Below are positions 1 through 64,000 of a stretch of DNA of 64,000 bases, piece by piece; the stretch's first letter is position 1, and every line of letters starts with the position of its first letter. The stretch comes from Robiginitomaculum antarcticum DSM 21748 (lineage in GTDB: Bacteria; Pseudomonadota; Alphaproteobacteria; Caulobacterales; Maricaulaceae). Under the pieces are notes generated by a model. The model was not told the origin of the DNA. It worked only from the letters and a program-made list of their open reading frames with translations, and searched no databases. The position numbers were made by a program, and so were the translations under genes. Location: contig NZ_KB823011.1 of the NCBI RefSeq assembly GCF_000365025.1, positions 186,001 to 250,000 of the forward strand, in the 5' to 3' direction.

Positions 1-1039
1 TAGATGTGGATTCCAACGGCTCTAAAAACCCGGACGATAAGCCCAGCGCGATACAATTTTTGCTCCAAAATGTCTCGCGGCACCCTGTTTTAAACCGGAT
101 TTGGCGTGGATCGCCCAGCGCGTCACCGTCCAGCCCGTCCAGCAATATAGAGATGGCCTCGTCATCACTCATATAGGCGCGTGAATAAATGTGGCCATTT
201 CCCGTGCGGCGCTGTGTTGGAATGCGCCATTGCCAACCAGCGGGTTTAGCAGTGGATCGCGTATAGGATTTAAGCGGGCCATTATGCGCGCTGGCGACCG
301 TCTGCGCCGCGTCACAGGGCAGCCAGTGTGACCAGTCCATAAACCCAACGCCAAGCTTTTGCCCTAAGAGCAAAGCGCGAAATCCTGTGCAGTCGAAAAA
401 GAAATCGCCTGTGACGGCAGTGCCATTATCCAAGCGGAGCGTTTCAATATGTCCGCTTTGAGCGTCTTGCGAAACGGCTTCAACTTTTCCTTCTATGCGT
501 TTTACGCCGCGCGTTTGCGCATATTTACGCAGAAACTTCGCATAAAGCGTGGCATCAAAATGATAAGCATAGCGAATATGTGACAGGACTGATTTTGGAT
601 TTGAATCGGGCAGGCTGAACTTATTTTGCCTGGCCGCGACAGCGCACAGGCTGTAATCGTCTATGGGGTTGTCCAAGCCGTTTTTGTGACATTGCAGCCA
701 ATATTGATGAAAATCGATCCCGTTCATATCCACCCCGTGATCGCCGAACGGATGGATATAAGATTGGCCTTTGCGGCCCCAATCAACAAATTCAATACCG
801 AGTTTAAAGGTCGCCTCGGTCGCTTTCATAAATTCGGCTTCGGGTATGCCAAGCAGCCTGTTAAAGTTAATAATATCCGGAATTGTGGCTTCGCCGACGC
901 CGACCGTTCCAATTTGATCAGATTCGACCAGAGTTATGGACACGTCGTCCGGTGATAATAAGCTTGAGAGAGCCGCCGCCGTCATCCAGCCAGCAGTACC
1001 GCCCCCGACAATCACTAAATTTTTAAGTCTATTTTGCAT
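1..1039 (-). CDS. Flavin-dependent tryptophan halogenase family protein (partial, C-terminus outside window)
   Basis: About 346 codons are visible; the reading frame leaves the window at base 1. The N-terminus has the FAD dinucleotide motif GGGTAGWM (residues 12-19), GVGEATIP, and the halogenase lysine in ATFKLGIEF at residue 79, the same number as the catalytic Lys79 of PrnA. WQWRIP (the WxWxIP motif that separates halogenases from monooxygenases) and LEPLESTS follow near the edge. Its ATG directly abuts the TAA stop of the upstream halogenase-like gene, so it is the third gene of a co-transcribed set. Family knowledge: such genes in Caulobacter, Xanthomonas and sphingomonads often sit beside TonB receptors rather than in antibiotic clusters, and the native substrate is usually unknown. 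FADH2-dependent halogenation is inferred; the substrate cannot be read from the sequence. Confidence 0.85.
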   Translation of the reverse strand, partial: MQNRLKNLVIVGGGTAGWMTAAALSSLLSPDDVSITLVESDQIGTVGVGEATIPDIINFNRLLGIPEAEFMKATEATFKLGIEFVDWGRKGQSYIHPFGDHGVDMNGIDFHQYWLQCHKNGLDNPIDDYSLCAVAARQNKFSLPDSNPKSVLSHIRYAYHFDATLYAKFLRKYAQTRGVKRIEGKVEAVSQDAQSGHIETLRLDNGTAVTGDFFFDCTGFRALLLGQKLGVGFMDWSHWLPCDAAQTVASAHNGPLKSYTRSTAKPAGWQWRIPTQRRTGNGHIYSRAYMSDDEAISILLDGLDGDALGDPRQIRFKTGCRETFWSKNCIALGLSSGFLEPLESTS

Positions 1040-2521
1040 TTAGGACGGCCTGTTGCTTAAATGTTTGCGCAACCCTTGCATATAAATATGATGGGGCGGA
1101 ATTTTAGCGGCTAAGGTTTTTATGGCTTGCGACATAGTATTTAAATAACGCTCTAAGTCGCGCTTTTCATACCGGTCGGCGACGCGGTCATAACGCCCGG
1201 CCGTGCGTCTCATCCCGAAATGTAAAATCGTCCAGTCCTGCTCGTTAAACGGTTCCAAATCATAGGTTACCAAGACGCCGCGATCTTCAAAAAGAGTTAG
1301 CTTACGCGTCAGTTTTTCACCTAATGGCTGCTCAGACGCCTGTTTCCAATAGAGACTGGGCGTCGTTTCGCCGGGCGGGAAAAAGCTGCGGTTAAACATG
1401 TGCATATGGGAGATGTCATCATCAAAAAGGCGGTTATATTCGCGGCGTTCAACGCTCATATCCGCACTGACGGGGATGAGTCTGAGCAGACGCTCTATAT
1501 CGCGCTGCAAGGCCCGTATGGGCGCCGTTGAGATCGGTTCTAAAATGGCTGCGGCATGTCCAATGCCCACGCAATTGCCCAGCCATGGCGCGTCTCGCCG
1601 CCCGAGCATGACGTCAGCTTCTGTTGTTACTGCGCCATTATGCGCCGCGCGCGCTGCCGCTTTGTCCTCAGGTGCGGAGACGCTCATATTTATCCGCCGT
1701 CCCTGCAACGCGCTCTCGGACACCCATCCATAATCCGTCCCATGGATATGCCGGCATGAGAAACCTAATACGGATTGCGCCTGATATGAAGACGCGCCGA
1801 AAAGCGCGCGCTTGCCCTGGTAGGCGCTGCCCAGCGCGTGAAGCAAGCTCGCCTTCGGGCCGGTGCAGTCAATGAACAGATCGGCCGTCAGTTTCTCGCC
1901 ATTTTTAAGCGCAATTGAGCGGATGTGCCCGTCTTTAACACATACGGCCTCTATCGCCGAATTAGTGAGAACAAGGCCATGTTGAGTCGCGGCCTCTTGA
2001 AATACCCTACCATAAGTAAACGGATCAATTTGATAGCCGTATTCCGCCCGGGATAGCGGCGTATCCGTATTTGGCGGGGGATGCGCGAAGCGGCCGTTAC
2101 GCGCCATGATAGACGGCATCAAAAAGGGCTCAATATTATCAATGTCAAGGCGGGCCAAGTGGTGATGAAAAGGAACGGAGTCCATAACGGGCAAGGGCAG
2201 GTGAGAGCATTGCACCCACTCTAAATTCTGCGGGGACCAAGCGGTGAATTGCGTGCCCAAACTAAATGAAGTGTCGCTGTTTAAGACAAGATCCGGTTCG
2301 TTCACACATGCTGCGAGGTTAAAGCCATAAGACTCCGGCGGGGTGGTATGGCCGTAAAATATATCACTGTCCTGATCACGGCCCGTGTCCAGCCACTTTA
2401 TATCTATCGCAGAGGGCAGATTGGCCCGCAGAGCGGCGGCGCAGATTTGCCCGGCAAGTCCCGCGCCGATAATGGCGATGCGCGTCATCGGAGCGTCTTG
2501 CTGATCCATTGCGCGTGTCAT
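1040..2521 (-). CDS. Halogenase-family flavoprotein lacking the halogenase signature residues
   Basis: This 493-aa protein is homologous along its length to its two neighbours and has the FAD motif GAGLAG (residues 19-24). The defining residues are gone. The segment matching TFKLGIEF reads SFSLGTQF, with Ser87 at the catalytic lysine. GVGEAT is not recognisable, WxWxIP is replaced by GWVSESAL, and LEPLESTS is LEPISTAP. The ATG overlaps the upstream stop as ATGA, so translation is probably coupled; an alternative in-frame start is MTRIAIIG, 11 codons on. It is likely a diverged flavoprotein partner or non-halogenating oxidoreductase of the same operon. The frame is intact, which argues against simple decay. 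Confidence 0.75.
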   Translation of the reverse strand: MTRAMDQQDAPMTRIAIIGAGLAGQICAAALRANLPSAIDIKWLDTGRDQDSDIFYGHTTPPESYGFNLAACVNEPDLVLNSDTSFSLGTQFTAWSPQNLEWVQCSHLPLPVMDSVPFHHHLARLDIDNIEPFLMPSIMARNGRFAHPPPNTDTPLSRAEYGYQIDPFTYGRVFQEAATQHGLVLTNSAIEAVCVKDGHIRSIALKNGEKLTADLFIDCTGPKASLLHALGSAYQGKRALFGASSYQAQSVLGFSCRHIHGTDYGWVSESALQGRRINMSVSAPEDKAAARAAHNGAVTTEADVMLGRRDAPWLGNCVGIGHAAAILEPISTAPIRALQRDIERLLRLIPVSADMSVERREYNRLFDDDISHMHMFNRSFFPPGETTPSLYWKQASEQPLGEKLTRKLTLFEDRGVLVTYDLEPFNEQDWTILHFGMRRTAGRYDRVADRYEKRDLERYLNTMSQAIKTLAAKIPPHHIYMQGLRKHLSNRPS

Positions 2522-4047
2522 CCTGACCTTTGCGCAAATGTACCGGACGCCGCGCCATAGCCTTGAATATAAGCGTCATGGCGCATGGCCCGGTCGACGC
2601 CGTCGCGCACAGCGCCGCGTAAGCTCTCGGCTTCGGCCTTAAGTCTGTCATGTGACAGCATATCCACGCGTGGATCGTAATGGGCCGGGATGAGGTTTTG
2701 GCCGATCATAACGGCGACCCAGCTGGCGGGGAGAAAGACGCCGAACTGATATTTCATAATATGTCCGCGCGTTTTCCACGCATCGATCTTAGCCTGCAAG
2801 CTGTCCGGCAGGGTCATATTTTGAAAATACTGCCACATCGGGCTGTCATCTCTTTGCGTCGCCACATAATGCAACAGCAAAAAGTCGCGAACGCGTTCGT
2901 AATTAAGGCTCATGCGGCGATTATATTCATCGCGATCTGATGTTCTCATATGCATATCAGGGAAGAGCTGGATCAGCTCCGTAATACCCTCTTGGATTAA
3001 ATGTATAGATGTTGACTCCAGCGGTTCCAGAAACCCTGCTGACAAGCCTATGGCGACGACATTTTTGGACCAAAACGTTTTTCGCCGCCCGGTCTTGAAG
3101 TAAAGCTGCTTAGGGTCTGTTAAGGGCGCGCTGTTGAGTTTGCTGAGAAGATCGCCGGCGGCGGCGTCATCGGAAATGTAATCACTGCAATAGACATAGC
3201 CGTTACCCGTGCGGTGTTGTAGGGGTATACGCCATTGCCATCCTGCCTTGCATGCTGTGGCGCGCGTATAAGGCGGAAGATCGGTGAGGCGTTCACTGGC
3301 CACAGCAATGGCGCGGTTGCACGGCAGCCAGGGGCTCCAGTCTTCATAACCCGCCCTTAAGGCTTGCTCAATCAACAGTCCCCGAAATCCGGAGCAGTCT
3401 ATAAACAGGTCGGCAGTGTGCCGGCTTCCATCCTCAAGCTGAACGGATTGCACATTTCCGTTTTGCGCATTTAAATGCGTTGTGACGATCTTGCCTTCTT
3501 TGCGGATCACGTTTCTGGACTGCGCGTAGTCGCGCAGAAACCGACCATATAGGCTTGAGTCAAATTGATATGCATACCCCAGCGTCGACTCAATCTGCCT
3601 GATATCTTCGCTCGGATGTCCGAATTTATTATTTTGCGCCAGTATGACCGGATAGGAGTAGCTGTCCAAACGGTGAGTGTTGCTATTTTGACACAGCTTC
3701 GTCCAAAAATGATAAAACTCAATGCCGTTGATCGGCATTCCAAAGTCGCCAAAGGGGTGAATATAGGCGTCCCCAATATTGCCCCAATCGCAAAATTCAA
3801 TCCCGAGTTTGAAGGTAGCCTGCGTCGCCTTCATGAAGTCCTGTTCGGAAATTCCAAGTGTATTGTTGAAAAAACGAATGTGGGGCAGGGTGGCTTCGCC
3901 GACACCTACCGTGCCGATCTGCTCAGACTCGATGAGCGTTATATCTATATCTAAATCACTGAACTTATTAGATAAACCAGCCGCCGTCATCCAGCCGGCC
4001 GTACCGCCGCCAACAATGCAAATCGATTTAATGGGTGTCGGTGTCAT
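2518..4047 (-). CDS. Flavin-dependent tryptophan halogenase family protein
   Basis: The 509-aa protein is first in the halogenase operon. FAD motif GGGTAGWM is at residues 13-20, GVGEATLP near 48-55, the catalytic-type lysine in TFKLGIEF at residue 80, WQWRIP in the middle and FLEPLESTSIHL in the C-terminal half. Length fits the 500-540 aa of FADH2-dependent halogenases. No flavin reductase is visible in the window, so FADH2 would come from elsewhere. The gene is transcribed away from the TonB receptor across an intergenic region holding two LacI-like operators, which suggests joint regulation by a carbohydrate or other small molecule. Indole-type halogenation is the family expectation; the true substrate is unknown. 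Confidence 0.88.
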   Translation of the reverse strand: MTPTPIKSICIVGGGTAGWMTAAGLSNKFSDLDIDITLIESEQIGTVGVGEATLPHIRFFNNTLGISEQDFMKATQATFKLGIEFCDWGNIGDAYIHPFGDFGMPINGIEFYHFWTKLCQNSNTHRLDSYSYPVILAQNNKFGHPSEDIRQIESTLGYAYQFDSSLYGRFLRDYAQSRNVIRKEGKIVTTHLNAQNGNVQSVQLEDGSRHTADLFIDCSGFRGLLIEQALRAGYEDWSPWLPCNRAIAVASERLTDLPPYTRATACKAGWQWRIPLQHRTGNGYVYCSDYISDDAAAGDLLSKLNSAPLTDPKQLYFKTGRRKTFWSKNVVAIGLSAGFLEPLESTSIHLIQEGITELIQLFPDMHMRTSDRDEYNRRMSLNYERVRDFLLLHYVATQRDDSPMWQYFQNMTLPDSLQAKIDAWKTRGHIMKYQFGVFLPASWVAVMIGQNLIPAHYDPRVDMLSHDRLKAEAESLRGAVRDGVDRAMRHDAYIQGYGAASGTFAQRSG

Positions 4048-4223
4048 TCACGATAATCTTTATTTAAGCGGATTGTAATTTTGAGTCATAGGTTCACACT
4101 CTCTGCTCAAATGCAAGATGCGGCGTGGTCACAATGGCGCGCTCGCCTTTAAACCCGATTTGAACTGTTCAGATTATGGCTGAGACGCTCGGGATGAAGA
4201 GTTACTAATTTGTAATTCTTCAA

Positions 4224-4239
4224 TTGACAACGCTGTCAA
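4224..4239. promoter_or_regulatory. LacI/GalR-type operator, copy 1
   Basis: TTGACAACGCTGTCAA is an inverted repeat (TTGACA and TGTCAA arms) around a central CG, the layout typical of LacI-family operators. It embeds TTGACA, so a bound repressor could mask a -35 hexamer. The regulator gene is not in the window. Confidence 0.6.
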
Positions 4240-4268
4240 ATTAAATAGTAATCATAACATATAAAAAA

Positions 4269-4283
4269 TTGACAACGCTGTCA
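4269..4283. promoter_or_regulatory. LacI/GalR-type operator, copy 2
   Basis: TTGACAACGCTGTCA repeats the core of copy 1 exactly, with centres 45 bp apart (just over four helical turns). Two identical sites on nearly the same helix face suggest cooperative or looping repression. It lies 68 bp upstream of the receptor start. Confidence 0.6.
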
Positions 4284-4350
4284 TGGCTCAAATGTCATAA
4301 TAATTCATAGCCGAAACCTTCACAAAATCGGCTTCGTAGGGAGAAACATA

Positions 4351-7300
4351 GTGAAAATTGATCTGAATAAAGGTTTGTTCACGCCTAGCAAATTGGCTTT
4401 GATGGGCACAACAGCACTGCTTTTGGCGTTTACAGTGCCGATGGCCTATAGCCAAACCTCCGATGATGTCGATGTTATTGAAGACGAAGACGAAGTCATA
4501 GCGACAGGCATTCGTCAATCGCTGAAAACAGCGCGGGACTTTAAACGTAATGCGGATACAGCGGTTGATTCGATTACAGCATCAGATGTTTCGACGCTTC
4601 CCGACCTCTCCGTTGCTGAAGCCTTGGCCCGTATCCCGGGTGTTGTCGTTCAGCGCTTTAATATCTCTGAAGCCAATGGCGGCGACTTCCCGTCTCCGGA
4701 AGGCGGCGGCAATTTGATCCGCGGTCTGACGCTCATTCGCTCCGAATTTAACGGACGCGACGCATTTTCCGCTAATGGCGGACGCTCACTTGATTTCGGT
4801 ACAATTCCGCCTGAATTGATTGGCGCTGTAGACGTCTATAAAAACGCAACGGCCGACCTGATTGAAGGCGGCATTGGCGGCACGATCAACCTGCGTACGC
4901 TTGAACCATTTGACCGTGACGGCCTGCTTGCCGTTGTGACGGTTGACGGGACTTACACAGATCTTCGTGAAGAATGGGCGCCGGATTACAGCGTCATTCT
5001 GGGTAACCGTTGGGATACCGGGGCCGGCGAATTCGGTCTTTTGGGGTCGTTCTCTTCATCAGAGCTTAAATCTGACCTTCATGGTTTCCAAATCGGACAA
5101 ATTGTCCCTTATGCCACGCCAAATGGAACGACGATCGGCGTGCCCGCCGGCTTCCAGCTGCGAACCAATGACGTGGACCGTAAACGCGACAGCTACTATA
5201 TTGCCGGTCAATGGCAGGATAATTCCGGTGATTTGAAAGTCACTGCTAAATATGCGCTTATTGAAAATGAAGTCGACAGTGATGAACGCACATTAGAGTT
5301 CTTCCCTGACGGTGAAAGCTGGAACCAAACCCAATTGATAGGTGATTTCACAACACAACCGTTTACATCTCCGGGTATTCCGCAGTGTAACGGATCTAAT
5401 GATCCAACGCCGGCAAACCCATTCTGCGAAGTCACGCAACCCATTGATGGCGGACTTTTCGAATCCGGAGTCATCTCAAACGGCCTGCGCGACTGGACGG
5501 GTACAAATGGTACGTCCCCTGGCGCGCCGTTTACGAATTTGGGTATCCATCAAGAGGATCGCTCTAAAACAGATGACCTTAGTCTAAATATTAAATGGCG
5601 CCCGGCCGATCAATGGTATGTGAACTTTGACGCTCATAAAACGAAAGCGGAATTTGAGCGCAGCCGTCTCTGGGGTGGGTCACGTTTCTTCTCTGATTTC
5701 TACTTTGTGCCCAACCTTGATAATCCGCGTATTTATCTAGGCCCTGATCCAAATGGACAGATTAGCCCCGGTTTCCGGACCACAGGTGACGTTTCTACTA
5801 GCAATTCGATCAGTGATCCGGACAATGCATATCTCCTGTTTTCTGCGGACGAGTTTCAGGAAAATGATGGCGACCTTTACGCCGTCAGCGGAGACGTCGA
5901 ATATGAATTCGCTAATCAGGGCTGGTTTGAATCCGTTAAATTTGGCGCACGTTATGCAGAACGCGAGCAGACCAATCGCGCAGCAGGCTTGAATTGGGCC
6001 GCTGTCGCTCCGCCTTGGAATGGTGGTTATGCGCCATATGCAGGGCTGAGTGATCCAACGGCTATTGAGCGCGTCGATTACTCTGATTTCTTCCGAGGTG
6101 GCGTCGTTTTAGGGGACAACACGCAAGTAATCTTCCCGGATCGTAACCTTCTCAGCAATTATGATGCTTGGGTCGATTTCATCTTTAGTGAACCGACAAT
6201 TGCGAACCCTGCACCGGATTGGAACCCTCTGCGTGTTGACGGAACTGTCGACTATGACGGTAGCCTAAGAGGCATCGCAAGAGGGTCGATTGGCGACGTC
6301 AAAGAAGAGACATCAAGCTTCTATGCCCGCTTGAATTTCGGCAATGAATTCAACAATGGCATGTCCATTGATGGTAATGTTGGCCTAAGATATACGAAAA
6401 CAGAGGTGTCCGGAAACGGAGCTCTTGATTATGCTGATTTCCGATCCTTAGGTCTGCAGCAAGGCGGCGCACCAACAGATAGTGACCTGCGTGATGCGCG
6501 TTTCACTCCTGAAACTGTTGCGTTCTTAGCTCAGGCGAGTGTAGATCAAAGTGGCGTATTTAACACCGATGATCGTTTCTTGCCGTCCGTGAACGTAAAG
6601 TGGAATTTAAACGATCACTCCCTTATCAGACTTGGGGTCAGCCAAAATATTACGCGTCCGCGTATTGAGCAGCTAAGATCAGGTCAGACTGCGAGCGTTG
6701 CTCGTCGCTTTGTTAGTTCTACAGATTTGACTATACCGCCTGAAGACCGCATCATTGATATTGTGCCATCACAGATCAATGTCTTTGGTGGCAACCCAGA
6801 TCTTAAGCCGATTGAATCAACCAACTATGACGTGTCATATGAGAGATATTGGGGTGATCAAAATACGTTTAGTTTCGCGTTGTTCCAAAAGAATATTACC
6901 AATAATATTATTTATGATTCACAGACTTTGGACACGGTCACTTTGGACGGTACAGAAGTTGCCATTGTTTATAATGGCGACATAAACCAAGATAAGGCCG
7001 ATCTTCGAGGGTTCGAAGTCGCTTATACACAATTCTTCGATGAGTGGATCAGCATATTCGGTAATTTAGGCGTTCAAGCCAACTACACCTATATTGATGC
7101 TGAAACTAACGCTCCGGCTCCTGTGATAGATGCCGATGGTGATGGGGCTCCGGATAGTTTCGAGCGTATTTATCGTTATGGCGTGACAAATTTCCTAGGT
7201 CTGTCAGAACACGCGGCGAACCTGATTGGGATTTACCAGGATGATAAGCTTGAAATGCGTCTGGCTTATAACTGGCGGTCAGATTATCTAAGCTCATATC

Positions 7301-7527
7301 GTGACTTCGTGACAGGCAATCCGATCTTCCAAGAAGAGAAGGGTTATCTTGACGGGTCATTCAAATATGACTTCACGGATAATTTCCAGTTCCGCTTCCA
7401 GGTTGCCAATATTTTGGACACCAAAGCGCAAGCGTCACAGCAAATTGACGCAACAGGCGCGCGGTATGGCCGGACAAGCTTTGTCGGCGACCGCCGGATC
7501 AAACTAGGTCTGCGCTACGCTTATTAG
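4351..7527 (+). CDS. TonB-dependent outer-membrane receptor
   Basis: The 1058-aa protein starts at GTG, with GGGAG 7 bp upstream. Residues 1-34 form a signal peptide ending near AYSQ. A TonB-box-like stretch (DEVIATGIRQSL) is followed by a plug domain (roughly 50-170, with ALARIPGVVVQRF and GGTINLRT) and a long 22-strand-type barrel ending in the terminal aromatic strand GLRYAY. Size and plug sequence fit the proteobacterial receptors of Xanthomonas and Caulobacter that import glycans or other large nutrients. It probably imports the compound sensed by the LacI-type regulator of the upstream operators. The ligand cannot be told from the sequence; an iron complex is less likely given the operators. 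Confidence 0.93.
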   Translation: MKIDLNKGLFTPSKLALMGTTALLLAFTVPMAYSQTSDDVDVIEDEDEVIATGIRQSLKTARDFKRNADTAVDSITASDVSTLPDLSVAEALARIPGVVVQRFNISEANGGDFPSPEGGGNLIRGLTLIRSEFNGRDAFSANGGRSLDFGTIPPELIGAVDVYKNATADLIEGGIGGTINLRTLEPFDRDGLLAVVTVDGTYTDLREEWAPDYSVILGNRWDTGAGEFGLLGSFSSSELKSDLHGFQIGQIVPYATPNGTTIGVPAGFQLRTNDVDRKRDSYYIAGQWQDNSGDLKVTAKYALIENEVDSDERTLEFFPDGESWNQTQLIGDFTTQPFTSPGIPQCNGSNDPTPANPFCEVTQPIDGGLFESGVISNGLRDWTGTNGTSPGAPFTNLGIHQEDRSKTDDLSLNIKWRPADQWYVNFDAHKTKAEFERSRLWGGSRFFSDFYFVPNLDNPRIYLGPDPNGQISPGFRTTGDVSTSNSISDPDNAYLLFSADEFQENDGDLYAVSGDVEYEFANQGWFESVKFGARYAEREQTNRAAGLNWAAVAPPWNGGYAPYAGLSDPTAIERVDYSDFFRGGVVLGDNTQVIFPDRNLLSNYDAWVDFIFSEPTIANPAPDWNPLRVDGTVDYDGSLRGIARGSIGDVKEETSSFYARLNFGNEFNNGMSIDGNVGLRYTKTEVSGNGALDYADFRSLGLQQGGAPTDSDLRDARFTPETVAFLAQASVDQSGVFNTDDRFLPSVNVKWNLNDHSLIRLGVSQNITRPRIEQLRSGQTASVARRFVSSTDLTIPPEDRIIDIVPSQINVFGGNPDLKPIESTNYDVSYERYWGDQNTFSFALFQKNITNNIIYDSQTLDTVTLDGTEVAIVYNGDINQDKADLRGFEVAYTQFFDEWISIFGNLGVQANYTYIDAETNAPAPVIDADGDGAPDSFERIYRYGVTNFLGLSEHAANLIGIYQDDKLEMRLAYNWRSDYLSSYRDFVTGNPIFQEEKGYLDGSFKYDFTDNFQFRFQVANILDTKAQASQQIDATGARYGRTSFVGDRRIKLGLRYAY

Positions 7528-7550
7528 GGCGATTACATTGCCAAAACAAA

Positions 7551-7581
7551 AGCCGCGAAGATCAATCTTCGCGGCTTTTTT
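7551..7581. terminator. Rho-independent terminator, likely bidirectional
   Basis: A 10-bp stem (AGCCGCGAAG / CTTCGCGGCT) with a 6-nt loop is followed by a T run. On the other strand it is followed by TTTTGTTTT, so it may also stop the AHSA1 gene coming from the right. Confidence 0.85.
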
Positions 7582-7616
7582 GTGTCTTAGATCTTAAATA
7601 AATTACTTGGGCTTGC

Positions 7617-8120
7617 TCAATGGTCCGGGTTTTTCTGTTTGGTATCGCCCCACAAACCATCAGAGAGCGTTTTGCCTGTCTCCAAAATTGATTTGAGATT
7701 TGACAATACGGCGGGCCAGCCCTGCGTAACGCCTTTATGCATGACGGAGTCTTTAGTCAGCTGGCTATGGGTCACGGTTAGTTTGGTATCCGGACCCAGC
7801 GCGACCAAATCATATGTGACGAGAGACGGCGCGGGTTCCAATGATTTACTGCCGGGCAGGCTGTTCCACGTCACAACGAGTTTGCGCGGTGGATCAGAGT
7901 CCAAAACCTGGCCGTGAACATCGACGATAGTAGAGTCGCTACTTGGAATATGCTCCCATTTAGACCCGGTTTTCCAGTCGGACTTATTGAGGTGTCCCCA
8001 ATATTTTTGCGTAACCTCCTTATCAATTAATCCGTTCCAAACCGTTTCAATTTTCGCGGCAATATAAATAGTATAAACGAAGTCGGGGGCGTCGCCTTGG
8101 GGTTTGTCATCATAGGGCAT
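7617..8120 (-). CDS. AHSA1/SRPBCC-type START-fold protein
   Basis: The 167-aa protein has the AHSA1-like pattern: YTIYIAAKIETVWNGLIDKEVTQKYW at the start, a central VLDSDPPRKLVVTW, and a C-terminal helix with GWPAVLSNLKSILETG. The fold binds hydrophobic ligands in a cavity; bacterial members have varied and mostly unknown roles. It overlaps the end of the upstream ArsR gene by 11 bp. ArsR-AHSA1 pairs are common, and the SRPBCC protein is usually the regulated partner. Cytosolic, with no signal peptide. Confidence 0.82.
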   Translation of the reverse strand: MPYDDKPQGDAPDFVYTIYIAAKIETVWNGLIDKEVTQKYWGHLNKSDWKTGSKWEHIPSSDSTIVDVHGQVLDSDPPRKLVVTWNSLPGSKSLEPAPSLVTYDLVALGPDTKLTVTHSQLTKDSVMHKGVTQGWPAVLSNLKSILETGKTLSDGLWGDTKQKNPDH

Positions 8121-8439
8121 TGCGTTTCTCCTCTTTGGTTTCAGATTCTGTTTTTAAATCGACGAGCATGTCCAAGCGCGCTTCTTCAAACCGACCGACC
8201 CAGCGGTGGACGATTTCAGCGATTGGAACGGGGTTGATAAAATGGAGCTTTTCACGGCCCTGCCAGTGGATCGTAATTAAATTTGCGGCTTCCAGAATTT
8301 TGAGGTGTTTGGAAACGGCTTGGCGGGACATGCTGAGTGTCTGTGTCAATTGCCGCAGTGTTTGCCCATTTTGATCAAATAACTGATCAAGCAAAATGCG
8401 TCGGGTGTCATCGGCCAGGGCTTTAAAGACATCACTCAT
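8110..8439 (-). CDS. ArsR-family winged-helix transcriptional regulator
   Basis: A compact protein of about 109 aa. The start MSDVFKALADDTRR is the classical ArsR N-terminus, so I prefer this ATG to an upstream in-frame TTG that would add six residues. The recognition helix region is LRQLTQTLSMSRQAVSKHLKILEAANLI, followed by the wing REKLHFI. No metal-binding cysteines (CxC type) are present, so it is probably not a metal sensor. It is co-transcribed with the AHSA1 gene and likely represses itself through the palindrome just upstream of its start. Confidence 0.88.
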   Translation of the reverse strand: MSDVFKALADDTRRILLDQLFDQNGQTLRQLTQTLSMSRQAVSKHLKILEAANLITIHWQGREKLHFINPVPIAEIVHRWVGRFEEARLDMLVDLKTESETKEEKRNAL

Positions 8440-8451
8440 ATTATGAGTTAT

Positions 8452-8471
8452 ATGCAACCATATGGTTGCAT
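8452..8471. promoter_or_regulatory. Perfect 20-bp palindrome, candidate ArsR operator
   Basis: ATGCAACCAT followed by its exact reverse complement lies 13-32 bp upstream of the preferred ArsR ATG. A perfect dyad of this size in the leader of an ArsR gene is the expected position for an autoregulatory operator. Direct sequence observation; binding is inferred. Confidence 0.6.
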
Positions 8472-8559
8472 GTCAAGGCTTAGATAAATACCAAGTCATT
8501 CTTATGCGTGTTTTTAGGACCCATCACATTTAAGGCGGGCGTTCCTCACATTTTGATTT

Positions 8560-8991
8560 TTAGATACGCCATGGCGGGAAACGTCTGGTTTTTCCGGCTG
8601 TATATATTCGTATTATATTGCCCGAGGGGTCAAATATGTCAGCTTCAAACCAGAGATAAGACTTCATTTCAGGGACAGCGATGGGCTGCAGGTCACAATC
8701 GGTGAGATAACGTTCGACATCATCAACTTCAAAATAGACAAGCGGCCCGTTTAAAGAGGCTTGCCAAGTGTCATCAACGCTGTGCAGGGATAATGTTGCA
8801 GGCTCGCCCCCGTCAGGCGGAGCCGGAAATTCAAAACGGCAATAGCGCGGCGCGCTGTCCACAATCAGCTTGAGCCCGAGCTTTTCATAAAATAAAACGC
8901 TCGCCGCCATATCTTTGGCGCCGAGCGTGACTTGATTTAAACGTAAGCCGGACAGGGGCTTATCCCATCGCTTTTTCGAAATTCTCGGCAA
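8560..8991 (-). CDS. VOC-family (glyoxalase/bleomycin resistance fold) protein
   Basis: The 143-aa protein has one VOC half-module pair: [23 protein letters not shown] at the N-terminus, [14 protein letters not shown] in the middle and [13 protein letters not shown] at the C-terminus. The predicted ATG lies inside the 3' end of icd (32-bp overlap); no better in-frame start precedes the domain, so the overlap is probably real. VOC proteins bind a divalent metal and act in isomerisation, dioxygenation or drug binding; the substrate is not inferable here. Confidence 0.75.
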
Positions 8992-10171
8992 TCGCTTCCA
9001 GATAGCCTGTCGTGGAGAGCCAGCCTTGCTGGTCTCCGACCAGAAGCGCCAGATCTTTGGTCATCTGTCCGCCTTCAATAGTGCCGACAACAGTTTTTTC
9101 CAGCGTCGTGGCAAATTTTGCCAGTTCTGCATTATCGTCAACTTTGGCGCGGTGGGCGAGGCCCCGTGTCCACGCAAAGATAGACGCAGTGGAATTTGTA
9201 GACGTGGCTTCACCTTTTTGGTGATTTCGGTAATGGCGCGTGACCGTGCCATGCGCGGCCTCGGCTTCCATGGTCTTGCCGTCGGGGGTGAGCAGAAATG
9301 AGGTCATCAGGCCGAGCGAGCCAAAGCCCTGCGCGACCGTGTCGGACTGTACATCGCCGTCATAGTTTTTACAGGCCCAGATATAGCCGCCCGACCACTT
9401 CATGGCCGCTGCAACCATATCATCGATCAGGCGATGCTGGTACTCACCGCCAAATTCCGCAAACTGCTCAGCAAATTCTGCGTCAAAGATTTCTTGGAAA
9501 ATATCTTTAAACCGTCCGTCATATTTTTTCAGGATCGTGTTTTTCGTGGACAGATAGACCGGCCATTTGCGCGTAATGCCATAATTAAAACAAGCGCGCG
9601 CAAAATCGCGGATAGAGGCGTCAAGATTATACATACCCATAGCAACGCCGGGCTCTTTAAAATTATAAACGTCGCGCTCAATTTTCTCGCCGTTTTCGCC
9701 TTCCCATGTCATGGTGAGTTTTCCGGCGCTCGGGACAAGAAAGTCCGTGGCTTTATATTGGTCACCAAAGGCATGACGGCCAATGACGATAGGCTGCGTC
9801 CAGCCCGGCACAAGGCGGGGAACATTGCTACATATGATCGGCTCACGGAAAACAACGCCGCCTAGAATGTTGCGGATCGTGCCGTTCGGGCTAAGCCACA
9901 TCTTCTTTAGGCCGAACTCTTCAACGCGCTGCTCGTCGGGCGTAATCGTCGCGCATTTAATACCGACATTATGCTTTTTAATGGCGTGAGCCGCATCGAC
10001 AGTGATTTGGTCATTCGTTGCGTCGCGACTTTGGATCGACAGATCATAGTCAAGCAAGTCGATGTCCAGATAAGGGTTGATCAAACGATCAATTATCATG
10101 TCCCAGATGATGCGTGTCATCTCGTCCCCGTTCATGTTGACGACGGGATTGTTCACCTTGATTTTTGCCAT
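8960..10171 (-). CDS. icd: Isocitrate dehydrogenase (NADP+)
   Basis: The 403-aa cytosolic TCA-cycle enzyme converts isocitrate to 2-oxoglutarate with NADPH production. The start [11 protein letters not shown] is preceded by AGAGGA; an open frame extends about 107 codons further upstream but crosses into the divergent trmJ and is not a plausible start. Typical features: [27 protein letters not shown] (substrate phosphate-loop region), [19 protein letters not shown] (NADP region) and the C-terminal [12 protein letters not shown]. Length and sequence match the homodimeric eukaryotic-like IDH used by Alphaproteobacteria rather than the E. coli phosphorylated type. Divergent from trmJ. Confidence 0.96.
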
Positions 10172-10247
10172 AATGTCCTCTGTATAGGGTTTTAGAATTT
10201 GGCGCGCTCTTAACACCACACTGCGCCGCTGGAAAGGGCAGGCCGCC

Positions 10248-11102
10248 ATGACTGATGAGAAAAAACAAGAGGATGCAGCGCGCGCGGCGCGAGCCGAAAA
10301 ACGCCGCCGCCGTGATAAGACCCGCAAAGACCAAATGGGACAAGACCGCTTGGCCGAAAGCGCCGGGCCGCAGCCGGCTGTCATCCTCGTTGCGCCGCAA
10401 ATGGGCGAAAATATCGGCGCGGCCGCGCGGGCTATGCTCAATTTCGGGCTGACTGATCTGCGCATCGTTAAGCCTCGCGATGGCTGGCCCAATGAACGCG
10501 CCTATGCTCTGGCCAGCGGGGCCGCGCCGCTGCTGGATAATGCAAAGCTGTTTGAGACCACCGAAGAGGCTGTCGCGGATCTGTCCTTCATCATGGCGGC
10601 AACCGCGCGGCGCAGAGAGCTGGAAATCCCCGTCATCGGTACGGGCGAGGTCGGCCCGCAACTCGTCAAATGCCAGAGGGGCGGCATTGCCAGCGGGATT
10701 ATGTTCGGGCCGGAGCAAAGCGGGCTGACCAATGACGATGTCGTGCTGTGCGACTACATCCTGACCTATCCAATCAATCCGGCCTTTCAGTCGCTCAATC
10801 TCGCGCAAGCCGTGGCGGTGTTCAGCTATATATGGGGCAGCCGCGAGAGCACGGCCCCGCCGGACTTTTTCGATAAAGGCGAGCCACTCCCCGCGCCGCG
10901 CAAAGATTTGACGCGCATGCTAGAACATTTGGAAGACGAGCTGGAAAAAGCAGGCTTCTTCTACCCGCCGCAGAAAACGCCGCTCATGAAAAACAATATC
11001 CGCGCGCCACTGATTCGGGGGCAACTGACTGAGCAGGAAGTACGCACATTTCGCGGCATGATTAAAGCGCTAGCCAAGGGGAGGGGCGCGGCGCGAAAGT
11101 GA
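10248..11102 (+). CDS. trmJ: tRNA (cytidine/uridine-32-2'-O)-methyltransferase-type SPOUT RNA methyltransferase
   Basis: The 284-aa protein has a basic, Arg/Lys-rich N-terminal extension of about 35 residues, then the SPOUT core. Visible motifs are [21 protein letters not shown] (motif 1), [16 protein letters not shown] (motif 2) and [21 protein letters not shown] (motif 3), which form the knotted SAM site. It probably methylates the 2'-O of residue 32 in the tRNA anticodon loop; a related rRNA or tRNA target is possible. Start ATG at 10248 with GGAAAGGG upstream. Its promoter region is shared with divergent icd. Confidence 0.85.
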
Positions 11103-11123
11103 GATGCAAACGGGCTGTCTATG

Positions 11124-12362
11124 TTAATGAATTAACCGCGCCGATGTTTTGCTGAGTCTTTGCGCTGAATCGCGGTTATAATTATTTTTGCTCGCGGAAA
11201 TCGCGAATGTCCCGCTACCTACTATTTTTAAATTGTGGACAACAATAGTTGCAAAACTTTGTGTGTCAGTGCTATGTTGTGCCGCGCCGATGACTTCAAG
11301 ACTTTGGCGGGGCAAATAGATGGTGCCTGGCAGGTGAAGTTCGCCTCGGCCTACAATTTTACTGCCCTGGCCTAGCGGTTCGGAAGAACTTTGGACGACG
11401 CTAAAACCTGCAAGGGGGCCATTCACCGGCGGCGTCGTAATCACATCGCCATTTCCGGTAACATCAATACTAGAGGCGCCTTCTAAGACAAATGCAACCT
11501 CTTCGCCCACAATAGAGCCCCCGCCCTTTATGTCTATATGGCCATCTTTCATAATATAAATACCTGGCGTAAGCGTCACCACTGAGCCCCTATCAACGGC
11601 TATGCCGCCGCAATATGTACCGGGCTTAAGCGTCATCGAACTGGATACAGAAAGCCGGGTATAATCGCAGGCACCAGCGCGCGGGATGTCCAGCGACGCG
11701 AAGGGATCAGGCACAACCCCGCAAGCGGTCTTTGGCGCGTGTGAAAAGCCTCTCTTAGCGGAAACGCCTCCGGCTACGCATATGTCTTCTGCTTGTATTG
11801 AAGAGTTGCCGACAAGCGAGATTGCTTTTGGCGATGTGGAGTTGACTTGAATGCTGCAATTCTTGGTTTCAAACGTGGCGCTGCCGCGGACTTCAAATGA
11901 GCCGTTACCCTCGGGGTCAAGCACATAGAGGCATGCTGTATTTTCATGGACCACTTTTGCAACTGCGCGCGCACCCACGGTCATATCGGACGTGGCAAAA
12001 AGATTGGAAAATATGCGCGGAACACCGGATGTCAGCCTTACGTCAACGGTTTCGGACTTTGCATTGACATATACGGCGCTGGAATACCCGTCTATGTTGA
12101 TATCATTACCGTGAAGCACGTAATCTTTGGCGGTCTCTTCGGCCTTAATCTCGACATCATGTCCGCCCTTGCCCAGCAAAAGCGCCCCGCTCAAAGCCGC
12201 CGCATCCGCTGCGTTCTGAAGTTTTGCTTCCTGCGAGCGCCAGACATTCATATCGACAATCATCGCGCTGCCCGCTAAAAGCGCAAATGAGCATCCGACA
12301 AATAAAATGGTCAGATTGCCTTGCTCATCTTTCAAGAAGGTTTTTAATCGCGATTTTAACAT
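11124..12362 (-). CDS. TadG-like pilus-assembly / surface protein
   Basis: The 412-aa protein begins with the TadE/TadG N-terminal signature: a short cytoplasmic segment (KDEQGNLTILFVGCSFALLAG), one hydrophobic helix (about residues 17-37) and the WRSQEAKLQNAADAAALSGAL motif. The remainder is an extracytoplasmic beta-rich region with Ser/Gly/Thr-rich strands (GSGTFAIS, GGGSIVGEEVAFVLEG) resembling a beta-helix. TadG-like proteins act as minor pseudopilins or anchors for Flp pili, used in holdfast and surface attachment by Caulobacter relatives. No other tad gene is adjacent, so this is an orphan copy. Confidence 0.75.
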   Translation of the reverse strand: MLKSRLKTFLKDEQGNLTILFVGCSFALLAGSAMIVDMNVWRSQEAKLQNAADAAALSGALLLGKGGHDVEIKAEETAKDYVLHGNDINIDGYSSAVYVNAKSETVDVRLTSGVPRIFSNLFATSDMTVGARAVAKVVHENTACLYVLDPEGNGSFEVRGSATFETKNCSIQVNSTSPKAISLVGNSSIQAEDICVAGGVSAKRGFSHAPKTACGVVPDPFASLDIPRAGACDYTRLSVSSSMTLKPGTYCGGIAVDRGSVVTLTPGIYIMKDGHIDIKGGGSIVGEEVAFVLEGASSIDVTGNGDVITTPPVNGPLAGFSVVQSSSEPLGQGSKIVGRGELHLPGTIYLPRQSLEVIGAAQHSTDTQSFATIVVHNLKIVGSGTFAISASKNNYNRDSAQRLSKTSARLIH

Positions 12363-12471
12363 AGTGCACTCCCGGATTCACGCACGATATTAGATGTTAA
12401 GGATTAAAGGCCCGCCAGTATATATGGTTAACAATGTGTTTTTGCGTCAAAACACGGACAGTTTTATGCCC

Positions 12472-12499
12472 TTGACCCTAACTTTAATTGCACTATTAA
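12472..12499 (+). promoter_or_regulatory. Likely sigma-70 promoter of rpsD
   Basis: TTGACC (-35) and TATTAA (-10) separated by 16 bp lie about 100 bp upstream of the rpsD ATG, in an otherwise gene-free stretch between the TadG-like gene and rpsD. Inferred from motif match only. Confidence 0.45.
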
Positions 12500-12597
12500 G
12501 CAGCCATCTACGGGATGATTGGTATCCGCCGTTGAGATCGCTGCGCTGAATAGTCTGCGCGAGCCGGAGCCAGTTAAGAAGAAAGGGCCGCAAGCCC

Positions 12598-13215
12598 ATG
12601 TCTAAACGTATTCAAGCCAAGTATAAAATCGACCGCCGCTCCGGTGAAAACATCTGGGGCCGTCCAAAATCACCAGTCAATAAGCGCCCTTATGGTCCGG
12701 GACAGCACGGCCAAGGCCGTAAGTCCAAATTGTCTGACTTCGGTATTCAGCTGCGCGCCAAGCAAAAGCTTAAAGGCTATTACGGCAATATCCTCGAAAA
12801 GGGTTTCCGCCGCGTCTATACCGAAGCCACGCGCATGCGCGGCGATACATCCGAAAACCTGATTGGCCTGCTGGAGAGCCGTCTGGACGCCGTGGTTTAC
12901 CGCGCGAAATTCGTCCCGACTGTCTTTGCGGCGCGCCAGTTTGTTAATCACGGCCACGTCACAGTGAACGGCATTAAAGTGAACATCCCGTCTTACCGCG
13001 TTCGCGTTGGCGACGTCGTTGAAGTGCGCGAAAAATCCCGCACAATGGCGCTGGTTCTCGAAGCTCTCGAATCTGCCGAGCGTGAAATTCCTGACTATGT
13101 CGATCTGGATCCCAAAGCGATGAAAGCGACATTTGTCCGCATTCCTAGCTTTGACGAAGTGCCTTATCCGGTGGTTATGGAACCCAACCTCGTTGTCGAA
13201 TTCTACTCCCGCTAA
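12598..13215 (+). CDS. rpsD: 30S ribosomal protein S4
   Basis: 205 aa, the normal length for alphaproteobacterial S4. [14 protein letters not shown] lacks the zinc cysteines of the C+ type. The S4 RNA-binding domain is clear ([34 protein letters not shown], about residues 93-125), and the conserved C-terminus VVEFYSR is present. It nucleates 30S assembly by binding 16S rRNA. Here it stands alone with its own promoter and a strong terminator, away from the large ribosomal operons, as is usual in this class. Confidence 0.97.
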
Positions 13216-13236
13216 TCGCCGCAACATTGATTACGA

Positions 13237-13264
13237 AAAGCCGTCCTTTTGGGCGGCTTTTTTG
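13237..13264 (+). terminator. Rho-independent terminator of rpsD
   Basis: AAAGCCGTCC, loop TTTT, GGGCGGCTTT (one G-U pair), then a T run; it begins 22 bp after the rpsD stop. Confidence 0.88.
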
Positions 13265-13342
13265 TTGGGCTAAGGGGGGCGTTGGCGGGTATCCGCCGTT
13301 TCGGAGTGTGGATGAATCTTTCTTCTTCCCACTAGTTCTTAC

Positions 13343-13490
13343 CCGGCTCATCCCTGCGAAAGCAGGGATCTATTCTGTGATGCTATGAATGTTATTATTG
13401 ACAATAATTTATTATAAAACAGTTGGTTAAGTTTACAGACCTTAGTTGACAGCTATCGCAAAAGGTCCCTGCTTTCGCAGGGATGAGCGG
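13343..13490. repeat. REP-like palindromes in inverted orientation (MITE-like unit)
   Basis: Two copies of the palindrome TCCCTGCGAAAGCAGGGA, each flanked by GCTCA, face each other: GCTCA-palindrome at about 13347-13369, and its reverse complement at about 13465-13487. About 95 bp of AT-rich DNA lies between them. Each copy is a hairpin by itself and the pair could form a long cruciform. Similar GCGAAAGC-core intergenic repeats are widespread in Proteobacteria; mobility is inferred. Confidence 0.65.
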
Positions 13491-13975
13491 AAGTGGAGAG
13501 ATAGTCAAAACCGTGGATATATATTTATCTATCCCCGCCTCCTCATTCTCTCCTATGTTTAAACTGTCTCTTGTGGCGGGCCGGGTGTCGACGTTCGGTA
13601 ACTTATGAGAGATCGGTATTGGATTCGGGAGAGGTGGGGTTACGGCCTACATCAAACGGGTTTGGGTCTGTGACCTCGCGTGGGACACAGCTCTTAGTGT
13701 GATGCTCATGCCCCGACAGGGGAGGGCCGCGAGATATCGCCGCGAAGTCATCTCTTTGCGAAACACTTACCCTTACGGTCTCCGGCAAGGAGACGGCTTC
13801 GCGGAATGAGTCCGCACATTTTAATTCCCGGCTCGTCCTACGGACGAGACTCGCCTCTTGTTTTTGTGACGACCCGATGCGTCATCGCACGGTGGTGCGT
13901 GACTATGATTATGGCCTTGGCCCGTCAGCTTTCGTATGTCGTAGGCCGGATAAACTATCGCGTAGAGAGAAGCCC
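13491..13975. other. Hairpin-rich non-coding stretch; possible structured RNA
   Basis: No convincing coding frame is seen. Several perfect short stems occur on the + strand: CCCC/GGGG around GACA near 13731, GTCTCC/GGAGAC around GGCAA near 13780, GCGGA/TCCGC near 13800, CTCGTCC/GGACGAG near 13835 followed by TCTTGTTTTTG, and GCAC/GTGC near 13890. It lies between the terminated rpsD and the 3' end of cckA. It could hold a small RNA or decayed repeats. I could not match it to tmRNA, RNase P, SRP or a known riboswitch. Confidence 0.3.
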
Positions 13976-16453
13976 TTAATCCTCATCCGCGAGTTCGCGC
14001 TTCACCCTTTGCGCGAGTTCGAGCAGGGTGAAGGGCTTGGGCAAAAATGTAATGTCGGGATGCTCGGAGAGAATATCGGAGAATTCTTCCTCTGCATATC
14101 CGGAGATGAAAACAATTTTGGCATCGCCCAAAAGCGCGCGGCCTTTACGCAGCAGGGTTGGGCCGTCCATGGCTGGCATGACAACATCGGAGACCATCAG
14201 ATCGAATTTATAATCTCCGCTTTCAAGGATTTCATAGGCTTCTTCGCCGTCTCCCGCCTCGATCACCACATAGCCGCGTTTGCGCAGGGTTTTGGCCGCG
14301 ATCGTGCGGACATTTTCCTCGTCCTCGACAAACAGGACCGTGCCCGATCCGGCCAGATCGGAGGGCTTATCCGCGGACGCTCTGGACGCAACCGCCGCCG
14401 GAGCGTCTGCCGAGGGTTTTTCATCCGTCGCAGGCAGGTAGACGGAAAATGTGGTGCCTTTGCCCGGTTCGCTATCCACCGTCAGATGACCGCCGGACTG
14501 CTCGACAATGCCGTATACGGTCGCCAGACCCAGCCCCGTGCCTTTGCCTTGCGCTTTGGTCGTAAAGAACGGCTCGAAGATTTTTTCCTGCAGCTCTGCG
14601 CTCATGCCGGTGCCGTTATCGGTCACGTCAATACGCACAAAGCGCGCCCCGGACGCGGTCTCGATCCCGCGCTTTTGAAGGGCGTCATTTCCGGCTTCAT
14701 GCGTCGAGATGATGATCAGGCCGTCGCTCTTACCGTCCAGCGCGTCGCGGGCATTGACGCACAAATTGACCATCACGGTTTCAATCTGCGTGCTGTCCGC
14801 CTTAATGGCCGGAAGATTGCGTCCGTGACGCATGTCGATTTTAACCCGCTCAGCCATGACCTGCCGCAGCAGAATATACATGTCGGACAGGGCGTCAGTG
14901 ACATCCAAAACTTCGGTGCGAAGGGTCTGTTTGCGCGAAAAGGCCAGCAGCTTTTTGACCAGACCGGCTGCGCGCGTCACCGTTGAATTGATTTTCTGTA
15001 GCTCTGGATAGGACGGATCGCCGACAGGGTGACGGCCCAGCAATTCGTCCGTATTGAGCCGGATCGCAGTGAGGAGATTATTAAAATCATGGGCGACGCC
15101 GCCCGCCAGCTGTCCTACGGCCTGCATTTTACGGCTTTGGACCAGCTGGTTTTCCAGATCCTTTCGGGCGCTGACATCGATAATATAGGCCGTGATATGG
15201 GCCGCGTCGCGACCGAAATAGACATGGACAGGGCGCGGTTTTTTACCGGCCAATACGGCGTCATAGGATTGGGTGTCGCTGGGCGTGAAATCGGCGTTGA
15301 GGAAGACCGGCGCCGTGTCGCTGACATCAAAGAGTTTCGCGAAAGCCGTGCCCGTATGCATATCCGCCTCGCTCATGTTCAGCAGGGCGCTGTTGATTTC
15401 GCTGAGGGTTGCGTCCGCAATGCGCTCGCCGGTCAGCGCGGCAACGCCGAAGGGCGCGCCGCTCTTGGCCCGTCCGGACATGGGGCTGTGCGCGCTATCA
15501 TCATTGCCGCGGGGCAGGGTGGGAGACGTCGTCCCCCCGGCGGCCGGACTGGAGGAATGGCCATATATGGCGACGCTGGCAAAAGCCTGTCCATCATCCA
15601 GCGTAGACCAGTTTCCGGTCAAGACGGCCGGCGTGACCAGCCCTTTGCGCGTGATCAGCCGCGTATCATAACGCACAATGCGGCCGTCCGAGCGCGGACT
15701 GTCCAGAAGGCTTCCGGGGTTTTCGATAAATTCGGCCATCAGCTCAGGCATGCTGTCTGCGCTCAAGCCCAGCCAGCGGCGCAATATCGGGTTTATCGCG
15801 AGGATTTCTCCTTCCGCCGTCACGGAGAACAGGCCGACCGGCGCATGAGTGAGCGATTGGACATTCGAAAAATCCGCCCCGGTTATGTCCTCAATTTGCC
15901 AGAGCTGGCCGCGGCCCAAGCCAGAGACCTGCACGCGGAAGCGGTGAAGTTGTCCGTCCCGCCCGATAGCGTCTATGCGTTTTTCGGCGTTCTGCGTCTC
16001 CGTACGTTTGTGATGTAATTGAAAGATCGCCGCGTCATCGGATTTAATCTTACTGCCCAGAAGACGGTCAATCGTTGGCGCTGTGCCTGAAAGGCCAACA
16101 ACGCCGAGCTTTTCCGCCAGCTTCATATAGGCCGGATTGGCGTAGACGGGATGTCCGTCCCGCGTAACAAGGCTCGGCTCTTTTATCTTTTCCAAGGCGG
16201 CGGCGATAAGACTTTGATCGATCGCTTTGCCGGCCGGTTTGGCGGCCACAGGGCGGGCTATTGTCAGGGCGAGCATGACGATCAACGCAATCACGGCGAC
16301 GCCGATCAGCAGGGCGAATGCCAGCCAGCCCAATAGGGGCGCGTTGAGCGCAGCAGCGGTGGCGGCTGCGAGCGCAATTATGGCGCAGAGCCACATCACA
16401 TAGGCGGGACGCCGCCGCTCGGACGGTTTCTGATCTGTCTCATAGATAGACAT
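13976..16453 (-). CDS. cckA: Hybrid sensor histidine kinase CckA
   Basis: The 825-aa inner-membrane kinase of the CckA-ChpT-CtrA cell-cycle phosphorelay. Two transmembrane helices (about 17-36 and 40-66) are followed by PAS-type sensor regions (about 80-190, 198-300, 365-430). The HisKA segment [23 protein letters not shown] has phospho-His455; the ATP-binding domain has DNGTGM and [21 protein letters not shown] receiver at about 708-825 carries Asp756 in [10 protein letters not shown]. The H-box and the receiver lysine (FLPKPF) are the CckA pattern. It is longer than the Caulobacter protein (about 690 aa), with a Gly/Ser/Pro-rich insert around 300-330. Kinase/phosphatase switching that controls CtrA is family knowledge; chpT and ctrA are not in the window. 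Confidence 0.9.
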
Positions 16454-16665
16454 GACTCTGTTGCTCCCGCCGGTTCATATTCTGCAAAGTGATTCGGTCA
16501 TAGTCGCTGTGTTCGCGCCGTTGGCAAGAGCCAGGGCCAAAATTTGCACCCTAAATATGGGTTAGGCAAGCCGCGCTAGTGACTTTTTATTAACCATCTT
16601 TGTAAGGGTGGTTTTAAGCCTGCTTTGGTAATGGCGGATTAAATATTTTCTGGGTGGGACCTCAA

Positions 16666-18414
16666 ATGATACAATTATCACACATAAAGCCGGCTATGAA
16701 GCGCTCGCCGCTCAAGACATTGGCGCTCTGCAGCGCCGCTGTTGCGGCGTTAACGGCTCCGGCGCTGGCCGGACAAAGTGCGATGGCGCTTCGGGGACAC
16801 TGGAATCCGCAAACGGCGGCTGTACCGGCGAATGCCGTCGCGGCGTCGCAAGCTTATTATAGCGGCGAAATCGGGTGTAACGCTTATACGCCGTGCCAGA
16901 TACAGACAGATGGGACGCAAACGCCATATTCAAGTGGGCAGGCGGCTGTTGACGCAGGACATTATGCACCGTCAGGCTACCCGCCTCAGGGCCCCTCGCC
17001 GCAAGGTTCCGCGCAATATTCAGGACAGACGCAGCCTGCGCCGACACGGCTTAATATATTTGGCCTCCGCGGCCGCAAGGCGGCGCCCGCCTATGCTGCG
17101 CCGCAATATGCTTATAATGATACGCGTTTTGATGTTGGCGGCGTAACCGTTCGCACCAGCGCGGCCCATACGGATCGTATGCTGGACTGGCAGGAGAACA
17201 CGACCGGCAAGACGGTCACATTATTGCAGCACCGCCGCAATGGCGTGCTCGCGCCTAACTCGCTTTATATCGGGGCCGGTATCAAAGGCGGTTTCATGTA
17301 TCAACAGACAGAGAATCCGGGTCAATTCCCGCTCTTGTCGCGATTTCCGGACTTCACCAACCGCACGGATGACCGCTCCGGCGTCTTTGCCATTAATAAT
17401 GCAGCGCTGGCAATCACATCGACATTTGGAGATTGGACAACGATTTATTTACAGCCGGAATATTCTGAGACGGAATTCAAACATTCACAGGATGAATTCC
17501 AGCTGCGCAAAGCCTATGTCACATTCGGTAATCTGGACCGCACGCCTTTTTATGCTGCCTTTGGCCGAAAAACGATCGATTTTGGTAATTTTGATGGATA
17601 TAACCCCTTCACTCAGACCGAAGCCCAGCACTATTTCTGGGCCGTGGCCGATCAACCGGTTCTTGAACTGGGGTTTTACAAAAACGGTCTGAAAGCCTCA
17701 GTTTCGGCCTTTAGCGGCGGACGGCAACTCCGCACAGCCTTTGCCGACGAAGAGAACAATATCCAGAATTATGCGGCGAGCGTCGAGAAGGAATTCCTGT
17801 TTAATAATGGCGGCGCGCTAACCTTCGGGGCCAGCTATCTGCACGACACAATCTACCGTGATAATTTCACGGCCCATACGTTCCAGGATAGACAAACCGG
17901 TACGCCCCCGGCTAATTTTATCAACTATCCTAACGCTGCGGCGTCGGCCTTTGTCGAATATAATCATCCCTATATCGATCTGATGGTTGAATATACATCG
18001 ACATTAGAGCCATGGGCGGCGGCGATCCCGCAGGCACCGGATGGAACAGTCGTTCCGGAATATGTGAACGCTGACGGGTCGCTGAACTTTGACGAGAAGC
18101 TATCCGTCTTGGTCGCGCAGGCCCGGATTAAGCCAACGATTTTAGGCAAAGTCACGCCCATCTCTTTAGTCACAAGCTTCGGCAATATCAGCGATAGTGA
18201 TTATGTCGGCACAAATGGTTTTGGCGGCGAAGTCACATTTGACGAAAACCAGCAGCATGTGATCGGCATAGAGCGCCATATCAGTGAATATATCGATTTC
18301 GGCGCAGAATATGTCTTTAATAAAGGCTTCATTCCCTTCGTTGCGCCGCAAGTGGTGTCAAATGCGGATACGGAGGCGCATGCCGTTAATATCGGCTTCA
18401 AAGCGCGCTTTTAG
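16666..18414 (+). CDS. Outer-membrane beta-barrel protein, LbtU-like siderophore porin family
   Basis: About 582 aa. I start it at the ATG of MIQLSHIKPAM, with GGTGGG upstream; a GTG four codons earlier is possible. The signal peptide is KRSPLKTLALCSAAVAALTAPALA. A Pro/Gln/Ser-rich, low-complexity segment (about 40-130) precedes a beta-barrel rich in alternating aromatic strands, ending in VNIGFKARF with terminal Phe. YIGAGIKGGFMYQ, FAAFGRKTIDFGNFDGYNPF-like and GIERHISEYIDFGAEYVF segments resemble the DUF3573/LbtU porins. Those were first described for legiobactin uptake, but the ligand here is unknown. No TonB-box plug is present, so this is not a TonB receptor. Confidence 0.6.
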   Translation: MIQLSHIKPAMKRSPLKTLALCSAAVAALTAPALAGQSAMALRGHWNPQTAAVPANAVAASQAYYSGEIGCNAYTPCQIQTDGTQTPYSSGQAAVDAGHYAPSGYPPQGPSPQGSAQYSGQTQPAPTRLNIFGLRGRKAAPAYAAPQYAYNDTRFDVGGVTVRTSAAHTDRMLDWQENTTGKTVTLLQHRRNGVLAPNSLYIGAGIKGGFMYQQTENPGQFPLLSRFPDFTNRTDDRSGVFAINNAALAITSTFGDWTTIYLQPEYSETEFKHSQDEFQLRKAYVTFGNLDRTPFYAAFGRKTIDFGNFDGYNPFTQTEAQHYFWAVADQPVLELGFYKNGLKASVSAFSGGRQLRTAFADEENNIQNYAASVEKEFLFNNGGALTFGASYLHDTIYRDNFTAHTFQDRQTGTPPANFINYPNAAASAFVEYNHPYIDLMVEYTSTLEPWAAAIPQAPDGTVVPEYVNADGSLNFDEKLSVLVAQARIKPTILGKVTPISLVTSFGNISDSDYVGTNGFGGEVTFDENQQHVIGIERHISEYIDFGAEYVFNKGFIPFVAPQVVSNADTEAHAVNIGFKARF

Positions 18415-18515
18415 CCGCCTTAACTCATCTTACTGTGGATGTCCGTTACTGCGGGCCTTCACGCGGGCAGATATTCCCGTTACAGTGATCCCAAATTTAA
18501 TAATAAGGGATTCCT

Positions 18516-20378
18516 ATGCGCAAGATACTTATCAGTTCAGTTTCAATACTTATTCTGGCCGCCTGCCAACCCTCCGGGACTCCGGTTTCACCTGACGCCA
18601 ATGTTACGGTGCCGGCCGAGCAGGTTAGCGCCGCACAAATCGCTCAAAACGATCAAGCCATTAACGCTTTTTTCGAAACAAAATTCGAAGAAGGCCTTAT
18701 GCGTTCTCCGATGAGCCAAACCTATCTAGGTATTCGCACTATGCCGGATTACGGTAAATGGGATGATGCGAGTGAGGCCAATGAAGAGCGCGAGCTTGAG
18801 TTTACTAAAGAGACACTCGCAGACATGCGCGAGACATTTGACCCTGAGAACCTGTCCGAAGGTGCGGCGCTGTCCTACCGCCTTATGGAAGAACAGCTCG
18901 AAGATGAGATTGCGGGCTATAAATGGCGCAATCACGGCTATTCATTCAACCAGATGTTTGGCCCGCATAGCGGCATTCCGGCTATGCTCATCAATCAGCA
19001 TATCGTGACAACCGAAGAACATGCCCAAGCCTATATTTCGCGAATTAAAGCTATTCCGGATTATTTGGGCACGATTGTAGACCGCACCAATGCGCGCGCT
19101 GAAATGGGCGTACAGCCTCCGGCATTTGTTTACGACTTGCTGCAATCGGATGTCGCAAATTTGCTCAAAGGCGCGCCGTTCACCAACGGTCCTGATCACA
19201 GCCTATTGGCCGATTTTAAAAAGAAAGTTGCCGCGCTCGACCTTCCGCAGGCTCGCAAGGACGAACTGATTGAAGAGGCGCGTCAGGCCCTGCTTGATGA
19301 CTTCCAACCCGCCTATGTCAAACTTCAGGCCAGCCTGAAAGAACAGGCCAAAACGGCAACAGTTGATGATGGTGCGTGGAAGCTTCCCGAAGGTGATGAT
19401 TATTACAGCTACCGCCTGAAACGTATCACGACCACTGATATGACGGCGGACGAGATTCACAATTTGGGTCTTAGCGAGACGAAACGCATTCATGATGAAA
19501 TGCGCGAAATTATGAAATCAGTCGGCTTCGAGGGGACTTTGCAAGAATTCTTTGTCTATATGCGTACGGATCCGGACAGTAAATTTACTTATCCCAACAC
19601 AGCCGACGGCAAGCAGACATATCTAACCGAAGCCAAGCGCCTGATCGATGTGATGGAAGGCCGTCTGGATGATGTCTTCCTGACTAAGCCTAAAGCGCGC
19701 ATGATTGTCAAAGCGGTCGAGCCTTTCCGCGAGAAGACGGCCGGTAAGGCGTTTTATGACCGCCCCGCACCGGACGGCTCCAAACCCGGTACATATTACG
19801 CCAATCTGTATGACACGTCGCAAATGCCGACCTATCAAATGGAAGCCCTAGCTTATCATGAAGGCATTCCGGGTCACCATATGCAAATCGCTATCGCGCA
19901 GGAATTGGAAGGCGTACCGAAATTCCGTAAATTTGGCGGTTACACAGCTTATACCGAAGGCTGGGGTCTATATTCAGAGTTCCTGCCCAAAGAGATGGGC
20001 TTCTACCAAGATCCCTATTCGGATTTTGGCCGTCTCGCGATGGAGCTGTGGCGCGCCGGACGTTTGGTCGTCGATACCGGACTGCATGACAAGCAATGGA
20101 CGCGCCAGCAAGCCATTGATTGGCTATCCGAGAACACGCCCAACCCCCAAGGCGATATTGATAAAGCCATTGAGCGTTATATCGTCATGCCGGGGCAGGC
20201 GACAGCCTATAAGATCGGCATGATTAAAATTGTCGAACTTCGCGAAGAGGCCAAGGCCGAATTAGGCGAGGCCTTCGATATCCGTGAATTCCACGATGTC
20301 GTGCTTAAATCAGGCCCCGTGCCGCTTGTCGTCCTCGAAGAGCGAGTTAACGCCTGGGTCGATACAAAGCGCGGCTAG
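18516..20378 (+). CDS. DUF885 family lipoprotein, probable zinc metallopeptidase
   Basis: 620 aa with a lipobox (LILAAC, acylated Cys about residue 18), so membrane-anchored and facing the periplasm. The DUF885 hallmark AYHEGIPGHHMQ has the HExxxHH-type zinc motif starting at His448; a second conserved cluster, GYTAYTEGWGLYSE, supplies a downstream acidic ligand. Family members are thought to be peptidases related to the gluzincins, with few biochemical data. Start ATG at 18516 with AAGGG upstream. It is one of several exported hydrolases in the window. Confidence 0.85.
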   Translation: MRKILISSVSILILAACQPSGTPVSPDANVTVPAEQVSAAQIAQNDQAINAFFETKFEEGLMRSPMSQTYLGIRTMPDYGKWDDASEANEERELEFTKETLADMRETFDPENLSEGAALSYRLMEEQLEDEIAGYKWRNHGYSFNQMFGPHSGIPAMLINQHIVTTEEHAQAYISRIKAIPDYLGTIVDRTNARAEMGVQPPAFVYDLLQSDVANLLKGAPFTNGPDHSLLADFKKKVAALDLPQARKDELIEEARQALLDDFQPAYVKLQASLKEQAKTATVDDGAWKLPEGDDYYSYRLKRITTTDMTADEIHNLGLSETKRIHDEMREIMKSVGFEGTLQEFFVYMRTDPDSKFTYPNTADGKQTYLTEAKRLIDVMEGRLDDVFLTKPKARMIVKAVEPFREKTAGKAFYDRPAPDGSKPGTYYANLYDTSQMPTYQMEALAYHEGIPGHHMQIAIAQELEGVPKFRKFGGYTAYTEGWGLYSEFLPKEMGFYQDPYSDFGRLAMELWRAGRLVVDTGLHDKQWTRQQAIDWLSENTPNPQGDIDKAIERYIVMPGQATAYKIGMIKIVELREEAKAELGEAFDIREFHDVVLKSGPVPLVVLEERVNAWVDTKRG

Positions 20379-20392
20379 GCCGCTAATCAGCT

Positions 20393-20417
20393 CCGTCGGC
20401 CTCCATTTGGCCGGCGG
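20393..20417 (+). terminator. Possible terminator hairpin after the DUF885 gene
   Basis: CCGTCGGCC, 7-nt loop, GGCCGGCGG (one G-U pair), with no T run after it. Its last base touches the LexA box of recA, so its effect as a terminator is uncertain. Confidence 0.35.
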
Positions 20418-20431
20418 AACAAAATTAGAAC
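20417..20431 (+). promoter_or_regulatory. LexA-binding SOS box of recA
   Basis: GAAC-AAAATTA-GAAC matches the alphaproteobacterial LexA consensus GAAC-N7-GAAC exactly and lies 115 bp upstream of the recA ATG. It differs from the gammaproteobacterial CTG-N10-CAG box, which supports the class assignment. Confidence 0.88.
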
Positions 20432-20546
20432 ATTTACACTTGCGCTATGAGAACAAAGTGAGTACATATGATTCTCGGCAGTCCGTTCACAGCCGGAATT
20501 TTATTACGTGATCAAAGGGCTCTGGTCACGGCGCAAGGAGTATGAC

Positions 20547-21650
20547 ATGGCAAAGTCTAAAGGTAATCTGCAATTGGTAGGTCAAGTGGACGATAAGAAC
20601 AAACAGGCGGCGCTGGACGCGGCTTTAAGCCAAATTGACCGGGCCTATGGTAAGGGCTCCGTAATGAAACTCGGAGCTAAGGACAGCGTTGAAATCGACA
20701 GTGTGTCCACCGGATCGCTGGGTCTGGATATCGCGCTGGGTATTGGCGGTTTGCCGCGCGGACGCGTTGTTGAAATTTACGGGCCTGAATCATCCGGTAA
20801 AACAACATTAGCTCTGCATTGCGTGGCCGAAGCGCAAAAAGTGGGCGGCGTTGCGGCCTTTATTGACGCGGAACATGCGCTGGACCCGATCTACGCCTCC
20901 AAGCTGGGTGTGGATGTCAATGAGCTTTTGATCTCACAGCCTGATACAGGCGAGCAGGCATTGGAAATTGCTGACACATTGGTGCGCTCCGGCGCTGTGT
21001 CCATTCTTGTTATTGACTCTGTGGCGGCTTTAACGCCGCGCGCCGAGCTTGAAGGCGATATGGGCGACAGCCTGCCGGGCTTGCAGGCCCGCTTGATGAG
21101 CCAGGCTTTGCGTAAACTCACCGGCTCGATTTCAAAATCCGGGTGTCTGGTTATTTTCATCAACCAGATCCGGATGAAAATCGGCGTCATGTATGGCAGT
21201 CCGGAAACAACATCAGGCGGTAATGCGCTGAAATTCTACGCCTCAGTCCGCCTTGATATTCGCCGTATTGGCGCGATCAAGAACCGTGACGAAATTGTCG
21301 GCAACCAAACCCGCGTCAAAGTGGTCAAAAACAAGGTTGCGCCGCCTTTCCGTCAGGTTGAATTTGACATTATGTATGGCGAAGGCATTTCCAAGACCGG
21401 CGAGCTTATCGATCTGGGCGTGAAGGCTGAGATCGTGGATAAATCCGGGTCATGGTATAGTTATGGCGATCAACGTATCGGGCAGGGGCGCGAAAATGTG
21501 CGCCAGTTCCTTCTGCAAAACCCGGATATGGCTGACGATATTGAGCGCCGCATCCGCGCCAATGAAGGCTTGATCGAAGACGAGTTGCTTGTGCCCAAAG
21601 AAGAACAAAATGATGATATAGATGATAATGTAACCGCATTAGGCGCTTAA
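20547..21650 (+). CDS. recA: Recombinase A
   Basis: The 367-aa ATP-dependent strand-exchange protein and SOS co-protease. I start at [11 protein letters not shown], preceded by AAGGAG at 20535-20540; a 13-codon in-frame extension lacks such a site. Walker A is GPESSGKT near residue 70, Walker [16 protein letters not shown], with L1 and L2 DNA-binding loops ([19 protein letters not shown] and [27 protein letters not shown]). The acidic C-terminal tail ([10 protein letters not shown]) is normal. alaS follows, a common alphaproteobacterial order. Controlled by the upstream LexA box. Confidence 0.98.
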
Positions 21651-21675
21651 GGCCCTCTAATCTTCAAATTACAGT

Positions 21676-21709
21676 AAAGAGCGCTTGGCTTGACCAGGCG
21701 CTCTTTTTA
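21676..21709 (+). terminator. Rho-independent terminator of recA
   Basis: A 12-bp stem AAGAGCGCTTGG / CCAGGCGCTCTT (one G-U pair) with a 5-nt loop is followed by TTTTT. It separates recA from alaS. Confidence 0.9.
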
Positions 21710-21778
21710 TATGAAGCGGACTGAATTCATCGCGGCGCAAAATTCTGTATTCATGCCCCGCTTTATAGAGCCCGTTTT

Positions 21779-24433
21779 ATGAGCCGTTTAAAAGACATAC
21801 GCACCGAGTTTTTGTCCTTCTTTGATAACAACGATCACAAGATCCTGCCGTCCAGTCCGCTTGTCCCCGATAATGACCCGACCTTGCTGTTTACCAATGC
21901 GGGAATGGTGCAGTTCAAAAACTATTTCACGGGTGACCAAACGCCGGCGACACCGCGCGCGGCGACGTCGCAAAAATGCGTCCGCGCCGGCGGCAAGCAT
22001 AATGATTTGGATAATGTCGGTTATACGGCCCGCCACCACACCTTTTTCGAAATGCTGGGCAATTTCTCATTTGGCGATTACTTTAAGGAGGACGCGATCA
22101 AATATAGCTGGGATCTCATGACCCGTGATTTCGGCCTGCCCAAAGACAAACTTTTGGTGACGGTCTATCACAGCGATGACGAGGCCTTTGATCTGTGGCG
22201 TAAAATCTCCGGATTGCCCGAGGACCGAATTTTACGCATAGCCACATCAGACAATTTCTGGGCCATGGGTGATACCGGTCCGTGCGGCCCGTGCAGCGAG
22301 ATTTTCTTTGATCATGGCGACCACATTCCTGGCGGCCCGCCCGGCAGCGCGGATGAGGATGGTGATCGTTTTATAGAGATATGGAACCTCGTCTTCATGC
22401 AATATGACACGCAGGCTGACGGTTCACAGGTTGAGCTTCCCAAACCCTCAATTGATACAGGTATGGGGCTGGAACGCATTGCCGCAATCTTGCAGGGCAA
22501 ACACGATAATTACGATATTGATCTGTTCCAAAATCTGATTGCGCGCTCCGTTGATTTGACAGGTGTTAAAGCACAGGGAGAGGCCAAGTTCTCCCACCGG
22601 GTCATTGCGGATCATTTGCGCAGTTGTTCATTTTTAATGGCAGACGGAGTAAGTCCGTCCAATGAGGGGCGCGGCTATGTACTGCGCCGTATTATGCGCC
22701 GCGCCATGCGTCACGCCCATATCCTCGGCGCGAAAGACCCGCTCATGCACCGCCTCGTCCCGGCCCTGGTCAGCGAAATGAATGACGCTTATCCTGAGCT
22801 TGGCCGCGCGCAGGCCAGTATCGAAGCCACATTTGAGCAGGAAGAAGAGCGGTTCCGCCGCACACTCGGCCGCGGCACAGCTTTGCTTGAAGACGCCACG
22901 GCGGACATGAAGCAGGGTGATATTTTGGACGGCGAAACAACATTTAAACTCTACGACACTTACGGCTTTCCTATTGACCTGACCCAAGATGCGCTGCGCG
23001 CCAAAGGCATCGCTGTCGACGAAGCCGGTTTTGAAGCCGCGATGGAACGTCAAAAAGAGGCTTCTAAAGCCGGTTCAAAATTTGTCGCTAACGAGGATAA
23101 GCAATTTTGGTTAAGTGTTCTGTCAGTGAATGGACCAACGAAATTTGTCGGATATACTGACTTGGAATGTATGTCAGAGATAACTGGTGTTTCACCTACG
23201 TTAAACAATGAGAGGGATATATCAGACTATCACTTTGACGCCGTTCAAGGCGATTTTTTAACTTTTGCTACAAAAAAAACTCCATTCTATGCGGAAGGTG
23301 GTGGTCAAGCTGGTGATATTGGCATTGGAATTACAGAAGATGGTTCTTCAGTAGAAATTACTGATACTGTAAGTATTCACGGACTATACATACATGTCGG
23401 CAAAGTTGTTGACGGAACCATAAGGGTTGGTCAGCAGGTTAAGTTGACTGTCGACTCCCATAATCGCCATGAAACCAAGAATAATCACTCCGCCACCCAT
23501 ATTATGCACGAAGCGCTGCGCCGTGTTCTTGGCCCTCATGTCGCTCAAAAAGGCCAAATGGTGGACGGCGAGCGTATCCGCTTCGATATCTCACACGGCG
23601 CCGCCATTACGCGGCAGGAGCTGGCCAAGGTTGAAGATGAGGTCAATGCCGTCATACGCCAGAACGCGCCCGCGCAGATGAAAGTGATGAAGCCGGAAGA
23701 GGCTATTGCGGCGGGCGCTGTGGCTCTGTTTGGAGAAAAATACGGTGAGGAAGTCCGCGTTCTGACATTGGGCGACGCGCTTGATGAAGATGAAAAAGCC
23801 TATTCGATAGAGCTGTGCGGCGGCACTCATGTTGATCGCACAGGCGATATTGCCTTGTTTAAAATCGTGTCCGAAGGCGCGGTCGCAGCCGGAATCCGGC
23901 GCGTCGAAGCTGTAACCGGAGAAGCCGCGCGTCAATATTTAGAGCACCAGGCCGCGCTGACCCGCGAGGCCGCAGATAGGCTTAAGATCAAGCCTGAGGA
24001 CGTCCCTGCCCGTATCGCGGCGCTTCTTTCTGATCGTAAGCAGCTAGAAAAAGATCTGTCCGAAGCGAGAAAACAGCTTGCTCTGGGCGGCGGCGGCGCG
24101 GCCAGCGGGCCGGAAGATATTAGCGGCGTTCAGGTTATTGCGCGCATTCTCGACGGCGTGTCGGGCAAGGAGCTTCGTCCTATGCTCAATCAACAACTCG
24201 ATCAATTGGGTAGCGGCATAGTAGCCTTTATTGCGCGCGAAGAAGGCAAAGTCGCCGTGGCTGTCGCGGTCTCCGATGATCTGGTCGGGCGGTTTAACGC
24301 GGCCGCATTAGTGAATGCAGGCGCGCAGAAAGTCGGGGGGCGCGGCGGCGGTAAACCCGGCATGGCGCAGGCGGGCGGTAGCCAGCCTGAAAATGCGCAG
24401 GCCGCACTCGACGCGATAAAAGCCGCAATTTAA
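21779..24433 (+). CDS. alaS: Alanyl-tRNA synthetase
   Basis: 884 aa, full length for bacterial AlaRS. Class II catalytic core at the N-terminus (FTNAGMVQFKNYF, HHTFFEMLGNFSFGDYF, DTGPCGPCSEIFFDHG, GMGLERI), a tRNA-recognition domain, an editing domain with zinc ligands HSATHIMHEAL (about 569) and ELCGGTHVDRTGDI (about 680), and a C-Ala domain ending in the Gly-rich RGGGKPGMAQAGGS. It charges tRNA-Ala and clears mischarged Ser/Gly. The frame is intact, but codons for about residues 437-560 are conspicuously AT-rich compared with both sides; see the separate entry. Confidence 0.97.
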   Translation: MSRLKDIRTEFLSFFDNNDHKILPSSPLVPDNDPTLLFTNAGMVQFKNYFTGDQTPATPRAATSQKCVRAGGKHNDLDNVGYTARHHTFFEMLGNFSFGDYFKEDAIKYSWDLMTRDFGLPKDKLLVTVYHSDDEAFDLWRKISGLPEDRILRIATSDNFWAMGDTGPCGPCSEIFFDHGDHIPGGPPGSADEDGDRFIEIWNLVFMQYDTQADGSQVELPKPSIDTGMGLERIAAILQGKHDNYDIDLFQNLIARSVDLTGVKAQGEAKFSHRVIADHLRSCSFLMADGVSPSNEGRGYVLRRIMRRAMRHAHILGAKDPLMHRLVPALVSEMNDAYPELGRAQASIEATFEQEEERFRRTLGRGTALLEDATADMKQGDILDGETTFKLYDTYGFPIDLTQDALRAKGIAVDEAGFEAAMERQKEASKAGSKFVANEDKQFWLSVLSVNGPTKFVGYTDLECMSEITGVSPTLNNERDISDYHFDAVQGDFLTFATKKTPFYAEGGGQAGDIGIGITEDGSSVEITDTVSIHGLYIHVGKVVDGTIRVGQQVKLTVDSHNRHETKNNHSATHIMHEALRRVLGPHVAQKGQMVDGERIRFDISHGAAITRQELAKVEDEVNAVIRQNAPAQMKVMKPEEAIAAGAVALFGEKYGEEVRVLTLGDALDEDEKAYSIELCGGTHVDRTGDIALFKIVSEGAVAAGIRRVEAVTGEAARQYLEHQAALTREAADRLKIKPEDVPARIAALLSDRKQLEKDLSEARKQLALGGGGAASGPEDISGVQVIARILDGVSGKELRPMLNQQLDQLGSGIVAFIAREEGKVAVAVAVSDDLVGRFNAAALVNAGAQKVGGRGGGKPGMAQAGGSQPENAQAALDAIKAAI
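23090..23460 (+). other. AT-rich mosaic segment inside alaS
   Basis: Hand counts per 60-base line give 35-48 percent G+C from 23101 to 23460, against about 63 percent in a sampled line upstream (22861-22920). Codon choice changes too (ACT, GGT, AAA, ATA, TTA in place of GCC, CGC, GGC, CTG). The segment encodes the end of the tRNA-binding domain and the start of the editing domain (FYAEGGGQAGDIG is inside it) and keeps the frame. It ends just before the HxxxH zinc motif. Confidence 0.7.
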
Positions 24434-24501
24434 TTTACCGCCATCTGAACCTTTTTGCCGTTTTGCCCGACTTACAGGGTGAGACAGCAGGGTGAGGGAT
24501 A

Positions 24502-25068
24502 ATGATGGACCATAAAAACAAACCGCCAATGACGCCTGCTGTCATGACCGCGCTTGCGGATTTGGCGATTATAGGGGACCGCCCTGCATTTGAGCGGCTT
24601 TACGCGGCGTTGCATCCGCGCCTTTTACGGTTTGCATACCGTCGGTGCGGCGATGCGGAGATTGCGCGTGACGCCCTCCAAGACAGCGCAGTCACCATGG
24701 CGCGAAATATTCATCGCTTAAATGACCCTGCCGCCATATCGCCTTGGGCGTATACAATCGTGCGTCGCCGCGTAGCGGACAGGATGAAAGCATTGCCGCC
24801 TGCAACCGAAGAGCTAACGGCTGGCATCGTCTCGTCTTCATCGTCCATAAGCCCTGAAGACGCTCTGACCACACGCGACGTGCTCGCGGCGCTCGCGTCT
24901 GTCGACAGAGAATTACTGACCCTTTTTTATATAGATGGCCTCACGGGCGGCCAGCTTGCTGCGGCACTATCTATTCCCCTCGGCACTGTGAAATCGCGGC
25001 TATTTCGCATTCGAGAAGAGTTCAAATCCCGTTTTAACCATGAAGGAGACGAATATGCCCAATATTGA
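24502..25068 (+). CDS. ECF-type RNA polymerase sigma factor
   Basis: 188 aa. Region 2 is visible as LYAALHPRLLRFAYRRCGDAEIARDALQDSAVTMARNIHRL (about 34-75), and region 4 as LAALASVDRELLTLFYIDGLTGGQLAAALSIPLGTVKSRLFRIREEF (about 132-178). A Ser-rich linker lies between, and no extra C-terminal domain is present. The next gene overlaps its end and encodes a small membrane protein, an arrangement typical of a sigma factor with a membrane partner. Either of two adjacent ATGs (24502, 24505) may start it. Target promoters are unknown. Confidence 0.88.
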   Translation: MMDHKNKPPMTPAVMTALADLAIIGDRPAFERLYAALHPRLLRFAYRRCGDAEIARDALQDSAVTMARNIHRLNDPAAISPWAYTIVRRRVADRMKALPPATEELTAGIVSSSSSISPEDALTTRDVLAALASVDRELLTLFYIDGLTGGQLAAALSIPLGTVKSRLFRIREEFKSRFNHEGDEYAQY

Positions 25069-25414
25069 TAACCATATCACCAGCTTACTTAATGACGCCA
25101 AGACAGACAACTTTCCGGAAAGCGAAACCGGCTATTATGCTGAGGCCTTTGCGAGCCTACGCGGCCCCGATAGCGCAATGATGAAATTATCATGGACGGG
25201 GATTTTGGTCTTTAGCGGCCTGCTTATCGTCTGCATCATTAAATTCTTTGGGGCAGATAATACGCGCGATCAGATATTCTTCGCGGCTGCCGCTATCTTG
25301 CTTAATTCCTCACAAATTGCGGTCAAGCTCTGGTTCAATATGAGACTCAACCGCCTTGCCATTATGCGCGAGTTAAAAGCGGTGCGCCTTGCCCTTGCGG
25401 AAGAGCAGGCGTAA
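25055..25414 (+). CDS. Small two-helix membrane protein paired with the ECF sigma factor (DUF6768-like)
   Basis: 119 aa from MPNIDNHITSLL; an upstream in-frame ATG is rejected because the ribosome-binding AAGGAG falls just before this start. An N-terminal amphipathic segment (about 1-45) is followed by transmembrane helices at about 47-67 (WTGILVFSGLLIVCIIKFFGA) and 74-95, and a basic C-terminal tail (RLNRLAIMRELKAVRLALAEEQ). It overlaps the sigma gene by 14 bp. It resembles small proteins found beside ECF genes in Hyphomonadaceae. Anti-sigma function is a reasonable inference from position, but no zinc anti-sigma motif (HxxxCxxC) is present. Confidence 0.7.
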   Translation: MPNIDNHITSLLNDAKTDNFPESETGYYAEAFASLRGPDSAMMKLSWTGILVFSGLLIVCIIKFFGADNTRDQIFFAAAAILLNSSQIAVKLWFNMRLNRLAIMRELKAVRLALAEEQA

Positions 25415-25423
25415 TATGGATTT

Positions 25424-25783
25424 ATGAGTAATCATCACAAAATCCATTATATAGAACTCCCGGCCATTGATCTGGGGGCTATGAAAACCTTCTATAGCGC
25501 CGTCTTTGGATGGACATTCACCGATTATGGCCCGACCTATGCGTCCTTTAGCGGGGCGGGTATTGACGGAGGTTTCGATACCGCCGGGGGCGGGCGCAAG
25601 CCATCCAAGCAAGGCGCGCTCGTGATTTTGTATTCGGACGATCTGGAGGCCAGCTTGGCCGCGCTCACGGCACACGGAGCGGAGATAACTGTCCCCATTT
25701 TTGACTTTCCCGGGGGACGACGGTTTCATTTTACCGATCCGAGCGGCAATGAACTGGCCATTTGGACCGAGCCCAAAGCATAG
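25424..25783 (+). CDS. VOC-family protein
   Basis: The 119-aa single-module VOC protein has HYIELPAIDLGAMKTFYSAVFGWTF at the N-terminus, a Gly-rich turn and FHFTDPSGNELAIWTE at the C-terminus. This subtype (YIELPA..D, FYSAVFGW) is close to the glyoxalase-like proteins once called 27-kDa antigen-like. It begins 9 bp after the sigma-partner gene, so it is probably in the same transcript. Substrate unknown. Confidence 0.82.
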   Translation: MSNHHKIHYIELPAIDLGAMKTFYSAVFGWTFTDYGPTYASFSGAGIDGGFDTAGGGRKPSKQGALVILYSDDLEASLAALTAHGAEITVPIFDFPGGRRFHFTDPSGNELAIWTEPKA

Positions 25784-25952
25784 ACACGATTTGGTAGGCT
25801 AAAGCCTCAATACAAAATCGATAATGTTTTTGCAAAAACCGTATCGCCGATCACAGTTGACGCCTTTGGACTTTCTTATAGGGCGGTATTGTCGTCTGAC
25901 GGCTATAAAATGGTTTGCAGAGGCCGGACGCATAACGCCCGGCCCGTATGAA

Positions 25953-28900
25953 TTACTCGCCGCCCTCAAACCAATAGGGAAGGCGTGTGCGATTGCCGGT
26001 AAAGACTTCGTTTAATGTCCCGGATTCGTAGAGGCGCCCGCCAATCATGACATGTTCAATGTCATCGGTCTGGCGTATGTCCTCCAGCGGGTTCCCCGAT
26101 AATATGACGAGGTCCGCCAGCTTTCCTGTTTCCAGAGAGCCGATATCATTGTCATAGCCGAGGAATTTCGCCGGATTAATGGTGGCGGTTTTTAGCGCTT
26201 GCAGCGGGCTCATTCCGCCGCGCGCAAAGGACCAAATCTCCCAATGCGCCCCGAGGCCTTCGCGCTGTCCATGCGCGCCAATATTAACCAGCACGCCCGC
26301 CTCCATCAGTTTTTTTGCACTGGCCGCGCTTTTGGCGTCTGCATAATCACCCACGGGCGCCATTTGGCGGCGTACAGAACGGGCTTCTAATCTGCGGGGC
26401 GGAACGTGCCTGGACAAGATGGGATGCGTCCACACATCGCTTTCCTGATAGTAATAATCCTCGCCGCGCACACCGCCATAGGTCACGACCAATGTGGGTG
26501 TATAGGCGACTTTGGATTGTCCATAAAGCTGCACAACATCGTCATAAATATCGAGCGTCGGCAGGTTGTGTTCAATCGAAGTGTTGCCATCGACGACCAT
26601 TGACATGTCCATGTGATAAAGTGAACCACCTTCGGCGACGACAGCGATATTCTCCTTACGCGCGGCGGCGACAACCTGTTGACGCTGATCACGACGGGGC
26701 TGGTTATAGTTCTTCACGCTTTTCGCGCCTTGCGTGGCAAGTCGTGTGACGTGTTCCTGCGCGTCATCGGCATTGGTGATGCTGGCGTAAAACCCGGGGG
26801 CTTTCGCGCCGTAAATCACTTCGCCGGTCGAGAATATTCTCGGCGCCAAAATAATGCCGGCACGCTGCATTTCGCTGGCCGTGAAAATCTCGCTGGCACG
26901 GCTGGACGGGTCGTGAATCGTGGTGACGCCGAGCGCGAGATGGGCTTGCGACGCCCAGTTTTGCTGCGGCACGATTTCATCGCTGCCTTGGGGGCCATGA
27001 GCATGGGCGTCGATAATGCCCGGCATGATAGTTTTTCCGGTGACATCGACTGTGACCATACCGTCAGGAATAGACACGCGGTCGGCTGCGCCGATCCGCT
27101 CAATCCGGTCGCCATTGACGATAATCACGCCGTTTTCAATGACGCCGCCGTCATCGCCGTTCATGGTGATAATGCGCGCTCCTGTCAGCGCGACAGAGCC
27201 TTCGGGGCGAGCCGCTTGCACCGTGCGAGCCAGGGCGATCCCGCTTTTGGGCGGCGTATAATCCTTGTCCATTGATGCCACGTCAGCGGAATAGAGCGTC
27301 GGGCCGAGCGACCAGTCAAGACGCTGCCCGTTTGGGCTCCAGCTTGGCCAAGTCGCGCCGTTAATGCTGACCTTGGTGACCGGAAGAGTCTTTGATGATG
27401 GCCCGGTCGCAATCGTCGCTGCGCCGACAGGGGCGGGCATGACAAATAGATTATAGTTTTCGCGAAAGGCGATATTGCGCTCATCAGGAGAGACATAAAA
27501 GCTCTGCGCCAGCGTCGATGTCGCATGGGTGCGCATGTCATTGCCGCCCAAATCCGCGCTGACCAAAGCGCGGGTATCATCCTGTGATTTTGTCGCGAAA
27601 ACCCTATCGCTATCTGCGCCGAAATGCGGGTCATTACCGTCGCTCATAACGAATTGCGGCGGGCCGCCGATGCGGGAATAATAAATACCGGGATCACGCG
27701 AATATTGCGGATCCAATGTGCCACCGCCTGTGCTGCGCTCAAATACAATGGCTGTACCGTCGGGGGAGAAAGCCGGGCGCCGATAATGGCCGGGCGTATT
27801 GGTCACGGTGGTGATCGCGCCGCTGGCGATATCCATGACGTGCACGCCGCCAAGCGTTTGGTCATTCCAAGTGGCAAAGGTCAGCTTTTTCCCGTCGCGT
27901 GAATAGGCCGGATGAAGTTCAAACATATTAGAAGGCAAGCCCGTGACGCGCTGCGCCGCGCCGCCGCCGGATTTTTTATAAAGCTTGCCAAGACTTTCAA
28001 ATAAGGAACTATTGCCATCCGGCGAGCGGGTCGCAAAGCGCACCATTTTTGTCTGAAATTGCTTCGGAGCAACGTCGACTTTGGGCCGCGGCGGGGCCAT
28101 GATTTCGCGTCGGTCATTAACGCGGAAGTCAACCGTCTGCACAGCGCCGCTGGTTATATCGAGCTTGCGGATTTTACCGCCGGCCCAGAACAGCAAATGG
28201 CGGCCATCGGGTGTGAAATCCATATTGGGATAGACGCCTTGAACGGCCCATGTTTCCTGCATGTCCTGGTCAAGTTCATCATAAACCTTACGTGTTTTCC
28301 CGGACTCGAGGTCCATAATATAGAGTTTGGACTGGGCGCGTTCCCGGCGCACATAGGCCATGGACCGCCCGTCCGGTGACGGGGTTGGGCGCACTGCACC
28401 GCCGGCGCCGCGCACGACGGTTTTAACCTCACCGGTCTTCATGTCGTAGCTTTTTATATCAAACAGCGCCGTATTACTGTCCTGGGCATATTCAAAAATC
28501 GGGCCGGAGGTTGTATTGGCCGTATAATAAAGCAGACTGCCATCGGGGCTAAATATCGGCTCGCCGATTTCTTTCTGGTGCGCCTCGCTTGGCTTTTTCG
28601 TCAGCTGTACGCCGCTACCACCTTGCGTGGAATAGAGCCACATTTCGCCTGTGCCCAAAGAGCGGCTGGTCGTGAAATGCTTACGCGCTGCGATAAAGCG
28701 CCCGTCCGGGCTCCATGTTGGATTGTTCAGAAGGCGAAAACTCTCATCCGTAACAGCGCTCATATTGTCGCCATTCACATCCATAATCCAGATATTATCG
28801 CCGCCCCCGCGGTCGCTGGTAAAAGCAATCTTTGATCCGTCAGGAGAGAAACGCGGCTGTATTTCCCATGCCATGCCGCTGGCAATTGATTTGGCTGTGC

Positions 28901-29147
28901 CGCCGGTTATAGGCATGGTATAAATATCGCCGAGCAGGTCAAAGGCTATGGTCTGACCATCAGGGCTCACATCTAGGCTCATCCATGTGCCTTCGGTAAC
29001 GTCAATCTTGACGGAGTTTTTTGCGCCGGGCGGATTATTAACGTCCCATTTCGCGTCTTCTTTTGTCTCGTCTGCCATAACGGTTTGCGCGGTGATTAAG
29101 CCCGTCGCAAAGAGTGCTGTTCCGGCCAAAAGTGTAAGTTTTCTCAT
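25953..29147 (-). CDS. Secreted amidohydrolase with N-terminal TolB-type beta-propeller
   Basis: 1064 aa with a signal peptide (residues 1-25, cleaved near VMADE). About residues 50-640 hold repeated propeller blades with the pattern SPDGxxIAF (FSPDGSKIAFTSDRGG, WSPDGRFIAARK, PSPDGRSMAYVR, FSPDGTAIVFER). About 650-1064 form an amidohydrolase barrel: IIVNGDRIERIG, GKTIMPGIIDAHAHGPQG (HxH metal ligands), GVTTIHDPSS, and the C-terminal DIGSLETGKLADLVILSGNPLEDI. This fusion is common in marine bacteria and probably acts on peptides or amides in the periplasm, as an Xaa-Pro dipeptidase-like enzyme; the substrate is unproven. Transcribed alone, convergent with the VOC gene. Confidence 0.88.
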   Translation of the reverse strand: MRKLTLLAGTALFATGLITAQTVMADETKEDAKWDVNNPPGAKNSVKIDVTEGTWMSLDVSPDGQTIAFDLLGDIYTMPITGGTAKSIASGMAWEIQPRFSPDGSKIAFTSDRGGGDNIWIMDVNGDNMSAVTDESFRLLNNPTWSPDGRFIAARKHFTTSRSLGTGEMWLYSTQGGSGVQLTKKPSEAHQKEIGEPIFSPDGSLLYYTANTTSGPIFEYAQDSNTALFDIKSYDMKTGEVKTVVRGAGGAVRPTPSPDGRSMAYVRRERAQSKLYIMDLESGKTRKVYDELDQDMQETWAVQGVYPNMDFTPDGRHLLFWAGGKIRKLDITSGAVQTVDFRVNDRREIMAPPRPKVDVAPKQFQTKMVRFATRSPDGNSSLFESLGKLYKKSGGGAAQRVTGLPSNMFELHPAYSRDGKKLTFATWNDQTLGGVHVMDIASGAITTVTNTPGHYRRPAFSPDGTAIVFERSTGGGTLDPQYSRDPGIYYSRIGGPPQFVMSDGNDPHFGADSDRVFATKSQDDTRALVSADLGGNDMRTHATSTLAQSFYVSPDERNIAFRENYNLFVMPAPVGAATIATGPSSKTLPVTKVSINGATWPSWSPNGQRLDWSLGPTLYSADVASMDKDYTPPKSGIALARTVQAARPEGSVALTGARIITMNGDDGGVIENGVIIVNGDRIERIGAADRVSIPDGMVTVDVTGKTIMPGIIDAHAHGPQGSDEIVPQQNWASQAHLALGVTTIHDPSSRASEIFTASEMQRAGIILAPRIFSTGEVIYGAKAPGFYASITNADDAQEHVTRLATQGAKSVKNYNQPRRDQRQQVVAAARKENIAVVAEGGSLYHMDMSMVVDGNTSIEHNLPTLDIYDDVVQLYGQSKVAYTPTLVVTYGGVRGEDYYYQESDVWTHPILSRHVPPRRLEARSVRRQMAPVGDYADAKSAASAKKLMEAGVLVNIGAHGQREGLGAHWEIWSFARGGMSPLQALKTATINPAKFLGYDNDIGSLETGKLADLVILSGNPLEDIRQTDDIEHVMIGGRLYESGTLNEVFTGNRTRLPYWFEGGE

Positions 29148-29183
29148 GCGGTTTTCCCCATTTTTATTAAATTAGGTTTGGTA

Positions 29184-30563
29184 TTAAAAACGCCCGGCTG
29201 CGCCCGGAAAGACGACGGGTGTTTCGCTCCCGTCAGGGGCGACGGCGGAGACGCCGAAATAGTAATTATCGATGACGAGGTTTTCAAATGTCCACTCATC
29301 AACATTGCCAACATAGCGGCTATTCGTCCACTCGGGCGCGGTGGTCGCGCGCCAATGCACGCGGTATCCCATCAGATTGCCCGCGCGCGTTCCGGACGGG
29401 CGATCCCATTTAAGGGTCGCCGAGGCCGTGACAGCGCCGCTGGCTTCGACATTTTCCGGAAAGGGCGGAGCTCCCGCCATGCCTGCGAGCGTAATGGCGT
29501 TCAGTCCTGTCAGTTTTGCAGCATAAACTTTATCGACGCCGTCTAATGTGTCGCCATAGACGCGGCCGTCCTCAACGCGCAAATCTTGATGCTGACGGTC
29601 ATAATGTTCGTGCGTTTCCATGATGCGGATTCCCGGAATACCGACGGCGTTAAACGGGCGGTGATGTCCGCCGCGTGCAAAACGGTCGAGGCGGTAGACC
29701 ATCATAATGTCCAGATTGACCATATACTGGTCACCCAAATATTTGACGTAGCGGGACAGGTTGCGTGACGGACTGTCGACTTCGCCGCCGGTGAAGCGGC
29801 GCGCGCGCGCCTCTTCGGGCGTCTCCGTATCGCGCGTGCCTTCGCTGAACACGCGCACGACGGAATTATTGACCACGCCGTCTATGCCGGAAATATTGGA
29901 AATCATATCATTGTTTAAAACGCCTTTAATTTCCCACCCTTGATCCAGTGCATGGGCGGCGACGATCTTGCCCCCGAACAAGCCCTGTTCCTCGCCGGAC
30001 AGGCCTGCATAGACTATAGAGCCGGCGAATTTATATTTACTCAGGACGCGAGCGGCCTCTAATACGCCGGCCATGCCTGAGGCATTATCATTGGCGCCGG
30101 GGCTGTCAGATGTGCCGTCCAGCGGATCCGTAACGCGGCTGTCAATATCGCCGCTCATCATCACCATGCGGTTGGGGTCCAGCGTACCGCGCTGTATCGC
30201 GATGACGCTGACAACTTCGGTGCGCTCGGGTATGCGCGTCTCGCCTTCGACAAAACCGCTGACGTAAAAGACTTCGAGGCAGCCGCCGCATTGCGCGCTA
30301 ATAGTCTCAAATTCAGCCTTGATCCAGCGCCGCGCCGCGCCAATGCCGCGCGTGTCTGACTGGGTGTCCGACAAAGTATGGCGCGTTCCGAAACCGGCCA
30401 GGGTTTCAATGTCGCTATATATCCGGTCGGGGTTCGGCGCCGTGGCAATATCGTATAATGTCATAACCTCTGAGGGCGGCGCTTTCTGGGCAGCGTCGTC
30501 ATGGGCGTAAGCAGGGAGCGCCAAAGTTGCGGCAAGCGCTATAGAGGCCAAAAGTCGTTTCAT
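29184..30563 (-). CDS. Secreted M28-family zinc aminopeptidase with C-terminal Fn3-like domain
   Basis: 459 aa; the signal peptide ends near AYAHD. The M28 core shows ANDNASGMAGVLEAARVL (Asp ligand) and YAGLSGEEQGLFGG (Glu-Glu). The usual first ligand motif GHxDS reads SGDIDSRVTD here, with Asp where His is expected. The C-terminal ~90 residues (VTASATLKWDRPSG through YYFGVSAVAPDGSE) look like a fibronectin type III fold. It precedes the amidohydrolase by 36 bp on the same strand, so the two are probably co-transcribed. Predicted periplasmic or extracellular exopeptidase. Confidence 0.87.
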   Translation of the reverse strand: MKRLLASIALAATLALPAYAHDDAAQKAPPSEVMTLYDIATAPNPDRIYSDIETLAGFGTRHTLSDTQSDTRGIGAARRWIKAEFETISAQCGGCLEVFYVSGFVEGETRIPERTEVVSVIAIQRGTLDPNRMVMMSGDIDSRVTDPLDGTSDSPGANDNASGMAGVLEAARVLSKYKFAGSIVYAGLSGEEQGLFGGKIVAAHALDQGWEIKGVLNNDMISNISGIDGVVNNSVVRVFSEGTRDTETPEEARARRFTGGEVDSPSRNLSRYVKYLGDQYMVNLDIMMVYRLDRFARGGHHRPFNAVGIPGIRIMETHEHYDRQHQDLRVEDGRVYGDTLDGVDKVYAAKLTGLNAITLAGMAGAPPFPENVEASGAVTASATLKWDRPSGTRAGNLMGYRVHWRATTAPEWTNSRYVGNVDEWTFENLVIDNYYFGVSAVAPDGSETPVVFPGAAGRF

Positions 30564-30601
30564 AATATCTTTCTGAGAGTTCAGCGTTTATTTTGAATAT
30601 A

Positions 30602-31501
30602 TTACCCGGTGCTGGCGGCGGCAAGCACGTCTGCATAACTGTTGGACCGAGTCATCTGCGTGCCGAAATTTTGTATTAGCTGCCGATGGGCGGCGCGCAG
30701 GTTAAAGCAGGGCACATACATAAAGGCATGATGCTCGACGTGGTAATTAACGTAATAAGGCGCGATTATCGCGCGCTCAAGCCAGCCCGCCTGTGTCGTG
30801 CGGGCATGTGTTAGCGGATTGTCATCGTGGCTGGTCAGAGCATGTTCAGCAATATTGCGCACGCGCAGCACCCATTGGAACCATGTCAGAAGCGGAAGGG
30901 CCCACAACGCAAAGAAGAGCGGCCAGATGCCTAGCGCGGTAAATATAGCCAGCAGCACGGCTTGCGCGCCAAGAAAGCCGAACACTGAGACGTTGGAAAA
31001 GGCGCGGGTCTTGTCACTCTTGGTCAGCATTAAGATTTGCTGCGCCCGCAGTTTCAGCCCGGTCAAGCCTGACAGATCTCTGAGCGCTTTGCGAAACAGG
31101 CTGCCGCGACTGACGGGAAACGGCGCAGACAGGCCAAGATCCGGATCCTCTGCGGTCTGTGTCAGCGCATGATGTTTGAGATGGTATTTACGATAGCCCT
31201 TCAAGTCTGTGCCGATGGGATAGGCTAGACAATAAGTGCCGATGAATTCATTTGCCCGCCTGGATTTAAACAAAATGCCATGCGCGGCGTCATGCATCAA
31301 AATAGCGAGGCCCAATTGACGTGACCCAATGACGATAACTGCAAGTAAATAGGTCAGGGGGTGGGGCAGCAAAACCACCAGTGCCACCATAGCCACGATA
31401 ACGCCCCAGCAATGGGCGACGAGCCATGCGCCGCGTAAATTTGAGCGCCTGGCAAGCAATTTCAACGTCGCTTTAGGGAGGTATTCGCGTTGATTTGTCA
31501 T
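30602..31501 (-). CDS. Membrane fatty-acid desaturase family protein
   Basis: 299 aa with several hydrophobic helices and the three iron-binding histidine boxes of membrane desaturases: HDAAH (about 70), HLKHH (about 107) and HVEHH (about 255). It probably introduces a double bond into membrane lipid acyl chains, but related enzymes hydroxylate carotenoids or sphingolipids. Its start lies a few tens of bases from the divergent carbonic anhydrase, so both promoters are compressed into overlapping coding ends. Confidence 0.88.
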   Translation of the reverse strand: MTNQREYLPKATLKLLARRSNLRGAWLVAHCWGVIVAMVALVVLLPHPLTYLLAVIVIGSRQLGLAILMHDAAHGILFKSRRANEFIGTYCLAYPIGTDLKGYRKYHLKHHALTQTAEDPDLGLSAPFPVSRGSLFRKALRDLSGLTGLKLRAQQILMLTKSDKTRAFSNVSVFGFLGAQAVLLAIFTALGIWPLFFALWALPLLTWFQWVLRVRNIAEHALTSHDDNPLTHARTTQAGWLERAIIAPYYVNYHVEHHAFMYVPCFNLRAAHRQLIQNFGTQMTRSNSYADVLAAASTG

Positions 31502-31564
31502 GATATCGAGGATAGGGAAATGACAAGTGAAGTCAATTCACACCGTCGCGATATGGAGATTTTT

Positions 31565-32191
31565 ATGGCGTGGAAGCAACAACTCGTCGAAGGCTATCAT
31601 CGCTTCAGGGCCTCACATTACCCGGAGCAAAAAAGTCTGTATGAACGTTTGGGTAAGCATGGCCAAAGTCCCAAAGTCATGCTGGTTTCATGCTGTGACA
31701 GCCGCGCCGATCCGTCAGATATTTTCGACGCCGCGCCCGGCGAGATGTTTGTCTTGCGCAATGTCGCTAATCTCGTTCCGCCAAAGCAGGATGATTTAAA
31801 ATATCACAGCGTGCATTCCGCGGTCGAATTTGCCGTGGATTATCTGAAGGTCGAAGCTATCGTTGTCATGGGTCATGAGAGTTGCGGCGGGATAAATGCC
31901 TGCCTTGCTGGCGCTGGCGACGACACCAACAATTATATTGGCCGCTGGATATCACTGCTTAACGGCGCGCGTGACCGCGTGCGCGGGCGGGCCAATGAGA
32001 CCGATATGCAGCAGGAAATGGAATTTGAAGGCGTGCGCGAAAGTCTGTCAAACCTGATGATGTTTGACGGCATTCGCGAAAAAGTCGAAGCAGGCGAGCT
32101 TCACCTCTTGGGCGCTTATTTTTCGATCATTCGCGGTAAACTTCTTTTTCTCAATGAGAATGACGAATTCGAAGAAGTTCCCGCGCAGTAA
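31565..32191 (+). CDS. Beta-class carbonic anhydrase
   Basis: About 208 aa from MAWKQQLVEGYHRF, chosen because GGAG precedes it by 6 bp and beta-CAs of this class begin like this. Earlier in-frame ATGs (31490, 31520, 31553) exist, the first overlapping the desaturase start. Zinc ligands are in CCDSRAD (Cys and the Asp-Arg dyad) and GHESCGG (His, Cys). The PSDIFDAAPGEMFVLRNVANLVPP stretch is diagnostic. It interconverts CO2 and bicarbonate, supplying carboxylases and pH balance. Confidence 0.93.
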   Translation: MAWKQQLVEGYHRFRASHYPEQKSLYERLGKHGQSPKVMLVSCCDSRADPSDIFDAAPGEMFVLRNVANLVPPKQDDLKYHSVHSAVEFAVDYLKVEAIVVMGHESCGGINACLAGAGDDTNNYIGRWISLLNGARDRVRGRANETDMQQEMEFEGVRESLSNLMMFDGIREKVEAGELHLLGAYFSIIRGKLLFLNENDEFEEVPAQ

Positions 32192-32203
32192 GGCTACCTA
32201 TCG

Positions 32204-32833
32204 TTAAAGTTGGCAGGCTGGTCGCGCGCTAACCGTTTTATACCATGCCCAAATCGCGCTCATGTCTTCGGGGGGAGAGGATTCCACCCATTTGGAAAAA
32301 TCGACCAGAACCAGAGCTGTAATATCGGCAAAGGTGAAACGGTCACTGGCGACAAAAGCAGATGTGGAGAGCTGCGCGTTTAAATCTTCCCAGAAATACC
32401 CGATCCTGATGCGTCCGCGCTCCGCAAGCTCCGGCAATTGCTCAATATTGCGCGGCCCCGTCATGGCGCGCCCTTTCATATAGGGTGAGCTATTGCGCAG
32501 AATTTCTGCCACTGCGGACAGACCTTCGAATTCTAGGCGCCAGTTCCATTCACTGACACGGGCCATTTCAAGCGCAGTGTGGCCCATGAGGTTGGGCTTA
32601 GGATGTATCGCTTCCAAATACTGCGCGATGGCCACGTTTTCACAAATGGCTTCACCGTCATCAGTGATAAGAGCGGGCACAGCGGCGCGGGGATTTATCT
32701 TGCAAAATGCGTCGCCTAATTGCTCGCCCTTGCGAAGATCAATATCGACCGTTTCAATATCCAGTCCTTTTTCAGCAATGAAGATGCGCGCGCGGCGCGG
32801 ACTGGGGGCGGTCGAGCAATCATAGAATTTCAT
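32204..32833 (-). CDS. Glutathione S-transferase family protein
   Basis: 209 aa. A thioredoxin-like N-terminal domain (MKFYDCSTAPSPRRARIFIAEKG; cis-Pro in AAVPALITDDG; glutathione-binding GEAICENVAIAQYLE, about 62-75) is followed by the all-helical domain with FTFADITALV. A Ser/Cys in the CSTAPSPRR region is the likely thiol-activating residue. The electrophile or peroxide substrate is not predictable. Convergent with the carbonic anhydrase and divergent from pirin. Confidence 0.88.
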   Translation of the reverse strand: MKFYDCSTAPSPRRARIFIAEKGLDIETVDIDLRKGEQLGDAFCKINPRAAVPALITDDGEAICENVAIAQYLEAIHPKPNLMGHTALEMARVSEWNWRLEFEGLSAVAEILRNSSPYMKGRAMTGPRNIEQLPELAERGRIRIGYFWEDLNAQLSTSAFVASDRFTFADITALVLVDFSKWVESSPPEDMSAIWAWYKTVSARPACQL

Positions 32834-32902
32834 GGCGGGTCCTGTTTTTCTTGTTCATACCGCGCTATATTGCGCATTCGGCGAAACAGGGAAAGCCAAA
32901 CC

Positions 32903-33763
32903 ATGACTCTACTCAATAAAATCTCGCCCAAGGCTAAAGATATTGGCAGCTTTTCCGTGCGCCGCGCCTTGCCGCAAATTGGCCTTCGCGCTGTGGGACC
33001 CTGGGTGTTTTTCGACCATTTCGGGCCTGTTCAGTTCAAGCCTGGTGAGGGCATGGATGTTCGGCCTCATCCGCATATCAACCTGGCCACTGTGACCTAT
33101 TTATTTGAGGGCGAGATTTTCCACCGTGACAGTCTTGGCAATGCGCAGGCCATCCGCCCCGGCGCGATTAATTTGATGGTGGCCGGTCGCGGGATTGCAC
33201 ACTCTGAGCGCACGCGCGATGCGCTTCGTGAAACTGGATTTAAACTCCATGGTCTGCAGCTCTGGCATGCCCTGCCGGAAGATGCGGAAGAGACTGCTCC
33301 GGAGTTCCTGCATTATGCTGACGCCGATCTACCGCAGACACAGATTAACGGCGTCAGCGTGCGGGTTATGATGGGGTCGGGCTGGGAGCTAACAAGTCCC
33401 GTCAAATCTTTTTCACCCATTTTTTATGCCGAAGTCGATATGCCCGCCGGAACACAACTGGCTTTGCCGGACGGCGTAGAGGAATTGGCTGTATACCCTG
33501 TGTCCGGCGCGGTAATATATGGCGATGAAAAGATCGAGACGCTTGAATTCGGAGTGTTGGATGTAAAAGCCGAACACAACATTGTCGCTATGAGCGATAA
33601 CCGGGTTGCGATAATTGGCGGCACGCCATTGGGCAAACGTCATCTGTGGTGGAATTTTGTGTCGTCACGTCCCGCGCGTATAGAGCAGGCCAAAAACGAT
33701 TGGAAAAACGGCCGCTTTGGAGACGTGCCCGGCGATGACGAATTTATTCCGCTACCGGAATAG
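32903..33763 (+). CDS. Pirin family protein
   Basis: 286 aa from MTLLNKISPKAKDIG, with CAGGGAAAG upstream; the longer frame starting inside the GST gene is rejected. The N-terminal cupin has the pirin metal motif: VRPHPHINLATVTYLFEGEIFHRDS, INLMVAGRGIAHSER and a later Glu, giving the His3-Glu iron site. The C-terminal cupin (about 170-286) ends WWNFVSSR, typical of pirins. Bacterial pirins have quercetinase activity or bind metabolic enzymes; the role here is open. Confidence 0.92.
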   Translation: MTLLNKISPKAKDIGSFSVRRALPQIGLRAVGPWVFFDHFGPVQFKPGEGMDVRPHPHINLATVTYLFEGEIFHRDSLGNAQAIRPGAINLMVAGRGIAHSERTRDALRETGFKLHGLQLWHALPEDAEETAPEFLHYADADLPQTQINGVSVRVMMGSGWELTSPVKSFSPIFYAEVDMPAGTQLALPDGVEELAVYPVSGAVIYGDEKIETLEFGVLDVKAEHNIVAMSDNRVAIIGGTPLGKRHLWWNFVSSRPARIEQAKNDWKNGRFGDVPGDDEFIPLPE

Positions 33764-33778
33764 CGTGTTCTGTGCGTC

Positions 33779-34555
33779 TTATTGCGCGGGAGAGAGCGTG
33801 CCGTAAGGATCAATGCCGCTTGCGGTCATCATGTCATGTGCGTTGAAATATACGCTCGGCGTACCGATATTAAGACGTTTGCGGGCGTCTTCAAGATTTT
33901 CGGCCAGAAGCGCTATAATGTCTTCTTGAATTACGGGCAGCGCGGCCTCTCCGATTTTCACCCCTTGGCGCACGGAGCTATAGGTCGGCGTGCCTTTGGG
34001 TACGGATTTCTTGATTTCGCGCGCGGCGGCATAGGCGATGAAGATAGCGCCAAGATTTTGGTTCTGGCCATGGGTAAAGCCCAAAACTGAGGCTTCGCCG
34101 AGCGCATCGCGGCTATAGCCTGTCAGAATATGATAGAGATCGTGCAGATCGCGCGAGCGGTTGCCATACCATTCCATCGCGTCGTCATATTGCGGCATGT
34201 CGGTAGCGAAGCTTTCAAATTCAGCAACAAGTCCGGAGGCACTGAGCCCCTGACTGCGCATGAAATGCACATAGGCTTGCCCAACTGAGCCTTCGGAAAA
34301 TTTCAAAATCGTCTCGTGATCGTCCAGCATGGGCGCGAGCGCAGTGCGTTCGGCGTAACGTTTGTGACCTTTTTTGGAGGCCATAAAGCGTCTTAACGCA
34401 TTTTCAAAACTCTTACCCGACAGGGCTGTAATGATGTGAAAGACCTGCTCGGTATCTTCCTTATTGGCAATCAAATTACGAAAATGCCGCAAGGCTTTCA
34501 GAGGGCGGATGCGGTATTTCGGACGGGCCGGATCAATTAATACAGTCTGGGTCAT
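33779..34555 (-). CDS. coq4: Coq4 family ubiquinone biosynthesis protein
   Basis: 258 aa. The family zinc motif HDxxH-x11-E is present as HDLYHILTGYSRDALGE, followed by SVLGFTHGQNQ. Recent work on Coq4 supports oxidative decarboxylation and hydroxylation at C1 of the quinone ring; earlier it was viewed as a scaffold. Occurrence in Alphaproteobacteria fits the class. Convergent with pirin (15 bp between stops). Not linked to other ubi genes here. Confidence 0.88.
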   Translation of the reverse strand: MTQTVLIDPARPKYRIRPLKALRHFRNLIANKEDTEQVFHIITALSGKSFENALRRFMASKKGHKRYAERTALAPMLDDHETILKFSEGSVGQAYVHFMRSQGLSASGLVAEFESFATDMPQYDDAMEWYGNRSRDLHDLYHILTGYSRDALGEASVLGFTHGQNQNLGAIFIAYAAAREIKKSVPKGTPTYSSVRQGVKIGEAALPVIQEDIIALLAENLEDARKRLNIGTPSVYFNAHDMMTASGIDPYGTLSPAQ

Positions 34556-34622
34556 ACCTATAAAGTATCATAACCGCCCTCATCAGCAATGACGAAGGTT
34601 GAATGCGCCACATACAGCGCTG

Positions 34623-35048
34623 TTACAGTGTTGTGGAAAATAGACTCTCGTCACTTTTGAAGCTTTTGAACTCCAACGCATTACCGCTGGGGTCATAAAA
34701 GAACATGGTGGCCTGCTCGCCCGGCTCGTCTTTAAACCGGATATAAGGTTCTATGACAAACGCCATGGCGCGCGCGCTCAGGCGAGCCGCCAGATCGTGC
34801 CAGTCTTCCCATGTCAGGATGACGCCGAAATGGCGTACGGGGACGGCTTTGTCGTCAACGCCATTGGTCGCGACAGGCGCGCAGCTCTCCGGCTCGACAT
34901 GAAAAGAGAGTTGATGGCCGAAGAAATCGATATCGATCCATGTCGGTGCTTCTCGCCCCACCGTGCAGCCCAGAATTTGCGTGTAAAATTTGCGCGTTGC
35001 CTCAATGTCGATAATTGGCGCGGCCATATGGAACGGGCGCAGGCTCAT
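34623..35048 (-). CDS. VOC-family protein
   Basis: 141 aa: PFHMAAPIIDIEATRKFYTQILGCTVGRE at the N-terminus, VRHFGVIL (mid-module His) and MFFYDPSGNALEFKSF at the C-terminus, giving plausible metal ligands His, His and Glu. It follows a GST gene on the same strand by 17 bp; the two could act together in detoxification. Substrate unknown. Confidence 0.83.
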   Translation of the reverse strand: MSLRPFHMAAPIIDIEATRKFYTQILGCTVGREAPTWIDIDFFGHQLSFHVEPESCAPVATNGVDDKAVPVRHFGVILTWEDWHDLAARLSARAMAFVIEPYIRFKDEPGEQATMFFYDPSGNALEFKSFKSDESLFSTTL

Positions 35049-35065
35049 CTGTTTTGCCGCATAGT

Positions 35066-35698
35066 TTATTCTCTCGGTCCGTAAGCATAATCTCCGCCGC
35101 GTTCCAGCGCGCGCAAATAAGCGGGGCGCTTGTGAATACGTTCGACAAAGGCCGTGCAGGCATCAAATCCGATTAAGCGTCCCCGGGCCTTGGCGGCTTC
35201 CAGCGGGAAGATCATTTGAATGTCCGCGCCCGTGAGTTTGCTGCCGGCGAAATATTCATTACGGATCAGGCGGTATTCACAATAATCCAGTACGCCTTTA
35301 ATTTCGGCCAAAATTAAAGGCTGTAGCGGCGCGGCCGCATCGCCCAGATATCCTGTATAAAGCGAGAGCAGGAAGGGCAGCATGGCTGAACCTTCAGCGA
35401 AATGCAGGAAATGGACATAGTCAAAATAATCCTGCGTATCGTCTTTGGGGCGCAGACGGCCATTGCCGTATTTATCCAGAATATAAACAATTATCGCGCC
35501 CGTTTCGGCGACAATCTGGTCTCCGTCCTCGAGAACCGGTGATTTACCGAGCGGGTGGATAGCTTTGAGTTCGGCCGGCGCGCGGTTAGTATCAGGATCG
35601 CGCTCATAATGCCGGATCTCGTAATCCACTCCGAGCTCTTCGAGCAACCATAAAATGCGCTGCGATCGAGAATTGTTCAAATGGTGGACTGTGATCAC
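35066..35698 (-). CDS. Glutathione S-transferase family protein
   Basis: 210 aa. N-terminal thioredoxin fold with SRSQRILWLLEELGVDYEI, cis-Pro in LGKSPVLEDGD and glutathione-binding VAETGAIIVYILDKYG (about 63-78). The C-terminal helices include GADIQMIFPLEAAKARG. It resembles the yeast GTT1/YfcG-like group that works from an N-terminal Ser/Asn. Same transcript as the VOC gene. Confidence 0.87.
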   Translation of the reverse strand: MITVHHLNNSRSQRILWLLEELGVDYEIRHYERDPDTNRAPAELKAIHPLGKSPVLEDGDQIVAETGAIIVYILDKYGNGRLRPKDDTQDYFDYVHFLHFAEGSAMLPFLLSLYTGYLGDAAAPLQPLILAEIKGVLDYCEYRLIRNEYFAGSKLTGADIQMIFPLEAAKARGRLIGFDACTAFVERIHKRPAYLRALERGGDYAYGPRE

Positions 35699-35721
35699 AT
35701 CAGGCTCCGTGGCATATGCCG

Positions 35722-36225
35722 TTAGAATACGGTTTTGACGGGATCCTTGACTTTGAAGGTGAGTGTGTGGATCTCGCCGGGAAGATTCACTGTGACATGA
35801 TTTTTCTGACTGGCATAGGCTCCGTGTAAAATTTCACAAAATATCGATAGGCCCCGGGGCGGTGCGTTTAAAGCAGCTGTTTGGAAGACAAAAATATCAG
35901 ATCCGTCAATTTGCGCGCCGATCAGTGTAAGCGCGATACGCGTGCCGTCCGCGCCATAAATCGCGAATTGTTCGCTAATATAAAGGGCAAGTATGGCTTG
36001 CGCGCGCAGATCGGTCAGGACGGGAGCATCGAGCAGGTTTTCGGCCACCAGTGCCCGCGCGGCGTCATGCATATGCAGGCGGTGGGTCACGCCGATTTCT
36101 TTAGCCTCCGCCAGCCATTCAATTTCGGTATAGGTTAGCTTTTGTCGGTGCGCCCATGCGGGACTGGCCGCGCCGGCCGCAAGAGTGCCCAGTCCGAGAG
36201 AGGTTAATGTTCTGCGAGTAATCAT
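35722..36225 (-). CDS. Exported DUF6702-like protein with Tat-type signal
   Basis: About 167 aa from MITRRTLTSLGLG; a start six codons earlier is possible. ITRRTLTSLGLGTLAAGAASPAWA is a twin-arginine-like signal peptide. The mature part begins HRQKLTYTEIEWLAEAKEIGVTHRLHMHDAARAL and looks like one beta-sandwich domain, with HGAYASQKNHVTVNLPGEIHTLTF near the end. It lies 48 bp downstream of the M1 peptidase on the same strand. DUF6702 proteins are often beside M1 peptidases in other phyla, which supports the call; the function is unknown. Confidence 0.6.
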   Translation of the reverse strand: MITRRTLTSLGLGTLAAGAASPAWAHRQKLTYTEIEWLAEAKEIGVTHRLHMHDAARALVAENLLDAPVLTDLRAQAILALYISEQFAIYGADGTRIALTLIGAQIDGSDIFVFQTAALNAPPRGLSIFCEILHGAYASQKNHVTVNLPGEIHTLTFKVKDPVKTVF

Positions 36226-36273
36226 ATCTGGCCTATAGGGCATTGAGGATGAACGCGGCCTTAGATTTCGTAG

Positions 36274-38787
36274 CTATTGCTGCGGCGTGATCGGAACTTC
36301 AGTGTCCGCCTCACCCGTTTCCGGCGCATCCTTGTCATCCACCTTCAACTCTTCGAGCATATCGGCCATCAGATCACGTCCGGTTCTTGAGCCTTTATAA
36401 AGTTCCAGACGCGAGCTGCTGATCTTTGCGGGATAGCTATTATTAGAAAAATCGGCATCCGCAGTTTGGTGATAAGCGTCAACCTCAATACTTTGAACCC
36501 GCTTATCACGGATAAGAAGTTTGGAGACGCGCGTGCTGTCACGGCGCCAAATTTCTGCCGGTATCATCATCTCTTCAATCGTATTGTCCTCATAAGTCAG
36601 ACGCAGCGGAATGGGGGTGATCAGGCCCCCGACATTTTCAAAGTCGATGAAGTAAACACTCTGGCCTTTTTCGACGGCCCGGTTATAGGCGTCGCGTTCC
36701 CAGTCATCCAATCCGTCAATGAATTTTTTGAAGCTATTTTTGTCTTTGTTTGAGACAGTATATTCGTCATTTTCTGTGTAGAAATCGTTTAGCTCCGGAT
36801 GACGCTCGAGACGCGTGACACGGCCTTCCTCGCGGTTGCGGCGTTGGGTAATTGTCTCGGGAATATTGCCGCGGTCCTGCTCTGCGCGCATCGGGTTCTC
36901 TGTATCCGGATCCTGCGTGCTGATCTTATATTCGCGCACAGAGGTGATGCCGATATCGACATAATCCGTGCCGAAGTACCAGCCGCGCCAGAACCAGTCC
37001 AAATCGACTGCTGAGGCGTCTTCCATTGTGCGGAAAAAATCAGCGGGCGTTGGACGTTTGAATTTCCAGCGGCGGGAGTATTCTTTAAACGCATGGTCAA
37101 ATAGTTCGCGGCCCATAACGGTCTCGCGCAATACCATCAGAGAGGCGGCGGGTTTAGAATAGGCGTTGGGGCCAAATTGCAAAATGCTGTCGGATTGGGT
37201 CATAATCGGAACCTGACCCGTTGATGTCATATAGGCCGGGATAACCTCCAGAGGATTATTCTGACCGCGCGAGATCGGGAAGTTTTCTTCCCACTCATAT
37301 TCGGCCAGATATTCAAGAAAACTATTGATGCCTTCATCCATCCACGTCCAGCGGCGCTCATCAGAATTGACGGTCATTGGAAAATAAATATGGCCGACTT
37401 CGTGAACAATCACGCCGATCAGGCCGTATTTAATATTTCTCGAATAGGTCACGTCACCTGTTTTCTCATCTTTAGACGGACGGTATCCGTTAAAAGTGAT
37501 CATGGGATATTCCATACCGCCGCGCTCCCACGTATTGACGCTCTGCGCGGTCGGATAGGGATAGGGGAATGAAAAACGGTTATAGATATCCATGGTGTGA
37601 ATGACGGCCTGCGTTGAATACTGACTCCAAATCGGCTCGGCCTCCTTGGGATAAAAGCTCATCGCTAAGACAAGAGGATTGTCGTCGCTCTCTTGCTTAA
37701 AGCCCTGCGCGTCCCAGATAAATTTACGTGAGCTCGACCATGAAAAGTCGCGGACATTTTCGGCCTTGAATGACCAAGTGGTCATCTTTGTTGATTTCTC
37801 TTTGTTTTCGTTATCTTTGGCCTCTTCGGGCGTGACGACAAAGACGGGTGCATCGGCGTTGCGGGCCTTGGACAGACGCCGGCGCTGCTTTGAACTCAGG
37901 ACTTTACGCGGGTTTTGCAGGACGCCCGTGGCGGAGACAATATGGTCGTCCGGCACGGTGATGTTAACTTCGTAATCACCAAATTCGAGCGTGAACTCAC
38001 CGCGACCCAGAAACTGTTTGTTCTGCCAGCCTGTATAGTCGGTATAGGCGGCCATACGCGGGAACCATTGCGCCAGAAAATAGATATATGTGTCGTTCTC
38101 GGCAAAGCGCTCGAAACCGCCGCGGCCGCCAATAATGGCCTCGTCGATCATAGCGTGATCCCAGTCAATGCCGAAGGTAAAGGTCTGACCGGGCGCAAGC
38201 GGGCCGGGTAAATCAATACGCATCATTGTGTCATTGATAACGAAAGGCAGAACATTGCCGCGGCTATCTTTAACCGTAGTGATCTTCGCACCGTAATCGA
38301 CATCGGACAGGGCTTGCTGACGGGCCAGAGCGTTAAACGACAAGCTGTCCCCGCTGCCGGATGAGCTGCGGCGCGTGCCAGACGTACTGGCCGTTTCGCT
38401 CATGCGGGCGGTAGAGCCTTCGGCGAAGCGGTTCTGATCTAAAGAGACCCACAAATAGCGCAGCTCATCGGGTGAATTATTGGTGTATCGAATGACTTCG
38501 GAGCCGTAAATACGGCGGGCTTTGTCATCAAGGCGGACATTAATGACATAATCCGCTTTTTGCTGCCAATAGGCGGGCCCGGGCGCGCCGGCGGCATTCC
38601 GAAAAATATTAGGCGTCGGCAGACTTTCAGGGCCGAGCTGTCTGAATTTGGCGACCTGATCTTTGGGATTGCCCGCAGGCCCGTCAGCAGACGCGAGCTG
38701 GGCGAATCCGATCAGGATGATCGAAAAAAGCAAGGTCATAACGGAGAGGAGCGCGGCGCGGGCAAATGAAATCATGGCGGTGTCCAA
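36274..38787 (-). CDS. Secreted M1-family metallopeptidase
   Basis: 837 aa with an N-terminal signal or anchor (residues 6-34). The N-terminal beta-saddle (YVINVRLDDKARRIYGSEVIRYTNNSP) precedes the gluzincin core: zinc motif HEVGHIYFP (His462, Glu463, His466) and TWMDEGINSFLEYLAEYEWE supplying the third ligand Glu. ERGGMEYPMITF corresponds to the GxMEN-like substrate loop, here GGMEY. The C-terminal half includes an ERAP-like domain and a charged tail. Likely periplasmic aminopeptidase. First gene of a two-gene unit with the DUF6702-like protein. Confidence 0.9.
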   Translation of the reverse strand: MDTAMISFARAALLSVMTLLFSIILIGFAQLASADGPAGNPKDQVAKFRQLGPESLPTPNIFRNAAGAPGPAYWQQKADYVINVRLDDKARRIYGSEVIRYTNNSPDELRYLWVSLDQNRFAEGSTARMSETASTSGTRRSSSGSGDSLSFNALARQQALSDVDYGAKITTVKDSRGNVLPFVINDTMMRIDLPGPLAPGQTFTFGIDWDHAMIDEAIIGGRGGFERFAENDTYIYFLAQWFPRMAAYTDYTGWQNKQFLGRGEFTLEFGDYEVNITVPDDHIVSATGVLQNPRKVLSSKQRRRLSKARNADAPVFVVTPEEAKDNENKEKSTKMTTWSFKAENVRDFSWSSSRKFIWDAQGFKQESDDNPLVLAMSFYPKEAEPIWSQYSTQAVIHTMDIYNRFSFPYPYPTAQSVNTWERGGMEYPMITFNGYRPSKDEKTGDVTYSRNIKYGLIGVIVHEVGHIYFPMTVNSDERRWTWMDEGINSFLEYLAEYEWEENFPISRGQNNPLEVIPAYMTSTGQVPIMTQSDSILQFGPNAYSKPAASLMVLRETVMGRELFDHAFKEYSRRWKFKRPTPADFFRTMEDASAVDLDWFWRGWYFGTDYVDIGITSVREYKISTQDPDTENPMRAEQDRGNIPETITQRRNREEGRVTRLERHPELNDFYTENDEYTVSNKDKNSFKKFIDGLDDWERDAYNRAVEKGQSVYFIDFENVGGLITPIPLRLTYEDNTIEEMMIPAEIWRRDSTRVSKLLIRDKRVQSIEVDAYHQTADADFSNNSYPAKISSSRLELYKGSRTGRDLMADMLEELKVDDKDAPETGEADTEVPITPQQ

Positions 38788-38966
38788 GTTTAAGTATCGA
38801 GTCTCTACCTAACCTTACACATCATAAAGCCCACATGGCTTTCGCGTTTCGAGAGAAGCGCGGACCCTCTAATCGCGTGGAGATTAGAAAAACGGAATTG
38901 TTAAAATATAGTCTAAAGTCAATAGGCTATGACGTGAAGCACGTAAAATGCGCAATATGGGTATCT

Positions 38967-39782
38967 CTAATACCCTCGATCCTGAGCCCGCTTATGCGTG
39001 AAAAGACCCGGCCCGCAGGCGATTTTCCAGCCTGATTTTGTCCAGAATTTGGACTTATTCAGCTCTATTTCGATGGAGCGAAAGCCATTAATCCCGCGGT
39101 CAAACGGCACGGATTTACAATAGGGAATAATGGTTTCGTTAAACACATCGCGGCGGATAAGGATGGACTGGTTGGTCCATGGCATAACGCGGGTACTTAC
39201 AAGGTAAAAATCGTCATCAAGTTTTTCAATATCGCGCGGGAAACGTTCGGGCTGCCCGGTGCCGGCATACAGGCTTGTGCCGGACAGACGGCGGGCTTTG
39301 CCCGGGCGCAATATACGGCGAAGTCCGGAGAGGTAGCTTCCTGTCGCGGGATGATAACGACGATATTTATCAACTGTATCAAAGGTTTCGCCGAAGATCT
39401 TCGTGTGACGCATCCGCGCCATAATGGCTTTGTCAGCAGCGAGTAATTCAAGGGCGCGGCTAATCTGGCGGGCCGCCTCTGTGGGGCTCTCGATTAGAGG
39501 GCAGTCATTTTCGGTAAACAGAATATAATCTGTTTTCAGGCGCAAACCGATCTGCTCCATCCCGTCCAATATGCCCTTATTATCGGCCTGGGTTTCATAG
39601 CGTACGCCAAAATCGTCACAGACTTTAATGACCTCGTCTGTCGGCTCGGGCAAAAATACCATCACGTCATCAAAGAGCGAAAACAGGCCGGCGTCGCGAT
39701 AGCTCTCGAAAGCCTGACGCAACGACGCATGGCCGCGCCAGCTCAGCACGCCCAGCCCCACCGTCACGCCGTCAGGACGCAT
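38967..39782 (-). CDS. Glycosyltransferase-like protein (GT-A fold)
   Basis: About 271 aa from MRPDGVTVGLGVLSW; this ATG follows the upstream stop by 2 bp. GVLSWRGHASLRQAFESYRDAG and TDYILFTENDCPLIE look like the start and nucleotide-binding acidic motif of a family-2-like GT-A enzyme. The C-terminal region (NGFRSIEIELNKSKFWTKSGWKIACGPGLFTHKR) is not diagnostic. Paired with the next glycosyltransferase; they may modify a surface polysaccharide or protein. Donor and acceptor unknown. Confidence 0.68.
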   Translation of the reverse strand: MRPDGVTVGLGVLSWRGHASLRQAFESYRDAGLFSLFDDVMVFLPEPTDEVIKVCDDFGVRYETQADNKGILDGMEQIGLRLKTDYILFTENDCPLIESPTEAARQISRALELLAADKAIMARMRHTKIFGETFDTVDKYRRYHPATGSYLSGLRRILRPGKARRLSGTSLYAGTGQPERFPRDIEKLDDDFYLVSTRVMPWTNQSILIRRDVFNETIIPYCKSVPFDRGINGFRSIEIELNKSKFWTKSGWKIACGPGLFTHKRAQDRGY

Positions 39783-39784
39783 TA

Positions 39785-40513
39785 TCACTGCCAATGCTCG
39801 GCGATCCACGGCGTTGGCCTCACATGTTTATAAAATTTCTTATACCATTTGGCGGGCCATTCGCCGCGAATGGCTTCGTCCTGATCGGGTTTGCCGGTAA
39901 ATGCCACAATATGGGTCTCGGGCGGTAGAGGCGGCGTTTTAAACCAATTCACAGGGAATCTGGGAAGCAGGCTGTGTTTGAAACTAACGCACCACGGCGC
40001 AGGCCAAAAGGCCATGTCTTCAATCTCGCGGGAAATATAGACTTGCTCGATGACATATTGATCAATCCAGCGCTGTGGATCGATATTAAAGCGATCAAAA
40101 ATATGGGTATATTTCCCGGCGGGAAAGCGAAAGACGGAAGTGTTGGCGATATTTTGTCCGGGCTGGGTCCAGTTTTCAATGCCGATAAAGCGTCCCGGCT
40201 CATAGTCAAAGAAGTCGTCAAGTGATCCGGTGACGACCAGATCTAGGTCGAGAAATAAAACGTCGCCTTCTAAATCTGCCAGCGGATATTTCCATACAGC
40301 GAGCTTACGCCATGGCGGGCTAAGCAGCTTTTCCGGCAAATTTATCTCAGGCAGAGGCTCGCATTGCACGCCTTTATCAATACCTGATGTGTCGTCGGTA
40401 AAGCATACGAGACGGGTGGGACGCGCCGTTTGGCGCTGTATCGTCGTCCAGAGACGATTGACGAAATCAGAGCCGTAACGCGTCCCCCATTTCATACAGA
40501 TGATGGTCTGCAT
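39785..40513 (-). CDS. Glycosyltransferase-like protein with DxD motif
   Basis: 242 aa. VCFTDDTSGIDKGVQ and DVLFLDLDLVVTGSLDDFFDY carry the DxD nucleotide-sugar and metal motif, of the kind seen in GT8/GT32-type enzymes; PETHIVAFTGKPDQDE near the end resembles the conserved HFxG-type motif. The N-terminus IICMKWGTRYGSDFVNRLW is typical of bacterial hypothetical GTs of this group. Its ATG overlaps the end of the upstream peptidase gene by one base, and the next GT follows at once. Confidence 0.75.
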   Translation of the reverse strand: MQTIICMKWGTRYGSDFVNRLWTTIQRQTARPTRLVCFTDDTSGIDKGVQCEPLPEINLPEKLLSPPWRKLAVWKYPLADLEGDVLFLDLDLVVTGSLDDFFDYEPGRFIGIENWTQPGQNIANTSVFRFPAGKYTHIFDRFNIDPQRWIDQYVIEQVYISREIEDMAFWPAPWCVSFKHSLLPRFPVNWFKTPPLPPETHIVAFTGKPDQDEAIRGEWPAKWYKKFYKHVRPTPWIAEHWQ

Positions 40514-42195
40514 TATTTGAGCATGTCGTCCCGCAGCGCCCGGAATTCATTGCCGTCATACCAGTTTGGCCAGTCTTCTGTGTCAGCAATATTCTGGCCA
40601 AGCTCGTAGAACAGATTGGTTGTGTAGACGATGCCGCTCATATCCCAATCGGATGAGTATTCATCAGCGGCTTTATGGTAACGCTCTTTGGTGTAAATCT
40701 CTCCGAATTCCCGGCCGAATTCAGAACCTTTTGTGACATGGTCAACGCCGCTATCCGCGTACAGCATTGGCACGCCTTTCTTGGCGAGGCTGATATGGTC
40801 GGAGCGGTAAAAATAGCCTGCTGAGGGGTTTTGATCGGGAACGATAACTTTGCCGTCACGATCCATCAGGGCCTTCAACCGGTCTTCAATTTCTGACGCG
40901 CCATACCCGACAACAATAATGTCATTGGTCTCGCCAATCGGCAGGATGGCATCAATATTAATGCCAGCAACGGTCTTATTAAGGGGTACAATTGGATCTG
41001 CGGCGTAATAGGCCGAGCCCAGAAGACCGGATTCTTCGGCTGTCACGGCGACAACCAATATGCTGCGCTCCGGCGGAGTCTCTTGGTTGGCAAAAGCTTC
41101 GCCAATTTCGATAATGGCCGCGGTGCCGGTCGCATTATCGACGGCGCCATTGAAGATTTGGTCGCCTTCAATGCTCTCGTCGCGGCCCATATGATCCCAA
41201 TGGCCCATATAAAGGACATATTCATCAGGATATTTTGATCCGACCACTCCGCCGGCAATATTGGCCGACTCGGTTGTTTTAATATCGTTGTCAATTTTGG
41301 CTGACAGAGACAGACCTGTCATCGCGACAGGTTTGAAGCCTTTTGTTTTCGCCTGGGCCTTCATGTCATCATAATCCATGTCGACTATGTCAAACAGCTC
41401 AGCGGCTTGGTCTCGCGTGATCCAGCTTTCCAGCTCCGCGCGGCTCATGCCTTTATCAGGTCGTACCAGGTCAAATTGCGGGCCGGTCCAGCCGCCTTGC
41501 ACGACTTCCCACGGATAGCTGGCGGGGGCATCTTCGTGAATCACGATCACGCCGGCCGCGCCCTGTCGGGCCGCTTCTTCAAACTTATATGTCCAGCGGC
41601 CATAATAGGTCATGGTCTCGCCCTTGAACTGGGCGTCGTTCTTGTCTTCAAAACCCGGGTCGTTAACCAGCATGACAACGGTTTTGCCTTCGACATCGAC
41701 GCCCTCATAGTCATTCCAGTCATATTCCGGCGCAACAACACCGTAGCCGACAAAGACAAGCGGACTGTCTGTGACGGACACGCTCTGCGTATATTGTTTT
41801 GTCCAATACACCGCATTTTCACCGGCTTTGTAATCGATCACTTTATCGGCAGATTTGATATAGGCGAAACTTCCGTCTTTTACCGTCATTTCAGTCAGCG
41901 TCACAGGCTGGAAATAAGTTCCGTTAGCGCCCATGGGCTTCAGACCCGCAGCTTTCATCTCGTCGGCAATGTAATCCATTGTGATTTGCGCGCCGGGGCC
42001 TGAGGGTGGGCGTCCCAGAAATTCGTCGCTGGACAAGCGCTCAATGCGGCGCGCTATATCGTCAGCGGAGATTGCGCTCACAGTACTGGCAGGCGTGGCA
42101 ATGACGTTTTGGTCCGCAGCGGGCGTATCGGCTTTGCCACAGGCACCAAGCGCGAGCGCGGCGGCAGCAACAGTAGAGAGTAAAAGGCGTGTCAT
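40513..42195 (-). CDS. M28-family peptidase lipoprotein with PA domain
   Basis: 560 aa with a lipobox (LALGACG, Cys about 19). Residues about 140-260 hold a protease-associated insert (VFVGYGVVAPEYDWNDYEGVDVEGK, AAGVIVIHEDAP). The catalytic zinc motifs are canonical: GHWDHMG, NGAVDNATGTAAII and VTAEESGLLGSAYYA, with a later SDHISLAKKGVPML His ligand. Probably an outer- or inner-membrane-tethered aminopeptidase. Divergent from another M28 gene, giving two related enzymes around one 160-bp control region. Confidence 0.92.
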   Translation of the reverse strand: MTRLLLSTVAAAALALGACGKADTPAADQNVIATPASTVSAISADDIARRIERLSSDEFLGRPPSGPGAQITMDYIADEMKAAGLKPMGANGTYFQPVTLTEMTVKDGSFAYIKSADKVIDYKAGENAVYWTKQYTQSVSVTDSPLVFVGYGVVAPEYDWNDYEGVDVEGKTVVMLVNDPGFEDKNDAQFKGETMTYYGRWTYKFEEAARQGAAGVIVIHEDAPASYPWEVVQGGWTGPQFDLVRPDKGMSRAELESWITRDQAAELFDIVDMDYDDMKAQAKTKGFKPVAMTGLSLSAKIDNDIKTTESANIAGGVVGSKYPDEYVLYMGHWDHMGRDESIEGDQIFNGAVDNATGTAAIIEIGEAFANQETPPERSILVVAVTAEESGLLGSAYYAADPIVPLNKTVAGINIDAILPIGETNDIIVVGYGASEIEDRLKALMDRDGKVIVPDQNPSAGYFYRSDHISLAKKGVPMLYADSGVDHVTKGSEFGREFGEIYTKERYHKAADEYSSDWDMSGIVYTTNLFYELGQNIADTEDWPNWYDGNEFRALRDDMLK

Positions 42196-42353
42196 GGGAA
42201 TCCCTTATTATTATGGTTTGGGGCTAACTAACAAATACAGGCGTAAAAACCTAGAGGCATAATCTGCATGTAATTTCCCCTCTTGCCGAAGTCCGTCAGC
42301 CCGTTAGGGTAGGCGCAAAGATTAACCACTTTAAAAATATGAATGAGGGGCTT

Positions 42354-43787
42354 ATGACACCGGCATTGAAATTGACTTTACTACTTGGCGCGGCGGCACT
42401 GCTTGCCTGCCAGCCCGGCGGTAGTGAGAATGCAAAAATTGAGCCGTCCGCGCCCGAACAGGTCGAGACGGTTCAGATTAATCCGAATGTCAAAATCCTG
42501 ACCGATGGCGCTTTGGCGGGCACGCAGGGCTATGACATTATCGAAAGCCTGACGACGGAAATCGGCCCGCGTCTGGCCGGGACGCCTGAGGAAGCGCGCG
42601 CCCGTGAATGGGGCGTGGCTAAGATGAAAGATATCGGACTGTCTAATGTGCGTATTGAGCCGTTCACAATTAACGGCTGGGAGCGCGGCGTCGAGACCGG
42701 CATGATCATCTCACCTTATCCGCAGAAAATATATCTGACGGCGCTGGGCGGCTCTGTTGCAACGCCGTCCGGGGGCGTCGAAGCCGATGTTGTTTATTTC
42801 CCGACCTTTGAAGACTTAAAAAATGCGCCCGAAGGCGGGCTGGATGGTAAGATTGCCTATATTTCCGGACGTATGGAAAAAGCCCCTGACGGGGCGGGTT
42901 ATGGCCCGGCTAACCAAAAACGCCGCAGCGGCGCGACAGAGGCGGCCAAGCGCGGAGCCGTCGCCGTGCTTATTCGCAGCGTCGGAACGGATAGTCACCG
43001 GTTTCCTCATACCGGACAGATGCGCTACGCCGATGATGTTAAAAAGATTCCTATCGCGGCACTCTCTGCGCCTGATGCGGATCAAATGGACCGCATGTTT
43101 GCCAAAGATCAAGATGTGCGCGTCAAGATTGAGCTGGGCCCGCGCGCCGTGGGTGACCGCCCGTCCGGTAATGTTGTCGGCGAAATTGTCGGCAGCGAAA
43201 AACCCGACGAAATTATCCTGATCGGCGGACATTTGGACAGCTGGGATCTGGGCACAGGCGCGGTTGATGATGGCGCAGGAATCGGAATCTCCCTTGGCGC
43301 AGCCAAAGTTATTATCGATTCGGGATTGCAGCCCAAACGGACAATTCGCGTTGTTATGTTCGGCGCAGAAGAGGTCGGACTGCTGGGCGGCTTCGCTTAT
43401 GTTGAGGCGCATAAAGGCAAAGACCTCGCCAATCACATATTGGCATCTGAGTCAGATTTCGGCGCGGGTAAAGTCTACGAACTTCGCTCGGGCCTTAAAG
43501 GCGGAGATGCTTTTATTGGCGAGTTGCACAGTCAGATTGCCGCATTGGGTATCGAGAAAAGCACGGCGCAGACCAATGGCGGGCCGGATATTGGACCCAT
43601 GTTTGACGAAGGCGTTCCCGCTATCCGTCTGCAACAGGACGGGACGGATTATTTTGACCTGCACCACACACCGGATGATACGATGGACAAGATTGATAAA
43701 GATGATGTCGCGCAAAATGTGGCTGCGTGGACAGCCATGGTTTGGACCGCATCAGAGACCGATTATGACTTTCGCGGCATGAATTAG
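42354..43787 (+). CDS. M28-family peptidase lipoprotein (carboxypeptidase Q-like)
   Basis: 477 aa from MTPALKLTLLLGAAALLACQP; GAGGGG lies just before this ATG, so an upstream in-frame ATG is not used. The lipobox ends at Cys19. A PA-like insert (about 130-245) is followed by the zinc core GGHLDSWDLGTGAVDDGAG, FGAEEVGLLGGFAY, ESDFGAGKVY and a final His in DLHHTPDDTMDKID, which is the plasma glutamate carboxypeptidase pattern. Likely cleaves dipeptides in the periplasm. An M20 gene follows 8 bp downstream, so they form a peptidase operon. Confidence 0.92.
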   Translation: MTPALKLTLLLGAAALLACQPGGSENAKIEPSAPEQVETVQINPNVKILTDGALAGTQGYDIIESLTTEIGPRLAGTPEEARAREWGVAKMKDIGLSNVRIEPFTINGWERGVETGMIISPYPQKIYLTALGGSVATPSGGVEADVVYFPTFEDLKNAPEGGLDGKIAYISGRMEKAPDGAGYGPANQKRRSGATEAAKRGAVAVLIRSVGTDSHRFPHTGQMRYADDVKKIPIAALSAPDADQMDRMFAKDQDVRVKIELGPRAVGDRPSGNVVGEIVGSEKPDEIILIGGHLDSWDLGTGAVDDGAGIGISLGAAKVIIDSGLQPKRTIRVVMFGAEEVGLLGGFAYVEAHKGKDLANHILASESDFGAGKVYELRSGLKGGDAFIGELHSQIAALGIEKSTAQTNGGPDIGPMFDEGVPAIRLQQDGTDYFDLHHTPDDTMDKIDKDDVAQNVAAWTAMVWTASETDYDFRGMN

Positions 43788-43795
43788 GAGCGGAT

Positions 43796-45094
43796 ATGAA
43801 ACTTATATTACTTAAATCAGCAACCCTTATCGCGGCCGCGCTTGCTATCGGCGCCCCCGCACAAGCTGCAGAGCCGCTTATTGATCTTTATAAGACGCTT
43901 CATGCTAATCCAGAATTGTCCCATATGGAAAGCGAGACGTCTAAAATGCTCGGCGCAGAGCTTGAGACGCTGGGCTTTGATGTCACTTATGAATTTGGCA
44001 GCACGGGCACGGTGGCGGTTTTTAAAAACGGTGACGGCCCGACGGTTTTAATCCGCGCGGATATGGACGCGCTTCCGGTAACGGAGGCGACAGGTGCCAG
44101 TTATGCCAGCACCAAGATTATGGAAGACCATAATGGAAATATGCAGCCCGTTATGCATGCCTGCGGCCACGATATTCATATGACGGTCTTTATGGGTACG
44201 GCGCGTGATCTTATTGCCCGTAAGGCAGAGTGGAGCGGAACGCTTGTCATGATCTTGCAGCCCGCCGAAGAGCTGGGGCAGGGCGCGCGCGCGATGATCG
44301 GCGCCGGACTTTTTGATAAATTCCCGCGTCCGGATTATAATCTGGCGCTGCATACCAATTCAGCTATGCCGGCTGGTACGGTCGGCTATACGCCCGGATA
44401 CGCCTTGGCAAATGTTGACAGCGTTGATATTACCGTGCGCGGCATAGGCGGGCATGGTGCTTATCCCAATACGACCAAAGATCCCATCGTATTGGCCGCG
44501 CAGCTTATCCAAGGATTTCAAACCATTGTCAGCCGTGAAATCTCGCCGACCCAACCTGCGGTCGTGACAGTTGGCTCTATCCATGGCGGGACAAAGCACA
44601 ATATTATCGGCGACGAAGTCAAAATGCAGCTCACCCTGCGCAGCTACAGCCCCGAAGTGCGGCAGCAGACTTTAGCCGCGATCCGCCGTATGGCGGATGG
44701 TATGGGCCGCGCATATGGCCTGCCCGAAGACAAGCTACCTATCGTTATCCATCAGGATGAATTTACGCCGGCAGCCTTTAATAATCCCGCTTTGTCAGAG
44801 CGCGCAGCCAATCTCATTGCGGGCGCCATTGGCGAGAAGAACGTGATCAAAGTTGACCCCGTTATGGGCGGTGAGGATTTTGGCGAGTTCGGACAGGTAG
44901 AACCGAAAATTCCGTCCTTTATCTATTGGCTCGGCGCAGTAGCGCCAGCTGATTATGCGGCCGCAAAAGCCAGCGGCGCGACATTGCCGTCCCTGCATTC
45001 TCCGACATTTCTTCCTGATGCGGCTCCGACTATTGACACCGGCGTCAAAGCCATGAGCGCATCTGCGCTGGGGCTGTTTAACGGCCAAGGCTAA
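43796..45094 (+). CDS. Exported M20-family amidohydrolase
   Basis: 432 aa with a signal peptide ending APAQAAE. M20D motifs: IRADMDALPV, HACGHDIHMT (metal ligands), LQPAEELGQGARAMIGAGLF (Glu-Glu), GGHGAYPN in the lid domain and PVMGGEDFGEF. Relatives hydrolyse N-acyl or peptidyl amino acids (hippurate or IAA-amino-acid hydrolase type). Periplasmic location is less common for this group but matches the neighbours. Follows the M28 gene with AGGAG spacing. Confidence 0.92.
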   Translation: MKLILLKSATLIAAALAIGAPAQAAEPLIDLYKTLHANPELSHMESETSKMLGAELETLGFDVTYEFGSTGTVAVFKNGDGPTVLIRADMDALPVTEATGASYASTKIMEDHNGNMQPVMHACGHDIHMTVFMGTARDLIARKAEWSGTLVMILQPAEELGQGARAMIGAGLFDKFPRPDYNLALHTNSAMPAGTVGYTPGYALANVDSVDITVRGIGGHGAYPNTTKDPIVLAAQLIQGFQTIVSREISPTQPAVVTVGSIHGGTKHNIIGDEVKMQLTLRSYSPEVRQQTLAAIRRMADGMGRAYGLPEDKLPIVIHQDEFTPAAFNNPALSERAANLIAGAIGEKNVIKVDPVMGGEDFGEFGQVEPKIPSFIYWLGAVAPADYAAAKASGATLPSLHSPTFLPDAAPTIDTGVKAMSASALGLFNGQG

Positions 45095-45119
45095 TAATTT
45101 CTAACCTACGGATTACATT

Positions 45120-46082
45120 ATGTCTCTTCCAAAAGTTCTTCAGAACTTGCGCCTGCCTGTGGTTGGCGCGCCAATGTTTATCGTCTCGGGGCCCGAACTT
45201 GTCATTGCGCAGTGCAAAGCCGGAATTGTCGGGTCTTTCCCTGCGCTTAATGCCCGCCCGCAACATGTGCTGGATGAATGGCTGACGCGGATTAATATCG
45301 AGTTGGATCAGCACAAAAAAGATAATCCGGACGCGATCGTTGCGCCCTATGCGGTTAATCAAATTTGCCACGGCAGTAATAACCGTCTGATGGAAGATAT
45401 GGCGACATGCGTGAAGCACAAAGTGCCGATTGTGATTACCAGCCTCCAAGCCAATAAAGACGTCTATGAAGCTGTGCATAGCTATGGCGGCATAATTATG
45501 CATGACGTGATTAATATCCGGCACACTGAAAAGGCGCTTTCTATGGGCGCGGACGGCATTATCGCGGTATGTACCGGCGCGGGCGGTCATGCAGGGACAT
45601 TGTCGCCCTTCGCGTTAATTCCGGAGATCCGTAAAATCCACGACGGATTATTATTATGTAGCGGGTCACTGGCCACGGGCGGATCTGTTCTCGGCGCGCA
45701 GGCTATCGGTGCGGATTTGGGATATATTGGGACGCGTTTTATTGCGTCCAAAGAGGCTAATGCCGATGAAGGCTATAAGCAAATGTTGGTGGACAGCGCC
45801 GCCAAAGATGTCGTTTATTCCTCACTCTTTACAGGCGTCAGCGGGAATTATTTGGCTAAGTCCATCACAGCTGCAGGGATGGATCCTAATAACCTCCCCG
45901 AAGCGGATAAATCAGCAATGAATTTCGGCTCTGGCGGTAATAGCGATAAAAAAGCATGGAAAGATATTTGGGGCGCAGGCCAGGGCACAGGAAGTATTAA
46001 TGATTCGCCGTCAATTGCGGATATAATTGATCGTATGGAATCCGAATATAAAGCCGCGAAAGTGCGAATAAGCTCAAGTTAA
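45120..46082 (+). CDS. Nitronate monooxygenase family flavoprotein
   Basis: 320 aa TIM-barrel protein. LRLPVVGAPMFIVSGPELVIAQCKAGIVGSFPALNARP is the class I NMO signature; GADGIIAVCTGAGGHAGTLSPFALIPEIR contains the conserved His before the FMN site, followed by GADLGYIGTRFIASKEA. Oxidises alkyl nitronates such as propionate-3-nitronate to carbonyl plus nitrite. 25 bp after the M20 gene, so possibly the last gene of that unit, before the AT-rich gap. Confidence 0.9.
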   Translation: MSLPKVLQNLRLPVVGAPMFIVSGPELVIAQCKAGIVGSFPALNARPQHVLDEWLTRINIELDQHKKDNPDAIVAPYAVNQICHGSNNRLMEDMATCVKHKVPIVITSLQANKDVYEAVHSYGGIIMHDVINIRHTEKALSMGADGIIAVCTGAGGHAGTLSPFALIPEIRKIHDGLLLCSGSLATGGSVLGAQAIGADLGYIGTRFIASKEANADEGYKQMLVDSAAKDVVYSSLFTGVSGNYLAKSITAAGMDPNNLPEADKSAMNFGSGGNSDKKAWKDIWGAGQGTGSINDSPSIADIIDRMESEYKAAKVRISSS

Positions 46083-46351
46083 TTTTCATTATTTGAAATT
46101 TACTAAAAAATTCCTGTATTTTTATTGTTCTTTTAACTTCAAAAGAATGAGAGCAATTGCTTTCTGTAGTAATTTAATGCTATTCTTGAATATAATGAAC
46201 TGCTAATTGCTGTGAAATTCGTGCCTTAATTAACATTTGCGTGTTTTGCTTTTAAATCTTCAGGAAAGTGACTTGAATGATTAAAGAGATAAAGTCATAA
46301 ATTGCGCGCCTAATAGAGAATTAAATTCAGTAAAAATAGGGAATCTGAATA
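46083..46351. promoter_or_regulatory. Very AT-rich leader upstream of the AT-hook/DUF2853 gene
   Basis: Hand count over 46081-46320 gives 66 G/C of 240 (about 27 percent), the lowest of the window. The stretch holds many A and T tracts (for example TACTAAAAAATT, TTTTTATTG) and no coding frame or hairpin terminator. It may contain the promoter and possible AT-hook-type binding sites. Confidence 0.55.
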
Positions 46352-47401
46352 ATGGAAAATATATTTGCTAATTTGAGTACGGCCGAGATCGTTCTTATTG
46401 TGTTGGCCTTGCTGCTTGGGCTAATCTTAGGGTGGCTCTTCTTTGGACGTAAAAGTCATGAGGGGGATCTCTCACGCGAAGGAGAAAGCGCCATTCAAAA
46501 CGAAGCTAGCGAATTGCGCGCGCGGGTGCGAGAGCTGGAGTCCGGAGTTAAATCCCGCGACACCGAGCTGGGCGAAATGCGCGGCAAACTTAAAGCCGCT
46601 GCTGCCGAGGGCGCTGCAGCCAGCGCGATTGCCTCTGCTTCAGATAATGACGCACCATCTGGTGATGATGATGCGACATACGCACTGGAATGGCGAAACC
46701 GCTATCTAGCTGCCCGCGTAAAATATCTTGAAGGTCGCGTATCTGATGGCGCAAAACCTGCAAAATCAAAGTCTGCGCCTAAAAAAGCAGCCGCTAAAAA
46801 ATCGTCGAGTAAAAAAGCGACTACGGCCAAAAAAGCGACTACGGCCAAAAAAGCGACCACTAAGACAGTGGCAACGGATGATGCACCTGTGAAACGGGGC
46901 CGCGGACGTCCTCGTAAAGATGCAAGCGCAAGCGCAACTGCAACGACGGCCAAACCAAAGACCAAGACTAAACCGAAAACCAAAACCAAAACTAAGGCCA
47001 AGGCCAAGACCAAGACGGCAACAGCAACAGGCGAGAAGCGCGGTCGCGGCCGTCCGCGTAAGACCCCTGTCAAGCCGGAAAAAGGCTCCCTTGAGTGGTA
47101 CCACGAAAATGTACAGCGTTATCACGGCACAGCCGCCAAGGCCGTTGTGAAATCTATCAAAACGCATTTAGGCGCTGCGATGGCAAGTCGCGACTCAGCC
47201 TTAGTCGCCTGTTCTGATTCAAAAGAAGTCGATACAGTCGTTAAAAATTGGTGCGTTGATAACCTTAAGCAAAGCAAAGACGCCGCTGAGGCCAATGTTG
47301 CCAGCGTTTGCGAAGAAATGAAGAAAGACCGGTTCAAAGACCGCGTCACGTTCTATTATTTATGCGCTAAAAATGCCCGCAAATTGAGCGCTATGAAATA
47401 G
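46352..47401 (+). CDS. Membrane-anchored AT-hook / lysine-rich protein with C-terminal DUF2853 domain
   Basis: 349 aa with an unusual layout. One transmembrane helix lies at about 9-30 (TAEIVLIVLALLLGLILGWLFFG). A charged, probably coiled-coil stretch spans about 45-80. A histone-H1/AlgP-like linker has KKATTAKKATT and KPKTKTKPKTKTKTK repeats at about 135-228. Two exact AT-hook cores RGRGRPRK are preceded by Lys (181-189 and 229-237). About 248-347 match the small alphaproteobacterial DUF2853 domain (YHENVQRYHG, SRDSALVACSDSKEV, KDRVTFYYLCAKNARKL), which normally stands alone at about 100 aa. AT-hooks bind the minor groove of AT DNA, so the protein could tether the nucleoid to the membrane. 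Function unproven; it ends at a strong terminator. Confidence 0.75.
   Translation: MENIFANLSTAEIVLIVLALLLGLILGWLFFGRKSHEGDLSREGESAIQNEASELRARVRELESGVKSRDTELGEMRGKLKAAAAEGAAASAIASASDNDAPSGDDDATYALEWRNRYLAARVKYLEGRVSDGAKPAKSKSAPKKAAAKKSSSKKATTAKKATTAKKATTKTVATDDAPVKRGRGRPRKDASASATATTAKPKTKTKPKTKTKTKAKAKTKTATATGEKRGRGRPRKTPVKPEKGSLEWYHENVQRYHGTAAKAVVKSIKTHLGAAMASRDSALVACSDSKEVDTVVKNWCVDNLKQSKDAAEANVASVCEEMKKDRFKDRVTFYYLCAKNARKLSAMK
46811..46858 (+). repeat. 18-bp tandem repeat inside the lysine-rich linker
   Basis: AAAAAAGCGACTACGGCC occurs twice in tandem (46811-46846), with the first 11 bases (AAAAAAGCGAC) of a third copy following; it encodes KKATTA repeats. Further short ACCAAGAC/AAAACCAAG repeats code KTKPKTKT at about 46950-47020. 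Slippage-prone; copy number may vary between strains. Confidence 0.75.
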
Positions 47402-47426
47402 CTTAGACTTGCATCACTTACAAATT

Positions 47427-47452
47427 AACCCCGCCTTGTGCGGGGTTTTTTA
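47427..47452 (+). terminator. Rho-independent terminator
   Basis: AACCCCGC, loop CTTGT, GCGGGGTT, then TTTTTATT; 26 bp after the DUF2853 gene. It isolates that gene from the lysis-like pair that follows. Confidence 0.9.
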
Positions 47453-47527
47453 TTGGCACTTTCAAGCTCTTATAGCATTCAATCGCAGATTAATCCCCGC
47501 CTTCTTCAGGCCGTCTATATTGGATGT

Positions 47528-47929
47528 GTGAAGCAAAACCCGAATATATCCGCTTGGCCATGGCCGCATTTTTCCCGAATTGAAGTAGCCTGCCGTCATT
47601 GCGGGCAAGGCTATTACTGGCCTGCATTTATGAACGCGTTGGAAGACTTACGCACACATATGGCCCGCCCGATCATTATCCACTCCGCCCACCGCTGCGC
47701 GTTACATAATGCGCGGGTCGGCGGCGCGCCTTTATCGCAGCATTTAAAACTCGCCGTGGATATTAGCCTTAAGAGGCATAATTTGCGTGATTTGGCCCGC
47801 ACAGCCCGCGGCGCAGGCTTTACCGGTTTTGGATTTTACACAACATTTTTACATCTGGATATGGGCCGGCCCCGTCACTGGTTTGGCGGCCTCGAAGCGA
47901 GAACATTATGGCAGACATACTTGGATTAG
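47528..47929 (+). CDS. M15-family peptidase (endolysin-like)
   Basis: About 133 aa from a GTG (VKQNPNISAWPW); the longer frame would start inside the preceding terminator. FSRIEVACRHCGQGYYW is the usual entry of M15A peptidases, then IIIHSAHRCALHNARVGGAPLSQHLKLAVDISL supplies His and Asp zinc ligands and FLHLDMG the last His. No signal peptide. Such D-Ala-D-Ala-type peptidases serve as phage or GTA endolysins. Its stop overlaps the following holin-like gene by 22 bp, supporting a lysis role. Confidence 0.8.
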   Translation: MKQNPNISAWPWPHFSRIEVACRHCGQGYYWPAFMNALEDLRTHMARPIIIHSAHRCALHNARVGGAPLSQHLKLAVDISLKRHNLRDLARTARGAGFTGFGFYTTFLHLDMGRPRHWFGGLEARTLWQTYLD

Positions 47930-48366
47930 GACTGGACGCCGCAGCCGGCGGTGCATTTGGGTTAATCGGGACGGCGCTGGGCCGCGTGGCGGGTTTTTTC
48001 GAGCGCCGCCAGACCCACGCCCAAGAGGTGCGGCAATGGTCACATGAACTCGCCCTGCATGAGCTCCAAATGAAAGCGCGGCAGCAAGAGACTGAAATGC
48101 AAATGGCTATCGAGGCGCAGCAGGGCAGTTGGGCGGGACTTGAAGCCTCTATTAATGCCGATAGAGCCTTGGGGCAGGGTAGCCAGTGGGTGGTCAATAC
48201 GCTGCGTCTGGTCCGTCCATCGCTAACACTGTTATTGTGGCTTATTACCGCCTATATTTTCGCGGTTACGAAACAGGACACCATTATCGAAGCCGCTGTT
48301 TTCGCGGCAACTGCGGCGACCCTATGGTGGTTTGGGGATCGCGCGCCCAAGCCAAGGTCAATGTAA
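47908..48366 (+). CDS. 3-TM holin-like protein (GTA/phage type)
   Basis: 152 aa. A glycine-rich amphipathic start (ILGLGLDAAAGGAFGLIGTALGRVAGFF) is followed by a long charged helix (HELALHELQMKARQQETEMQMAIEAQQGSWAGLEASINADRA) and two C-terminal transmembrane helices (LRPSLTLLLWLITAYIFAV-like and IIEAAVFAATAATLWWFG). This matches the layout of the three-helix holins linked to gene-transfer-agent release. Together with the M15 gene it makes a compact lysis cassette without structural phage genes nearby. A non-lytic membrane role cannot be excluded. Confidence 0.65.
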   Translation: MADILGLGLDAAAGGAFGLIGTALGRVAGFFERRQTHAQEVRQWSHELALHELQMKARQQETEMQMAIEAQQGSWAGLEASINADRALGQGSQWVVNTLRLVRPSLTLLLWLITAYIFAVTKQDTIIEAAVFAATAATLWWFGDRAPKPRSM

Positions 48367-48377
48367 GGCTAAATCGC

Positions 48378-49505
48378 CTATCCGCCGATATTACGGCTCA
48401 TAATCGTCATCATAATAATAATCATGAGAATGAGGATAACGAACAAATATAGGATAGCTGTCGTGTAGCTGGCGATAATCGTTTTGATCCAACCGCGCCC
48501 GAACATTCGCTTGAGACTGATCGGGAGATAGAAAATCAATATGAGCAATATGGATTGAGCGATCTTATTACCGGGGATTGTTGTGCTGAGAATAATGCCG
48601 ACAAAGATCAATAGAAACATGACGCCGTGAATATAGGCGGCGTGCACCAGATGATCGAATAGTAGCGCATCTTTTCCGCGAATAAATACTGCGCCGGACA
48701 ACATAGCCACAGGCAACATAAAGAATAATATGCGCGGCAGCCAGGTTTTGAGCCCGGTGTTCAGCGTAGCCGGATTACGGATGATCTGCGTTATAAAATC
48801 TGACATGTCATTTGCTGAAATTATACGCTCTTCACCGTTGACACTATTAATTGTAATGGTTCGGTCACCGCTGTCTTTTGTCCGAATTTTAAGGTTTGGA
48901 GTATCGACCTCATCATCTCCCCCATGGTTGAAAAAACCGCCGCTGACTTTTTCCCGGACAATATCGAAATCAAGCGTTTCATTTCGACGTTCGATGGCCG
49001 CGCGCGGTTCGAAAAAATGGGCTTTGAAGCCCATATCATAATCGTCGGCAGTCAATTCGGCAGCGGCTTTATTTTGCGTAGTATCGAGCTGCGTTAACGA
49101 CACTTCGAAACTGAAAATTTGCCGTCCCGTCAGGCTTAGAAAGCCAAATAGAATAATTGACATAAATATGTAGACGCGCACCGGCGAGGTCCAATGAGTG
49201 CGGCGGCCATTACAATATTCGCGGGCGACTTTACCGGGCCGTATAATCAGGTTCAGCCACGTGCGCCAAATCCGGTTTTCAAACGCAAAAAGCGATGTAA
49301 ACGCTTCCCAGCCCATACCGAAGATCGAACGTCGCAAATCATCATTTTTCTGGCCGCACTCTTTACAATATAGACCGACTATTGGCGCGCCGCAGGAGAA
49401 GCAATTTAGACTTTGATTATTGTCAGGAACACCATCGCCACTTAAAAGGTCACTGTCGGCTAAAACAGCAAGAGCAACGCCTTCTTCTAAGTGATCATCC
49501 GGCAT
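48378..49505 (-). CDS. DUF3667 membrane protein with N-terminal zinc ribbon
   Basis: 375 aa. CFSCGAPIVGLYCKECGQKN (about 36-55) is a four-cysteine zinc ribbon, then FENRIWRTWLNLIIRPGKVAREYCNGRRTHWTSPVRVYIFMS, the DUF3667 hallmark. One transmembrane helix follows at about 115-135, a periplasmic domain of about 130 residues, and three to four C-terminal helices (about 265-372). Function unknown; it may sense or transport. It converges with the holin gene (11 bp between stops). Confidence 0.82.
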   Translation of the reverse strand: MPDDHLEEGVALAVLADSDLLSGDGVPDNNQSLNCFSCGAPIVGLYCKECGQKNDDLRRSIFGMGWEAFTSLFAFENRIWRTWLNLIIRPGKVAREYCNGRRTHWTSPVRVYIFMSIILFGFLSLTGRQIFSFEVSLTQLDTTQNKAAAELTADDYDMGFKAHFFEPRAAIERRNETLDFDIVREKVSGGFFNHGGDDEVDTPNLKIRTKDSGDRTITINSVNGEERIISANDMSDFITQIIRNPATLNTGLKTWLPRILFFMLPVAMLSGAVFIRGKDALLFDHLVHAAYIHGVMFLLIFVGIILSTTIPGNKIAQSILLILIFYLPISLKRMFGRGWIKTIIASYTTAILYLFVILILMIIIMMTIMSRNIGG

Positions 49506-49616
49506 GATTTTCCAATTGTTCCCAAATCGCTATCGACAACGTCCCGCACGGGGTTTATGCAATTAGTTGCATAGCGTATAGCCTGTGCATAGGATAAAAC
49601 TATAGGGGAATGTGGC

Positions 49617-50411
49617 ATGTTTTCAAACAAGATCGTTGCCATAACAGGCGCGGCGGGCGGAATAGGCCTCGGTATCGCGAAGATGTTTGCCAATAATGGT
49701 GCGCGCGTCGCGCTGAGCGATTTGAAGGCCCCCGAAGCACAAGCTAAGGAATTGGGCGGCAAAGCCTATGTCTGCGATGTATCCAGCGAGGCGTCCGTAA
49801 CATCATTTATTGAGGCGGCAGAGGCCGACCTTGGCCCGATCGATATTTATATCTCTAATGCCGGGGTTGGTTTTGGCGACGGCCCGAACGGCGAAGTTGC
49901 GGGCGGTAGCAATAAAAGCTGGGAGACCAGCTGGCAGGTCAATGTCATGGGCAGCGTCTACGCAGTGCGCGACCTTGTCCCCAAATGGATTGAACGGGGA
50001 GGCGGACGTTTTGTCATTACCGCCAGCGCAGCGGGTCTGCTCAACCAAATTGGCAGCGCATCATATAGCGCGACAAAACACGCCGCTGTTGGCCTCGCTG
50101 AAGCGATTGCGATTGCGCATCGCGCGGATAATATTTTCGCGCACTGTATTTGCCCGCAATATGTGCGCAGTAATATGACAAAGGGTCAGAAATTTGCCGA
50201 AGAGAGCAAGGATGGATTGCTGGAGCCCAGCGATGTCGCCGCAGCACTAAAAAACGCTATTGCTAATGATGAATTTTTGGTTCTGTCACACCCTGTTGTG
50301 GGTGAATATTTCAAAGGCAAAGCGTCGGATTATAACCGCTATATTCACGGCATGGCGAAGCTGAAAAGCAAGATTGCAGCCGAAGATTTACCACTACAAA
50401 ACCAGGAGTAA
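49617..50411 (+). CDS. Short-chain dehydrogenase/reductase
   Basis: The 264-aa classical SDR has TGAAGGIG cofactor loop (residues 10-17), Asp for NAD preference in ALSDLK, the SNAGVG motif and catalytic Ser-Tyr-Lys in SASYSATKHA. First gene of a tight five-gene operon (2-bp gap to the next SDR). In the context of the downstream kinase and acyl-CoA dehydrogenase it may oxidise a hydroxyacyl intermediate. Substrate inferred from context only. Confidence 0.9.
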   Translation: MFSNKIVAITGAAGGIGLGIAKMFANNGARVALSDLKAPEAQAKELGGKAYVCDVSSEASVTSFIEAAEADLGPIDIYISNAGVGFGDGPNGEVAGGSNKSWETSWQVNVMGSVYAVRDLVPKWIERGGGRFVITASAAGLLNQIGSASYSATKHAAVGLAEAIAIAHRADNIFAHCICPQYVRSNMTKGQKFAEESKDGLLEPSDVAAALKNAIANDEFLVLSHPVVGEYFKGKASDYNRYIHGMAKLKSKIAAEDLPLQNQE

Positions 50412-50413
50412 TT

Positions 50414-51172
50414 ATGCCGCGTTTCGATTTTACTGACCAAGTTGTTCTTATCGCCGGAGCCAGCCGCGGTATTGGCGAAGCCATTGCCCACGGCTTTGCC
50501 GAACATGGCGCGCATGTTGTGTGCACATCACGCAAGGTTGAAGATTGTCAGAAAGTGGCTGACGCGATTATCACCAAAGGCGGAAAAGCCAGCGCGATGA
50601 CGCTTCATTTGGGTCAGCTGTCCGACCACAAAGATGTGCTTGAGAAAATCCAGAAAACCCATGGCCGCTTGGATCATGTTATAAATAACGGCGCGACCAG
50701 TCCGCATTTCGGACCGGCCCACGAGGCCAGCCCCGCCGCTTTTGATAAGACGTTTGAAGTGAATACGCGCGGGCCCTATTTTCTCGCGACCAGCGCTTTT
50801 AAAATGCTCAAAGAAAATGGCGGCGGGTCCATCGTAAATGTTGCCTCCATTGACGGCCTTCAGCCTGCGGAATTTCGCGTTATTTACGGCATGAGCAAAG
50901 CTGCCTTGATTGCGATGACGCAGGGTCTGGCCAAAGAATACAGCCAGTATGGCGTGCGCGTAAATGCACTTCTGCCCGGTTTTACAGATACAAAATTGGC
51001 CAGCGCGCTCAAAGACAACCCGGCGATGGATTTATACGTTAAAATGAATCTGGCGATTAAGCGTATGGCGCAGCCCGAGGAAATGGTCGGCGCAGTACTC
51101 TATATGACCTCAAAAGAAGCCAGCTATTACACAGGGCAGTGCATGATCGTTGATGGCGGAGCCGTTATTTAA
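50414..51172 (+). CDS. Short-chain dehydrogenase/reductase
   Basis: 252 aa. AGASRGIG loop (residues 14-21), HVVCTSRK (Arg after beta-2, compatible with NADP), VINNGATSP, catalytic Ser/Tyr/Lys in VASIDG and YGMSKAA, and C-terminal TGQCMIVDGGAVI. Second SDR of the operon; its stop overlaps the kinase start as TAATG. A beta-hydroxyacyl-CoA or acyl-thioester reductase role is plausible. Confidence 0.9.
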   Translation: MPRFDFTDQVVLIAGASRGIGEAIAHGFAEHGAHVVCTSRKVEDCQKVADAIITKGGKASAMTLHLGQLSDHKDVLEKIQKTHGRLDHVINNGATSPHFGPAHEASPAAFDKTFEVNTRGPYFLATSAFKMLKENGGGSIVNVASIDGLQPAEFRVIYGMSKAALIAMTQGLAKEYSQYGVRVNALLPGFTDTKLASALKDNPAMDLYVKMNLAIKRMAQPEEMVGAVLYMTSKEASYYTGQCMIVDGGAVI

Positions 51173-52245
51173 TGAGCAGGACAGGACAAAACGCGGCTGA
51201 TCCGGTTCGCAAGGGTGATGAATTTGACATCAAAGCCATGCATGAACAGCTCAGCAGTGAAATTGAGGGGCTGACTGGCCTGCCTGATGTACGCCAATAC
51301 CCCAGCGGCGCGTCCAATTTGACTTATGAGCTATCCTATCCGGATCGCACATTAGTCCTACGCCGTCCGCCTATGGGAACAAAGCCCAAAAGTGGTCATG
51401 ATATGTGGCGTGAATACCGCATCATGCGCGACCTAAAACCCGTTTTTGATGCCGTTCCGCCTGTGCTATATTATACTGATGACGAGAGTATCATCGGCGC
51501 GGAATTTTATGTCATGGACAAGGTTGCAGGCCCGCTTATCCATAATGAAATTCCCGAAGATTGGGATTGGGATGCTTCTGACGGGTCGAAGTTATGCGAT
51601 GAATTTTTCACTAAGCTTGTTGATCTTCATCAGGTGGATTTCAAAGCGGCAGGCCTCGCTGATTTCGGCAAACCCACAGGTTATATCCAGCGCCAAATTC
51701 AAGGCTGGAATCGCCGCTATGAGAAAGCGTGGACTCCTGACGTTGAAAAATTCGAAGACGTTCGCAAATGGCTGGATGATAACCGCCCCGCCAAAGAGAA
51801 CGGCCACGCCATTGTTCATGGCGATTTTCGCATTGATAACTGTATATTAAATGCTGACGATCCCCATAAAATATCAGCCATACTGGATTGGGAAATTAGT
51901 GCGTTGGGCGACCCATTGATGGATCTGGGCAATACGCTGGCTTATTGGATAGAGCCAAATGACCCGCCTTATATGCATATGATGGTGCGCCAACCCAGCC
52001 GCGCGCCGGGCATGATGACCCGCGCGCAGGTGGCTCAGTTTTACGCGCAGCGCACAGGGCATGATGTGTCTAATATTCCCTATTATTTTGTCTATGGCAT
52101 TTTCCGTCTGGCGGTCATCATTCAACAAATTTATTACCGCTATTATCACGGACAAACTGATAATGCTCGGTTCAAAGATTACGGGCAGATGACAAATCTG
52201 CTCGGCACACTCGCGCGAGAAAAAATTGCTTCCGGCAAATTGTAA
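51172..52245 (+). CDS. Aminoglycoside-phosphotransferase-fold kinase, ACAD10/11 kinase-like
   Basis: 357 aa APH-fold kinase: YPSGASNLTYELSYPDRTLVLRRPP (ATP lysine region), GAEFYVMDKVAG, catalytic loop IVHGDFRIDNCILN (about 221-234), and the metal motif LDWEISALGDPLMDLG. This subtype is the N-terminal part of human ACAD10/ACAD11 and the stand-alone LvaA-type kinases, which phosphorylate 4-hydroxyacyl-CoAs. The adjacent ACAD11-like dehydrogenase makes that role likely; true antibiotic resistance is unlikely. Confidence 0.85.
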   Translation: MSRTGQNAADPVRKGDEFDIKAMHEQLSSEIEGLTGLPDVRQYPSGASNLTYELSYPDRTLVLRRPPMGTKPKSGHDMWREYRIMRDLKPVFDAVPPVLYYTDDESIIGAEFYVMDKVAGPLIHNEIPEDWDWDASDGSKLCDEFFTKLVDLHQVDFKAAGLADFGKPTGYIQRQIQGWNRRYEKAWTPDVEKFEDVRKWLDDNRPAKENGHAIVHGDFRIDNCILNADDPHKISAILDWEISALGDPLMDLGNTLAYWIEPNDPPYMHMMVRQPSRAPGMMTRAQVAQFYAQRTGHDVSNIPYYFVYGIFRLAVIIQQIYYRYYHGQTDNARFKDYGQMTNLLGTLAREKIASGKL

Positions 52246-52257
52246 AGGACACTAGAT

Positions 52258-53508
52258 ATGACTGATATGAATCTTGGAATGAGCGAGCGCGTTAAGCCGC
52301 TGGTTGAAGCCGTACGCGATATAGTGCGTAATGAGATTATGCCGCTGGATGTGGAGTATCATCACGAGGTCGGTAAGCATCCGGATGGACGTTTTGCTTT
52401 TACAGACCGCCAGACTGAAATTCGCGAAAGCCTGAAAGCTAAAGCGCGCGAGCGCGGCCTGTGGAATTTTTGGCTGACGGATAGCGATAAGGGCTACGGA
52501 TTGTCGACGGTCGAATATGCCTATCTGGCCGAAGAAATGGGCTGGTGCACCCTTGCGGCGGAAATCTTTAACTGCGCCGCGCCGGACACAGGCAATATGG
52601 AAGTTTTAGAGCGTTATGGCGCGCAAGAGCACAAAGATGAATGGCTGGGCGGTCTACTTGACGGTAAAATCCGTAGCGCGTTCTTGATGACAGAGCCGGA
52701 TGTGGCCAGTTCCGACGCGACTAATCTGGATTTTTCGGCTGTTAAAGACGGCGATGAATGGGTCTTTAATGGTGAGAAATACTGGAGCTCGGGTGCCGGT
52801 GATCCGCGCTGCGCTGTTTATATCCTTATGGCCCGCACAGCGCCGCGCGATGGCGACATTCCGCGTCACAGTCAACATTCCATGTTCGCTATTCCCGCGG
52901 GACTTCCCGGGGTCACGATTTTGCGCGCCATGGAAGTCTTTGGTAATGACGATGCTCCGCATGGTCATATGCATATCCGGTTTGAAAATGTGCGCGTGCC
53001 GGCAAATGCCTTGCTGCTCGGCGAGGGCCGCGGTTTTGAAGTCTCCCAAGGCCGTCTCGGCCCCGGCCGTATTCACCATTGCATGCGCAGTGTCGGTCAA
53101 GCCGAACGCGCCTTAGAGCTGATGTGTAAACGCTCATTGAGCCGGACCGCCTTTGGCCGTCCTTTGGCTAAGCTGGGCGCAAATTACGATATCATTGCGC
53201 AGTGCCGTATTGAAATTGAGCAATCGCGTCTACTGTGCCTCAAAGCCGCATGGATGATGGATCAGGGCGATAAGCGCGCCGCTGCGCCATGGATCAGCCA
53301 AATTAAAGTGGCGGCGCCAAATATGGCCCTCAAAGTCATCGACGAAGCGATGCAAATGCATGGCGGCGTTGGCGTGTCTCAGGACACACCGCTGGCGGCC
53401 ATGTATGCCGGTATGCGCACGCTGCGCTTTGCCGATGGCCCCGACGCCGTTCACCGTATGCAGGTTGCGCGTAAAGAGCTTCGTCAATATACGAACCAGA
53501 AAACATAG
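52258..53508 (+). CDS. Acyl-CoA dehydrogenase, ACAD10/11-like
   Basis: 416 aa, full-length flavoprotein. MTEPDVASSDATNLDFS, YWSSGAGDPRC, RHSQHSMFAIPAGLPGVTILRAMEVFGNDD and LGEGRGFEVSQGRLGPGRIHHCMR are nearly the ACAD11 wording. The usual general-base Glu region (YEGT in ordinary dehydrogenases) reads ADGPDAVH, with Asp, as in ACAD10/11. These enzymes turn 4-phospho-acyl-CoA into the enoyl or 3-hydroxyacyl-CoA. 12 bp after the kinase gene. Confidence 0.9.
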   Translation: MTDMNLGMSERVKPLVEAVRDIVRNEIMPLDVEYHHEVGKHPDGRFAFTDRQTEIRESLKAKARERGLWNFWLTDSDKGYGLSTVEYAYLAEEMGWCTLAAEIFNCAAPDTGNMEVLERYGAQEHKDEWLGGLLDGKIRSAFLMTEPDVASSDATNLDFSAVKDGDEWVFNGEKYWSSGAGDPRCAVYILMARTAPRDGDIPRHSQHSMFAIPAGLPGVTILRAMEVFGNDDAPHGHMHIRFENVRVPANALLLGEGRGFEVSQGRLGPGRIHHCMRSVGQAERALELMCKRSLSRTAFGRPLAKLGANYDIIAQCRIEIEQSRLLCLKAAWMMDQGDKRAAAPWISQIKVAAPNMALKVIDEAMQMHGGVGVSQDTPLAAMYAGMRTLRFADGPDAVHRMQVARKELRQYTNQKT

Positions 53509-53524
53509 CTATTGGAGTTACCTT

Positions 53525-54010
53525 ATGCCGTCATTTGATGTTGTATCGGAAGTCGACCTCGCCGAGGTCGATAATGCCGTTCAAAACGTAACGCGTGAAA
53601 TATCGACGCGTTACGATTTCAAAGGCTCGTCCGCGCGTCTTGAGCATAAAGACGGCGTGCTGACCGTTCATGCCGATGACGAGCTCAAGCTCAAACAGAT
53701 GCACGAGATTATTCGCGGGCAGCTTAACAAGCGCGGGATAGAGCCGGGTATGCTCGATTATCAAAAGATCGAGCCGGCGACGGGCATGAGCGTTCGACAA
53801 AATATCAATGTCAAACAAGGCCTTGAAAAAGAGCTCGCGAAAAAAATTGTCAAAGATATCAAGACTGAAAAACTAAAGGTTCAAGTCTCTATTCAGGGCG
53901 AAGAGCTGCGCGTCTCCGGCAAGAAACGTGATGACCTTCAATCCGCCATGGCCTTTATGAAAGCCATGGGATTAGAGCAGCCTTTGCAGTTTAAGAACTT
54001 TAGAGACTAG
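53525..54010 (+). CDS. yajQ: YajQ family nucleotide-binding protein
   Basis: 161 aa from MPSFDVVSEVDLAEVDNAV, with GGAG at 53514-53517; the longer frame begins inside the dehydrogenase gene. Two ferredoxin-like RNA-binding folds with STRYDFKGS, RGIEPGMLDYQKIEPATG and QVSIQGEELRVSGKKRDDLQ motifs. Family members bind c-di-GMP or tRNA/nucleotides in vitro and may act as regulators. Last gene of the operon by position; functional link to 4-hydroxy-acid metabolism is not evident. Confidence 0.9.
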   Translation: MPSFDVVSEVDLAEVDNAVQNVTREISTRYDFKGSSARLEHKDGVLTVHADDELKLKQMHEIIRGQLNKRGIEPGMLDYQKIEPATGMSVRQNINVKQGLEKELAKKIVKDIKTEKLKVQVSIQGEELRVSGKKRDDLQSAMAFMKAMGLEQPLQFKNFRD

Positions 54011-54043
54011 GTTTAAACTAAGTTAAACTCAAATTGGTGGCCG

Positions 54044-55732
54044 TTACTCGGCCATTATCACTTTGCCGCCCAGCACCGTGGCGACAGGCTCGACGGACAG
54101 GATTTCCGCTTCATCAATCGTCATGATATCGCCGTTAAAGACGGTGAAGTCAGCAACTTTTCCGACTTCAATTGTTCCCAAATTATCCTCTTGAAATGAG
54201 GCATAGGCCGGCCAAGCGGTGAACATTTTAAGCGCATTCAGACGCGATACGGCTTCCTCGGGATACCAGCCTTCGCCGGTAAATCCATTTTGATCTTTGC
54301 GGGCGACGGCGGCGTAGAACTCAATGCGCGGATCGCCGCGCTCGACCGGTGCGTCGGAACCGCCCGCAACAATCGTACCGCTATTGATTAGGCTTTGCCA
54401 GCTATACCCGCCTTTCAGGCGTTCTATGCCGATGCGGGCAGGGGCGAAATGCAAATCACCAATCGCGTGGCTAGGCTGCATAGATGGAATGACGCCAATC
54501 GCCGCAAAGCGATCCAGATCGTCAAGGTTTAAAATTTGGGCATGTTCAACACGCCAGCGCGGATCAACCACGCGGCGTTCGCTTTCGGGAACCGCATTAA
54601 AGGCCTCTTCATACCAGTCGAGAACCAAACGATTACCGCGATCACCAATGGCATGGGTGCTAACCTGTACACCTTCACGCAGTGCCATTGTGTAAATTTC
54701 AAGCGCTTCGTCCTTGTCGAGCATGATCAAACCGCGATTTTGCGGGTCGTCATCATAGGGCTCGAGCAAAGCGGCGCCGCGCGAGCCGAGGGCCCCGTCG
54801 ACATAAAGTTTGATCGCGCGGGTCGTGACCAATTGGTCGTCCGCACGCGCGTCAGCAGACAGCACGTCAGGCGCGGAGCCGGTATAATCCATCGCATTAT
54901 AAATGCGCAGAGGCATTTGCCCCTCATCGGAAAGTCCGGTCATGATGGACACATCATCAGGGTCGGCGCTCATATTATGGATGCCGGTCCATCCATAATC
55001 GGCATAGACATCGCCTGCGCGGATATAGGCGGCGCGGCGGCGCTCCGGCGTTTCTGTCGGAATAATATCCGCGAGCAGGCCTTGCGCTGTGTCGATCAAC
55101 ATGCCTGTGGGCCGACCGTCAAGTCCACGCAGAATATCGCCGCCAAAGGGTGCCTGCATCTCGACTGTGATACCCGCCAGCTCCAGAGCTTTGGAATTGA
55201 CAACGCTGGCATGTCCGTCGGCGCGGCTCAGGATAATAGCGCGGTCCGTGCTGATTTGATCGAGATCTTCACGCGTCGGAAAGCGGTTTTCCGGCCAATG
55301 GGTTTCAATCCATCCGCGTCCCATGACAGGACTGTCTTCGGGGAGGGTGGCCATATGTGTTGTTGTGCGCCCGACTAAATCTGTGACGGACATTGTGCCC
55401 TCGAGATTAAGCGTAAGTTCCCGTTCCCCAATGCCGCGTAAATGGGCATGGGCATCGGTAAAGCCCGGATAAACATAACCCTTAAATATGGCGGATTGTG
55501 TTTTCTCGCGGCTATGTCCCGCGCAGGATAAATCAGTGCTGACGCATATGATTTTGCCGTCTGCCACCGCAATATCTCTCAAATCGGCTTGGGCGACATT
55601 GCCGGAATAGATCCCGTCTGCAGTGATATAAAGATCAGCAATGGGAAGTTTTTCAATGTCCTCCACGGCAACCTCAGAGGTGCAGGCGGAGAAGGTGATG
55701 GCAGCGCTAAAAAGCAGATAAGATAGTTTCAT
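54044..55732 (-). CDS. YtcJ-like amidohydrolase lipoprotein
   Basis: 562 aa with a lipobox (TFSACTS, Cys about 16). The amidohydrolase-3 pattern is clear: DIAVADGKII, GYVYPGFTDAHAHLRGIGE (HxH), GRGWIETHWPENRFPTREDLD, LYVDGALGSRGAALL, STHAIGDRG, VEHAQIL and GGSDAPVERGDPR. Expected to hydrolyse exocyclic amides or N-formyl groups; substrate unknown. Membrane-anchored in the periplasm, like the other peptidases of the window. Converges with yajQ. Confidence 0.9.
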   Translation of the reverse strand: MKLSYLLFSAAITFSACTSEVAVEDIEKLPIADLYITADGIYSGNVAQADLRDIAVADGKIICVSTDLSCAGHSREKTQSAIFKGYVYPGFTDAHAHLRGIGERELTLNLEGTMSVTDLVGRTTTHMATLPEDSPVMGRGWIETHWPENRFPTREDLDQISTDRAIILSRADGHASVVNSKALELAGITVEMQAPFGGDILRGLDGRPTGMLIDTAQGLLADIIPTETPERRRAAYIRAGDVYADYGWTGIHNMSADPDDVSIMTGLSDEGQMPLRIYNAMDYTGSAPDVLSADARADDQLVTTRAIKLYVDGALGSRGAALLEPYDDDPQNRGLIMLDKDEALEIYTMALREGVQVSTHAIGDRGNRLVLDWYEEAFNAVPESERRVVDPRWRVEHAQILNLDDLDRFAAIGVIPSMQPSHAIGDLHFAPARIGIERLKGGYSWQSLINSGTIVAGGSDAPVERGDPRIEFYAAVARKDQNGFTGEGWYPEEAVSRLNALKMFTAWPAYASFQEDNLGTIEVGKVADFTVFNGDIMTIDEAEILSVEPVATVLGGKVIMAE

Positions 55733-55779
55733 ACGGCCTTAATAGGCCCTGTTTTACTCCGGCGAAAGTCTTTTATAAT

Positions 55780-57930
55780 TTAAGCCGTCTGGATAACTTT
55801 TTCCGGAGTTTCTGAAAATACCGTATTAAACCCTGTCATCAATTCATTGAAATTCAGCGGTTTGGGAATGGCATAATTCATACCAATATTCTTGCATATC
55901 CGAACCTGTTGATAATCCGGGTCTGCTGTCAAGGCGATAATTTTGGTATCGGCATAGGGCGCGCCGCTATTTCTGATCGCTAAAGTAGCCTCAATGCCGT
56001 CCATAATCGGCATATGAATATCCATTAAAATGACATCAACATGGCGGGTTTTCAGAATTTCAATTGCGGCTTGTCCATCATCGGCAATTATCATTTCTGC
56101 AATTTTAGGCTCTAAGAGAGAACGCACGACCAGTTGATTAATCTGGTTGTCTTCAGCGACCAAAACGGTGAGGCGGCTAATATCGACATCCTTGTTAGCG
56201 TTACTATTGACGCTCGCAAATATCTGCGTTTTCTCAGACCTGTCTGAGGTATTCACGGGCGTATCACGCGTTTCTTGAGAGGCCGGGGGGTTCTTTTGCG
56301 CCTTTAGACTCTGACGCCGGATGTCTTCAGCGTCATCCATACTTACCCGCCTGACATCACCCGCGCGCGGCAGGGCGCGGCGTTCGCCTTCGCGGCGCTT
56401 TAGCGGCAACGTTAAAGCGAAAGTGGTCCCAATAGTGGGCTGGCTTTTAACCGAGACTTTACCGCCCATAACTTCGGACAAGCGCTTGACGATCGACATA
56501 CCCAGTCCGGTTCCGCCGTAATCCGCAGAGGTTTGGTCAGTCGCCTGCTGAAAGGGCGTGAATACGCCGCGCAATTGCTCGGGCGTCATACCGATGCCTG
56601 TGTCACGAATAGCGGTGACAAAATAAGGTAGGCCACTACGCTCTACAACTGTGCAGATGACATCGACCTGACCATTTTTTGTGAATTTGATCGCGTTAGA
56701 AAGGAGGTTGTTTAGGCATTGATGATAGCGTAGCGGATCAATGATTAGCGTGTCGGGAACGTTATCTGTAATACGTAAGGTCAGCTTGGTACCGTTACTA
56801 TTGGCTTTATCATCCCACAACGTCTTGATATTATGTAAGAGCGTACGGGGTGCAGTTAATTCCGGCATGACCTTGACCTTGTCGGCAGCAAGCTTGGCAT
56901 GATCGAGCGTATCATCCATTAGTTTAAGCAGCATATTGGCGCTGTCTCGAATAATACCCAACTGCTCTGAAATAGTCTCACCGGCCTCTGTCTGCAACAA
57001 GGCTTCGGTCATACCCAGAACACCATTCATTGGCGTGCGGATTTCGTGACTCATATTTGCCAGATATTCGTTTTGGGCCTTGTTCATCCGCTCGGCATCT
57101 TCAGCCCGGCGGCGCCAAGACTGCAATGACACGCGCTCTTCGGTCTGGTCGATAATAAAACAATTTACTCCGATAGGCTTTCCGGCTTCCGAAAAAATAG
57201 GAATGCCTATATTGCGCTGATAGACGACACCGGCCTTGTCGAGAACAACGCGGTAGCAGAAATCCATAACAGACTGGCTCTTAAATCCTTCACTCCAAAT
57301 TATCCGGATGCGGTCTACATCTTCCGGATGAAGAATCGACCATAATCCATCATTGTAAATCCGGGCCTTCTCACGGTCAGACAGGCGCGATAAAATTGAG
57401 TCACTGATAGTGAACTTATTGTCTTTAAAAGAATACTGCCAATATCCTGCTCCGGCCTGCACCATGGCCAGATCCATTAACTGTTCGCGCCGCTGCGTTT
57501 TTGTTATATCTTCAGTTAGGACAATTAAAACGCCATTTGACCCATAGGAGTGGCGTGTTTTGATGACGCGTCCATCCAAGGCAGTACGGCTAAATTCGGC
57601 GGTATCGCTTTCGTGAAGTGCTGATTTTGAGCGGATGTTATTCCACGTCTCTGCCAGGGTAATATCCGGACCGAAATCACCCCGCCGAATGGCATGCTCG
57701 ACAATATCTTTACCGCTGCGGCCGGGCAAATATAAATCTTGGGGCATATCATTATGACGCAGAGTAGCAGCGTTGTGGGCCAGGACGTTCAAATTTGGAT
57801 CAAAAATAACAACGCCGATGTCGAAGGACTCGCCTAAAGTCTTGATGAGGTCATCCAAAGTGACTTCGTTTTTTTTAGTTTTAACCGCTGTGTTCGACAC
57901 GTTTTTATCTAGTGGTACGTTTTCAGTCAT
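55780..57930 (-). CDS. Hybrid histidine kinase with PAS domains and receiver
   Basis: 716 aa from MTENVPLDKNV, preceded by AGGGAAGAG; a 25-codon extension upstream is rejected. Soluble, with no membrane helices. PAS-like domains occur at about 30-145 (FDIGVVIFDPNLNVLAHN) and 155-270 (WQYSFKDNKFTISDSILSRL). HisKA motif NEYLANMSHEIRTPMNGVLGM (phospho-His about 290), ATPase domain with NAIKFTKNG, DTGIGM and GGTGLGMSIVKRL, and receiver VLVAEDNQINQLVVRSLL with phosphoacceptor in DVILMDIHMPIMDG at the C-terminus. Signal and output are unknown; no partner Hpt or regulator is adjacent. Confidence 0.88.
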   Translation of the reverse strand: MTENVPLDKNVSNTAVKTKKNEVTLDDLIKTLGESFDIGVVIFDPNLNVLAHNAATLRHNDMPQDLYLPGRSGKDIVEHAIRRGDFGPDITLAETWNNIRSKSALHESDTAEFSRTALDGRVIKTRHSYGSNGVLIVLTEDITKTQRREQLMDLAMVQAGAGYWQYSFKDNKFTISDSILSRLSDREKARIYNDGLWSILHPEDVDRIRIIWSEGFKSQSVMDFCYRVVLDKAGVVYQRNIGIPIFSEAGKPIGVNCFIIDQTEERVSLQSWRRRAEDAERMNKAQNEYLANMSHEIRTPMNGVLGMTEALLQTEAGETISEQLGIIRDSANMLLKLMDDTLDHAKLAADKVKVMPELTAPRTLLHNIKTLWDDKANSNGTKLTLRITDNVPDTLIIDPLRYHQCLNNLLSNAIKFTKNGQVDVICTVVERSGLPYFVTAIRDTGIGMTPEQLRGVFTPFQQATDQTSADYGGTGLGMSIVKRLSEVMGGKVSVKSQPTIGTTFALTLPLKRREGERRALPRAGDVRRVSMDDAEDIRRQSLKAQKNPPASQETRDTPVNTSDRSEKTQIFASVNSNANKDVDISRLTVLVAEDNQINQLVVRSLLEPKIAEMIIADDGQAAIEILKTRHVDVILMDIHMPIMDGIEATLAIRNSGAPYADTKIIALTADPDYQQVRICKNIGMNYAIPKPLNFNELMTGFNTVFSETPEKVIQTA

Positions 57931-58188
57931 GCTCTTCCCTAACGCGTGCCCACACCGTTCCTTTTTGTGACACATAAAGGAAAAGAAACTGCTAACGAGA
58001 TCCAACAGGTGATGAGTGGCCTGAGCTTAATATCTTGCTCTAACTTATAAACGTATGAAGTGTTCTGGATTGAGTAAAAACACGAGAGGCTGCCGCGCTG
58101 TTTATATTAGCAAAGCTTAAAAAAGTATCACAGCAAACTGCTTCATAACGTACTTAATGTGATGCGATTATGTATGGTATAAGGAAAA

Positions 58189-58263
58189 TGGTGCCGCGAG
58201 GGAGAATTGAACTCCCGACCTCATCATTACCAATGATGCGCTCTACCCCTGAGCTACCGCGGC
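58189..58263 (-). tRNA. tRNA-Thr(GGT)
   Basis: The 75-nt cloverleaf includes an encoded CCA end. Acceptor GCCGCGG/TCGCGGC, D arm GCTC-AGGGGTA-GAGC, anticodon stem CATCA/TGATG around loop TTGGTAA (anticodon GGT), short variable region, and T arm GGGAG-TTCAATT-CTCCC. All stems pair, with one G-U in the acceptor. Decodes ACC/ACU threonine codons. Confidence 0.96.
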
Positions 58264-58366
58264 CCTGAACATATTAGGAAGAGGGCAGGCCATTAGCGCA
58301 AAGCTCTGCACTTGAAAAGCCCTCAATTGTTGACGCGCTGCACATTGCGGGCCTAGGACAAAGGCT

Positions 58367-58489
58367 ATGAGCGATAATGATAAAACAACTGATAAAAAAG
58401 AGGCCGAGCGGCAGCGCAAAGCCAAGGCCCTGCGCGATAATTTACGCCGCCGTAAACAGGCGACTCGCAAAACGCCGCCGCCTGCATAG
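58367..58489 (+). CDS. Small basic conserved protein upstream of murA
   Basis: 40 aa: it starts MSDNDKTTDKKEAERQRK and has AKALRDNLRRRKQATR. Very rich in Lys/Arg/Glu and probably one helix. The motif ALRxNLRRRK matches a short protein that lies just upstream of murA in many Alphaproteobacteria, which is the main support for calling it real. Start ATG follows AAAGG. Function unknown; could be a nucleic-acid or ribosome-associated peptide. Confidence 0.7.
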   Translation: MSDNDKTTDKKEAERQRKAKALRDNLRRRKQATRKTPPPA

Positions 58490-58598
58490 CGCTCATCGTA
58501 AATATGCGGTCATAAAAACGTACAGTTTCCACCTTCTTTTTGCCGCTTGAATTCGCCACACTGGCTTTGTGATTCTCAATAAATAAAGGCTGCCGACA

Positions 58599-59864
58599 AT
58601 GGATAAAATCGTAATTACAGGCGGCCGCGCGCTTAAGGGCGAGATTGAAATTAGCGGGGCTAAAAACTCCGCTATCAAGCTTATGGCGCTGTGTCTTCTC
58701 ACCGATGAGCCACTTGAGCTAACCAATATGCCTGACCTGATGGATACGCGATCCATGGCTCAATTGCTTGAGCATCTGGGCGTTAAGCATGCGCGTGGTC
58801 CTGGCGCGCGCATGACATTGCATGCTCCCGATCTGGCCCATACCGAAGCGCCCTATGATCTGGTGCGTAAAATGCGCGCTTCATTTAATGTTCTCGGGCC
58901 GATACTGTCGCGCGAGCACAAAGCGCGCGTTTCGCTGCCCGGCGGCTGCGCGATCGGCGCGCGTCCCGTGGATTTGCACCTCAAAGCCATGGAGAGCCTG
59001 GGCGCGAAAATAGACCTTGTGGACGGCTATGTCGTGGCAACCGCTAAAGGCGGGCTTAAAGGCGCGGAGATCACTTTCCCGTTCGTCTCTGTCGGGGCGA
59101 CAGAACACACAATGATGGCGGCCGTTTTGGCTAAAGGCGAAACTGTTTTATATAACGCCGCGCGCGAGCCTGAAATTATTGATCTGGCCAACTGCCTGAA
59201 CGCGATGGGCGCGCAAATCGTCGGCGCAGGGCGTTCAGAAATCCGTATTAACGGCGTCGACAAGCTGTCGGGCGTAAGCCATGCCGTTGTGCCGGACCGT
59301 ATCGAAGCGGGCACATATGCGCTGGCCGCCGCGACCACAGGTGGCAAAGTCCGACTGGCCAATGTGCGCTCCGACCATTTGGGCGCGCTATGGCCGCTGA
59401 TTGCACAGGCGGGCGCCAAAGTCACAATGGATGAGACCGGCGTTGTGATCGAGCGTAACCCCAAGTCGCGTCTGCGTCCCGTTGATGTTGAGACGCAGGC
59501 CTATCCGGGCTTTCCGACTGATTTACAGGCGCAATTTATGGCTATGTGCTGTTTGGCCGATGGCGTGTCGATCATCCGCGAGAATATTTTTGAAAACCGC
59601 TTCATGCACTGCCCCGAGCTTATCCGACTGGGCGCGAACATAAAAGTTACAGGACGCGAAGCCATTGTGCGCGGCGTGAAAGAGCTTCGCGGCGCGCCGG
59701 TTATGGCCACCGATCTGCGCGCCTCGGCCTCTCTGATTGCAGCAGGCCTCGCGGCGCACGGCGAAACCTCGATCAGCCGCGTCTATCATTTAGATCGCGG
59801 TTTTGAACATATCGAGGTGAAACTTGGGAATTGCGGTGCTAGGATCAAACGGATGAAGGAATAG
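58599..59864 (+). CDS. murA: UDP-N-acetylglucosamine 1-carboxyvinyltransferase
   Basis: 421 aa, the first committed step of peptidoglycan synthesis: PEP plus UDP-GlcNAc gives enolpyruvyl-UDP-GlcNAc. [13 protein letters not shown] (Lys-Asn pair at the active site), the fosfomycin-target cysteine in [15 protein letters not shown] (about residue 117), [15 protein letters not shown] and the C-terminal [14 protein letters not shown]. Standard length. First gene of the conserved cell-envelope/translation block. Confidence 0.97.
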
Positions 59865-59873
59865 GGGCCCGTT

Positions 59874-60311
59874 ATGGCACAAAATGATCGTCTGAGATTA
59901 CAGGCAATGGACGAACGCGATCTCGTTGTGGTTTCAGCTGCGTTACAAGATGGCATCGCTCAGGTCGGTGACATCAAATTTGATCGAAAAGCCCGGAGTT
60001 TCTCACTTATCTTTGCCCGCTTTCGCTGGGAAAAGTCCGACTACGGCAAAGGTGAGCGCATCGGTGCGGCTTTGCGTATAGACGGCGTATTAAATGTGCG
60101 TTCGCGCGGTATAGACCGCAGTAATCCCGAGGCCCGCGCTGTGCTGTTGTCTATGGAATTTACCGCAGGCAACACCGCGCCCGAAGGTTTGCTCACCCTT
60201 ACATTTGCAGGCGATGGCGAAATCGCGCTCGAGGTTGAGGCGCTGGACGTCATGCTCGTTGACGTTACGCCATCGCGCGGCGCGGGCGTCAGGCCAGATC
60301 ACGATACATGA
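59874..60311 (+). CDS. DUF2948 family protein
   Basis: 145 aa. LRLQAMDERDLVVVSAALQDGIAQVGDIKFDRKARSFSLIFARFRWE and the C-terminal GDGEIALEVEALDVMLVDV are the DUF2948 pattern, a protein seen almost only next to murA in Alphaproteobacteria. It overlaps the next gene by 4 bp. Function unknown. Confidence 0.85.
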   Translation: MAQNDRLRLQAMDERDLVVVSAALQDGIAQVGDIKFDRKARSFSLIFARFRWEKSDYGKGERIGAALRIDGVLNVRSRGIDRSNPEARAVLLSMEFTAGNTAPEGLLTLTFAGDGEIALEVEALDVMLVDVTPSRGAGVRPDHDT

Positions 60312-60799
60312 TCGAAACGCGGATCATCGCCGAATTGGTTATTGATAATGATAGCCTCCCGCCCAGCAGTCCGGAAATGGTGCATGAGCGGCGCGTGGCG
60401 ATATTCGACATTCTCGAAGAAAATGAATTTGCGCTCATTGACGGTCCCGAAGGGCCTTACAGGGTCGATCTGGGCATGATTGAGAAGCGTTTAAAGCTGG
60501 GCGTGTCTCATATTGACGGCGCGCCAATCAAAGATGTTATGGTGTCGATGACCGCTTTTCGCCGCGTCATCAAAGACTATTTTATGATCTGCGAGAGCTA
60601 TCATAACGCCATTCGCACAGCTATGCCGGCGCAGATTGAAGCTATCGATATGGGCCGCCGGGGGCTTCATAATGAAGGCTCACGCATGCTCTCAGACGCA
60701 CTGCGCCAACATGCTGAAATTGATTTCCAAACCTCGCGCCGCTTATTCACGCTGATTTGCGCGCTGCACCGACGGCCAAAACGGGATGTCATGTCATGA
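60308..60799 (+). CDS. UPF0262 family protein
   Basis: 163 aa. SPEMVHERRVAIFDILEENEF, GPYRVDLGMIEKRL, SMTAFRRVIKDYFMICESYHNAIRTA and GRRGLHNEGSRMLSDALR follow UPF0262 closely. Its usual neighbours (hisD before, LMW phosphatase and infA after) hold except that hisD is absent. Start overlaps DUF2948 (ATGA), stop overlaps the phosphatase ATG. Function unknown. Confidence 0.9.
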   Translation: MIETRIIAELVIDNDSLPPSSPEMVHERRVAIFDILEENEFALIDGPEGPYRVDLGMIEKRLKLGVSHIDGAPIKDVMVSMTAFRRVIKDYFMICESYHNAIRTAMPAQIEAIDMGRRGLHNEGSRMLSDALRQHAEIDFQTSRRLFTLICALHRRPKRDVMS

Positions 60800-61227
60800 A
60801 AAAGCCGCCAAGTTCTATCTTATTCATTTGCCAGCTCAATTCTATCCGCTCGCCTATGGCAGAAGCCCTGATGCGAAAGCATTATGGCGCGCGTAGTTTT
60901 GCTGATAGCTGCGGTGTTTATGCCGGAGATCTGGATGACTTCATGGTCTCAGTGCTGGCCGAGCAAGGCATGGATATGTCCGGCCACGAAGCGCAAAGCC
61001 TGGCGCAGCTTCAGGATTCAAATTTTGACGCCGTGATCGCTTTTACGCCAAACGCCTTTGAGGCGGCGAAAACTGTGTTCGAAGATACAGAGACGAAGGT
61101 GACCCATTGGCCGATGCCGGATCCGACACAAGGTTCGCTGGACGTGCGTGCGCTTATGGACAATTACCGCAGTGTGCGTGAAATGATTAAATCACGTCTC
61201 GTCGAGGCTTTTGGCCCGCCAGATTAA
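60796..61227 (+). CDS. Low-molecular-weight phosphatase / arsenate-reductase-fold protein
   Basis: 143 aa from MKKPPSSILFICQLNSIRSPMAEAL, where ATGA overlaps the UPF0262 stop. The CX5R loop is CQLNSIRS, and the general-acid loop is MPDPTQGSLDVR near residue 112, as in LMW phosphatases. No arsenic genes are nearby, so phosphotyrosine or small phosphate ester turnover is more likely than arsenate reduction. The loop QLNSI differs from the classical xGNxC. Confidence 0.82.
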   Translation: MKKPPSSILFICQLNSIRSPMAEALMRKHYGARSFADSCGVYAGDLDDFMVSVLAEQGMDMSGHEAQSLAQLQDSNFDAVIAFTPNAFEAAKTVFEDTETKVTHWPMPDPTQGSLDVRALMDNYRSVREMIKSRLVEAFGPPD

Positions 61228-61347
61228 GTTTAAACTCTTGAGCTGTAGCTGGTAAAACACATAATAAAACTGGCATTTGGCTGATTAATAACTATATCCA
61301 TTTCGAAGCGGCCTCTTTTGGGCCGTAAATTACGACAAGGAGCCATT

Positions 61348-61569
61348 TTGGCGAAAGAAGACTTATTAGAATTTGAAGGTGAAGTTATGGAACTTCTCCC
61401 GAATGCAACGTTCCGCGTGCGGTTACTGACCAATGATCATGAGATTATTGCCCATACCGCCGGGCGTATGCGTAAAAACCGTATTCGCGTATTGGCCGGT
61501 GACAAAGTCACCGTCGAAATGACGCCCTATGATCTGTCCAAGGGACGGATCACTTACCGCTTTAAATAA
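61348..61569 (+). CDS. infA: Translation initiation factor IF-1
   Basis: 73 aa from a TTG start, preceded by AAGGAG at 61337-61342; another upstream TTG frame would add ten residues without homology. [52 protein letters not shown] and [16 protein letters not shown] are the full OB-fold. It binds the 30S A site during initiation. No ATG lies near, so TTG is probably the real codon. Confidence 0.93.
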
Positions 61570-61585
61570 ACGCGCCCGCGCGGCT

Positions 61586-62155
61586 ATGACAGTCTCCCTT
61601 GTTCTAGCCAGCGCGTCCCCGCGGCGAAAGTCGCTGCTCGCGCAAATCGGCATTATGCCGGACGTCATAACCCCCTCAGATATAGACGAAACGCCGGCCG
61701 GCGAAGAGCTGCCGCGCCCTCATGCGCTGCGGCTTGCAGAGCAAAAGGCGCTTGCGGTTCATGTAGCAGGGCAATTTACCTTGTCGGCAGATACGGTTGT
61801 CGGCGTTGGACGTCGGATTTTGCCTAAGACTACAGACGAAGCCGCCGCCCGGGCCTGTCTGCAGCTGATGAGCGGACGGACGCACCATGTTTATACCGGC
61901 GTGTGCTTAATCGGGCCGGATGGCGCTAAGAGCGTCAAAGTTTCGGACACTAAAGTTAAAGTGAAACGCCTGACTGACGGCGAAATTGAACGCTATATCG
62001 CGACCAAAGAGTGGGATGGTAAAGCGGGCGGCTACGCCATTCAAGGTCAGTTTGAAGCGTATATTTCCTCTATTCAAGGCAGCTATTCCGGCGTCGTCGG
62101 ATTGCCGCTTCACACCGTGCAAAATATGCTATCCGGCATGGGGTATAGCAAATGA
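61586..62155 (+). CDS. maf: Maf family nucleoside-triphosphate pyrophosphatase
   Basis: 189 aa from MTVSLVLASASPRRKSLL. SASPRR phosphate motif, LAEQKALAV, SADTVV, and the GKAGGYAIQGQFEAYISSIQGSYSGVVGLPL box. Degrades non-canonical nucleotides (dTTP/UTP or m7GTP subfamilies). 16 bp after infA and overlapping the RNase gene start (ATGA). Confidence 0.94.
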   Translation: MTVSLVLASASPRRKSLLAQIGIMPDVITPSDIDETPAGEELPRPHALRLAEQKALAVHVAGQFTLSADTVVGVGRRILPKTTDEAAARACLQLMSGRTHHVYTGVCLIGPDGAKSVKVSDTKVKVKRLTDGEIERYIATKEWDGKAGGYAIQGQFEAYISSIQGSYSGVVGLPLHTVQNMLSGMGYSK

Positions 62156-63165
62156 TTATCCAGCGTGAGCGCCGTATTGGCGAGATCCGATACGCCCTTG
62201 TCAAAGGTAAAGCCGGCGCGGTCGAATACCATCTTTTCCGTGACAGCCAGGCGGGTTACCCGCGCGCAGGTGATATATTTAATGCGCGCGTAACCACACT
62301 GGATAAATCACTCTCCGCAGCCTTTCTGGATTTAGGGTTTGGTCCTGCGGGATTTTTAAACTTCACTCTTGCGACAAATGCCCCCCGGCTTCGCGAAGGC
62401 ATGATGATCCGCGCCGAGATTTTGCGTGAAGCGGAGGCTGAAAAGGGCCCCGTTGTCAAATTCACCGGCAGGTCTGACGCTGATAAGACCGGACGCATTT
62501 CAGGGACTTCCGTTGAGGATGAACTCATTGCGCGCTATCCCAATGCCAAAATCACAGATACGGTCATTGAGGGCTTTGATATATCGCGTGAGCGTGAATT
62601 TGCGATTTCGCAGGGCGGGACTTTGACGATTGAGCCGACCCGCGCCGTCACCGCCATTGACGTTGATACCAATACGGGCGGACAAAAACGTGATGTCGCT
62701 ATCGCCGCAGCCAAAAGCGCGGCGCGGCTTGTGCGGCTATTTAATATTGGCGGACTGATTTTAATCGATTTTCCCGGTCTTCGCAAAAAAAATGAACGGG
62801 ATCAGAGCTGGAAAGCACTGTCTACGGCGCTGGATAATGATCCGGCGACGACGAAAATTGCGCCTATGTCGCGTTTCGGGACAGTTGAGTTCACACGTCA
62901 AAAATCTGGACAGAGCCTGATACAAATGCAGCTGGATCGTTTCGGACAGCTTACACCGGAAACTTTGGCCTTGGACGGGCTTAACCGCCTTATCCGCGAA
63001 AGCCGCGTGCATGGCGGCGCCCAGCTGACCCTTTATTTGCCGCAGGCGGCGATGGACTGGCTGTCGAAAAATGAGATTGACTGGAATGATGCTGTGACGG
63101 AACGTATTGGCGCGCGGTTTCGTTTAGAACTCGGCCCCGCCATAGATATAGCCTCGGATCGATAA
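62152..63165 (+). CDS. Ribonuclease E/G family protein (short form)
   Basis: 337 aa, shorter than RNase G (~490). RIGEIRYALVKGKAGAVEYHLFRD, an S1-like segment (DIFNARVTTLDKSLSAAFLDLGFGPAGFLNF) and the catalytic core ITDTVIEGFDISREREFAISQGGTLTIEPTRAVTAIDVDTNTGG with Asp-Asp metal site (AIDVDT; later ILIDFPGLR). No C-terminal zinc or degradosome tail. In Alphaproteobacteria this short gene sits between maf and yacG; a housekeeping RNA maturation role is inferred. Confidence 0.88.
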   Translation: MIIQRERRIGEIRYALVKGKAGAVEYHLFRDSQAGYPRAGDIFNARVTTLDKSLSAAFLDLGFGPAGFLNFTLATNAPRLREGMMIRAEILREAEAEKGPVVKFTGRSDADKTGRISGTSVEDELIARYPNAKITDTVIEGFDISREREFAISQGGTLTIEPTRAVTAIDVDTNTGGQKRDVAIAAAKSAARLVRLFNIGGLILIDFPGLRKKNERDQSWKALSTALDNDPATTKIAPMSRFGTVEFTRQKSGQSLIQMQLDRFGQLTPETLALDGLNRLIRESRVHGGAQLTLYLPQAAMDWLSKNEIDWNDAVTERIGARFRLELGPAIDIASDR

Positions 63166-63359
63166 TGACTGAAAACGCCGCCAAATGTCCTGTTTGCAAA
63201 AACCCTGCCCATGAGGCTTTTGCGCCATTTTGCTCGAAACGCTGCGCCGATGTGGATTTGCATCGCTGGATGAGCGGGCGTTATGCTATTAAAGGTCAAG
63301 ACGGTGAAGCCGCCATTCCGGCAAATGATACGGGTAAGAATACTGACTTTACAGAATAA
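63165..63359 (+). CDS. yacG: DNA gyrase inhibitor / zinc protein YacG
   Basis: 64 aa. CPVCKNPAHEAFAPFCSKRCADVDLHRWMSGRYAI gives the four zinc cysteines and the conserved RYxI-type helix; the tail is acidic and disordered. E. coli YacG binds GyrB and inhibits gyrase. Start overlaps the RNase stop as TAATG; the end overlaps the convergent GDPD gene by 11 bp. Confidence 0.92.
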   Translation: MTENAAKCPVCKNPAHEAFAPFCSKRCADVDLHRWMSGRYAIKGQDGEAAIPANDTGKNTDFTE

Positions 63360-64000
63360 TTTTGTCAAAAATCTTTTTATTATCAATGAAGTATAGGTCT
63401 ATATTCATCATCTTTTTGTGTTGTTGGACTTTTCTGAGCTCCACATAACTAAATGTCGAAACTTCAATTCCGGCATCGTGATAGGCGTCGACGAGCGCCC
63501 GGCTGACCATGCTGACCGGCACGCAAACAGATCCGGCGCTCGCTGCAAGCAAATTGCGCATTTCGCCTTTAACCGGACCGTTGACAAACCATCCCGACCG
63601 CTCTCCATGAATATACCGGCGTTCACTATCGGGCACGCGGCCGTTGTGCGCGTGAAAAACTTTATGGACTGAACGGACAAGTGGGCCGGGGGATTTGCAC
63701 CAATGCGAGAAAGATAGCGCAATATCGGGTTCAATAGTGTGCATGGCATACAGCGCTTCTGGCACCCACGAAACATATGTCACGCGATCATGTAAGCGGT
63801 AAAGGCGTACAAGACTTGCAATCTCGACTTCAAAACCTGCGTCTTTAATATCGATTAGAAACCGGGACTGTGTATTGCCACTTCCGACAATGGCTTGAAG
63901 TAGCGCTTCGAATGTCGGAAAGAGGGGAAAGTCGCCGCCAAGACCTTGGTAATCCGCGGCGGTAAAATCGGCGAGGCGGCGTTTTCTGCCGCGCCCGTCT
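63349..64000 (-). CDS. Glycerophosphodiester phosphodiesterase family protein (partial, N-terminus outside window)
   Basis: The C-terminal ~216 residues are visible; the frame is open to the window edge, so the start is missing. FPLFPTFEALLQAI and RFLIDIKDAG match the mid-domain of GDPD enzymes (EIK-like metal ligand here DIKD), and VTYVSWVPEALYAMHTIEPDIALSFSH the later SFxxxxL segment. GDPDs release glycerol-3-phosphate from lipid head groups. Because the catalytic N-terminus is not seen, activity cannot be judged. Confidence 0.7.
   Translation of the reverse strand, partial: DGRGRKRRLADFTAADYQGLGGDFPLFPTFEALLQAIVGSGNTQSRFLIDIKDAGFEVEIASLVRLYRLHDRVTYVSWVPEALYAMHTIEPDIALSFSHWCKSPGPLVRSVHKVFHAHNGRVPDSERRYIHGERSGWFVNGPVKGEMRNLLAASAGSVCVPVSMVSRALVDAYHDAGIEVSTFSYVELRKVQQHKKMMNIDLYFIDNKKIFDKIIL

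Follow-up and report, generated by a model that had tools for sequence, protein, structure and literature searches.

A 349-residue protein of Robiginitomaculum antarcticum with putative AT-hooks is an atypical ortholog of a modular membrane protein of marine Hyphomonadaceae

By synteny, the 349-aa protein described here is orthologous to a modular protein found in marine Hyphomonadaceae. It is encoded in Robiginitomaculum antarcticum DSM 21748, within a 64-kb stretch of contig NZ_KB823011.1 (positions 186,001 to 250,000) that was analysed whole and that we call the window; coordinates below count from its first letter. Comparison of the orthologous sequences places the conserved core of the family in a membrane helix together with a YALEWRNRYLAARVKYL box, and not in the hooks. 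Our preferred reading, held at somewhat less than an even chance, is that the protein would tether nucleic acid at the inner membrane, that its ancestral form had a peptidoglycan-binding partner, and that its gripping module has since been exchanged. The gene and its flanks contain the following features.

46083-46351, plus strand: non-coding AT-rich leader, 269 bp at 27.1% GC, at the position where relatives carry a BON-OmpA gene
46352-47401, plus strand: gene for the 349-aa protein, with membrane helix, coiled coil, box, basic linker with two putative hooks, and DUF2853
46388-46444, plus strand: membrane helix, aa 13-31, mean Kyte-Doolittle value 3.05 (AlphaFold helix 2-31)
46478-46612, plus strand: coiled-coil helix, aa 43-87, predicted helical, with a weak coiled-coil Pfam match at aa 57-80
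46679-46729, plus strand: conserved box YALEWRNRYLAARVKYL, aa 110-126, from an alignment of 22 orthologs
46811-46857, plus strand: exact 18-bp tandem repeat, 2.6 copies, within the linker
46892-46918, plus strand: putative hook 1, KRGRGRPRK, aa 181-189, at the position of the HHH domain in relatives
47036-47062, plus strand: putative hook 2, KRGRGRPRK, aa 229-237, preceding DUF2853; RGPGRPRK stands there in the congeneric ortholog L061
47099-47389, plus strand: DUF2853 domain, aa 250-346, Pfam E 1.3e-23, with the fold of 2pyq
47427-47447, plus strand: terminator-like hairpin with a T run, by consensus match only

The original prediction placed a membrane helix, a coiled coil, two hooks, a Lys/Thr/Ala linker and a C-terminal DUF2853 domain in one open reading frame, and the 349-aa ORF bears this architecture out. 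Residues 1-12 contain no Lys or Arg, and GRK directly follows the membrane helix, which suggests an N-out/C-in topology with the basic part in the cytoplasm. A LapA-type Pfam match over the membrane segment is sub-threshold. AlphaFold, supplied with 22 sequences, predicts helices at residues 2-31, 43-87 and 106-133, disorder from about 134 to 246, and a folded DUF2853 domain afterwards; the mean pLDDT is 68.8 overall and, averaged over 10 residues, lies at 86-97 from about position 241 onward. The linker (aa 131-249) carries a net charge of +32.

The DUF2853 match (PF11015) scores 83.9 bits against a cut-off of 25. The model of this region (window 47087-47398) consists of helix-loop-helix pairs with short strands inside the loops, and it aligns with 2pyq (jann_4075) over 104 residues at Z 15.7 and rmsd 2.0. 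A Foldseek search with the domain returned no match besides 2pyq below E 0.001, and the assignment to a known nucleic-acid fold was rejected on that result. In a second structure comparison, EF-hand proteins rank next after 2pyq, mostly at Z 4-5 with one at 6.7, a resemblance that may reflect just a common helical arrangement. DUF2853 had been described as normally a 100-aa protein, which fits its occurrence in the class sample: 9 of 385 genomes contain the domain, our species included, and the 8 others hold 9 matches in open frames of 106-157 aa (the frame in G071, 128 aa, was obtained by reading the DNA). One class-sample copy (L283) has a Lys/Ala-rich N-terminus. The R. antarcticum genome itself encodes three copies: the one in the 349-aa protein and two others, in proteins of 104 and 290 aa. 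The 290-aa protein, a second long DUF2853 protein (L001, 1492-2364, minus strand), has a helical N-terminus and a basic Lys/Ala linker, and similar proteins occur in the group. Its Pfam phasin match (E 0.079) lies below the cut-off, so that membership in the phasin family was rejected and the label "phasin-like", as used below, is a guess.

A search for the same architecture, proposed together with the original prediction, retrieved syntenic orthologs in marine Hyphomonadaceae. At the protein level, matches were found in 58 of 119 genomes (own included), many through DUF2853 alone. A scan of named genomes gave 56 loci labelled Robiginitomaculum, Hellea, Algimonas, Litorimonas, Hyphomonadaceae or uncultured Caulobacterales, with the cultured Litorimonas cladophorae and Hellea balneolensis among them; the exceptions are two labelled "Alphaproteobacteria" and one "Rhizobiaceae" bin. 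An ortholog usually begins with the membrane helix and coiled coil, continues through the box and a Lys/Ala linker to the HHH domain, and ends with a second basic linker (which contains KKPGPKPGTKRG in some) and DUF2853. The "HHH" label rests on Pfam HHH models, which match the ortholog domain solely below their cut-offs, and on DDLKLIKGIGPKFEKDL-type sequence; a candidate name for this domain, in the orthologs as in NuoE, uL15 and uS2, is COG3743. Of the 29 box-bearing orthologs among L008-L036, 22 were aligned (L009, L013, L017, L024, L029, L030 and L035 were excluded), and the box is invariant in them from Y110 to L126, as are G38-D-L40 and several DUF2853 positions. L009 and L013, both outside this alignment, read WQNRYL, with Gln replacing the first Arg of the box.

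Relatives share a common gene order over stretches of up to 17 kb. Peptidases, a nitronate-monooxygenase-like gene and BON-OmpA precede the box gene; an M15 peptidase, a membrane protein of ~150-165 aa, DUF3667, two SDRs, an APH kinase and an acyl-CoA dehydrogenase follow it. Reading the loci of 57 sources gave 56 rows, L084 giving none. Among the 50 complete loci, a count that omits six cut or short rows (L061, L098, L108, L111, L112 and L113), BON-OmpA lies directly upstream in 44 and the M15 peptidase downstream in 37, some contigs being short. The window keeps this order without BON-OmpA and has the AT-rich leader in that place. Searching the R. antarcticum genome with the BON-OmpA protein of L061 gave OmpA-domain matches only, at 27-33% identity, and the BON-OmpA gene is apparently lost in this species. 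At another locus, L104, a small ORF upstream of the box gene resembles only the N-terminal membrane segment of BON-OmpA and is perhaps an independent loss of the partner. Behind the box gene of the window lie an M15 peptidase gene (47438-47929, plus strand), matching the PHROG endolysin family phrog_894 at E 1.2e-22, and, overlapping it, the gene for a 152-aa membrane protein (47908-48366, plus strand), matching phrog_6637 (unknown function) at E 1.1e-07. Relatives likewise have this pair behind the box gene, and it is reminiscent of a lysis cassette; a DUF3667 gene (48378-49505, minus strand) is convergent with it and occupies the same place in relatives.

Module content varies among the 50 complete loci: 35 encode HHH and DUF2853, 12 encode DUF2853 alone (window included), two encode two HHH domains without DUF2853, and one encodes two HHH domains with DUF2853. 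An HHH domain is thus absent from the 349-aa protein and from 11 further loci. BON-OmpA is missing at five of the 12 HHH-less loci versus one of the 38 HHH-bearing loci (Fisher p 0.002), a comparison in which phylogeny is uncontrolled and on which we build no claim. The ortholog L061, from the same genus and taken from matching coordinates to be the same genome as L010 (G002), is 73% identical to the 349-aa protein in its best segment and has BON-OmpA, HHH and one hook, RGPGRPRK. By comparison with such relatives, the HHH domain appears to have been lost in the window's species, with a putative AT-hook in its former position.

The RGRGRPRK core occurs twice in the hooks, and the Pfam AT_hook model (PF02178), over two stretches, reaches 14.1 bits, below its cut-off of 17.4. 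A nucleotide pattern for the hooks, allowing CGN arginine codons only in the first positions, matched the R. antarcticum genome four times, twice within the 349-aa gene; the reversed control gave 0. Another membrane protein of this genome, L007, ends in the hook-like sequence RGRPSKFKR. Six of the nine codons differ between the two KRGRGRPRK copies and every change is synonymous, which rules out a recent DNA duplication as their origin; set against the DNA-exact repeat in the linker, these synonymous differences fit constraint or selection on the hook protein sequence. Canonical GRP[RK] hooks were found in 2 of 52 orthologs, a GPKP motif in 20 and neither in 30 (counted over rows of 250 aa or longer, L061 and L098 again included). 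At this frequency the hooks are a local variant of what is otherwise a conserved envelope protein, and among the sampled orthologs they are nearly confined to the genus.

The leader had been singled out as the AT-rich extreme of the window at about 27% GC, and it is indeed so: the lowest-GC 269-bp segments fall here (26.8% from 46067), and the next non-overlapping one has 36.4%. That it is a natural target of the protein's own hooks was not supported. In 46 relatives, the 150 bp upstream of BON-OmpA average 40.6% GC (range 28-65%), 9 points below their own loci, with start codons chosen by rule and some of them doubtful; AT-richness at this place is therefore common, if less extreme than in the window, where the leader occupies the position of the partner gene. 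The leader shows weak similarity to the intergenic region of L061 (33% GC), with 3 of 300 shuffles scoring as high. Its derivation from a decayed BON-OmpA gene was rejected, as 102 of 300 shuffles matched its local alignment to the L061 gene. Two promoter-like sites were found in the region against 2.1 expected from shuffles, so that we claim no promoter from them; the leader probably holds the promoter of the 349-aa gene. Rfam gave five matches over the gene and its surroundings, none reaching the gathering score. A xenogeneic silencer, or an autoregulated regulator that binds AT-rich DNA, would account for the hooks and for the most AT-rich stretch of the window lying directly upstream, and nothing beyond these two features was found in its support. 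Silencer families of the H-NS, MvaT, Lsr2 or Rok type are not among the Pfam matches of the 349-aa protein at E up to 1, the hooks are a near-genus trait and the leader has the precedents just given. We consider such a role very improbable.

The family extends beyond the DUF2853-bearing group. A model of the N-terminal part has matches, many of them weak, in 140 of 299 genomes of the order. Sixteen loci outside the group were read, about 13 of which belong to different families within the order and some to different genera within the family; at 15 of them the gene immediately downstream of BON-OmpA encodes a protein that is hydrophobic at its N-terminus and ends in an HHH domain, and the remaining locus is at a contig edge. 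DUF2853 was not found in these distant members (L057 by Pfam, the others by a DUF2853 model built in this analysis). Since the BON-OmpA pairing occurs without DUF2853 elsewhere in the order, the pair appears to predate the fusion with DUF2853, and the canonical hooks look youngest of the three. Two distant members directly behind BON-OmpA, L150 and L151, lie in open reading frames of 893 and 860 aa, respectively; each contains 8 WRxxYL boxes and ends in an HHH domain, and in them the box is a repeating unit, while others of the distant members have no box by that pattern.

An old BON-OmpA pairing, boxes repeated up to 8 times in distant members and conservation centred on the N-terminal helix and box would also suit an envelope or polar scaffold with no nucleic-acid role, in which coiled coil and box scaffold together with BON-OmpA and the linkers, HHH and DUF2853 are freely drifting contact or spacer parts. 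Linkers do change through repeat slippage, and the tails that these domains form on ribosomal proteins vary or are missing. Free drift is, however, hard to square with two hooks that stay identical across synonymous changes and sit in the HHH position, or with linkers that are basic in the orthologs read, and we judge this scaffold somewhat unlikely.

The fusion to DUF2853 is not unique to the 349-aa gene: in relatives, the domain also ends uS2, uL15 and phasin-like helical proteins. R. antarcticum has C-terminal HHH tails on NuoE (L117), uL15 (L118) and uS2 (L119), and an HHH tail was present on NuoE in all eight genomes read. We surveyed ribosomal tails in 30 genomes selected for matching the 349-aa protein, so that the counts describe that group only; the two genome sets sampled overlap and are not independent. 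Among 29 uS2 sequences with a complete tail, 18 end in HHH, 7 in DUF2853 and 4 in neither; for 25 uL15 sequences the numbers are 11, 12 and 2; and the two domains never occur together on either protein. (The broken uS2 of G001 and the cut uL15 of G003 and G032 were excluded, and G021, G023 and G036 gave no uL15 match.) HHH and DUF2853 thus replace each other as tails on uS2 and uL15, which was unexpected and is more surprising than the hooks. On a tree of the uS2 and uL15 cores, uS2 requires at least 3 exchanges between HHH and DUF2853 and uL15 at least 5, while the presence of HHH on the membrane protein must have changed at least 4 times; support for the tree is modest, with 11 of the 26 inner branches starred, so these minima are rough.

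Such tails mean that the modules need not bind DNA, and RNA binding or protein contacts would fit them too. The protein could accordingly be a membrane tether for ribosomes or RNA, its linker and DUF2853 or HHH domain binding rRNA, mRNA or tagged ribosomes and holding translation near the membrane, with DNA incidental. Besides the use of the same two domains on uS2 and uL15, this would account for the 21 of 26 comparable genomes in which one or more module types of the membrane protein recur on uS2 or uL15. The other five share none, and they include R. antarcticum, where the membrane protein has DUF2853 only and uS2 and uL15 have HHH only; simple like-with-like tethering to the ribosomal tails was rejected on these genomes, and the AT-hook is a DNA motif. 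We find this tether unlikely, slightly more so than the scaffold. A broader scheme, possible but doubtful in our view, would treat HHH, DUF2853 and AT-hook/GPKP segments as interchangeable nucleic-acid-gripping or sorting tails which, in a group of marine Hyphomonadaceae, are attached through basic linkers to uS2, uL15, phasin-like proteins (DUF2853), NuoE (HHH) and the membrane protein with its peptidoglycan-binding partner. Such tails would connect nucleoid, ribosomes, respiratory complex and envelope spatially, and the 349-aa protein would be the membrane arm with hooks swapped for HHH.

Both HHH motifs and AT-hooks belong to known nucleic-acid-binding classes, and the hook in the former HHH position suggests that nucleic-acid gripping is the retained job. 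For the preferred reading, an inner-membrane nucleic-acid tether, we infer oligomerisation, nucleic-acid binding and tethering as follows. The single N-terminal helix would serve as the inner-membrane anchor and most of the protein would lie in the cytoplasm, where coiled coil and box probably mediate oligomerisation or contact with a partner. The long disordered polybasic linker, with its nucleic-acid-binding modules, would keep DNA, and possibly RNA, close to the membrane. Ancestrally, the paired BON-OmpA should bind peptidoglycan and so complete a wall-membrane-nucleoid link, adding wall contact in those species that retain it; in the window's species, where HHH and BON-OmpA are apparently gone, the AT-hooks would take over the gripping. 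The original proposal of a membrane-tethered nucleoid organiser survives in part: the predicted anchor, the probable cytoplasmic face and the nucleic-acid-binding features of the architecture, including a hook in the HHH place, support it, whereas the hooks are not the family core. If the membrane protein does hold DNA, these marine bacteria would possess a simple wall-membrane-nucleoid link. HHH tails and DUF2853 substitute for one another on identical ribosomal proteins yet are found together on a single membrane protein. Their exchange makes the role of DUF2853 directly testable: on uS2, uL15 and the membrane protein, its function should be one that an HHH domain can take over.

In the open-licence literature, DUF2853 appears in one paper, as a table entry; searches there gave nothing on alphaproteobacterial ribosomal-protein HHH C-terminal extensions, NuoE with HHH, or ribosomal protein S2 with HHH, and no matching system for AT-hook, BON-OmpA or phasin. 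COG3743 is mentioned there in one report, on Halomonas PhaC2 (PMC8686332). Among known families, DUF2853 (PF11015, 2pyq) shares its domain profile and fold with the C-terminus of the 349-aa protein, but it occupies short frames in the class sample and is here one module of a membrane protein. The resemblance to AT-hook proteins (PF02178) lies in the two cores within a basic linker, and the difference in the membrane anchor and the Pfam score under the cut-off. As functional parallels, two nucleoid-binding proteins that hold something there are comparable: PhaM of Ralstonia eutropha attaches PHB granules to the nucleoid (PMC3556143) and FrzCD of Myxococcus xanthus binds the nucleoid through a basic histone-like tail (PMC5716589), and neither is reported there as a membrane-anchored AT-hook protein. 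The HHH domain (candidate COG3743) occurs in the orthologs and in NuoE, uL15 and uS2 of R. antarcticum but not in the 349-aa protein. A further comparison is with the BON-OmpA-paired box-HHH proteins (L057, L150-L164 and the orthologs), which share membrane helix, coiled coil, WRNRYL box and basic linker and, within the group, synteny. The 349-aa protein differs from them in having canonical hooks and neither HHH nor a BON-OmpA neighbour, and from the distant members also in its DUF2853 domain; having shed two traits, it is an ortholog by position and sequence and an atypical member of the family.
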